Shown in pieces: positions 1 to 33,669 of a stretch of DNA of 33,669 nt. Made by a program: the position numbers and the translations under genes. Source of the stretch: Tepidibacillus decaturensis (GTDB lineage: Bacteria > Bacillota > Bacilli > Tepidibacillales > Tepidibacillaceae); assembly GCF_001561915.1 (NCBI RefSeq), contig NZ_LSKU01000001.1:934314-967982 (forward strand), read 5' to 3'. The notes beneath the pieces were generated by a model. The model was not told where the DNA came from, did not search any database, and saw only the letters and a list, made by a program, of their open reading frames with translations. How positions within the stretch are numbered: the first letter of the stretch is position 1; each line of letters begins with the position of its first letter.

Positions 1-1572
1 ATTTATTTTTTATGGGCGCTTGCCATTAAACGAATGAAAGGGCATATTGCTGGAATTACTACTGTTATATTATCTATTCTAATTGCAATTATCGTTTATG
101 GAATGCCTGTAAAATTAGCATTATTAACAACTGGCTTTGGTGCTATGTACGGTATCTTTCCTATAAGTTGGATTATTATTACTGCTGTATTCTTGTATAA
201 GATTACAGTTAAAACAGGTCAATTTGATATTATTCGTTCTTCTGTTGTTACAATTACAGAAGATCGTCGTTTACAAGCATTATTGATTGCGTTTTCATTT
301 GGTGCATTTCTTGAAGGGGCGGCAGGGTTTGGTACACCCGTGGCCATTTCTGCAGCATTGTTGGTCGGATTAGGTTTTGAACCTTTATATGCTGCTGGGT
401 TAGCTTTGATTGCGAATACAGCACCTGTAGCATTTGGTGCAATTGGAGTACCAATCATTGTAGCAGCTAATACTACAGGAATCGACGTAATGGCAATAAG
501 CCAGATGGTTGGCCGTCAATTACCGTTTTTATCTTTCTTTGTTCCATTTTGGTTAATTTTTATTATGTCAGGGTGGAAGGGTGCAAAAGAAGTAATGCCT
601 GCGATTCTTGTTTCAGGTGGATCCTTCGCATTGGCCCAGTATTTCACATCAAATTTTATTGGTCCGGAACTTCCAGACATTACTTCGGCGTTATTTAGCC
701 TATTTGCAACTGCCTTATTTCTTAAAGTTTGGAAACCAAAAAATATTTTTAGATTTTCGAATGAAGAAAAGGGTAGATTATTAAACCCAAGTGTTGCTGC
801 AGGAAAAGAAACTTATACTACAAGGCAAATCGTTAAAGCTTGGTCATCATTTTTATTATTAACCGGGTTCATCATTATTTGGGGTATTCCTTCTATCAAA
901 GATGTTTTATCGTTATCCAACATTCAATTTAATATTCCCGGTCTTCATGAAGCAGTTATAAAAACCACTCCAATTGTTACTCAAGATACACCATACGCTG
1001 CTACTTTTAAATTTGATTGGTTAGCCGCAGCTGGTACGGCCATTCTCTTTGCTGCATTAGTAAGTAAGTTTGTAGTAGGAATGAAATTTGGGGATTGGAT
1101 CAAAACTTTTGGTGAAACTGTAAAAGAATTGATCTTCCCATTAATTACAATTGCTTCTGTTTTAGGTCTTGCCTATGTTTATAATTATTCGGGTATGAGT
1201 GCAACCTTGGGTTTAGCTTTGTCAAAAACGGGACATTTATTCCCATTTTTCGCTCCAATTTTGGGTTGGTTAGGTGTATTCTTAACTGGTAGTGATACAT
1301 CTGCTAATGCTTTATTTGGTAACTTACAGAAAATAACTGCAAATCAGATTGGTGTTGACCCTATTTTAACTGTTGCCGCGAACTCAAGTGGTGGAGTAAC
1401 TGGTAAAATGATATCACCACAATCAATCGCTGTAGCGACAGCTTCAACTGGCTTAATAGGTAAAGAAGGAGACTTATTTAGGTTCACATTAAAACATAGT
1501 GTTATGTTTGTGATCATCGTTGGAATTATGACTTATATTCAAGCATATTTCTTGACTTGGATGATTCCATAG
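1..1572 (+). CDS. lldP: L-lactate permease, 5' end cut by window edge
   Basis: This is a polytopic inner-membrane lactate:proton symporter of the LldP/LctP family that imports L-lactate, and often glycolate, for respiration. The frame is open from base 1, so the start lies outside the window; 523 codons are visible. Family signatures are clear: VKTGQFDIIRSS, the glycine-rich FGAFLEGAAGFGTPVAIS loop, ALLVGLGFEPLYAAGLALI, the SQMVGRQLPF segment, SNFIGPELPDI, and near the C-terminus SSGGVTGKMISPQSIAVA. About a dozen hydrophobic membrane segments are present. It is followed at once by an intrinsic terminator, so it ends its own transcription unit and is not part of the flagellar operon. Family assignment is secure; the exact substrate range is inferred. 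Confidence 0.95.
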   Translation: MYFLWALAIKRMKGHIAGITTVILSILIAIIVYGMPVKLALLTTGFGAMYGIFPISWIIITAVFLYKITVKTGQFDIIRSSVVTITEDRRLQALLIAFSFGAFLEGAAGFGTPVAISAALLVGLGFEPLYAAGLALIANTAPVAFGAIGVPIIVAANTTGIDVMAISQMVGRQLPFLSFFVPFWLIFIMSGWKGAKEVMPAILVSGGSFALAQYFTSNFIGPELPDITSALFSLFATALFLKVWKPKNIFRFSNEEKGRLLNPSVAAGKETYTTRQIVKAWSSFLLLTGFIIIWGIPSIKDVLSLSNIQFNIPGLHEAVIKTTPIVTQDTPYAATFKFDWLAAAGTAILFAALVSKFVVGMKFGDWIKTFGETVKELIFPLITIASVLGLAYVYNYSGMSATLGLALSKTGHLFPFFAPILGWLGVFLTGSDTSANALFGNLQKITANQIGVDPILTVAANSSGGVTGKMISPQSIAVATASTGLIGKEGDLFRFTLKHSVMFVIIVGIMTYIQAYFLTWMIP

Positions 1573-1582
1573 AATGTTTTCA

Positions 1583-1617
1583 AAAAATGTATCCTTGTTT
1601 ATTGAGGATACATTTTT
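1583..1617 (+). terminator. Intrinsic terminator after lldP
   Basis: A 12-bp perfect stem (AAAAATGTATCC with GGATACATTTTT) encloses an 11-base loop, and the 3' arm ends in five T. It lies 10 bases after the lactate permease stop. The A and T tracts at either end could let it work in both directions. Confidence 0.85.
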
Positions 1618-1632
1618 ACCTCATAAAAAATG

Positions 1633-1661
1633 TTGATTTTTTATCTTATTTCGTCTAATAT
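1633..1661 (+). promoter_or_regulatory. Probable SigA promoter of the tRNA cluster
   Basis: TTGATT (1633-1638) and TAATAT (1656-1661) are separated by 17 bases, close to the SigA consensus. Predicted transcription start is near 1668, about 9 bases before the first tRNA. Prediction from sequence only. Confidence 0.55.
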
Positions 1662-1676
1662 ATGTATTGTAATTGT

Positions 1677-1752
1677 TCCTCGTTAGCTCAGTCGGTAGAG
1701 CACTCGGCTGTTAACCGAGTTGTCGCAGGTTCGAGTCCTGCACGAGGAGCCA
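1677..1752 (+). tRNA. tRNA-Asn (GTT)
   Basis: The acceptor arms TCCTCGT and ACGAGGA pair perfectly, with discriminator G and an encoded CCA at 1750-1752. The D-arm (AGCTCAGTCGGTAGAGC) and T-loop (GGTTCGAGTCC) are canonical. The anticodon loop CTGTTAA gives anticodon GTT, for asparagine. It is the first of three tRNA genes in tandem. Confidence 0.96.
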
Positions 1753-1792
1753 TTTTTATCTCAATTTATGGAAATCTTTATCATCATTTTTT

Positions 1793-1884
1793 GGAGAGGT
1801 GTCCGAGTTGGCCGAAGGAGCACGATTGGAAATCGTGTAGGCGTTAAAAGCGTCTCGTGGGTTCGAATCCCACCTTCTCCGCCA
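1793..1884 (+). tRNA. tRNA-Ser (GGA)
   Basis: A class II tRNA of 92 bases with a long variable arm (around GGCGTTAAAAGCGTC). Acceptor GGAGAGG pairs with CTTCTCC with one G-U pair; CCA is encoded. The anticodon stem CACGA/TCGTG encloses TTGGAAA, giving anticodon GGA, which reads UCC/UCU serine codons. Confidence 0.96.
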
Positions 1885-1902
1885 TCAAATTGGTAAAGAT
1901 TT

Positions 1903-1993
1903 GGAGAGATACTCAAGAGGCCGAAGAGGACGGTTTGCTAAACCGTTAGACCGGGTTACCGGTGCGAGGGTTCGAATCCCTCTCTCTCCGCCA
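1903..1993 (+). tRNA. tRNA-Ser (GCT)
   Basis: A class II tRNA of 91 bases with encoded CCA. The anticodon stem ACGGT/ACCGT encloses TTGCTAA, giving anticodon GCT, which reads AGC/AGU serine codons. The variable arm is long (ACCGGGTTACCGGT region) and the T-arm is canonical (GGGTTCGAATCCC). It lies 18 bases after the preceding tRNA-Ser, so the two are probably cotranscribed. Confidence 0.96.
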
Positions 1994-2003
1994 TTACAAT
2001 GAA

Positions 2004-2083
2004 GTAAGGGATTCTCACCGCGAGGGGTTCTCCCTCAGCAAGGGTGATGAATCGCAGGGATGTACCTAATAGGTACTTTTTTT
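2004..2083 (+). ncRNA. Candidate structured small RNA with own terminator, family unknown
   Basis: Directly after the tRNA cluster, GATTC-TCACC (2010-2019) pairs with GGTGA-t-GAATC (2043-2053; one bulged T). An inner GCGAGGG (2020-2026) pairs with CCCTCaGC (2032-2039; one bulged A) around a 5-base loop. That is about 17 base pairs in 44 bases, much more GC-rich than its surroundings. A separate terminator hairpin follows at 2062-2083. No long reading frame explains the conservation of pairing. It does not match the tmRNA, SRP RNA, 6S, T-box or c-di-GMP riboswitch cores that I know. It could be an independent sRNA, a leader of the following small membrane-protein gene, or a processed trailer of the tRNA transcript. 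The structure is seen; the function is not known. Confidence 0.5.
2062..2083 (+). terminator. Intrinsic terminator after tRNA / hairpin RNA
   Basis: GTACCT (2062-2067) pairs with AGGTAC (2071-2076) around AAT and is followed by seven T. It ends the tRNA and hairpin transcript on the + strand; the minus strand has no U-tract. Confidence 0.85.
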
Positions 2084-2164
2084 ATGTAAATTTTGGGTTG
2101 TATATAGAAATTCCTATATGTTAATTCTATAAATGAAAGATTTTCATATAGGGGTGAATCATTG

Positions 2165-2446
2165 ATGTTCTGGAATAATCAAAGACGAAAAAATAATTAT
2201 TTCTTATGGGGTATGTTATTTGGAGTAATTACCGGTGGATTTGTTGCCTATAGAATGATGAATCAACCGATGAAGACAGAAACATCCCAGAAAAAAGTTG
2301 AAAGTAAACCTTCAGTAGATCAATCCACGCATACAAACAATCAGAAAGGTATGGAAGTGGAGCAAAAAGACATGAAGCAGCTCTTTGATACATTTTTAAA
2401 TGGTACTGAAGAAGAGTTACGAGCGAAAGCAAATGAACTGAATTAA
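2165..2446 (+). CDS. Small single-pass membrane protein, unknown function
   Basis: A 93-residue protein. The ATG at 2165 is chosen because AGGGGTG (2150-2156) lies 8 bases upstream; a TTG one codon earlier would be too close. The N-terminus is short and basic (NNQRRKNN), followed by one hydrophobic segment at about residues 13-31 (LWGMLFGVITGGFVAYRMM). The rest is a hydrophilic Lys/Gln/Glu-rich tail, possibly partly helical. The architecture recalls YtxH-like anchored proteins, but I see no decisive motif and do not assign it. It stands alone between the RNA terminator and its own terminator, with a possible weak promoter (TTGTAT at 2098, TTAATT at 2121). It is a real gene by ribosome binding site and composition; function unknown. 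Confidence 0.7.
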   Translation: MFWNNQRRKNNYFLWGMLFGVITGGFVAYRMMNQPMKTETSQKKVESKPSVDQSTHTNNQKGMEVEQKDMKQLFDTFLNGTEEELRAKANELN

Positions 2447-2475
2447 CTAAAGGATTTAAAAAAGCACTAATTTGT

Positions 2476-2504
2476 AAAAGCATCCAAACATTTGGATGCT
2501 TTTT
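2476..2504 (+). terminator. Intrinsic terminator after the small membrane protein gene
   Basis: AAAAGCATCC pairs with GGATGCTTTT around AAACATTT, about 30 bases after the stop codon. The symmetric A/T flanks may allow bidirectional function. From here to about 2630 I see no credible gene on either strand. Confidence 0.85.
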
Positions 2505-2632
2505 ATTGAGCTCTCCAGAAAAGTAGTCCGAAAACGATTCGAAGAAATTGGTCGCTTTTGAGGATTTTCTTATGCAACTCTTTTCAATTTGAAACGTAAA
2601 ATGATGTATAAGCGTTAAATAATAAGACTTAG

Positions 2633-2661
2633 TTTTCAAACATATCATTTATTGTTATAAT
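2633..2661 (+). promoter_or_regulatory. Candidate SigA promoter for mecA
   Basis: TTTTCA (2633-2638) is a weak -35. After 17 bases comes a perfect -10, TATAAT (2656-2661), and a second TATAAT overlaps at 2661-2666. It lies about 95 bases before mecA and is the best promoter in the gap after the preceding terminator. Prediction only. Confidence 0.45.
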
Positions 2662-2759
2662 ATAATTTATACTTTTATTTATTACATTTTCGAACTAAAG
2701 TAGGCTATTCATCATATTCTGTATTACAGGTTTTGTAATTTGAAAGGGGGGTCCCTATC

Positions 2760-3350
2760 ATGCGCGTAGAACGATTAGGTAAAGACAAAATCAAAATCTT
2801 TTTAACCTTAGATGATTTGAGTGATCGTGGCATTAAAAAAGAAGATCTTTGGACAGACGTACCTAAAGTGCATGATCTATTTAATGAGATTATGGAAGAA
2901 GCTTATGAGGAATTAGGATTTGAATTATCAGGACCCGTCGCTGTAGAAATATTTGCTCTTCCTGCACAAGGGATGGTTGTAATTGTATCGAAAGGAAAAG
3001 AACAGATTTGGGCAGATGAAGAGACTGATGAAGATCTATTTGCTTTGGAAGTTACTTTAGAGGAATCAGATTCTATCATCTTTGCTTTTAAGGATTTTGA
3101 AGATCTAATCGAAGCAGCCAAGCGAGTAAATTCATATTTAATGTATGGTGGAGAATTATACTTCTATAAAGGACATTATATTTTAGTTTTTGATCAAATG
3201 GACGTTCTAGACAAAAATGTAGATGATTTCATTGCATTGCTTTCAGAGTATGGAGAAGTGTCTCCAATATCAAAAGCCGTTCTTGAAGAATATGGGAAAG
3301 TAGTTGTGAAAGAGGATGCAGTTAAAATTTTAATTAACCACTTTTCATAA
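2760..3350 (+). CDS. mecA: Adaptor protein MecA
   Basis: MecA is the adaptor that delivers ComK and other substrates to the ClpC-ClpP protease and helps ClpC assemble. The start ATG follows AAAGGGGGG with 8 bases of spacing. At 196 residues it is slightly shorter than B. subtilis MecA (about 218). The N-terminal substrate-binding domain (MRVERLGKDKIKIFLTLDDL, DRGIKKEDLW, then LFNEIMEEAYEELGF) and the C-terminal ClpC-binding domain (IIFAFKDFEDLIEAAKRV, YLMYGGELYFYKGHY, EEYGKVVVKEDAVKIL) are both recognisable, joined by a short acidic linker (WADEETDEDLFALE). ddl follows 35 bases after the stop and is probably cotranscribed. MecA is known in B. subtilis to affect competence; a link to the motility operon downstream would be inference from position only. 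Confidence 0.93.
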   Translation: MRVERLGKDKIKIFLTLDDLSDRGIKKEDLWTDVPKVHDLFNEIMEEAYEELGFELSGPVAVEIFALPAQGMVVIVSKGKEQIWADEETDEDLFALEVTLEESDSIIFAFKDFEDLIEAAKRVNSYLMYGGELYFYKGHYILVFDQMDVLDKNVDDFIALLSEYGEVSPISKAVLEEYGKVVVKEDAVKILINHFS

Positions 3351-3385
3351 ATAAACATACAGACAGTCATGAGGAGTTGAATGGT

Positions 3386-4321
3386 TTGTTAAATGTTGCT
3401 GTGATTTATGGAGGAAAATCAAAAGAAAGAGAAGTTTCGCTAAGAAGTGGTAAAGGTGTAGCTAATGCGTTAAAAGCAAAAGGGTGTAATGTAAAAGAGA
3501 TAGATTTTACGTCTATGGATTTTATATCTAGTCTTCAAGGAGTCGATCTCGTTTATTTAGCATTACATGGCCGATTTGGAGAAGATGGTCGGATTCAGGG
3601 CTTATTAGATATATTGGAGATTCCTTATGTTGGGTCTGGAGTCCTTGCAAGCGCTCTAGCTATGGATAAAGCGAAAGCTAAAAGAATTTTTGACTATGTT
3701 GGAATCCGTGTAGCAAAAGATTTATTCGTTCAAATAGAAGATAAAGAAAGATTGAATTTTGATGCGATTGAAGAAGATTTTGGATTTCCTCTTGTTGTTA
3801 AACCTAATCAAGAAGGCTCCACGATTGGTCTCTCCATTGTTAAGAATAAAAGTGAGTTGAAAGAAGCCATAAATCATGCATTTACCTTCGATAAACAAAT
3901 TCTTATTGAAGAATTTATTTCTGGTACAGAAGTGACAGTGGCGGTGTTAGAAACAGCATCAGAGATTCAAGCTTTACCAATCATTGAAATTATACCAAAT
4001 AAGAATCAGTATTATGACTATGAATCAAAATATGCCCCTGGTGGTAGTGATCATATTATTCCTGCAAGAATTAATAAAGAAACTGAAGGTTTATTGAAAA
4101 AATGGGCAATAGAAGCACATCGCCAATTAGGATGTGAAACTTTGTCTCGAGTTGACTTTATTATTCCTAGCGATGGAAGTTTACCAGTTATTTTAGAAGT
4201 AAATACTTTGCCTGGAATGACAGAAACTAGTCTTTATCCTGATGCAGCCAAAGCAATTGGGTTAAGTTATGAGGATATTGTATACAAATTGGTTGAAATT
4301 ACATTGGATAAACAAAAATAA
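3386..4321 (+). CDS. ddl: D-alanine--D-alanine ligase
   Basis: This cytoplasmic ATP-grasp enzyme joins two D-alanines for the peptidoglycan pentapeptide. I place the start at TTG 3386 (protein begins MLNVAVIYGG), 9 bases after GAGGAG; the in-frame TTG at 3377 abuts the ribosome binding site. At 311 residues it is typical of the short DdlB type. Visible motifs: GGKSKEREVSLRSG, ALHGRFGEDGRIQGLL, VGSGVLASALAMDK, VVKPNQEGSTIGLS, EEFISGTEVTVAVLE, and the C-terminal LEVNTLPGMTETSLYP with metal-binding Glu and Asn. The YYDYESKY omega-loop motif is typical of D-Ala-D-Ala ligases, not of the D-Ala-D-Lac (VanA) type. Two terminators follow before the flagellar operon, so it is transcribed separately from it. 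Confidence 0.94.
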   Translation: MLNVAVIYGGKSKEREVSLRSGKGVANALKAKGCNVKEIDFTSMDFISSLQGVDLVYLALHGRFGEDGRIQGLLDILEIPYVGSGVLASALAMDKAKAKRIFDYVGIRVAKDLFVQIEDKERLNFDAIEEDFGFPLVVKPNQEGSTIGLSIVKNKSELKEAINHAFTFDKQILIEEFISGTEVTVAVLETASEIQALPIIEIIPNKNQYYDYESKYAPGGSDHIIPARINKETEGLLKKWAIEAHRQLGCETLSRVDFIIPSDGSLPVILEVNTLPGMTETSLYPDAAKAIGLSYEDIVYKLVEITLDKQK

Positions 4322-4335
4322 TAAAATTGACCTAT

Positions 4336-4371
4336 AAAAGACCTATTTTTTATAAAAACAGGTCTTTTTTT
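4336..4371 (+). terminator. Intrinsic terminator after ddl (first of two)
   Basis: AAAAGACCT (4336-4344) pairs with AGGTCTTTT (4360-4368) and continues in a T-tract to 4371. The AT-rich loop can itself pair, making a longer hairpin. It starts 14 bases after the ddl stop. Confidence 0.85.
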
Positions 4372-4420
4372 CTTAGTTCATATTATTTTTTTATAATGCC
4401 AACACTCTATTTATTGCTTT

Positions 4421-4447
4421 AGACCTAGATATAAAATAGGTCTTTTT
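4421..4447 (+). terminator. Second terminator-like hairpin with the same stem core
   Basis: AGACCTA (4421-4427) pairs with TAGGTCT (4437-4443) around GATATAAAA and is followed by more T. The arms repeat the AGACCT/AGGTCT core of the hairpin 85 bases upstream, which looks like a small local duplication. It would insulate the flagellar operon from ddl read-through. Confidence 0.6.
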
Positions 4448-4461
4448 GATTTGTTTGGGAT

Positions 4462-4508
4462 TTGTTAACATTTTCAATATAGGCATTAACGCTTGATTAT
4501 GTTAACAA
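4462..4508 (+). repeat. Two palindromic TGTTAACA sites upstream of the fla/che promoter
   Basis: TTGTTAACAT (4462-4471) and its reverse complement ATGTTAACAA (4499-4508) each contain the 8-base palindrome TGTTAACA, with centres 37 bases apart, about 3.5 helical turns. This is a plausible operator pair for a dimeric regulator upstream of the promoter. No known regulator is assigned. Confidence 0.45.
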
Positions 4509-4525
4509 TGTTACACTTTTAGTCA

Positions 4526-4540
4526 AATTTACAGAGATTT
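4526..4540 (+). promoter_or_regulatory. CodY-box-like sequence
   Basis: AATTTACAGAGATTT differs at three of 15 positions from the CodY consensus AATTTTCWGAAAATT. It lies about 35 bases upstream of the -10 element. CodY is known to repress the fla/che operon in B. subtilis, so the position is suggestive, but in AT-rich DNA a 3-mismatch match is weak. Confidence 0.3.
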
Positions 4541-4551
4541 TATAAAGAAAT

Positions 4552-4558
4552 TGTCGAA
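4552..4558 (+). promoter_or_regulatory. Candidate Spo0A box (0A box) in the fla/che promoter
   Basis: TGTCGAA is a perfect match to the 0A-box heptamer, inside TTGTCGAAAC. It sits in the -35 region of the predicted flgB promoter, where binding would compete with RNA polymerase. One heptamer can occur by chance; the position is what makes it notable. Confidence 0.4.
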
Positions 4559-4574
4559 ACATGAAGGAATTTAG

Positions 4575-4583
4575 TGCTACAAT
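4575..4583 (+). promoter_or_regulatory. Extended -10 of the predicted fla/che SigA promoter
   Basis: TGCTACAAT is a TGn-extended -10 with a 5/6 match to TATAAT. No good -35 lies at 17 bases; TTGTCG (4551) is 21 bases away, so promoter strength would rest on the extended -10 or on an activator. Predicted start is near 4590, giving a leader of about 40 bases to flgB. There is no SigD-type TAAA-N15-GCCGATAT sequence in this gap. Confidence 0.5.
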
Positions 4584-4629
4584 ATGGAATGATGTTATCT
4601 TAGGAAAAACCTCTTAAGGAGGATTAGAT

Positions 4630-5049
4630 ATGAATATATTTTCAAACAATATCAATTTATTACAACGGGCGTTAGATGTATCATCTTTACGACAAAAAGT
4701 GTTAAGTAATAACATTTCTAATGTTGATACACCAGGATATAAAACATTGGACGTCTCTTTTGAAGATATCTTAAAAAATGAACAGGAGAAAAGTATAAAA
4801 ATACCCAGGTTTAAAGGCTATCGAACTGATCCTAGACATATAGCTATCGGTTCACAAATGAACGATTTGTTTCAACCGAAAATAGTAGTTCAAAACCAGA
4901 CTTCTATTTTTAATCATGAAAATAATGTTGATATTGAATCAGAAATGACCAAGTTAGCAGAGAATAACCTTTGGTACAATACCTTAACCCAAGTCACGAA
5001 TAAAGAATTTGGTATGTTACGTTATGTAATTACAGAGGGGAGAAGATAA
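4630..5049 (+). CDS. flgB: Flagellar basal-body rod protein FlgB
   Basis: FlgB is a proximal rod subunit exported by the flagellar type III system and is the first gene of the operon. The ATG lies 7 bases after AAGGAGG (4616-4622). At 139 residues it is slightly longer than the B. subtilis protein. The N-terminal rod motif is clear: LLQRALDVSSLRQKVLSNNI followed by SNVDTPGYK. The C-terminal half (NNVDIESEMTKLAENNLWYN) is also characteristic of FlgB. Rod-type proteins lack a cleaved signal peptide, and none is seen. The CCTC at 4610-4613 could pair weakly with the GAGG of the ribosome binding site. flgC begins 4 bases after the stop. Confidence 0.95.
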   Translation: MNIFSNNINLLQRALDVSSLRQKVLSNNISNVDTPGYKTLDVSFEDILKNEQEKSIKIPRFKGYRTDPRHIAIGSQMNDLFQPKIVVQNQTSIFNHENNVDIESEMTKLAENNLWYNTLTQVTNKEFGMLRYVITEGRR

Positions 5050-5052
5050 TCA

Positions 5053-5505
5053 ATGAAATTATTTTCGACTATGGATATTAGTGCCTCTGCTTTAACTGCC
5101 CAAAGACTAAGAATGGACGTTATTTCTTCTAACATTGCAAATGCAGAAACAACTAGGGATAAGTATGTTGATGGAAAATGGCAGCCTTATACTCGGAAAA
5201 TGGTTGCTTTACAACCAAATTCTAGCCTAAGTTTTGACACGGTTTTAAATCAGTATACTGCCGATACACCCTATGTAGCAGGAGTGAGAGTATCTAAAAT
5301 TGTTGAGGACAAAACACCTTTTAAACAAGTATATCAACCTAACCATCCCGATGCAGATGAGAATGGTTTTATTTCCTTGCCAAATGTAGATATATTGAAA
5401 GAAATGGTTGATATGATATCGGCAACACGAGCTTATGAAGCAAATGTCACAGCATTAAACTCTACTAAATCGATGTTGATGAAAGCTTTAGAAATAGGAA
5501 AATAG
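5053..5505 (+). CDS. flgC: Flagellar basal-body rod protein FlgC
   Basis: FlgC is a proximal rod subunit working next to FlgB. It has 150 residues, the family's usual length. N-terminal motif ALTAQRLRMDVISSNIANAE TT resembles the conserved rod/hook start; the C-terminal VDILKEMVDMISATRAYEAN is the conserved FlgC/FlgG-type helix. The ribosome binding site GAGGGGAG lies within the end of flgB, so translation is probably coupled. Confidence 0.95.
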   Translation: MKLFSTMDISASALTAQRLRMDVISSNIANAETTRDKYVDGKWQPYTRKMVALQPNSSLSFDTVLNQYTADTPYVAGVRVSKIVEDKTPFKQVYQPNHPDADENGFISLPNVDILKEMVDMISATRAYEANVTALNSTKSMLMKALEIGK

Positions 5506-5521
5506 AAAGGAAGTTTTTTAA

Positions 5522-5824
5522 ATGGTAGAAAATATTAGTCTACTTACGGGCTTGTCGAATAATATAACAAATCAAAAATCTATACAATCTGTCCCAAATG
5601 CTTCAACTCCTTTTTCTGATGTTTTAAATAATGCTTTAAAACAAGTAGATGAAGATCTTAAAACAGCTTCGGTATTAAGTAATAAAGTTGCAACTGGAAA
5701 CGTGACAGACCTTCATCAAGTGATGATTGGGCTCGAAAAGGCAAACCTGGGTTTACAACTAACTGTTCAGGTTAGAAATAAAGCAGTTGAAGCTTACCAG
5801 GAAATCATGAGAATTCAAGTATAA
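5522..5824 (+). CDS. fliE: Flagellar hook-basal body complex protein FliE
   Basis: FliE is the adaptor between the MS ring/export gate and the rod. It has 100 residues, the expected size, and starts at ATG after GAAAGGAAG. The C-terminal half is diagnostic: the TGNVTDLHQVMIGLEKANLG motif, followed by LQLTVQVRNKAVEAYQEI and MRIQV at the end. The N-terminal 35 residues are variable, as in the family. It sits between flgC and fliF as in other Firmicutes. Confidence 0.94.
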   Translation: MVENISLLTGLSNNITNQKSIQSVPNASTPFSDVLNNALKQVDEDLKTASVLSNKVATGNVTDLHQVMIGLEKANLGLQLTVQVRNKAVEAYQEIMRIQV

Positions 5825-5855
5825 TTCCTACTGGTAGGTGAGGAGAGATCACATT

Positions 5856-7436
5856 GTGAATGATTTTTTGATGAAATATAAAACTAGATTTCTAAATTTC
5901 TGGCAACCATTAGAGAAAAAAAGAAAAATCATGCTCATTTCTACAGCGATTCTATTACTGAGTTCTTTAACTATTTATACGATTTTAGCTACTAGAACAC
6001 AATATGAATTAGCATTTAGAGATTTGAATGAAAAGCAAGCAGGGACAATTGTCAAAAAATTAGATGAGATGGGAGTTCCTTACCAATTAAGTGCTGGTGG
6101 GACAAGCATTCTTGTGCCTGAAGCCCAAGTGTCAAAAGTGAAGGTCACCTTGGCACAGGAGGATGTTTTGGGAAGTGGAAATATTTATTCTAAGTTTTGG
6201 GATAATTCTTCTTTTGGAATGACTGATTCTCAATTTAAAGTTCTGGAACGGGGAGCAATTGAACAGGAATTGCGTGATCTAATCGTTAACGGAATAAAAG
6301 GAATAAAAGATGCACAAGTGATGATTACAGTACCAGAGGAAAAAGTTTTCTACAGTGAGGATCAGGATAAGTCAACTGCCTCTGTTGTAGTAGACGTTGA
6401 TCCAAGCGAGCAATTAAGTCCAAATCAGATTAAAAGCATGTATAAATTGATATCCTTAAGCGTTCCTAATCTTCCTGTGGAAAATATTACTGTAGTAGAC
6501 CAGTATGGGGAAACATTGGAATACATAACAAGTGACCAAGGGTCAATAAATCTAAATTCATATGATCAACAAAGACAAATCCAATTAAAGTTTCAACAAG
6601 ATCTTAAGAAAGATTTAGAAAGAATGTTAGGTACGGTTCTTGGACAAGATAAAGTAATTGTTACCGTTTTTGCAAAAATGAATTTTGATCAAGAAAAAAC
6701 GGTTCAAAACCTTAAAGAACCTGTTATAGACGGTAGAGGAATTGAACGTAGTGTTGAAAAAATACAAGATTCTTTCACTGGGCAAGGAAGTACACCAGGT
6801 GGAATAGCTGGAACAGGGAATACACAAGTTCCTACCTATCAATCAGGAGATAGTAATGCCGGTAGTTCCGAACATCTTGAAGAAAGAATAAACTACGATG
6901 TGAATGAAATAACCAAGGAAATTGTCAGCAGTCCTTATCGATTAGAAGATTTAAGTATCAATGTAGTTGTGGATTTAAAAGACGACACAGATCCGAATTC
7001 ACAAGCTGCACAAACCAAACAAGCGATTAGAGATTTAATTAAACCAATTGTTTTGGCTGCCATTGGTAATCAATCTGATAATACTTTAAATCAAACAGCA
7101 ATCGATCAAAAAATAGCAGTTGTAGCTCATACCTTCCAAAGTCAGTCACCATTAGTGAACAATAATGGCGGGTCGATGAATCCCCTCCTATTCTATGGGA
7201 CCATTGGATTATCTGTATTAGCTATTGGTGGAGTTAGCTATACTGTCGTAAGACGTAGGCGTAAAAAGCGCGAAGATAAAGAAGAACTTGTATCAACGGA
7301 AGTAAATCCTCCAGAATTTGATTTTACCCCAGTGTTGACTGAGGAAGCAGCACTTCTTCAAGAAATACAAAAATTAGCCAAACAAAAACCGGAAGAATTT
7401 ACAAAATTAGTACGAGCTTGGTTATCAAAGGAGTAA
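5856..7436 (+). CDS. fliF: Flagellar M-ring protein FliF
   Basis: FliF forms the MS ring in the cytoplasmic membrane, on which the C ring and export gate assemble. I choose GTG 5856, 8 bases after AGGAGAG (5841-5847); the upstream in-frame GTG 5838 precedes that site. Length is 526 residues. The first membrane segment is at about 27-44 (MLISTAILLLSSLTIYTI), the ring-building domains follow (FRDLNEKQAGTIVKKLDEMG; SVVVDVDPSEQLSPNQI), and a low-complexity Gly/Ser/Thr loop lies around SFTGQGSTPGGIAGTGNTQ. The second membrane segment (LFYGTIGLSVLAIGGVSYTVV) is followed by a basic stretch and the C-terminal FliG-binding tail, ending LVRAWLSKE. The frame is intact despite an A7 run near its start. 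Confidence 0.95.
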   Translation: MNDFLMKYKTRFLNFWQPLEKKRKIMLISTAILLLSSLTIYTILATRTQYELAFRDLNEKQAGTIVKKLDEMGVPYQLSAGGTSILVPEAQVSKVKVTLAQEDVLGSGNIYSKFWDNSSFGMTDSQFKVLERGAIEQELRDLIVNGIKGIKDAQVMITVPEEKVFYSEDQDKSTASVVVDVDPSEQLSPNQIKSMYKLISLSVPNLPVENITVVDQYGETLEYITSDQGSINLNSYDQQRQIQLKFQQDLKKDLERMLGTVLGQDKVIVTVFAKMNFDQEKTVQNLKEPVIDGRGIERSVEKIQDSFTGQGSTPGGIAGTGNTQVPTYQSGDSNAGSSEHLEERINYDVNEITKEIVSSPYRLEDLSINVVVDLKDDTDPNSQAAQTKQAIRDLIKPIVLAAIGNQSDNTLNQTAIDQKIAVVAHTFQSQSPLVNNNGGSMNPLLFYGTIGLSVLAIGGVSYTVVRRRRKKREDKEELVSTEVNPPEFDFTPVLTEEAALLQEIQKLAKQKPEEFTKLVRAWLSKE

Positions 7437-7449
7437 GGGGGATCGAATA

Positions 7450-8457
7450 GTGAAATTACAAGAATTAACCGGTAAACAAAAAGCAGCAATTCTATTGATA
7501 TCTCTAGGGCCTGAAGTATCAGCTCAAATTTTTAAATATTTACGTGAAGATGAAATTGAACAACTTACCCTTGAAATTGCGAATATGCGTAAAGTTGAAA
7601 CAACAGAAAAAGAAAAAGTGATGCATGAGTTTCATCAACTTGCCATTGCCCAAGATTACATTACCCAAGGTGGGATTGAGTATGCTAAAGATATTTTAGA
7701 AAAAGCATTAGGGCAACAAAAGGCAATCGATGTCATTAACCGTCTGACTGCATCATTACAAGTTCGTCCTTTTGATTTTGCTAGAAAATCTGATCCAAAC
7801 CAAATTCTTAATTTCATCCAAAATGAACATTCGCAAACCATTGCATTAGTTTTATCATATTTGCAAGCGGAACAAGCTGCCATGATCTTATCCGCATTGC
7901 CTCAAGATCGGCAAGCAGATGTAGCAAGAAGAATTGCTACAATGGATGCTACTTCTCCTGAGGTGATTAGTCAGGTAGAACGAGTTCTAGAACAAAAACT
8001 ATCAGCAACAGTACAACAAGATTATACAAGTGCTGGGGGTATCGAGAGTATTGTTCAAATATTAAATGGTGTAGATCGTGGTACAGAAAGAACGATCTTA
8101 GATTCACTTGAAATCGAACATCCAGAATTAGCGGAAGAAATTAAGAAAAGAATGTTTGTATTTGAAGATATCGTTAATTTGGATAATCGTTCTATTCAAA
8201 GAGTGATTAGGGATGTAGAAAATGCCGATTTACAATTGGCATTAAAAGTGGCAAGTGAAGAGGTTAGAGATGCAGTATTTCGTAATATGTCGAAGCGAAT
8301 GGTAGAGACATTCAAAGAAGAAATGGAATTTATGGGGCCTGTTCGATTAAAGGATGTTGAAGAAGCACAAACAAGAATTGTTGCAACCATTCGCCGTTTA
8401 GAAGAAGCTGGCGAAGTCATCATTGCACGTGGTGGAGGCGATGATATTATTGTCTAG
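7450..8457 (+). CDS. fliG: Flagellar motor switch protein FliG
   Basis: FliG is the C-ring rotor subunit that binds FliF and interacts with the MotA stator to generate torque. It begins with GTG after AAGGGGG and has 335 residues, the normal length. The N-terminal domain has LTGKQKAAILLISLGPEVSA, the middle domain FIQNEHSQTIALVLSYLQ with the EHPQ-like motif as EHSQ, and the C-terminal domain the charged torque helix (EEVRDAVFRNMSKRMVETFK, then DVEEAQTRIVATIRRLEEAG). fliH starts inside its last codons. Confidence 0.96.
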   Translation: MKLQELTGKQKAAILLISLGPEVSAQIFKYLREDEIEQLTLEIANMRKVETTEKEKVMHEFHQLAIAQDYITQGGIEYAKDILEKALGQQKAIDVINRLTASLQVRPFDFARKSDPNQILNFIQNEHSQTIALVLSYLQAEQAAMILSALPQDRQADVARRIATMDATSPEVISQVERVLEQKLSATVQQDYTSAGGIESIVQILNGVDRGTERTILDSLEIEHPELAEEIKKRMFVFEDIVNLDNRSIQRVIRDVENADLQLALKVASEEVRDAVFRNMSKRMVETFKEEMEFMGPVRLKDVEEAQTRIVATIRRLEEAGEVIIARGGGDDIIV

Positions 8458-9256
8458 AATATATAAATCGATTCAATATATAACAGATCAGAAAAAAGTG
8501 ATAAACCATATTCAAAAAATCTCGAACATGGTTCCTTCACTAGATTTAGAGGTAGAGCAAGAAGAATCTAAAAACGATGAACACATGACGAAGGTGGATC
8601 AGATATTAAAGGATGCCGAGGAAATGGCAGAAAGAATGCTCTACCAAACAAAGATCCAAATCGAAGAAATGAAGGGACAAGCTAAAAGAGAAATTGAAGA
8701 TTGGTGGGAATATAGAAGACAAGAAGATGCTAATCTTATTGAAATAGTAAAAAAAGATGGGTTTCAGAGTGGTTATGAAGAGGGTTTAAAAAATGCAGAA
8801 GCAAAAATGCAAGAACAATATCGCTCTCTATTTGATCAAGCGCAAACAATACTCAAGGAAGCCTATCAATTAAAAGAACAAATTGTTAGTGAAGCTGAAC
8901 CCATACTTGTTGATTTAAGTGTTTCAATCGCTCAAAAAATTATACTTAAAGAAATTGAAATGAATCCAGATATTATAAAAGCCATTACGAAAGAAGCTTT
9001 GAAGCAAACTAAAGAATTAGAAAGAATAACGATCAATGTAAGTCCCAATCATTTTGCGTATTTACATAATGCTAGAGATGAACTGCTTTTAGAACTTCAT
9101 GGACAAGTTGAATTATTGATTTTCCCCGACCCTACAATCGATGATGGGGGATGTGTGATTCGAACTTCATCAGGCACATTGGATGCAAGAATCGATACCC
9201 AATTAGAAGAGATTAAACAAGTACTGATGGATGTAATAGGTAGGCGAATGGAATGA
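8450..9256 (+). CDS. fliH: Flagellar assembly protein FliH
   Basis: FliH is the export-ATPase stator and regulator; it binds FliI and links it to the C ring. The start is uncertain. I prefer TTG 8450 (protein MSRIYKSIQ), 11 bases after GGAGG (8434-8438) and overlapping the end of fliG; ATG 8441 is only 2 bases from that site. Length is about 268 residues. A long charged coiled coil (roughly 35-150, with GFQSGYEEGLKNAEAKMQEQ) precedes the conserved C-terminal domain (LVDLSVSIAQKIILKEIEMN; VELLIFPDPTIDDGGCVIRT; LDARIDTQLEEIKQVL). It overlaps fliI by ATGA, indicating translational coupling of the two partners. Confidence 0.9.
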   Translation: MSRIYKSIQYITDQKKVINHIQKISNMVPSLDLEVEQEESKNDEHMTKVDQILKDAEEMAERMLYQTKIQIEEMKGQAKREIEDWWEYRRQEDANLIEIVKKDGFQSGYEEGLKNAEAKMQEQYRSLFDQAQTILKEAYQLKEQIVSEAEPILVDLSVSIAQKIILKEIEMNPDIIKAITKEALKQTKELERITINVSPNHFAYLHNARDELLLELHGQVELLIFPDPTIDDGGCVIRTSSGTLDARIDTQLEEIKQVLMDVIGRRME

Positions 9257-10581
9257 CTTCAGGAATTGATGTTGAAAGTTTAAAAGATGCTGTCATTCAC
9301 TCAAATCCGATAAGAATGTACGGTAGAGTAACACAAGTGATTGGCTTAACGATTGAATCTCATGGACCTGAATGTAAAATTGGTGATGTTTGTTTTATTT
9401 ACCCTATTGATAGAAATCAATCGGTTAAAGCGGAGGTCGTTGGGTTTAAAAATAATCGAGTATTGTTAATGCCATTGGGAGAACTAGGGTCAATCGGTCC
9501 TGGATGCGATGTAATCAATACAGGTTATCCTTTAAAGGTTAAAGCTGGGCTTCCTTTACTTGGGAGAATTTTAAATGGTTTAGGTGAGCCTCTTGATCAA
9601 AGACCCCTACCACCTGGACTCGGATCATACTCAACAAATCAGCTTCCTCCAAACCCATTGACAAGACCTAGAATAACTGAACCCATCAGTTTGGGTATAA
9701 GAGCAATTGATGCACTTCTTACCGTAGGGAAAGGGCAAAGAATAGGTATTTTTGCTGGAAGTGGTGTTGGAAAAAGTACATTACTTGGAATGATCGCACG
9801 AAACACCTCTGCTGATGTAAATGTGATAGGATTAATCGGTGAGCGGGGAAGAGAGGTTAGGGACTTTATTGAGAGAGATCTAGGTGAAGAAGGGCTTAAA
9901 AAGTCAGTCATTATAGTAGCCACTTCAGATCAACCCGCATTAGTAAGAATCAAGGGTGCAATGATCGCGACTAGTATAGCAGAATACTTTCGCGATAAAG
10001 GTTTAAATGTCAATTTAATGATGGACTCTATCACACGTTTTGCCATGGCTCAACGCGAAGTTGGATTAGCAATAGGTGAACCTCCAGCTACAAAGGGATA
10101 TACACCTTCTGTTTTTGCACTACTACCAAAGTTACTTGAACGAACAGGTACAAATCAATATGGAACAATAACAGCGTTGTATACGGTATTAGTAGATTCA
10201 GATGATATGAATGAACCTATTGCTGATGCTGTCAGGGGAATCTTAGATGGGCATATTGTCTTGGATAGAAAATTGGCACATAAAGGCCATTTTCCTGCAA
10301 TTGACCTTTTAAGTAGTATAAGTCGCTTAATGAAAGATATTGTGGATGTAGAACAGAATGAAGCTGCTGAAAAACTAAAAAGACTATTAGCTGTATATAG
10401 AGATGCTGAAGATTTAATCAACATAGGGGCTTATCAAAAAGGTTCGAATCCTTTGATAGATCAGGCGATTGACCTATACCCAATGATTGAAAACTTTACT
10501 AAGCAGGGTGTTGATGAAAAAGCAATATTTGAGGATTCAGTAAAGGACTTAATCCATACATTTAAGGAGATTATGGTATGA
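9253..10581 (+). CDS. fliI: Flagellar protein export ATPase FliI
   Basis: FliI is the hexameric F1-like ATPase of the flagellar type III export apparatus. It has 442 residues. The Walker A motif AGSGVGKST is at about 168-176, the IGLIGERGREVRDFIE block follows, Walker B is around LNVNLMMDSITRFAMAQREV, and EPPATKGYTPSVFALLPKLL and SDDMNEPIADAVRGILDGHI are further signatures. The conserved LTVGKGQRIG segment precedes the P-loop. It overlaps fliH upstream and fliJ downstream by 4 bases each (ATGA), so the three export-ATPase components form a coupled unit. Confidence 0.97.
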   Translation: MTSGIDVESLKDAVIHSNPIRMYGRVTQVIGLTIESHGPECKIGDVCFIYPIDRNQSVKAEVVGFKNNRVLLMPLGELGSIGPGCDVINTGYPLKVKAGLPLLGRILNGLGEPLDQRPLPPGLGSYSTNQLPPNPLTRPRITEPISLGIRAIDALLTVGKGQRIGIFAGSGVGKSTLLGMIARNTSADVNVIGLIGERGREVRDFIERDLGEEGLKKSVIIVATSDQPALVRIKGAMIATSIAEYFRDKGLNVNLMMDSITRFAMAQREVGLAIGEPPATKGYTPSVFALLPKLLERTGTNQYGTITALYTVLVDSDDMNEPIADAVRGILDGHIVLDRKLAHKGHFPAIDLLSSISRLMKDIVDVEQNEAAEKLKRLLAVYRDAEDLINIGAYQKGSNPLIDQAIDLYPMIENFTKQGVDEKAIFEDSVKDLIHTFKEIMV

Positions 10582-11013
10582 GGAAATTTGAATTTCATCT
10601 TCAAAAGATTTTAGATATGAAAGAAAAAAAGAGAGAGCAAGAGGAATGGAATTATACAAAAATTTTACATCATTTACTAGAAGAAAAAGATCGTTTGACA
10701 GAACTTATGAACCAAAAAAATAAGCTGCAGGAGGAAATTATACTTCATCAAAGGCAAGGTATTTTAATCAATCAAATTCATCAGTCCCAGGATTATTTAA
10801 GTTATTTAGAAGTCTTGATTGAACAAAAAAACAAAATGTAAAAAAAGTAGAAGAAGAATTATCTATTAAACAAAAAAAGCTACAGGAATTAAAAATAGAT
10901 GAAAAGATTTGGACTAATTTGCGTGAAAAAAATGGCAAGAGTTCGTTATCGAAAATAATCGTTTAGAACAAAAAGAGCTTGATGAATTGGTAACCCAACG
11001 TACTTATGTGTAG
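10578..11013 (+). CDS. fliJ: Flagellar export protein FliJ, reading frame interrupted twice
   Basis: FliJ is the coiled-coil stalk of the export ATPase. It starts at ATG overlapping fliI; as read, translation stops at 10839-10841 after 87 residues. Two single-base losses explain this. Adding one A to the A7 run 10825-10831 restores LIEQKKQNVKKVEEELSI; adding one A to the A7 run 10926-10932 restores LREKKWQEFVIENNRLEQKE and the ending LVTQRTYV. The repaired protein is 145 residues, close to the B. subtilis length of 147, and highly charged and helical throughout, as expected. The two repaired segments retain clear FliJ-like sequence, so a recent or artefactual lesion is likely, not decay. The gene order (fliI-fliJ-motE-like) supports the identity. 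Confidence 0.85.
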
Positions 11014-11027
11014 AAAGGGGTACGAAA

Positions 11028-11914
11028 ATGGAACCAGCTGAACAGCAAAGTTATGGTAAGTTGGAATGGTTTTTTTATATTGTGATCTTACCAGTCTTGT
11101 TCATTGCTATCTTAACTGGCATTTTACTGTGGGCTTTAGATTACGATGTAAAAGAAAAAATTTATAGTGCTTTAAATCGAGTACCATATATAGAAAAATT
11201 AGTCCCTAGTGAATCAAACATACCAACACAGGATCAAAAAGTGAATAATAAGAATCCTGAACTTGAAACACAAATCAAGGAATTAAAGGCATCACTATCC
11301 GAAAAAAATAACTCCATACAACAATTAGAACAAAGTATTACAACTAAAGACGTTGAAATACAGAAGTTGAATCGACAAATTGTTGATCTAACAAAGCAGG
11401 TAGATGAAAAAAATTTTCTGATCAATCTAGGGAACAAGATATTGCTAATTTAGCAAAAATCTATACAAATATGAGTCCGAAGAGTGCAGCGAATATTATT
11501 TCAAATCTAAGTAATAGTGAAGCGGTTTTAATTCTAGCACAAATGAATTTAGATGCAAAAAGTCAAATCTTAGAGAAGATGAATCCAGATAAAGCAGCTG
11601 ATCTATCTATTCTTTTAAAAGATCAGGCTTATTCAAAAGACTTAGATATCCTTGCTTTACAAGAGAGGGTGAATCAATTAACTCAAGAACTTGATCAATT
11701 GAAAAAGGATCAAGTCGAATATCAACAGCTTGCATCTACCCTTTCGAACATGAGTCCAGACAAAGCGGCTCAGACAATAATTTCTATTTCTAATCAAAAT
11801 TCAAATAAAGCTAGAGCAATTCTCAGTGTTATGGATCCTTTATCAAGGTCAAAAATCTTAAATGAAATGGAACCAAATATTGCGGCAAAATTATCTATTG
11901 GTTTAGTAAATTAA
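11028..11914 (+). CDS. MotE/YlxF-like flagellar protein with MgtE_N repeats, frame interrupted once
   Basis: This is the membrane-anchored coiled-coil gene found between fliJ and fliK in Firmicutes (YlxF in B. subtilis; MotE-related, where known family members act as stator chaperones). It starts at ATG after AAAGGGG. One membrane segment lies at about 15-40 (IVILPVLFIAILTGILLWAL), followed by a coiled coil (KELKASLSEKNNSIQQLEQS). The frame stops at about 11453 as read; one extra A in the A7 run 11407-11413 gives DEKKFSDQSREQDIANLAKI and joins the C-terminal half. That half holds two related MgtE_N-like helical repeats (NMSPKSAANIISNLSN and NMSPDKAAQTIISISN, each followed by an ILxxMxPxxAAxLS segment). 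Repaired length is 295 residues. Function in this organism is inferred. Confidence 0.8.
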
Positions 11915-11927
11915 ATTAAATTAAATT
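11908..11927 (+). repeat. Pentanucleotide repeat (AAATT)4 at the end of the MotE-like gene
   Basis: Four perfect copies of AAATT span the stop codon (11912-11914) and the start of the gap to fliK. Change in copy number would alter spacing before the fliK ribosome binding site but would keep a stop close by, since TAA recurs in the repeat. Confidence 0.8.
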
Positions 11928-11958
11928 GAATCATTATCTTAGAAAGGAGGTGAACTAA

Positions 11959-13326
11959 ATGGAGGCTGCTCAAATTACAAATATACAAGAGAATCAAACA
12001 ATACCAGTTAAAGAAACGAATAAAAGGGAAAAACAACAAGAGACCTCTATCTTTGCAATGCTACTGCATGGGTTCCAGCAAGTTCAAGGAGAACAAGTCT
12101 TTTCTGACGATTTACTTATGTCAACATTGAAAACTGATCAGGTAGCTGATCAATCTCTTTTGGAAGAGCAAGTAAAAGCAAAAGGGCTGTTAGAAAATCC
12201 AGCTTTATCTGGTTTTGCAAATGGTTCTATTCCTATTTTGACGTTTAATCTTCTTACTTTCACAGGAGATGTTAAGTCAGAAGAAGTAAATCTAGAATTA
12301 AGTCAGATTTTGGAGACTTTAAAAACGATAAAAAAACCTACTCCAGAATTGGTAGAAGTTCTCCAAAAATTACCTAATCAGCAGCAGCAACTGTTTTCTC
12401 GTATTTTACAAGAATCTTTTAATACTCATGAATTAGAAGCCGTTCTTTCTAAGATCAAAATGAAAGATACAGAAATGCCATTAAATATAGTAAATCAATT
12501 AGAACAAAATGAGCAATTCAAGCTCCTTTTACAAAAAATAAAAGAGATCCTTAGTGAGAACAAAAGCTTATTTCCTAAATTTGCAAATGAAATAGGTGTT
12601 GATAAGATGGGGAATAATCGCAAGGATGATACCCCTGAAACAGGTAAAGTTTTAAATTCTGAAGAAAAAAGTAAGGCCGTCAAAGTAACTAGATTAGGGT
12701 CAATTTCACCAATTTCTTCCTCACTAGAATCTTCATCTAATTTGAATGGGATAAAGGATGAAGAAAAGCCTATTCAAAGCTTAGAACTTAAACATGTACA
12801 AAGCTATCAATCTGTGAATTTTGGGAAAGAAACGAAAGTCACAAATCAACTGCCTGTTGAACATTTACAACAAGACCAAAACTTCAGCTCTGAGTTAGGA
12901 AAAATTTTAATTCGAAATGTTAAATTGCCCAATGGTATTTCTGAAACCAAAATCCAATTGCATCCAGAAGAACTTGGCCAAATGGTTGTAAAGATCTCCC
13001 ATAATCAAGGTCAGATTTCTGCACAATTTTTGGTGGAATCAGGCTTAAGTAAGGAATTATTAGAAGGTCAAATCCAGCAACTAAAGCAATCCTTTATTCA
13101 ACAAGGTTATCAGGTTGGACGGGTTGAAATACAGGTTGCTTCTCATTCATCCGCTTATGGTGCAGGTGGTGAATTGGGAAATCATTTTAACTTTTCCCAA
13201 CAACATTCTTCATATCAACAATCGAAACAGAGAAGGATGAATAGCTATACTAAATCTTATTCGATTGAAGTTGAAGAGTTTTTGGGGGTAGATTCTGAGA
13301 TAACTGGAATCGATTATACCGTATAA
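11959..13326 (+). CDS. fliK: Flagellar hook-length control protein FliK
   Basis: FliK is the secreted molecular ruler that measures hook length and switches export specificity by acting on FlhB. The start ATG lies 6 bases after GAAAGGAGGTGA. It has 455 residues. The N-terminal and middle parts are Gln/Ser/Lys-rich and poorly conserved, as expected of a flexible ruler. The C-terminal Flg_hook domain at about 315-400 is diagnostic: LPNGISETKIQLHPEELGQM, VVKISHNQGQISAQFLVES, LEGQIQQLKQSFIQQGYQVG. A Gln/Ser/His-rich tail follows. Location just before flgD and flgE fits its role. Confidence 0.93.
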   Translation: MEAAQITNIQENQTIPVKETNKREKQQETSIFAMLLHGFQQVQGEQVFSDDLLMSTLKTDQVADQSLLEEQVKAKGLLENPALSGFANGSIPILTFNLLTFTGDVKSEEVNLELSQILETLKTIKKPTPELVEVLQKLPNQQQQLFSRILQESFNTHELEAVLSKIKMKDTEMPLNIVNQLEQNEQFKLLLQKIKEILSENKSLFPKFANEIGVDKMGNNRKDDTPETGKVLNSEEKSKAVKVTRLGSISPISSSLESSSNLNGIKDEEKPIQSLELKHVQSYQSVNFGKETKVTNQLPVEHLQQDQNFSSELGKILIRNVKLPNGISETKIQLHPEELGQMVVKISHNQGQISAQFLVESGLSKELLEGQIQQLKQSFIQQGYQVGRVEIQVASHSSAYGAGGELGNHFNFSQQHSSYQQSKQRRMNSYTKSYSIEVEEFLGVDSEITGIDYTV

Positions 13327-13341
13327 AAGGGGGAAGAACAG

Positions 13342-13803
13342 TTGAACGTAACTGAGAGCACTTCAACGGCAAGTAATGTAAATTCTCAGAGTGCCCTTTC
13401 AGAACAAAGTATTTTAGGAAAAGACGACTTTCTTAAGATATTTGTTACCCAGCTAAAAAATCAAGATCCTTTACAGCCATTGCAAGATCGTGAATTCATT
13501 GCACAAATGGCACAATTTAGCACATTAGAACAAATCGCGAATCTGAATAAAACAACAGAGAAAGTTCTTGAGATACAGACTACAATGGCTCAAGAATTTG
13601 CTAATCTTAAGGATCCGTCGCTTAATAACTATCAATTGATTGCGAGTTATTCTAATTTGATTGGAAAGAAAGGGTTTTGGTTAGACCAAAATGGAAACGA
13701 GACCTTTGGCTCAATACAAAGTATTCTTTTTAAGGAAAACCAGCATTATGTCAATATTGATGGACAAGAATTATTGATCTCTGACTTAGTCAAAATAGAA
13801 TAG
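13342..13803 (+). CDS. flgD: Flagellar hook capping protein FlgD
   Basis: FlgD is the scaffold cap for hook polymerisation. It starts at TTG 13342 after AAGGGGGAAG. It has 153 residues, the short Bacillus form without the long C-terminal Ig-like domains of enteric FlgD. Conserved region: LGKDDFLKIFVTQLKNQDPL, QPLQDREFIAQMAQFSTLEQ. The remainder (YSNLIGKKGFWLDQNGNETFG) is a small beta-rich tail. It forms part of the hook module fliK-flgD-(flagellar operon protein)-flgE. Confidence 0.95.
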   Translation: MNVTESTSTASNVNSQSALSEQSILGKDDFLKIFVTQLKNQDPLQPLQDREFIAQMAQFSTLEQIANLNKTTEKVLEIQTTMAQEFANLKDPSLNNYQLIASYSNLIGKKGFWLDQNGNETFGSIQSILFKENQHYVNIDGQELLISDLVKIE

Positions 13804-13813
13804 GAGGGGTGAA

Positions 13814-14200
13814 ATGAGTCAATCTTTTAACATTGGACAATCCTATTTTCCTAAATATCCCCTTCAAACAACAAAAACGGTATCAAAAAAGCATAATATC
13901 ACAAATTTTAATACCATTCTGAGTGATAAACTAGATCAAGCTAACCAAGGTGTAAAATTTAGTGCGCATGCGCAACAAAGACTGACAAGCAGAGGGATAC
14001 AATTAGATATAAAATCTATCGATCAACTAAATGAAGCGGTTCAAAAAGCAGCGCAAAAGGGAGCAAAAGATTCATTAATTCTTTTACAAGACCTAGCCTT
14101 TATAGTAAATATCCCTAATCGTGTTGTAGTGACAACGATTGATCAGACTTCAATGAAGGAGCATATTTTTACGAATATTGATAGTGCAATTATTTTATAA
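13814..14200 (+). CDS. Flagellar operon protein of the TIGR02530 type, function unknown
   Basis: A 128-residue soluble protein of the family commonly annotated as flagellar operon protein and found between flgD and flgE in Firmicutes. The core signature is visible: VKFSAHAQQRLTSRGIQLD, followed by LNEAVQKAAQKGAKDSLILL, LAFIVNIPNRVVVTTIDQ, and the C-terminal IFTNIDSAIIL. There is no signal peptide or membrane segment. The start ATG follows GAGGGGTG. Its biochemical role is not established to my knowledge; a hook-assembly or chaperone-like role is only inferred from position. A GC-rich structured stretch begins directly after its stop codon. Confidence 0.88.
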   Translation: MSQSFNIGQSYFPKYPLQTTKTVSKKHNITNFNTILSDKLDQANQGVKFSAHAQQRLTSRGIQLDIKSIDQLNEAVQKAAQKGAKDSLILLQDLAFIVNIPNRVVVTTIDQTSMKEHIFTNIDSAIIL

Positions 14201-14254
14201 GGGCTGGACCCATAGTGGGAGGCCTTCACGCCGTTGAAAGATAGATACGGTGAA
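14201..14254 (+). promoter_or_regulatory. Tandem RNA hairpins directly upstream of flgE
   Basis: Two hairpins fill the gap. Hairpin 1: GGCT (14202-14205) pairs with GGCC (14221-14224, one G-U), enclosing CCCA (14209-14212) paired with TGGG (14216-14219). Hairpin 2: TTCA (14225-14228) pairs with TGAA (14251-14254), then after a CG bulge CCGT (14231-14234) pairs with ACGG (14247-14250). By eye 30 of 54 bases are G or C, far above neighbouring DNA. Hairpin 2 ends 2 bases before the flgE ribosome binding site AAAGGAGG (14257-14264). It could be a 5' stabiliser, processing site or translation enhancer for the hook mRNA. The pairing is seen; the role is inferred. No known riboswitch core is recognised. 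Confidence 0.55.
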
Positions 14255-14271
14255 CTAAAGGAGGAAAAAGA

Positions 14272-15093
14272 ATGTTACGAGCATTATACTCAGGTATTTC
14301 AGGAATGAGAGGATTTCAGACGAAACTAGATGTAATTGGAAATAATATCGCGAACGTTAACACACCAGGTTTTAAGGCTGGAAGAGTATTATTCCAAGAT
14401 ATTTTAAGTCAGAAAATGTCTGGTATTACTGCACCTGAATTAGGTGTAAGGGGTGGTGTAAATCCTAAACAAGTTGGTTTGGGAGCAAGTATTTCAGCAA
14501 TTGATACCATTCATACACAGGGTAGTTTTATGACAACAAACGTACCAACTGATTTAGCAATTGATGGAGACGGTTTTTTTGCGGTTAAACAAAATGGAGA
14601 TGACGAAAATATTTATTTAACTCGGGCTGGAAATTTTACAAAGGATGCTGCTGGTAATCTTGTTACATCTCAAGGATATTTGGTTTTGGGTGAAGGTGGG
14701 GATCCAATTAGCTTAGAAGGTGTTCAGGCATTTGAGATTGGTTCTAATGGTGGTATCTATGTGACAAATGCTGATGGTACGATCGAACCGGATCCAATTG
14801 CTACAATAGGTTTAGTTAAGGTACAAAATCCAGCTGGTTTGGAAAAGGTTGGGAATACGATGTATAAAATGACATTAAATGCTAACCCTGATGGAGAAAT
14901 AGAGGTGATTACTCCACAAGATCCAGATCAGGGAACGGGAAGTATTGTTTCTGGACAACTTGAAATGTCTAATGTCGACTTGACCTCTGAATTCACTGAA
15001 ATGATAGTTGCTCAGAGGGGTTTTCAGGCAAACTCAAGAATTATTACAACTTCTGATGAAATCTTACAGGAATTAGTTAATTTAAAGCGTTAG
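14272..15093 (+). CDS. flgE: Flagellar hook protein FlgE (FlgG-like short form)
   Basis: This is the hook filament subunit as annotated in Bacillus (formerly called FlgG there), exported by the type III system. It has 273 residues versus about 264 in B. subtilis; enteric hook proteins are longer. The start follows AAAGGAGG with 7 bases of spacing. The N-terminal motif (LYSGISGMRGFQTKLDVIGN, NIANVNTPGFK) and the C-terminal motif (LEMSNVDLTSEFTEMIVAQR, GFQANSRIITTSDEILQELV) are near-identical to the family. The middle GDGFFAVKQ and LTRAGNFTKDAAGNLV segments are hook/rod typical. A distal-rod role cannot be fully excluded by sequence, but gene position after flgD supports the hook. Strong RNA structures flank the gene on both sides, unique in this operon. 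Confidence 0.92.
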   Translation: MLRALYSGISGMRGFQTKLDVIGNNIANVNTPGFKAGRVLFQDILSQKMSGITAPELGVRGGVNPKQVGLGASISAIDTIHTQGSFMTTNVPTDLAIDGDGFFAVKQNGDDENIYLTRAGNFTKDAAGNLVTSQGYLVLGEGGDPISLEGVQAFEIGSNGGIYVTNADGTIEPDPIATIGLVKVQNPAGLEKVGNTMYKMTLNANPDGEIEVITPQDPDQGTGSIVSGQLEMSNVDLTSEFTEMIVAQRGFQANSRIITTSDEILQELVNLKR

Positions 15094-15131
15094 TAGATTA
15101 GAAGATTTATAGAGTCATCGTTTTATCAATT

Positions 15132-15161
15132 GTAACTGGGGAGTAAATCTCCCCAGCTTAC
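15132..15161 (+). other. Strong RNA hairpin after flgE without U-tract
   Basis: CTGGGGAG (15136-15143) pairs perfectly with CTCCCCAG (15149-15156) around TAAAT. The stem extends by GTAA (15132-15135) pairing with TTAC (15158-15161) across one bulged C, giving 12 base pairs. No run of T follows, so it is not a classic intrinsic terminator. It starts 38 bases after the flgE stop and lies within the 120-base gap before swrD. A 3' end-protecting or processing hairpin is the likeliest role. Confidence 0.75.
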
Positions 15162-15213
15162 TACCATACATAGGAATCCTCTTAGGTAAAAATTTGCGAA
15201 GGGGTTAAAATAT

Positions 15214-15408
15214 ATGATCATTGTTAACCGTCTAGATGGTTCTGAATTTGTGATCAATGCTTTATTAATCGAGTCAGTAGAAAGAACACCCGATACGATC
15301 ATAACCTTAACCACTGGTAAAAAGTTGATCGTTTCCCAATCCGTCGAAGAAATTATTCAACGATTCGAGGATTTTATCAGAAGAACTCATATGATAACGT
15401 ATAAGTAA
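15214..15408 (+). CDS. swrD: Swarming motility protein SwrD (FlbD family)
   Basis: A 64-residue member of the FlbD family (YlzI/SwrD), which in B. subtilis raises flagellar motor power needed for swarming. Signature: MIIVNRLDGSEFVINALLIE, followed by VERTPDTIITLTTGKKLIVS and an ending helix (EEIIQRFEDFIRRTH). It has no membrane segment. The start ATG follows GAAGGGG. It sits between flgE and fliL as in B. subtilis. The mode of action, probably on stators, is known only in outline. Confidence 0.92.
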   Translation: MIIVNRLDGSEFVINALLIESVERTPDTIITLTTGKKLIVSQSVEEIIQRFEDFIRRTHMITYK

Positions 15409-15437
15409 GAATAAAGTGGATCGTTGGGAGGGTTAAA

Positions 15438-15887
15438 ATGTTTAAAAATAAATTATTTAATATGGCATTAATTATAATCATCTCCATAACACTATTAAGT
15501 CTAGTTGCTTTCTTTCTTTATCAATATACGTTTAGAGATGTAAAGACCTCAGCTAGTGGTATTGTTGAAGTCCCAACTATAGATGATATTGTTCCATTAA
15601 CTGTAAATGTACCGAAGATCAACACCAATTTAGGGGATTCTACCATTATCGTTCTTGAAATGACGTTACAAACAGATAATGAAAAAGCAAAGGTTGAAGC
15701 TGAAAAAAGAATGTTTCAAATCAAAGATCGAATCAATTTATTGCTAAAAAACTTAACTTCAGATTCTTTTGCAACTGAAGAGAAGATAAATCAATTTAAG
15801 TCTGATCTCATGGTAAGATTGAATAAAATTTTACAAGATGGAAAAGTGATTAGTATTGATATTACCCAAATTTTTCTTCAATCATAA
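15438..15887 (+). CDS. fliL: Flagellar basal body-associated protein FliL
   Basis: FliL is a single-pass membrane protein around the MotAB stator that supports stator function. It has 149 residues. One membrane segment lies at about 8-29 (NMALIIIISITLLSLVAFFL). The extracytoplasmic domain has the typical VNVPKINTNLGDSTIIVLEM beta segment, a helical stretch (KAKVEAEKRMFQIKDRINLL) and an ending strand (VISIDITQIFLQS). The ATG follows GGGAGGG. It is located between swrD and fliM, as in other Bacilli. Confidence 0.92.
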   Translation: MFKNKLFNMALIIIISITLLSLVAFFLYQYTFRDVKTSASGIVEVPTIDDIVPLTVNVPKINTNLGDSTIIVLEMTLQTDNEKAKVEAEKRMFQIKDRINLLLKNLTSDSFATEEKINQFKSDLMVRLNKILQDGKVISIDITQIFLQS

Positions 15888-15920
15888 TTCTTCCATATTA
15901 AAGTCAGGGGGTGATAAAGA

Positions 15921-16913
15921 ATGAGTGAAATTCTATCCCAAAGTGAAATAGATGCGTTATTAGCCGCTCTTTCATCTGGAGAAATGAATGCAGAAGAACT
16001 AAAAAAGGAAGAGGAAATAAAGAAGGTTAAAGTCTATGATTTTAAACGAGCTTTACGGTTTTCTAAAGATCAAATTCGAAGTTTGACTAGACTACATGAA
16101 AATTTTGCCCGTTTATTGACAACCTATTTTTCAGCTCAACTAAGAACATTTGTTCAAATTACGGTTGTATCTGTAGACCAATTGCCATATGATGAATTCA
16201 TTCGTTCCATCCCTAAAATGACCATATTAAATATTTTTGAGGCTCAACCTTTAGAAGGAAGAATGGTCTTAGAAGTCAATCCAAACATTACCTATGCAAT
16301 GCTTGATCGACTTTTGGGAGGCTCTGGTAATGCTCCAAATAAAATTGCGAATTTGACAGAAATTGAATCAATGATCATGGAAAAAATGTTTATTCGTGTA
16401 CTAGATAACTTTAAAGAAGCTTGGAAAAATATTATAGATCTAAAACCCAAACTAGAAGTGATGGAGATGAACCCCCAATTTATGCAGATTGTTTCACCAA
16501 ATGAAACTGTGGCGGTGATCTCCTTAAGTACAAAAATAGGTGATACAACGGGGATGATCAACCTATGTCTCCCCCATGTGGTTTTAGAACCTGTTATGCA
16601 TAAATTATCTGCTCATCATTGGTTTGCAGGACAAAAAAAAGTTGAATCAGCAGATTATGACAATCTTAAGAAAAGAATTCAATATGCAAGTCTTCCGATC
16701 AAAATTGAGTTAGGTACTTCAATGATTCGAGTTTCTGACTTAATTCAGCTAAAGGTTGGAGACGTTATACAATTGGATAAACAGGTTTCTGAACCGCTAA
16801 AGGCATTTGTTGGAGAAACACCAAAATATTATGTGCAACCAGGTTTAACAAAGGGAAAACTGGCTGTTCAAATCATCAATTTGGTAGAGGAAGGAGTGAA
16901 CATGGATGAGTAG
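15921..16913 (+). CDS. fliM: Flagellar motor switch protein FliM
   Basis: FliM is a C-ring switch subunit that binds CheY-P. It has 330 residues. The extreme N-terminus (EILSQSEIDALLAAL) is the CheY-binding peptide. The middle domain, a CheC-like fold, follows (KVYDFKRALRFSKDQIRSLT; LLTTYFSAQLRTFVQI; YDEFIRSIPKMTILNIF; LEVNPNITYAMLDRLLGGSG). The C-terminal SpoA domain is at about 255-325 (LPIKIELGTSMIRVSDLIQL, KVGDVIQLDKQVSEPLK). It overlaps fliY by 8 bases. An A8 run within the gene (16633-16640) is in frame. Confidence 0.96.
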   Translation: MSEILSQSEIDALLAALSSGEMNAEELKKEEEIKKVKVYDFKRALRFSKDQIRSLTRLHENFARLLTTYFSAQLRTFVQITVVSVDQLPYDEFIRSIPKMTILNIFEAQPLEGRMVLEVNPNITYAMLDRLLGGSGNAPNKIANLTEIESMIMEKMFIRVLDNFKEAWKNIIDLKPKLEVMEMNPQFMQIVSPNETVAVISLSTKIGDTTGMINLCLPHVVLEPVMHKLSAHHWFAGQKKVESADYDNLKKRIQYASLPIKIELGTSMIRVSDLIQLKVGDVIQLDKQVSEPLKAFVGETPKYYVQPGLTKGKLAVQIINLVEEGVNMDE

Positions 16914-18093
16914 AGATATGTTGTCCCAAGATGAAATTGATGCCTTATTACGCCAAAGTCAAATTGATCAGGGAAATGAAGTTTTAGATATAAATCAATA
17001 TTTTTCACCAATTGAACAGGATGCATTAGGGGAGATAGGTAATATTTCCTTTGGGAGTGCTTCAACAGCTTTATCTACATTATTAGGTCAAAAAGTAGAG
17101 ATTACTACACCAAACGTTTCTGTCGTCCATAAAGATAATTTAACAAATGAGTTTCCATCTCCACATGTTGCAATTCATGTTGAATATACTGAGGGATTTC
17201 AGGGACTCAACCTTTTAGTCATAAAATCGATCGATGCAAAAATTATTGCGGATCTTATGTTAGGAGGTTCTGGTAAGGAACTTTTAAATGAGGAATTGAC
17301 CGAAATGGACATTAGTGCTGTTCAAGAGGCAATGAATCAAATGATGGGATCAGCTGCAACTTCAATGTCCACTGTTTTTAATATGACTGTGGATATTTCT
17401 CCTCCAGGAGTTGATATTTTAGATTTAGAGCAAGGACAAGGGGAAAATAGTATTCCAAAAGAAGATGTCCTTGTGAAAGTTTCTTTTCGTTTAAAAATAG
17501 GAGAGCTTATTGATTCAAATATCATGCAATTAACAACGGTAAATTTTGCAAAAAATATGATAGGTATGCTAATGGGAACATATCCACCAGAAAAAGTTGA
17601 AAATAAACCAAATACTAGGAAGGAAAGCAATGATCATTCTGTTAAAACACCAGAACCAATGGTTACAGAAGTACCACCAATAAATTTTTCACAGCAAACT
17701 CATGGTTCTGTAGCACCTAAAACATATAATCATTTGGGATCTTCTGCGAATTACCATCAACAAGCAGCTAATGTAAATGTTCAACCTGCTCAATTTTCAG
17801 ATTTTCAATTTCAACAGTTGTCCTCACATCAAGAGCCTAATTTAAACCTTTTGATGGATATTCCCCTACAAATTACTGTTGAGTTAGGGCGAACTAAAAA
17901 GTTGATAAAAGATATTTTGGAGCTTGCGCAAGGTTCTATTATAGAATTGGATAAATTAGCAGGTGAACCAGTAGATATTTTTGCTAACAATAAACTCATT
18001 GCAAAAGGAGAGGTAGTGGTTATCGATGAAAATTTTGGTGTCAGGGTCACTGATATAATTAGCCAATATGATCGAATTCAAAAATTACAATAG
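16906..18093 (+). CDS. fliY: Flagellar motor switch phosphatase FliY
   Basis: FliY is the Gram-positive C-ring component that combines a CheY-P phosphatase (CheC/CheX type) with a FliN-like SpoA domain. It has 395 residues. A CheY-binding N-terminal peptide (MLSQDEIDALLRQ) is followed by two conserved phosphatase motifs with Glu and Asn (QDALGEIGNISFGSAST and DISAVQEAMNQMMGSAA), both intact, so it should be active. A Gln/Pro/Ser-rich linker at about 230-310 varies in the family. The C-terminal FliN domain (LLMDIPLQITVELGRTKKLI, AQGSIIELDKLAGEPVDIFA, FGVRVTDIIS) is complete. The start overlaps the end of fliM and is served by GGAGTG. Confidence 0.95.
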   Translation: MSRDMLSQDEIDALLRQSQIDQGNEVLDINQYFSPIEQDALGEIGNISFGSASTALSTLLGQKVEITTPNVSVVHKDNLTNEFPSPHVAIHVEYTEGFQGLNLLVIKSIDAKIIADLMLGGSGKELLNEELTEMDISAVQEAMNQMMGSAATSMSTVFNMTVDISPPGVDILDLEQGQGENSIPKEDVLVKVSFRLKIGELIDSNIMQLTTVNFAKNMIGMLMGTYPPEKVENKPNTRKESNDHSVKTPEPMVTEVPPINFSQQTHGSVAPKTYNHLGSSANYHQQAANVNVQPAQFSDFQFQQLSSHQEPNLNLLMDIPLQITVELGRTKKLIKDILELAQGSIIELDKLAGEPVDIFANNKLIAKGEVVVIDENFGVRVTDIISQYDRIQKLQ

Positions 18094-18127
18094 GAACCAT
18101 TTAAGAAATAGAGAGGAGAAAGTATAA

Positions 18128-18490
18128 ATGGGAAAAAGAATTTTAATTGTAGATGATGCAGCATTTATGAGAATGATGATTAAGGAAATCTTAACTAAAA
18201 ATGGATATGAAATCGTTGGTGAGGCAAGTGATGGTTTACAAGCTGTAGAGAAATACAAAGAGACTTCACCTGATTTAGTTACAATGGATATTACTATGCC
18301 TGAAATGGATGGAATAACCGCCTTAAAAGAAATTAAGAAATCTGACCCGAATGCAAAAATAATTATGTGCTCAGCGATGGGACAACAAGCAATGGTAATT
18401 GATGCAATACAGGCAGGGGCAAAGGATTTTATTGTTAAACCATTTCAGGCTGACCGCGTTATAGAGGCAATAACAAAGGCATTAAGTTAG
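18128..18490 (+). CDS. cheY: Chemotaxis response regulator CheY
   Basis: CheY is a single-domain response regulator that CheA phosphorylates and that binds FliM. It has 120 residues. The acidic pair D9-D10 (ILIVDDAAFM), phospho-acceptor D54 (LVTMDITMPEMDG), Ser/Thr position (IIMCSAMGQQ) and K104 region (DFIVKPF) are all present. The ATG follows GAGAGGAGAAAG. Placement inside the fla part after fliY is the Bacillus arrangement. Confidence 0.96.
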   Translation: MGKRILIVDDAAFMRMMIKEILTKNGYEIVGEASDGLQAVEKYKETSPDLVTMDITMPEMDGITALKEIKKSDPNAKIIMCSAMGQQAMVIDAIQAGAKDFIVKPFQADRVIEAITKALS

Positions 18491-18500
18491 GAAGTTGAAT

Positions 18501-19007
18501 ATGATCTCTTTTACTTTAGTCCTACAATTTATATTTTCTCTTGGTGTCATCTTAGGTCTAATGTACATTGTCTTCCGATTATTAGCTAAAAAAAACGGAA
18601 TGGCAAGGAAAAGTGCTTTTAAACACTTGGGGGGAGTCCCACTTGGGCAGAATAAATCACTACAGATTGTGGAAATAGGTAATAAAGTTTATCTTTTAGG
18701 GGTTGGTCAAGAGGTTCAATTGATTCATATACTTGAAACAGAAGAAGAATTGAATTCTATTAAACAATCTATACAGGTTGAATCTGAGCAAACACATCGT
18801 CTAATAAAATCAATTGATCAGATTCCTATACTTAAATATGTGAGAAATCAAATTTCTAAACAAAGACAAGGAATAGATAATATGAACCAATTTGAACATG
18901 TATTGAGTGAAAAACTGAATCAATTAAAAGAGCGCAGAAGAGAGACCTTTAATCAGTGGCTTGAAAAACATGATGAAAAAGTAGAGAAAAGGGATCAACA
19001 TGAATAA
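18501..19007 (+). CDS. fliO: Flagellar biosynthetic protein FliO (FliZ-like), short form
   Basis: FliO is an assembly factor for the FliP-FliQ-FliR export gate. I choose ATG 18501, 6 bases after AGGAAG (18489-18494); an in-frame TTG at 18495 overlaps that site. Length is 168 residues. One membrane segment (LQFIFSLGVILGLMYIVFRL) is followed by the conserved cytoplasmic block (HLGGVPLGQNKSLQIVEIGN, KVYLLGVGQEVQLIHILE). B. subtilis FliZ is longer because of an N-terminal signal peptide and extracytoplasmic region, which this protein lacks. The C-terminal charged helix (LNQLKERRRETFNQWLEKHD) overlaps fliP by 8 bases. Confidence 0.88.
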   Translation: MISFTLVLQFIFSLGVILGLMYIVFRLLAKKNGMARKSAFKHLGGVPLGQNKSLQIVEIGNKVYLLGVGQEVQLIHILETEEELNSIKQSIQVESEQTHRLIKSIDQIPILKYVRNQISKQRQGIDNMNQFEHVLSEKLNQLKERRRETFNQWLEKHDEKVEKRDQHE

Positions 19008-19758
19008 ACAACAAATTCGTATTCTAATAGGTGTATTATTGCTGATCTTACTTCCTATTGAGGCACATGCTGCTAGTGACGTGGTTATTCCCGGTTTGGA
19101 TTTTAACATAAATACTTCAGATCATCCTGAAAACGTGGCCACGACGTTACAGATTCTTATTCTATTAACGGTTCTATCTCTAGCACCAGCCATTTTAATT
19201 TTAATGACTAGTTTTACTAGAATTGTTATTGTTTTGTCATTTGTAAGAAATGCTTTAGCAACTCAGCAGATGCCACCAAACCAAGTCATCATTGGTTTAG
19301 CCTTATTTATTACCCTGTATATCATGGGTCCAACATTAAACGAGGTAAACCAGAATGCATTACAACCTTATCTAGATGGGAAAATTAGCCAAGAGGTTGC
19401 TTTCAATGAGGCGGCTAAACCATTTAAACACTTTATGATCAAAGAAACAAGGGAAAAGGATCTATTGCTGTTTTTAAATTATTCTAAGATGCAAAAACCA
19501 AAAAATATAGATGAAATGCCGTTAAGAGTTCTTGTACCTGCCTTTGCAATCAGTGAGTTGAAGACTGCGTTTCAAATGGGCTTTATGATTTTTATACCTT
19601 TTCTAATTATAGATATGGTTGTTGCTAGTACATTGATGGCAATGGGAATGATGATGCTACCTCCTGTTATGATTTCACTTCCATTTAAGATTCTTTTGTT
19701 TATTTTGGTCGATGGTTGGTACTTAGTGGTTAAATCGTTACTAGAAAGCTTCCATTAG
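19000..19758 (+). CDS. fliP: Flagellar type III export gate protein FliP
   Basis: FliP forms the core pore of the export gate with FliQ and FliR. It has 252 residues, including a probable cleaved signal peptide (ILIGVLLLILLPIEAHAAS, cleavage near residue 24). Conserved blocks: LAPAILILMTSFTRIVIVLS, FVRNALATQQMPPNQVIIGL, ALFITLYIMGPTLNEV, and FQMGFMIFIPFLIIDMVVAS, followed by MMMLPPVMISLPFKILLFIL. Four membrane segments are seen after the signal peptide. The start overlaps the fliO stop. fliQ follows 15 bases later. Confidence 0.96.
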   Translation: MNKQQIRILIGVLLLILLPIEAHAASDVVIPGLDFNINTSDHPENVATTLQILILLTVLSLAPAILILMTSFTRIVIVLSFVRNALATQQMPPNQVIIGLALFITLYIMGPTLNEVNQNALQPYLDGKISQEVAFNEAAKPFKHFMIKETREKDLLLFLNYSKMQKPKNIDEMPLRVLVPAFAISELKTAFQMGFMIFIPFLIIDMVVASTLMAMGMMMLPPVMISLPFKILLFILVDGWYLVVKSLLESFH

Positions 19759-19773
19759 GAGTGTTGTTTAAAG

Positions 19774-20043
19774 ATGTCGCAAAATTTTATTATTCATCTA
19801 TTTGAACGATCTGTGTATACGATTTTGATTGTTAGTGCACCAATGTTAGGTTTAGGATTATTAGTTGGTTTGATTGTAAGTATCTTTCAAGCAACGACCC
19901 AAATCCAGGAACAAACTCTAGCATTTATCCCTAAGATTATTGCTGTTTTGCTAGCAATTGTTATTTTTGGACCATGGATGTTATCACATTTAGTAGAATT
20001 TACTGAGTCGATTTTTAATCAAATCGGGAAAAATCTTAATTAA
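19774..20043 (+). CDS. fliQ: Flagellar type III export gate protein FliQ
   Basis: FliQ is the small export-gate subunit that forms helical hairpins around FliP/FliR. It has 89 residues, the standard length, with two membrane hairpin helices (YTILIVSAPMLGLGLLVGLI and IIAVLLAIVIFGPWMLSHLV). The family motif SIFQATTQIQEQTLAFIPKI is intact. fliR begins 15 bases after the stop. Confidence 0.96.
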   Translation: MSQNFIIHLFERSVYTILIVSAPMLGLGLLVGLIVSIFQATTQIQEQTLAFIPKIIAVLLAIVIFGPWMLSHLVEFTESIFNQIGKNLN

Positions 20044-20058
20044 CTTGGTGAACAGAAT

Positions 20059-20837
20059 ATGTTTAATCTTTCGATAGTCTATCTCTTTTTTTAGTTTTTG
20101 TTAGGATGACGGCCTTTTTTGTAACAGCACCTATCTATTCTTCAAGAGGGGTACCCAATCAGTTTAAAATTGGGCTCGGTTTTTTTATATCATTAGTGAT
20201 TCTACCGACGATAGGCGATGAAATCCCAAATTTATCTATCGGTAGTATGTTTCTTGTTTTAATATTACAGGAAACGCTTTTCGGCTTGTTATTAGGATGG
20301 ATTGCTCAATTGTTGATTACGAGCATTCAAATCGCAGGTTCTTTCATTGATATGCAAATAGGATTTGCCATTGCAAATGTGATTGATCCGCAGACAGGTT
20401 TTTCTTCTCCTTTGATGGGTAATTTTAAATATATGTTTGCTATGTTATTATTTTTAACACTTAATGGGCACCATCTTTTAATTGATAGCATAGTGTCCAG
20501 TTACCAGCTTTTACCTATATCTGTGTCTTGGTTAACTCGATTAAATGATGAATCCTTGTTGTTCTTTGTTGTAAATACCTTTACACAAATGTTTGTCATT
20601 GCATTAAAAATTGCTGCTCCTATTGTGGGTACTTTATTTTTAAGTGATGTCGCATTAGGGATCGTAGCAAGAACTGTACCCCAATTGAATGTCTTTGTGG
20701 TGGGGTTACCTTTAAAAATTATCATACATTTTCTGATTCTATTTATTCTTGTACCCGGTTTTATCTATTTGTTCCAAGACCTTTTTCAAGAAATGTTTAC
20801 CTCAATGAGACAATTGATGGATTTAATGGGGTCATAA
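20059..20837 (+). CDS. fliR: Flagellar type III export gate protein FliR, frame interrupted once near the start
   Basis: FliR completes the FliPQR export gate. ATG 20059 opens a frame (MFNLSIVYLFF) that meets a stop at once. One extra T in the T7 run 20086-20092 restores YLFFLVFVRMTAFFVTAPIY and joins the rest. The repaired length is 259 residues, the same as B. subtilis FliR. Signatures: FFVTAPIYSSRGVPNQFKIG, LQETLFGLLLGWIAQLLITS, IDMQIGFAIANVIDPQTGFS, VALGIVARTVPQLNVFVVGL, LPLKIIIHFLILFILVPGF. Without the repair, an internal ATG at 20106 would give a protein lacking the first membrane segment. flhB starts 1 base after the stop. Confidence 0.88.
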
Positions 20838-20838
20838 T

Positions 20839-21926
20839 ATGCCTAAATTACGAATGAATTTACAATACTTTGCGGGAGAAAAAACAGAAAAGGCTACACC
20901 TAGGAGAAAGCAAGAATCAAGACAAAAAGGGCAAGTGGCGAAATCAGCCGAACTACCTTCTGCTATTATTTTTTAATGATCTTTTTATTGTTTTATTTAT
21001 TTGGTTCTGCCATCACCCAACAATTTCTTCTTTTTTTTAAAAAGATGTTAAACCAATATCTCACTTGGGAAATAACTTCAGATAATGTTCGATTGTTATT
21101 TTTAGAAGCAATGACCGATATGTTATGGGTTGTTTTACCTGTTTTTGGCTTAGCTATTATTGCTGGAATCGCAGGTAATTTAATTCAGGTAGGTTTTTTA
21201 TATACAGCAGAGCCATTAAAGTTAAAGCCTGAACGCCTTAACCCTTTAGAAGGAGCAAAGCGAATCTTTTCTAAGCGCGCTTTAGTGGAATTGGTAAAAT
21301 CCATATTAAAAGTGTTTTTGGTTGGTTATATCGCTTTTTCCGTATTGATGGATAAAAAAGCAGATTTACTTATTCTTTACCAATATGATTTAAAAGATGT
21401 AATGATTTTCGTAGGCAAATTATTGCTTGAACTTGGTTTGAAAACTTCGGCTATTTTAATCATTTTGTCACTGTTAGATTATATCTATCAAAAGTATGAT
21501 TATGAAAAAAATCTGAGGATGTCAAAACAGGAAATAAAGGAAGAATATAAGAAAACTGAGGGAGATCCATTAATAAAAGGAAAAATCAAGGAAAGACAAA
21601 GGCAAATGGCAATGAGTAAAATGATGCAAGCTGTACCCGAGGCCGATGTGATTATTACAAACCCTACACATTTTGCTGTAGCTCTTCAATATAAACCTAA
21701 TGAAATGGACGCCCCAAAAGTGATTGCTAAAGGAATGGACTTCATTGCATTGAAAATAAAAGAAGTAGCGAAGGAAAATGATATCGTTACCGTTGAAAAT
21801 AAATGGTTGGCTAGGGCTCTCTATTTTCAAGTAGAAATAGATGATACGGTTCCATCTGAATTGTTTCATGCAGTGGCAGAGATTCTAGCCTATGTCTATC
21901 GAATAAAAGGGAAAATAAAATCTTGA
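20839..21926 (+). CDS. flhB: Flagellar type III export switch protein FlhB, frame interrupted once
   Basis: FlhB is the export-gate protein whose autocleaved C-terminal domain, together with FliK, switches substrate specificity. ATG 20839 begins MPKLRMNLQYFAGEKTEKAT, then PRRKQESRQKGQVAKSAEL, which is clear FlhB sequence, but the frame stops at about 20975. One extra T in the T6 run 20969-20974 restores PSAIIFLMIFLLFYLF and gives 362 residues, against 360 in B. subtilis. Four membrane segments follow, then the cytoplasmic domain with the autocleavage motif NPTH (ITNPTHFAVAL) at about residue 275. The run is only six T, too short to be a typical slippage site, which favours an assembly error. 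Confidence 0.9.
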
Positions 21927-21949
21927 GAATAAATTGGAGGTGAAATAAA

Positions 21950-23980
21950 GTGAAGCAATGGAAACAATTGATTGTTCCTATTGGAGTTGTTCTAATTGTC
22001 TTGATGATGGTTCTCCCTTTACCTACTTGGCTTTTAAGTTTTTTATTGATTATCAATTTATCCCTTGCATTAACAATTGTTCTCGTTGCTATGTTTACAA
22101 GGGAACCATTACAATTTTCGATTTTCCCATCTTTATTATTGATTACTACTTTATTTCGCCTATCTTTAAATGTATCAACAACAAGGTCGATTTTAAAAAA
22201 TGGTGATGCTGGCCAAGTTATTGAAGCATTTGGTCAATTTGTTGTTGGGGCAGACCCTGTGATCGGTTTTATCGTATTTATCATCTTAGTGATTATTCAA
22301 TTTGTGGTTATTACCAAGGGTTCAGAACGTGTTGCAGAGGTTGCTGCTCGTTTCACATTAGACGCGATGCCTGGAAAGCAAATGAGTATTGATGCGGATT
22401 TAAATGCTGGTTTAATTACAGAACAGCAAGCAAGGGAAAGAAGAAGAAATATTGAAAGAGAAGCAGATTTTTATGGAGCGATGGATGGTGCCAGCAAATT
22501 TGTTAAAGGTGATGCCATAGTTGGAATCATCATCCTAATCATCAATGTGATTGGTGGATTAATTATTGGGATGGTTTATTTTAATCTAAGTATTAGGGAA
22601 TCTGCAGAAAGGTTTACCTTATTATCTGTCGGTGATGGGTTAGTTAGCCAAATCCCAGCATTACTTATTTCAACAGCAACAGGTATTATTGTAACTCGAG
22701 CTGCTTCGGATGGGAATTTAAGTGAAGATATCACTAGTCAGATCTTTGCTTATCCTAAATTACTATATGTAGTTGCAGCTACTATAGCAATTCTTGGCCT
22801 TACACCTATTGGACCCATTACCTTTCCGATTGCTGGAGTTTTAGCTTTTGGTGGTTACAAAATGCAAAAGGCACAGATTCAGGAATTGTCTATGACAGAA
22901 CAATTAGAAGAAGAAAAAGAAATTGAGCAGGTTCGAAGCCCTGAAAATATCGTTCAATTATTACAAATCGATCCTATTGAATTTGAATTTGGTTATGGTC
23001 TTATTCCATTAGCCGATGCCAATCAAGGGGGAGATTTGCTTGATCGAGTAATTATGATTAGAAGACAAATTGCTCTTGAATTAGGATTGATGGTGCCTGT
23101 TGTAAGAATTAGAGATAATATCCAGTTAAAGCCAAACCAATATGTGATTAAAATAAAAGGAAATAAAGTAGCAGAAGGGGATATTTTATTAGATCATTAT
23201 CTTGCCATGAATGCTGGAATCGAGGATGATTCAATCACAGGAATTCAAACTGTAGAACCAGCTTTTGGTTTACCGGCGTTATGGATAAATGATGAAATGA
23301 GAGAACAAGCGGAAATGGCAGGCTATACTGTCGTAGACGCTCCTTCTGTCGTTGCAACACACTTAACCGAAGTGATAAAGAAGCATTCAGCAGAATTATT
23401 AGGAAGGCAGGAAGTTAAAACGTTGATAGACCATGTAAAGGAATCACAGCCTGCATTAGTAGATGAATTGGTACCTAATTTGCTAACAGTTGGGGAAATA
23501 CAGAAAGTATTAGCCAATTTGTTAAAAGAAAAGATTTCAATTCGTAACTTGGTTACGATTTTTGAGACCTTAGCAGATTATGCAACTTATTCTAAAGATC
23601 CCGGGATTCTAACTGAATATGTAAGGCAATCACTTTCTAGACAAATCACGTTACAATATACTGAACCAAACCAACCACTTAAAGTGATTACAATCGGCCC
23701 GGGCTTGGAGAAAAAAATTGCAGAAAGTGTGCAACATACTGATCAGGGTAGTTATTTAGCAATTGATCCGAATACTTCCCAGCTTCTTTATAAAAAACTA
23801 AATGAACAAGTAAGTCAATTAGTGCAAATAGGACAGCAACCAATTATTCTAACCTCTCCAATGACACGAATGTATGTCAGACAATTTGTTGAACGAATGA
23901 TGCCTGAACTACCTATTCTTTCTTATAATGAATTGGAACCCTATGTTGAAGTTCAAAGTGTAGGAGTGGTGAATATATAA
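21950..23980 (+). CDS. flhA: Flagellar biosynthesis protein FlhA
   Basis: FlhA is the export-gate ring protein that couples proton flow to export and docks chaperone-substrate complexes. It starts at GTG 21950 after TGGAGGTGAA and has 676 residues. The membrane domain has eight segments with the signature FPSLLLITTLFRLSLNVSTT and the FHIPEP loop (ITKGSERVAEVAARFTLDAM, PGKQMSIDADLNAGLITEQQ, ARERRRNIEREADFYGAMDG). The cytoplasmic domain follows from about 340 (DPIEFEFGYGLIPLADANQG onward), ending in VQSVGVVNI. It overlaps flhF by one base (TAATG). The frame is intact through an A7 run at 23711-23717. Confidence 0.97.
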   Translation: MKQWKQLIVPIGVVLIVLMMVLPLPTWLLSFLLIINLSLALTIVLVAMFTREPLQFSIFPSLLLITTLFRLSLNVSTTRSILKNGDAGQVIEAFGQFVVGADPVIGFIVFIILVIIQFVVITKGSERVAEVAARFTLDAMPGKQMSIDADLNAGLITEQQARERRRNIEREADFYGAMDGASKFVKGDAIVGIIILIINVIGGLIIGMVYFNLSIRESAERFTLLSVGDGLVSQIPALLISTATGIIVTRAASDGNLSEDITSQIFAYPKLLYVVAATIAILGLTPIGPITFPIAGVLAFGGYKMQKAQIQELSMTEQLEEEKEIEQVRSPENIVQLLQIDPIEFEFGYGLIPLADANQGGDLLDRVIMIRRQIALELGLMVPVVRIRDNIQLKPNQYVIKIKGNKVAEGDILLDHYLAMNAGIEDDSITGIQTVEPAFGLPALWINDEMREQAEMAGYTVVDAPSVVATHLTEVIKKHSAELLGRQEVKTLIDHVKESQPALVDELVPNLLTVGEIQKVLANLLKEKISIRNLVTIFETLADYATYSKDPGILTEYVRQSLSRQITLQYTEPNQPLKVITIGPGLEKKIAESVQHTDQGSYLAIDPNTSQLLYKKLNEQVSQLVQIGQQPIILTSPMTRMYVRQFVERMMPELPILSYNELEPYVEVQSVGVVNI

Positions 23981-25071
23981 TGAAGGTAAAACGATATGTG
24001 GTTGATTCATTACCTCAAGCGATGGAACAAATCAAAATGGAATTAGGAAAAGATGCAATCATTTTGCATACAAAGAAGATAAGAATTGGTGGATTTTTGG
24101 GTTTGTTTGGAAAAGAAAAAACGGAGGTGATTGCAGCAGTAGATCAAAAAACACCAATGTTAGCTGAAACAACAAGAATAGATAAACCTCTTAAACCTTC
24201 CAATACCAATGTTTTATTACAGGAAGTAAAAGATTTAAAGTCTTTTATGGTTAAAATGATGGTCAACGAGAATGAAACTATCCATTTTAAAACTGTTTAT
24301 CAGAATGAAATGAAGGAAATATACAAACGTCTTATTGAACAAGGGGTAAAAGAAGAGGTTGCAGTTGAACTTTTAGAAGATACAATCAAAAGGATAGATC
24401 AGCAAGAAAACAAAGGAAAGATTATCGAAGAAGTTAAACAGAACCTTATCAATCGGATGAATGCGAAACATCGTGAAATACAAGATAAAACAAAAATTCT
24501 TCATTTTGTAGGTCCGACAGGCGTAGGGAAAACAACGACAATCGCTAAATTAGCTGCAGAACAAGTCTTAAAATATAAAAAACGTATTGCCTTCATTACA
24601 GCCGATACATACCGAATTGCAGCGGTTGATCAACTAAAAACTTATGCAGAAATTCTCAATAGTCCTTTAGAAGTCGTTTTTTCTCCACAAGAAACTCAAA
24701 GGGCAATAGATAAGCTAAAAGATTATGACTTAATTTTTATGGATACAGCAGGGCGTAACTACCACAATGAAATGTATATTTCTGAATTGAATCGAATTTT
24801 AGCCAAAACTGACGCAAGCGAAACATTCTTAGTCCTAAGTCTTACTCACAAATATGAAGATATGGTATCTATTTTGGGACAGTTTAATAAAGTAAAGATC
24901 GATAAGCTATTATTTACCAAATATGACGAAACATTGACATATGGTGCAATTTTAAACATTATCTCTTCCTTTCCATATAAAATTTCTTATATAACAAATG
25001 GTCAAAATGTACCTGATGACATTGAAGTATTTAATGTAGAGAAACTGGCTAAGGCTATATTGGGGGTTTAA
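23980..25071 (+). CDS. flhF: Flagellar placement GTPase FlhF
   Basis: FlhF is an SRP-type GTPase that helps place flagella. It has 363 residues. The N-terminal B domain has MKVKRYVVDSLPQAMEQIK and LGKDAIILHTKKIRIGGFLG. The NG domain begins near residue 110, with the P-loop GPTGVGKTT at about 178-186 and the DTYRIAAVDQLKTYAEI and FMDTAGRN motifs. The last, DTAGR, contacts nucleotide in SRP GTPases. It starts on the last base of flhA and is followed 2 bases later by its activator flhG. Confidence 0.96.
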   Translation: MKVKRYVVDSLPQAMEQIKMELGKDAIILHTKKIRIGGFLGLFGKEKTEVIAAVDQKTPMLAETTRIDKPLKPSNTNVLLQEVKDLKSFMVKMMVNENETIHFKTVYQNEMKEIYKRLIEQGVKEEVAVELLEDTIKRIDQQENKGKIIEEVKQNLINRMNAKHREIQDKTKILHFVGPTGVGKTTTIAKLAAEQVLKYKKRIAFITADTYRIAAVDQLKTYAEILNSPLEVVFSPQETQRAIDKLKDYDLIFMDTAGRNYHNEMYISELNRILAKTDASETFLVLSLTHKYEDMVSILGQFNKVKIDKLLFTKYDETLTYGAILNIISSFPYKISYITNGQNVPDDIEVFNVEKLAKAILGV

Positions 25072-25073
25072 TT

Positions 25074-25942
25074 ATGATTTATGATCAAGCAGCAGATTTG
25101 AGGAAAAAATTACAATCAACTCCTAATAAAATGGAACGTCTAACAAGGGTGATTACAATCACAAGCGGTAAGGGAGGAGTTGGAAAGTCAAATTTCACCC
25201 TAAATTTTGCCTTAGCGTTGTTGGAAAAGCAACATAAAACAGTTATCTTGGATGCAGATATTGGCTTAGCAAATATCGATATTCTTATGGGAATTGCACC
25301 AAAATATACTTTGCAGGATATGCTATACCAACATTTGCAAATCTGGGACATCCTAGAAAAAGGACCTAACGAATTAGAATTTATTGCTGGTGGGTCTGAT
25401 TTAGAAGGACTTTTTGATATGAAAAAAAATATTTTCCTTATCTATTTGAACAGTTTCTCTTGCTTAATGGTTATGTAGATACCTTACTAATTGATACAGG
25501 AGCAGGGATTACCCCAGAATCTTTAAAATTTATGTTCTCTTCAGATGAGATATTCTTAGTTACATCACCGGAACCAACTTCAATAACTGATGCTTATGCG
25601 ATGATTAAAATGATTTTTTCTAAAAAGAAAGAAATAAAGATTTCTTTAGTAATAAATCGCGTTACCAACGAACAAGAGGGACATAATACGGCAAATCGAA
25701 TCAAAGCAGTAGCAAAACGATTTTTGGACTGCGATATTGGCTTACTTGGGTTTATATATGATGATGAAATTGTTCCAAAAGCCGTAAAAAAACAAGAACC
25801 ATTTTATTTATCTTATCCAAATAGTAGAGCTTCCAGAAGTATTAATAATTTGGTACAAAATTATTTAAGTAATCATGAATATGTTCACTCAAAAGGTGTT
25901 CGTAGCTTTTTAGAAAGAATGACATACTGGTTTCATAGATAG
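25074..25942 (+). CDS. flhG: Flagellar number regulator FlhG (YlxH/MinD-like ATPase), frame interrupted once
   Basis: FlhG is the MinD-like ATPase that activates FlhF and controls flagellar pattern. The N-terminal activator motif DQAADLRKKL is present, followed by the deviant Walker A SGKGGVGKS at about 31-39 and the LDADIGLANIDILMG motif. As read, the frame stops at 25478. One extra A in the A8 run 25422-25429 restores FDMKKKYFPYLFEQFLLLNG and joins the second part (DTLLIDTGAGITPESLKFM; SPEPTSITDAYAMIK). Repaired length is 289 residues, close to B. subtilis (298). A C-terminal amphipathic membrane helix is plausible (GVRSFLERMTYWFHR). The stop is 10 bases before cheB. Confidence 0.88.
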
Positions 25943-25952
25943 AGGTGATAGT

Positions 25953-27044
25953 ATGAAACCTATTCGAGTTTTAGTTGTAGATGATTCATTTTTTATGAGG
26001 AAGCTCATTTCTGATTTTTTAGTAGAAAGTGGGATCATAGAAGTTGTAGATACAGCTAAAAATGGAATTGAAGCTGTAGAAAAACATCTTAGACTGAATC
26101 CAGATGTGATCACGATGGATGTCGAGATGCCTCAAATGAATGGGTTAGAAGCACTAGAGCAAATCATGAAAAAGAAGCCTGTCCCAATTATTATGCTTAG
26201 TAGTTTAACCAAACAGGGTACAGATATTACAGTTCAAGCATTACAAAAAGGGGCATTCGATTTTGTTGCAAAACCTTCTGGGGCTATTTCGTTTGATATA
26301 AAAAAGGTTAAAGATGAATTGATAAATAAAATAATAATTGCTCATCGTCAAAAGGAAAAATGGCATAAACACTTGAATTATAATGATAGAAAAGAAACAA
26401 AGGGAGAAACAAAAACGGTAAATTGTCTCGAGATTGAAACTGGTCATATAGAGGGAATCATTGCTATTGGAACTTCAACTGGTGGACCAAAGGCTTTACA
26501 AGAGGTAATCACAAAGATCCCAAAAAACTTCCCCTATGGAATTTTAATTGTACAACATATGCCAGCGGGTTTTACAAAATCTCTAGCCACACGTTTAAAT
26601 TCACTATCTGAGATTGAAGTGCTTGAAGCAGAAGATCAGCAATTAATTAAGGCTGGGACAGCATATATTGCACCCGGAAATTATCATATGACTGTTCGGC
26701 AACTTCAAAAACAGTTTAAAATTGAACTTAATCAGAATGATCCAGTATCAGGACATCGTCCTTCCGTAGATGTTTTATTTCAATCCTTGGCCACAATACG
26801 TACAAAGAAAATCTTTGTTATTATGACGGGAATGGGAAACGATGGAACAAAAGGATTAACGATCGCAAAACAAGGGGAGCAAGTGATTACCATTGGCGAG
26901 GATGAGACAACCTGTGTGGTTTATGGAATGCCAAAGTCAGCAATCCAAAAAGGTTTAATTGATATGGTTATTCCGTTGCATCATATTACAAATAAAATTT
27001 TAGAATCTGTTCAAAAACAGAGGAGGTGGCAGTCATGGATTTAA
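25953..27044 (+). CDS. cheB: Chemotaxis protein-glutamate methylesterase CheB
   Basis: CheB removes methyl groups from chemoreceptors and deamidates receptor glutamines. It has 363 residues. The receiver domain has the D10-D11 pair and phospho-acceptor D56 (DVITMDVEMPQMNGLEAL). After a linker, the esterase domain carries the catalytic triad: S175 in IAIGTSTGGPKAL, H202 in LIVQHMPAGFT, and Asp in VIMTGMGNDGTKG. The AGTAYIAPGNYHM segment is also typical. The start follows AGAGGTGAT. Its end overlaps cheA by 10 bases, suggesting translational coupling. Confidence 0.96.
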   Translation: MKPIRVLVVDDSFFMRKLISDFLVESGIIEVVDTAKNGIEAVEKHLRLNPDVITMDVEMPQMNGLEALEQIMKKKPVPIIMLSSLTKQGTDITVQALQKGAFDFVAKPSGAISFDIKKVKDELINKIIIAHRQKEKWHKHLNYNDRKETKGETKTVNCLEIETGHIEGIIAIGTSTGGPKALQEVITKIPKNFPYGILIVQHMPAGFTKSLATRLNSLSEIEVLEAEDQQLIKAGTAYIAPGNYHMTVRQLQKQFKIELNQNDPVSGHRPSVDVLFQSLATIRTKKIFVIMTGMGNDGTKGLTIAKQGEQVITIGEDETTCVVYGMPKSAIQKGLIDMVIPLHHITNKILESVQKQRRWQSWI

Positions 27045-29023
27045 ATCAATATGTAGAGATATTTTTAGAGGAATCTAAAGAACATTTACAATCATTAAAT
27101 GAGAAATTATTATTACTAGAAAAAGATCGACAAAATCTCGATTTGGTTAATGAAATTTTTAGATCTGCCCATACGTTGAAAGGAATGGCTGCAACGATGG
27201 GTTATGAAAGTATGGCTACATTAACTCATGAGATGGAAAACGTATTAGATCAAGTTAGAAACCATAAAAAACAGGTTGACCCGCGTTTAATGGATACGAT
27301 TTTTCATTGTGTTGATTTGTTAGAACAAATGATTCTTTCAATTAGTGATGGTGGAGATGGTAACTTAGATAGTTCTACCGTAATCAATGAACTACAAGGG
27401 ATCGTCTCAGGTAATTCAACATTGCCTAATGTAGCTACAGACGTGGAAATCAAGAGTGAGGATAGGAATCAGATAACATTTGATGAATATGAAAAAACAG
27501 TTTTACACCAATCCTTAGAATCAGGTTTTCTAGTTTATCATTTAAAAATTTTCCTTGATCAAGGAAGTATGCTTAAGTCTGCTAGAGCATATATGGTTTT
27601 TCGAGCATTAGAACAATTTGGTGAGATTTTAAAAGCTATTCCTTCAGTAGAAGAAATTGAAAATGAGGATTTTGATCATGAATTTTCAGTCATTCTAATA
27701 TCAAAAAACCAGCAAGAAGATATTAAAAAAGAAATCTTACATATCTCTGAAATTGTTGACGTTCAAATTACAACAATTTCTAGTACTCTATTAAATGAAC
27801 ATGATAAAAAAGTAGAGACTAATTCGCAAGCTCAGCAAAATAATCAAAATATACAGCAACATCATAAAGGTCCAACAGGTAAAATGATCCGTGTCGATAT
27901 TGAACGCTTAGATGAATTGATGAACTTGTTTAGTGAATTGGTCATCGATAGAGGTCGGTTGGAGCAACTATCTGCAGAAATAAGGAATTCTGAATTAACA
28001 GATACGGTTGAACACATGAGTCGAATTAGTAGTAATTTACAAAATATTATTTTGAATCTACGAATGGTCCCAATTGAACAGGTATTTAATCGTTTTCCAA
28101 GAATGATTAGAGATTTAGCTAAAGAACTTAATAAAAAAGTAAATTTAACGATTATTGGAGCTGAAACTGAACTAGATCGAACCGTCATTGACGAAATAGG
28201 AGACCCACTTGTCCATTTGTTAAGAAATGCGATAGACCACGGACTAGAATCGGTTGAAAAAAGAATTAAGAATCATAAACCTGAAACAGGAGAAATTTCT
28301 CTTAAAGCATATCATAGTGGGAATTATGTATTTATCGAGATAAGTGATGATGGTAGTGGAATTGATAAAGAAAAAGTTCTTAAAAAGGCAATAGAACGCA
28401 AGCTAATCAGTCAAGAAGAGGCAAGAAATTTGACAAACAATCAAATTTATAACCTTTTATTTGCTTCAGGATTAAGTACTGCTGAAAAGATTTCAGACAT
28501 TTCTGGGCGTGGTGTTGGTCTTGATGTTGTAAAATCAAAGATTGAAGCCTTAGGTGGTTTTGTTTCTATTGAATCAGAATTAGGTAAAGGAACAACGTTT
28601 ACTATTCAGTTACCTTTAACACTTTCTATTATTTCGGCTATGTTAGTTAGAATACAAAATGAAAAATATGCAATACCTTTAAGTTCAATTATTGAAACAG
28701 CCATCTATAGACCGGAAGAAATCATGTATGCCCATAAACAACAAGTGATTGATTTTCGAGGGCATATTGTGCCACTTGTTTCGCTAAAGAAAGTATTTGA
28801 AGTACCTGATGGGGATATTGAAGAAGAGGATATTTCTGTCGTAATTGTGCGTAAAGGAGAAAAAATGGCTGGCTTAATCGTTGATTCCTTTATTGGTCAA
28901 CAAGAAATCGTACTTAAATCTTTAGGTTCCTATTTACCACATGTATTTGCTATTTCTGGTGCAACAATTCTTGGAGATGGTCAGGTTGCTTTAATTATCG
29001 ATACAAATTCGTTAATAAAATAG
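27035..29023 (+). CDS. cheA: Chemotaxis histidine kinase CheA
   Basis: CheA is the chemotaxis kinase that phosphorylates CheY and CheB. I choose ATG 27035, 8 bases after AGGAGG (27021-27026); the upstream GTG overlaps that site. It has 662 residues. The P1 phosphotransfer domain has H46 (FRSAHTLKGMAATMGYESM). The P2 CheY/CheB-docking domain is roughly 145-260. A Gln/Asn-rich linker precedes P3 dimerisation (IDRGRLEQLSAEIRN). The ATPase motifs are N box DPLVHLLRNAIDHGLESVEK, G1 ISDDGSGIDKEKV and G2 GRGVGLDVVKSKIE, followed by GKGTTFTIQLPLTL. The CheW-like P5 domain closes the protein. All key residues are intact. Confidence 0.97.
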   Translation: MDLNQYVEIFLEESKEHLQSLNEKLLLLEKDRQNLDLVNEIFRSAHTLKGMAATMGYESMATLTHEMENVLDQVRNHKKQVDPRLMDTIFHCVDLLEQMILSISDGGDGNLDSSTVINELQGIVSGNSTLPNVATDVEIKSEDRNQITFDEYEKTVLHQSLESGFLVYHLKIFLDQGSMLKSARAYMVFRALEQFGEILKAIPSVEEIENEDFDHEFSVILISKNQQEDIKKEILHISEIVDVQITTISSTLLNEHDKKVETNSQAQQNNQNIQQHHKGPTGKMIRVDIERLDELMNLFSELVIDRGRLEQLSAEIRNSELTDTVEHMSRISSNLQNIILNLRMVPIEQVFNRFPRMIRDLAKELNKKVNLTIIGAETELDRTVIDEIGDPLVHLLRNAIDHGLESVEKRIKNHKPETGEISLKAYHSGNYVFIEISDDGSGIDKEKVLKKAIERKLISQEEARNLTNNQIYNLLFASGLSTAEKISDISGRGVGLDVVKSKIEALGGFVSIESELGKGTTFTIQLPLTLSIISAMLVRIQNEKYAIPLSSIIETAIYRPEEIMYAHKQQVIDFRGHIVPLVSLKKVFEVPDGDIEEEDISVVIVRKGEKMAGLIVDSFIGQQEIVLKSLGSYLPHVFAISGATILGDGQVALIIDTNSLIK

Positions 29024-29034
29024 GAGGGATTCAT

Positions 29035-29514
29035 ATGAGCAATACAGTAGAACAAAACAGTAGTGAAATTAAAGTTATTGTCTTTCGTTTAGGAAGTGAG
29101 GAGTATGGAGTAGATGTTCAACAAGTAAAATCTATTGAACGGATGGAACATATCACCCGTGTTCCAAACACTCCTCCTTTTGTAAAAGGGGTTATTAACC
29201 TTCGAGGAGTTGTTATTCCGATCATTGACCTAAGAAGACGATTTAGTATTGAACAAAAAGATTATAATGAATCTACCCGTATCATAATTGTAAATGTAGA
29301 AGAGATGGAAGTGGGATTAATAGTAGATGCAGCAAATGATGTAATTGACATCCCTGTTCAAGCGATTGAACCACCTCCAAAAGTGGTTGGTGCTGTCGAG
29401 GCTATTTATCTTCGTGGTGTTGCTAAATTATCTAATCGCCTACTTATTTTGCTTAATTTAGATAAAGTGCTAAATGTGGATGAAATGAAAGAATTGGAAA
29501 AATTCGGTGCATAG
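29035..29514 (+). CDS. cheW: Chemotaxis coupling protein CheW
   Basis: CheW links CheA to the chemoreceptors. It has 159 residues with the canonical fold: VIVFRLGSEEYGVDVQQVKS, the HITRVPNTPPFVKGVINLRG signature, VVIPIIDLRRRF, and GLIVDAANDVIDIPVQAIE. The ATG follows TAGGAGGGAT, 11 bases after the cheA stop. It ends two bases before the preferred cheC start. Confidence 0.96.
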   Translation: MSNTVEQNSSEIKVIVFRLGSEEYGVDVQQVKSIERMEHITRVPNTPPFVKGVINLRGVVIPIIDLRRRFSIEQKDYNESTRIIIVNVEEMEVGLIVDAANDVIDIPVQAIEPPPKVVGAVEAIYLRGVAKLSNRLLILLNLDKVLNVDEMKELEKFGA

Positions 29515-29516
29515 TG

Positions 29517-30137
29517 ATGAATAAATTAAATCAATTAAAAGATTTACAACTTGACCTGTTAAAAGAAGTAGGAAATATAGGAGCAGGACACGCTGCGACT
29601 GCCCTTTCCACTATGATTGAGAAAACGATTGAAATGAATGTCCCTAAGGTGAAAATTCTCCCCTTTTCCGAGATCGAAGAGTTTTTAGGGGGAGAAGATC
29701 AAGTCATGGTTGGAATTTTTTTAAGAGTAGAAGGCGATGTTCCTGGCAATATGTTTTTTATGATGACGAAAGAATCTGCAAAGCAATTATTAAAATATAT
29801 GTTAAACAGTGATGATGTAAAGCACGAAGGATTTACAGATTTGGAATATTCAGCTTTAAACGAATTAGGGAATATATTAACAGGTTCCTACCTTTCATCA
29901 CTAGCAGATTTTACAAACCTTAAAATGAATCCTACTGTTCCATCTATTGCAATTGATATGGTAGGTGCGATTCTAAGTTTTGGTTTAATTCAAATTAGTC
30001 AATACAGTGATGTAGCGATTGTAATTGATACCACATTTCTTGATGGCAATAATTTAGTAGAAGGCCACTTCTTTTTGATTCCTGACCCAGAATCATTTCA
30101 GCCTCTATTTTCAGCTTTAGGAGTACCATGGGAATGA
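29517..30137 (+). CDS. cheC: CheY-P phosphatase CheC
   Basis: CheC dephosphorylates CheY-P and forms the CheC-CheD pair of the Bacillus adaptation circuit. It has 206 residues from ATG 29517; GTG 29514, which overlaps the cheW stop, is a possible alternative. Both phosphatase helices are intact: LLKEVGNIGAGHAATALS and YSALNELGNILTGSYLSSL, each with the Glu and Asn that act on CheY-P. The middle LRVEGDVPGNMFFMM is family-typical. It overlaps cheD. Confidence 0.95.
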   Translation: MNKLNQLKDLQLDLLKEVGNIGAGHAATALSTMIEKTIEMNVPKVKILPFSEIEEFLGGEDQVMVGIFLRVEGDVPGNMFFMMTKESAKQLLKYMLNSDDVKHEGFTDLEYSALNELGNILTGSYLSSLADFTNLKMNPTVPSIAIDMVGAILSFGLIQISQYSDVAIVIDTTFLDGNNLVEGHFFLIPDPESFQPLFSALGVPWE

Positions 30138-30619
30138 GTGTGATCAAAGTAGGCATGGCAGACTTGAACATCGCAATCACCCCAGATCGACTTAGAACAA
30201 CTGGATTGGGTTCTTGTGTGGGAATTGCGATTGTTGACAAGGTTAACCATATAGGTGGTTTAGCCCATATAATGCTTCCATCTTCTGAAATGGTTAAAAT
30301 AGGTCAACTTAATAAAGCTAAGTATGCAGATACTGCGGTGCCATTATTAGTTGAAAAAATGGTTCAATTGGGTGCAAAGAAAAGTTTAATGGTTGCTAAA
30401 TTAGCAGGTGGCGCACAAATGTTTCAGTTTCAATCTCAAAATGATATGATGAGAATTGGCCCAAGAAATGTGGAGGCCTCAAAAGTATCTCTAAAAGAAT
30501 TAGGTATTCCTATCATTGCAGAAGATACGGGTGGGAATTTTGGTAGAACAATAGAATTGGATATTTTAACAGGCATACTTTATATTAAAACAGCTAATCA
30601 AGGTGTAAACGAGATATGA
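30128..30619 (+). CDS. cheD: Chemoreceptor glutamine deamidase CheD
   Basis: CheD deamidates glutamines on chemoreceptors and stimulates CheC. It has 163 residues from ATG 30128; ATG 30134, which overlaps the cheC stop and lies 10 bases from AGGAG (30119-30123), is an equally good start and would remove two residues. The catalytic Cys is in TTGLGSCVGIAIVD, His in GGLAHIMLPSS, and the Thr/Gly region in AEDTGGNFGRTIEL. Its stop overlaps the next gene by 4 bases (ATGA). Confidence 0.95.
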   Translation: MGMSVIKVGMADLNIAITPDRLRTTGLGSCVGIAIVDKVNHIGGLAHIMLPSSEMVKIGQLNKAKYADTAVPLLVEKMVQLGAKKSLMVAKLAGGAQMFQFQSQNDMMRIGPRNVEASKVSLKELGIPIIAEDTGGNFGRTIELDILTGILYIKTANQGVNEI

Positions 30620-30930
30620 AAGTTGTTAAAGAATTGTTGTTTGGAGTTGTTCTTGGTTGTTTTGCTTTCTTGTTGGTTTTTATTCTAAATTGGAAAGTGA
30701 ACTTGTTTTATACTTCTTTGATTCGAGGACTTTTTGCTTTTATCGTGTTTACAGCTGTGGGTATCATTATTGGATTTTTATTGATACCACAACAAAAACA
30801 GCATATTGATGTAAAAGCCTCAATAAACGATGAAGATTTATTTCAACCTCTTCATTTTCCAAAAATAGAAAGTGAAGATGAAATAGAGAAATATGTAAAT
30901 GGGATTCGAAACTTGTCTCAAGATGAATAG
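30616..30930 (+). CDS. Small membrane protein between cheD and sigD, unknown function
   Basis: A 104-residue protein, translationally coupled to cheD by the ATGA overlap. Two membrane segments are visible, at about 5-25 (KELLFGVVLGCFAFLLVFIL) and 35-55 (IRGLFAFIVFTAVGIIIGFL), followed by a hydrophilic, acidic cytoplasmic tail ending EIEKYVNGIRNLSQDE. A small membrane protein at this place is seen in other Bacilli, but I do not know a tested role. Its cotranscription with sigD and chemotaxis genes suggests a motility-linked role; this is inference. Confidence 0.78.
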   Translation: MKVVKELLFGVVLGCFAFLLVFILNWKVNLFYTSLIRGLFAFIVFTAVGIIIGFLLIPQQKQHIDVKASINDEDLFQPLHFPKIESEDEIEKYVNGIRNLSQDE

Positions 30931-30947
30931 AAAGTTGGTGTCATCAT

Positions 30948-31718
30948 ATGAAAAGCCTAGAACAACAAAAAATAAATCAACTTTGGCAATCATGGCGAGA
31001 TAATGATGATCCAAAAGCCTATGAAGAATTGGTAGAGCATTATATGAGGTTAGTAGAGCAAATTGTAAATAAAATGAAAAAATCATTATCAAATCAAGTT
31101 ACTTTTGATGAATTAAAAAGTCATGGTGTGATTGGTTTACTTGATGCTTTAACAAAATTTGACCCTCATAGAGGCTTACAATTTGAAACTTATGCTAGTC
31201 TTCGTATTCGTGGAGCAATATTGGATGGAATACGTGAAAACGATTGGATCCCACGTTCTATTCGTGAAAAGGCAAAAAAAATTGAACGAGCTTACCAAGA
31301 ATTGGAACAAAAATTTTTAAGATCTGTTTCTGATCTAGAAGTAACACAATATCTAGGAATGGAACTAGATGAGTTTTATCAAAGCATTAAAGAAACCGCT
31401 TTTCTAAGTTATATATCTTTAGATGAACCGATTGATGAGGAAGGGGAAAATACCCGTTTATCTATGCTTTCAGATTCAAGGCAGGTTATCGAGGAAAAAA
31501 TTAATCAGCAAAATCTCAAGGATATTTTGTCAAAAGCAATAGATCGTTTGCCAGAAAAAGAAAAATTAGTGGTTTCATTATATTATTATGAGGAATTAAA
31601 TTTAACGGAGATATCAGAGATTTTAGAATTATCAACCTCAAGAATATCACAGTTACATACAAAGGCAATCTATCGACTAAGAGGATCTTTAAGTAGGCAA
31701 AAGAAAAACATTTTCTAA
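30948..31718 (+). CDS. sigD: RNA polymerase sigma factor SigD (sigma-28/FliA family)
   Basis: SigD directs transcription of late flagellar, chemotaxis receptor and autolysin genes. It has 256 residues, the expected size. Region 2 is clear (ELKSHGVIGLLDALTKFDPH; RGLQFETYASLRIRGAILDG; IRENDWIPRSIREKAKKIE). Region 3 (LDEPIDEEGENTRLSMLSD) and region 4 with its helix-turn-helix (YYYEELNLTEISEILELSTS, RISQLHTKAIYRLRG) follow. The start follows a weak site (AAGTTGGTG). The gene lies near the end of a roughly 29-kb operon, the position that in B. subtilis makes SigD levels sensitive to transcript read-through. An A8 run within the gene (31274-31281) is in frame. Confidence 0.96.
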   Translation: MKSLEQQKINQLWQSWRDNDDPKAYEELVEHYMRLVEQIVNKMKKSLSNQVTFDELKSHGVIGLLDALTKFDPHRGLQFETYASLRIRGAILDGIRENDWIPRSIREKAKKIERAYQELEQKFLRSVSDLEVTQYLGMELDEFYQSIKETAFLSYISLDEPIDEEGENTRLSMLSDSRQVIEEKINQQNLKDILSKAIDRLPEKEKLVVSLYYYEELNLTEISEILELSTSRISQLHTKAIYRLRGSLSRQKKNIF

Positions 31719-31744
31719 TCTTAATTATTTTTTTGGGGGGCTAT

Positions 31745-33166
31745 ATGATGGACAATCAACTTGAAATGGAGAAATTGTCAACGATCATTGAAGTCACTAT
31801 TTTGAATTCAGGTATGTTGGCAACTTTAACTTTTGTTTACGATGATAGAATCAATAGCCCTATTCCCAGTGAGTTAATGAAAGAATATTTAGAAAAACAT
31901 AAGGTTATCTATGGTTTGGATGAGCAACAACTTTCATTAATATGTGCTCATCCATTAACATATATAGGAAAAACTGTTAACATCGCTCATGGTTTGGCTC
32001 CGCTTGATGGAAAAGATGCTCGTATAGAATGGGGTGAATTTTATATTCAAGAAAATACTGGACCAAAGGAGTTAAGTGATGGGAGAGTAGATTATTATTC
32101 AGTTAAGAGAATTCTTAATGTTAAAAAAGGTGAATTGATCGCTCAAAAGATTCCTTTTACTGAAGGAGAGGCAGGAAGAACAGTATCAGGAGATCTTATT
32201 CCTGCAAAAAAAGGAAAAGATGTCTATTTAAAACCGGGGAAAAATGTGGTAATGAATCAAACAAAGGATAAATTTTATGCTGCAATTGATGGTCAAGTCG
32301 TTGTAACAGATCAGGACAAAATTAATGTTTTCCCTATCTATGAGGTGAATGGAGACGTAGATTTTAGTGTTGGGAATATTGATTTTGTCGGTACTGTCGT
32401 AATTCAAGGGAACGTACCGGATGGTTTTAAAATTTGGGCAACAGGAGATATTCGAATTTATGGAAATGTAGAGGGATCAAAACTAATAGCTGGTGGAGAT
32501 ATTATTATTCAACAGGGAGTAATCGGTCATAATAAATCTTTGATTAAATCGAAAAAAGACGTAATAGCTTCTTTTATTCTTGAAGGGGACATTCATGCTT
32601 ATGAGCATGTTTATGTTTCGCAAAGTATTATGCATAGTAATGTTAGTGCTGGAAAGCAAGTCACTTGTTCTGGAACAAAAGGTTTAATTGTCGGAGGTAA
32701 GATACAAGCAGGTGAGAAAATTTCAGCTATCACAATTGGCAATCAATTAGCGACTTCAACAATACTAGAAGTAGGGATGAATCCTGAATTAAGAAGTGAA
32801 TTAAATCATCTTCAGACTGAAAAACGAGAAATCTTTCATTCTTTAGATAAAATAAAAAAAGCACTTCATTTACTAGAAAAAATGCAGAGAACTACTAATA
32901 CATTACCACCAGAAAAGAAACAGCTACAGGTGGAGTTAATCAATCAACAGATATCTATGGAGAGAAAGATAAAAGAAATCATGGAGCGAGAAAAAGAAAT
33001 AGAAAGCCAATTTAATCGTATTGAACGGGCAACCATAGAAGTATTTAAGGTGATTTATCCAGGAGTGAAGTTAGTGATTGGTAAAACAAACAAGTTTATT
33101 AACCAGGAATATAAGCATATAAAATTTGTGCAAGAAGAGGGAGAAATTATTGCTAAACTGTTATAA
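31745..33166 (+). CDS. DUF342 / FapA-like polymer-assembly family protein
   Basis: A 473-residue protein of the DUF342 (FapA-like) family, whose core is a right-handed beta-helix. The start is ATG 31745 or 31748, after GGGGGG (31735-31740). Characteristic segments: GLAPLDGKDARIEW, LIAQKIPFTEGEAGRTVSGD, AIDGQVVVTDQDKINVFPIY, then the repeating NGDVDFSVGNIDFVGTVVIQ, VPDGFKIWATGDIRIYGNVE, LIAGGDIIIQQGVIGH turns of the beta-helix. A C-terminal coiled coil covers about 345-435 (LHLLEKMQRTTNTLPPEKKQ and neighbours). No signal peptide, so it is cytoplasmic. Family members are frequent near flagellar genes in Firmicutes; the molecular role is not settled. Confidence 0.88.
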   Translation: MMDNQLEMEKLSTIIEVTILNSGMLATLTFVYDDRINSPIPSELMKEYLEKHKVIYGLDEQQLSLICAHPLTYIGKTVNIAHGLAPLDGKDARIEWGEFYIQENTGPKELSDGRVDYYSVKRILNVKKGELIAQKIPFTEGEAGRTVSGDLIPAKKGKDVYLKPGKNVVMNQTKDKFYAAIDGQVVVTDQDKINVFPIYEVNGDVDFSVGNIDFVGTVVIQGNVPDGFKIWATGDIRIYGNVEGSKLIAGGDIIIQQGVIGHNKSLIKSKKDVIASFILEGDIHAYEHVYVSQSIMHSNVSAGKQVTCSGTKGLIVGGKIQAGEKISAITIGNQLATSTILEVGMNPELRSELNHLQTEKREIFHSLDKIKKALHLLEKMQRTTNTLPPEKKQLQVELINQQISMERKIKEIMEREKEIESQFNRIERATIEVFKVIYPGVKLVIGKTNKFINQEYKHIKFVQEEGEIIAKLL

Positions 33167-33197
33167 ATCTTTGTAATATTGTAAGGGGTGAAATACT

Positions 33198-33449
33198 ATG
33201 AGCCTAAGGTCACTTGAACTTCATTTGACTTTCCCTAAAATGCAGGAAATAAGCAAGTATCAACAAAACATGCAGCAAAAAGCAATCGTTGAGCAAAGCT
33301 TATTTCTTACAGAGACAAAACAGTTAGACAAAGAAAAACGTAAAAAAATTGACAAAACAAATAAATCTCAATTAAATGAAAATAATTCAACAAGAACACC
33401 AAGAAATAATGACCCTAACAAAGGAAGAATGATAGATATTAAACTATAA
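33198..33449 (+). CDS. Small basic protein, unknown function
   Basis: An 83-residue, Lys/Gln/Asn-rich hydrophilic protein with no membrane segment. The ATG follows TAAGGGGTGAAA. The N-terminal SLELHLTFPKMQEISKYQQN looks structured; the rest is low-complexity, and it ends NDPNKGRMIDIKL. Similar short proteins with a basic, disordered middle and a C-terminal G-x-x-IDI motif occur at this place in other Bacillus operons, as far as I recall. No function is assigned. Confidence 0.7.
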   Translation: MSLRSLELHLTFPKMQEISKYQQNMQQKAIVEQSLFLTETKQLDKEKRKKIDKTNKSQLNENNSTRTPRNNDPNKGRMIDIKL

Positions 33450-33472
33450 CTTATCCAGTAAAGGTGATATAA

Positions 33473-33669
33473 ATGAACATCATTTGGTTACAATTCATTC
33501 TGCTTTTTATTGGTATTGTTTTTTTAATTATTTCTTTTTTCAAGCCGAATCAGGATTCAATTATTGATGAAAAAATTGAAAAAGTATTTGATGAATTTAC
33601 GATTCAATTGGATTTTGAAAATCAAGAGTTATTTAAGCAAATAAAAAAGTCACAACAAGAATATTATGC
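33473..33669 (+). CDS. SwrB/YlxL-like membrane-anchored protein, 3' end outside window
   Basis: 65 codons are visible before the window ends, with no stop. ATG 33473 follows AAAGGTGAT. An N-terminal membrane anchor (IIWLQFILLFIGIVFLIISF) is followed by a charged cytoplasmic helix (DSIIDEKIEKVFDEFTIQLD). Position downstream of sigD and this layout match SwrB (YlxL) of B. subtilis, which promotes basal-body maturation for swarming, and the DUF6115 group. The sequence of such proteins is poorly conserved, so the symbol is withheld. Confidence 0.65.
   Translation, partial: MNIIWLQFILLFIGIVFLIISFFKPNQDSIIDEKIEKVFDEFTIQLDFENQELFKQIKKSQQEYY

Follow-up and report, generated by a model that had tools for sequence, protein, structure and literature searches.

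The window analysed here is a stretch of 33,669 nucleotides of Tepidibacillus decaturensis DNA (NCBI RefSeq assembly GCF_001561915.1, contig NZ_LSKU01000001.1) that carries a flagellar operon. A row of three tRNA genes lies upstream of the operon (1677-1990), and a MgtE_N-domain protein, MotE-like, is encoded within it before fliK (11471-11914). As listed in Table 1, a 71-nt gap (14201-14271) separates the stop of a 128-aa gene from the ATG of the hook gene flgE. The original prediction had named flgD as the upstream neighbour of this gap; the gene directly 5' of it turned out to be a TIGR02530/PF12611 gene, and flgD lies one gene earlier. The same prediction had described two GC-rich hairpins filling the gap. 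RNAfold confirmed two adjacent hairpins, and 30 of the 54 bases of 14201-14254 are G or C, although the predicted borders were off by 2-4 nt. The Shine-Dalgarno sequence AAAGGAGG was unpaired in this fold and lay outside both hairpins, so that the ribosome binding site is left open, as had been proposed.

Table 1. Features of the flgD-flgE region of the window, with positions counted from its first letter.
Feature	Position	Strand	Evidence
flgD, gene preceding the TIGR02530 gene	13342-13803		
TIGR02530/PF12611 flagellar operon protein, candidate RNA-binding partner; core 44-128	13814..14200	+	Profile matches, predicted fold, co-occurrence
Hairpin 1: stem AGGGCU/GGCCUU, 3x1 internal loop, inner stem CCCA/UGGG	14200..14226	+	RNAfold; covarying pairs in relatives
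GGA of hairpin 1 internal loop, facing A14220	14206..14208	+	GG 87/87; third base A 75, C 11, U 1
Base facing GGA in hairpin 1 internal loop	14220	+	A 69, G 18 (n=87)
Hairpin 2: 6-bp stem CGCCGU/ACGGUG, 12-nt loop	14229..14252	+	RNAfold; 6/6 pairs covary
Hairpin 2 loop U-GA-AA-GA-UA-GA-U, three GA steps, 2-nt spacing	14235..14246	+	G/A positions invariant 87/87
flgE Shine-Dalgarno, outside hairpins	14257..14264	+	Sequence; spacing in relatives
flgE hook protein, short 273-aa form	14272..15093	+	Pfam PF06429, PF22692, PF00460; closest NCBIfam equivalog named FlgG

The window sequence alone folded modestly better than chance. A 111-nt fold gave a z of -1.76 against shuffled sequences (9/200 shuffles equally good), and the 61-nt leader a z of -2.46 (3/200 equally good). 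Folding energies of the leaders ranged from -15.9 to -30.3 kcal/mol, values of stable stems. The own genome contained a single copy of the two-hairpin element, which excluded a mobile or repeated element there.

The gap regions of 25 relatives were retrieved via the neighbouring protein and then read by eye. In each of the 26 genomes read at the outset, two hairpins with compensatory changes followed the same upstream gene, and both were present in 79 of the 80 named loci. The relatives share a common design, in which GGCU-GG[A/C]-CC...GG-A-GGCC is followed by a second stem with a 12-nt loop of the form N-GA-NN-GA-NN-GA-N, then by the Shine-Dalgarno sequence and flgE. The end of hairpin 2 lay a median of 31 nt from the start codon (range 16-126 nt), and the structure ended a median of about 14-16 nt from the Shine-Dalgarno sequence. 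At two loci (L055, L056) hairpin 1 overlaps the 3' end of the upstream gene. One locus (L186) clearly kept hairpin 2 alone and another (L213) hairpin 1 alone, which showed that the hairpins can diverge separately. A plain DNA search of the relatives returned almost solely Shine-Dalgarno-like matches, and its best match (L002) was not the motif but fell at the beginning of an unrelated gene.

A covariance model, R1, was built from 13 aligned relatives and a structure written down for them. In this alignment 99.4% of pairs were standard and both sides had changed in 11 of the 14 pairs; the covariation score was 0.743, compared with 0.260 for shuffled alignments and at most 0.17 when partners were slid. 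With 88 copies, 98.3% of pairs were standard, both sides had changed in 12/14 pairs, and the score of 0.660 (0.231 shuffled) was attained by no shuffle. A misaligned structure was rejected by the sliding controls and shuffles. Two further sets were not part of the R1 build, though aligning them to R1 favours the R1 structure: 79 loci retrieved by protein and not by motif (97.7% standard pairs, 11/14 pairs double-changed), and 28 copies before flgG or behind flgF (99.2% paired, 12/14 double-changed, 0/500 shuffles). That this bias is the cause of the pairing is made less likely by the sliding control and by the sequences read by hand. By structure, covariation and gene context, the two hairpins are a conserved structured RNA and a probable cis-regulatory leader. 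The conserved and covarying stems in relatives support the earlier proposal that the mRNA has a functional structure 5' of the hook gene.

Bases outside the stems were also conserved. The internal loop of hairpin 1 had GG in every copy and A or C as its third base but for one U (Table 1), and the triple GA steps of hairpin 2 were found in 71 of 79 context-found copies, compared with 2% of shuffled sequences. Such conservation of unpaired bases is what a recognition site would show. Judged from its sequence, the loop of hairpin 2 might contain two sheared G.A pairs capped by a hexaloop.

The R1 search found the motif in 170 of 399 class genomes and in 206 of 299 phylum genomes. Named motif loci include Paenibacillus, Cohnella, Brevibacillus, Aneurinibacillus, Sporomusa and Thermosyntropha; further copies came from MAGs labelled Fibrobacter, Chitinispirillaceae, Bdellovibrionaceae and Bacteroidetes, labels that may be wrong. 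flgE alone bears the motif in the own genome and in the other class members read. By hand count, about 84 of these 206 phylum genomes have at least two copies, and among about 30 second copies read, 27 stood immediately 5' of flgG, mostly following flgF at a locus separate from flgE. These flgG copies are frequent in Clostridia-like genomes and accompany the flgE copy. Every strong R1 match that was read lay before flgE or flgG, with a sole exception (G432:C5); none lay before flgB, flgC, flgD or fliK, none before enzyme or transport genes, and apart from this odd copy the matches read included no credible one before any other gene. These results bear on the reason first offered for the structure, the need for hook protein in excess. 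As a main reason it was not supported, because the motif also precedes flgG, whose distal-rod product is low-copy, and is missing from many flagellated genomes that do make hooks.

Several other matches were set aside. Weak second matches at L094, L097, L100-L105, L238 and L239 had no flagellar gene nearby and were judged chance, with L100 and L103 resembling the reverse strand of a TPP riboswitch; viral pattern matches on 14 contigs had no stems and were not recognised by R1. The exceptional G432 copy (L271, G432:C5:29791-29846) follows flgF, and its next open reading frame encodes a 338-aa protein that is not FlgG; the same genome also has motif copies before flgE and flgG. Hairpin 1 of the flgG leaders (e.g. 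L141, L146, L244) frequently has an inner stem of its own, GGACUGC...GCAGAGGCC, which most flgE leaders do not share.

No match to Rfam 15 was found for the window gap, either at the gathering score or at E up to 10, nor over the motif at 20 further loci, in line with the statement that it resembled no known motif. Flagellar motifs go unmentioned in the main texts of the 50-, 26- and 5-genome RNA discovery papers. Compared with Rfam 15 and with these main texts, the leader is a new RNA family with a new partner. Two other structured RNAs named for flagellar genes are Termite-flg (RF01729) and flg-Rhizobiales (RF01736) (Weinberg et al. 2010, PMC2864571). Reports of them are limited to termite hindgut metagenomes or Rhizobiales, and the hook leader has no Rfam match; by this test they are other motifs.

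The motif was then compared with the presence of the upstream protein family. In the phylum sample (n=299), 203 genomes had both motif and TIGR02530, 3 the motif only, 9 the protein only and 84 neither (Fisher p ~1e-59, in a test that ignores phylogeny). Two of the motif-only genomes (G563, G678) were chance matches; the third, G660, whose assembly is 84% complete, bears the motif before flgG without a TIGR02530 match. Closer inspection showed that 7 of the 9 protein-only genomes carry the motif: in G449, G536 and G605 R1 gave weaker matches at the expected location, and in the four genomes of f141 the motif was recognised by eye (L307-L310). In the other two, G587 and G611 of family f153, TIGR02530 is present and the gap holds no recognisable motif (L311, L312); these gaps contain other GC-rich hairpins, and rewired variants are possible. 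The class sample gave a similar picture, with the motif in 149 of 152 PF12611 genomes and found by a closer look in two of the three exceptions, G005 and G176. Motif-positive genomes missed by PF12611 belonged mainly to family f7, where L055 and L056 encode a divergent TIGR02530 copy; in G243 the protein was present on reading, and the remaining PF12611-negative matches in the class were weak and without flagellar genes.

Neither motif nor protein was found in 112 genomes with flagellar axial genes from 23 families, among which f7 members may hold a divergent protein. Families f3, f27, f29, f33, f37, f41 and f48 contain both states. In 15 flagellated genomes without the protein, flgE follows flgD after a gap of mostly 15-49 nt and the motif is absent. 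Since flagellated genomes lacking the protein lack the motif, the motif tracks TIGR02530 and not flgE or hooks as such. Because the TIGR02530 gene adjoins the flgE leader, a single event could add or remove the two together. However, the flgG copies are unlinked to it and still occur, bar G660, only in protein-bearing genomes (the protein is present in all of the roughly 84 genomes with at least two copies), which argues for an association beyond adjacency. The shared motif at unlinked flgG points to a factor acting in trans.

The window protein matched TIGR02530 with 108.8 bits (cut-off 83.2) and PF12611 with 44.5 (cut-off 21.1). An AlphaFold2 model from 72 sequences had a pLDDT of 80 and a confident core at residues 44-128, in the order short strand, two helices, three strands and last strand, and the model of a second TIGR02530 member showed the same fold. 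When both models were compared with known structures by VIA-align, nearly all top rows were RelE/ParE/HigB/YafQ toxins at Z 4.5-5.9, below 8; T4 RegB (Z 3.6) and the colicin E5 RNase appeared lower down for the window model. Foldseek gave nothing significant for either model (E about 0.3 or more). With these Z and E values the match may mean a common arrangement only. A RelE-like fold of the core, the beta-alpha-alpha-beta-beta-beta fold of that superfamily, is nevertheless likely, though not proven, because the two models agree and 54 of the 72 TIGR02530 members have weak DUF4258 similarity. Among the residues that never or hardly ever change are H52, R56, R60 and K82, which we infer to be apt for RNA contact. 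A sequence search of solved structures with the TIGR02530 protein returned chance matches only, PADLOC left the family unmatched, and among the papers searched we found none naming TIGR02530, the few matches for its other names appearing not to study the family. FlgV (PMC10802407) was rejected as a relative of TIGR02530 because it has two transmembrane segments and belongs to another family.

Taken with the genome comparisons, the motif and TIGR02530 probably work as a pair that controls the making of hook and rod protein. Our favoured explanation, which we think has a good chance of being right, is that the hairpins are a cis-regulatory leader bound by the TIGR02530 protein and controlling flgE and flgG expression. 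The tandem hairpins would be a protein-recognition site on the mRNAs of flagellar rod and hook genes, with the GGA of the internal loop and the triple-GA loop as contacts. Binding just 5' of the Shine-Dalgarno sequence would tune translation initiation of flgE, as expected from the hairpin end lying about 14-16 nt from it, or else local mRNA cleavage or decay; it could block initiation, help initiation or guide cleavage. The spacing from hairpin end to Shine-Dalgarno and start is close to the space a 30S subunit needs. At the same time, under strict occlusion one would not expect the spacing between hairpin 2 and the start codon to vary over 16-126 nt. Translational or feedback control seems to us somewhat more likely than cleavage, which is a guess. 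Control would act in cis on the flgE leader, through the gene translated immediately before it, and in trans on the flgG leader; synthesis of rod and hook protein would thereby be coupled to assembly, much as it is for flagellin by FliW-CsrA. The original prediction had left a ligand-sensing or protein-binding role open, and protein binding is now favoured by the co-occurrence with one protein family and by the motif at unlinked flgG; overall, the earlier interpretation was partly supported.

The hairpins might also work without a dedicated protein, as an RNase processing site or a barrier at the 5' end by which the flgE (and flgG) portion of a long transcript is stabilised and the ribosome binding site kept open, with TIGR02530 being a neighbour that has another job. 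The stability of the stems, their end before the Shine-Dalgarno sequence and the excess in which hook protein is required would all fit. However, such a barrier needs no invariant GG[A/C] or triple-GA unpaired bases, does not call for the absence of the motif wherever TIGR02530 is absent, and would sit oddly before flgG, whose product is not high-copy; we regard it as unlikely. Still less probable is a targeting signal that brings flgE and flgG mRNA to the flagellar export apparatus, via TIGR02530 or directly. It would account for a motif limited to the genes of two axial proteins that are exported at the rod-hook stage, and for its presence in some flagellated lineages and absence from others, as for an optional aid, yet flgB, flgC, flgD and fliK, whose products are exported at the same stage, are not among the strong matches read. 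A small-molecule riboswitch acting on rod and hook gene translation, for example one sensing a cyclic dinucleotide motility signal, is very improbable: the element is compact and covarying and has invariant unpaired bases before genes of one pathway, but no alternative Shine-Dalgarno pairing stands out (motif-Shine-Dalgarno duplex, native -11.6 vs swapped -10.9 kcal/mol, confounded by G+C), near one-to-one co-occurrence with one protein is unexpected for a metabolite sensor, and we saw none ahead of enzyme or transport genes.

Binding by TIGR02530, the favoured explanation, has a counterpart in CsrA-FliW, a known post-transcriptional control of flagellin. In hag of Bacillus subtilis, as in the scheme proposed here, the target of the protein is a structured leader with GGA triplets that lies just 5' of the ribosome binding site of a gene for a flagellar axial protein. 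The targets here are flgE and flgG, and the proposed partner is TIGR02530, not CsrA or FliW. Whereas CsrA sites present GGA in an apical loop or over the Shine-Dalgarno sequence, the hook leader has it in an internal loop and tolerates GGC, and its most conserved part, the triple-GA loop, is absent from CsrA sites. With its internal-loop GGA, tolerated GGC and other partner, the hook leader is therefore not a member of the CsrA-FliW-hag system.

Many members of the RelE/ParE/HigB superfamily bind or cut mRNA, and T4 RegB, which has a RelE-like fold, cuts GGAG in mRNA leaders. The TIGR02530 core resembles the superfamily in predicted fold and in its weak DUF4258 similarity; in contrast to these toxins, it sits at a fixed place in the flagellar operon with no toxin-antitoxin pair, and the scores are moderate. 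Its match score to RegB is low and the two sequences are unrelated. We give about even chances to the wider reading of a phylum-wide RNA-protein pair for the rod-hook stage, in which a domesticated RelE-like fold would bind or cut the tandem-hairpin leaders of flgE and flgG in a sequence-specific manner. In Gram-positive bacteria, to our knowledge, no mechanism that tunes rod and hook synthesis has been described. About two thirds of the sampled Bacillota genomes carry this structured RNA, matching an orphan protein in the same genomes; if the reading is true, TIGR02530 gains a function, and a toxin-like fold has turned into a housekeeping mRNA regulator.

Individual genomes showed further arrangements of the pair. 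In G282, a genus-mate of the motif-bearing G264, the flgD-flgE gap is 260 nt long and has neither protein nor motif (L329), perhaps through a recent joint loss of both. Two TIGR02530 paralogues are present in G661 (L305, L315), with a different GC-rich hairpin behind L305, and in G591 (L306, L314), where each paralogue has its own motif copy behind it.
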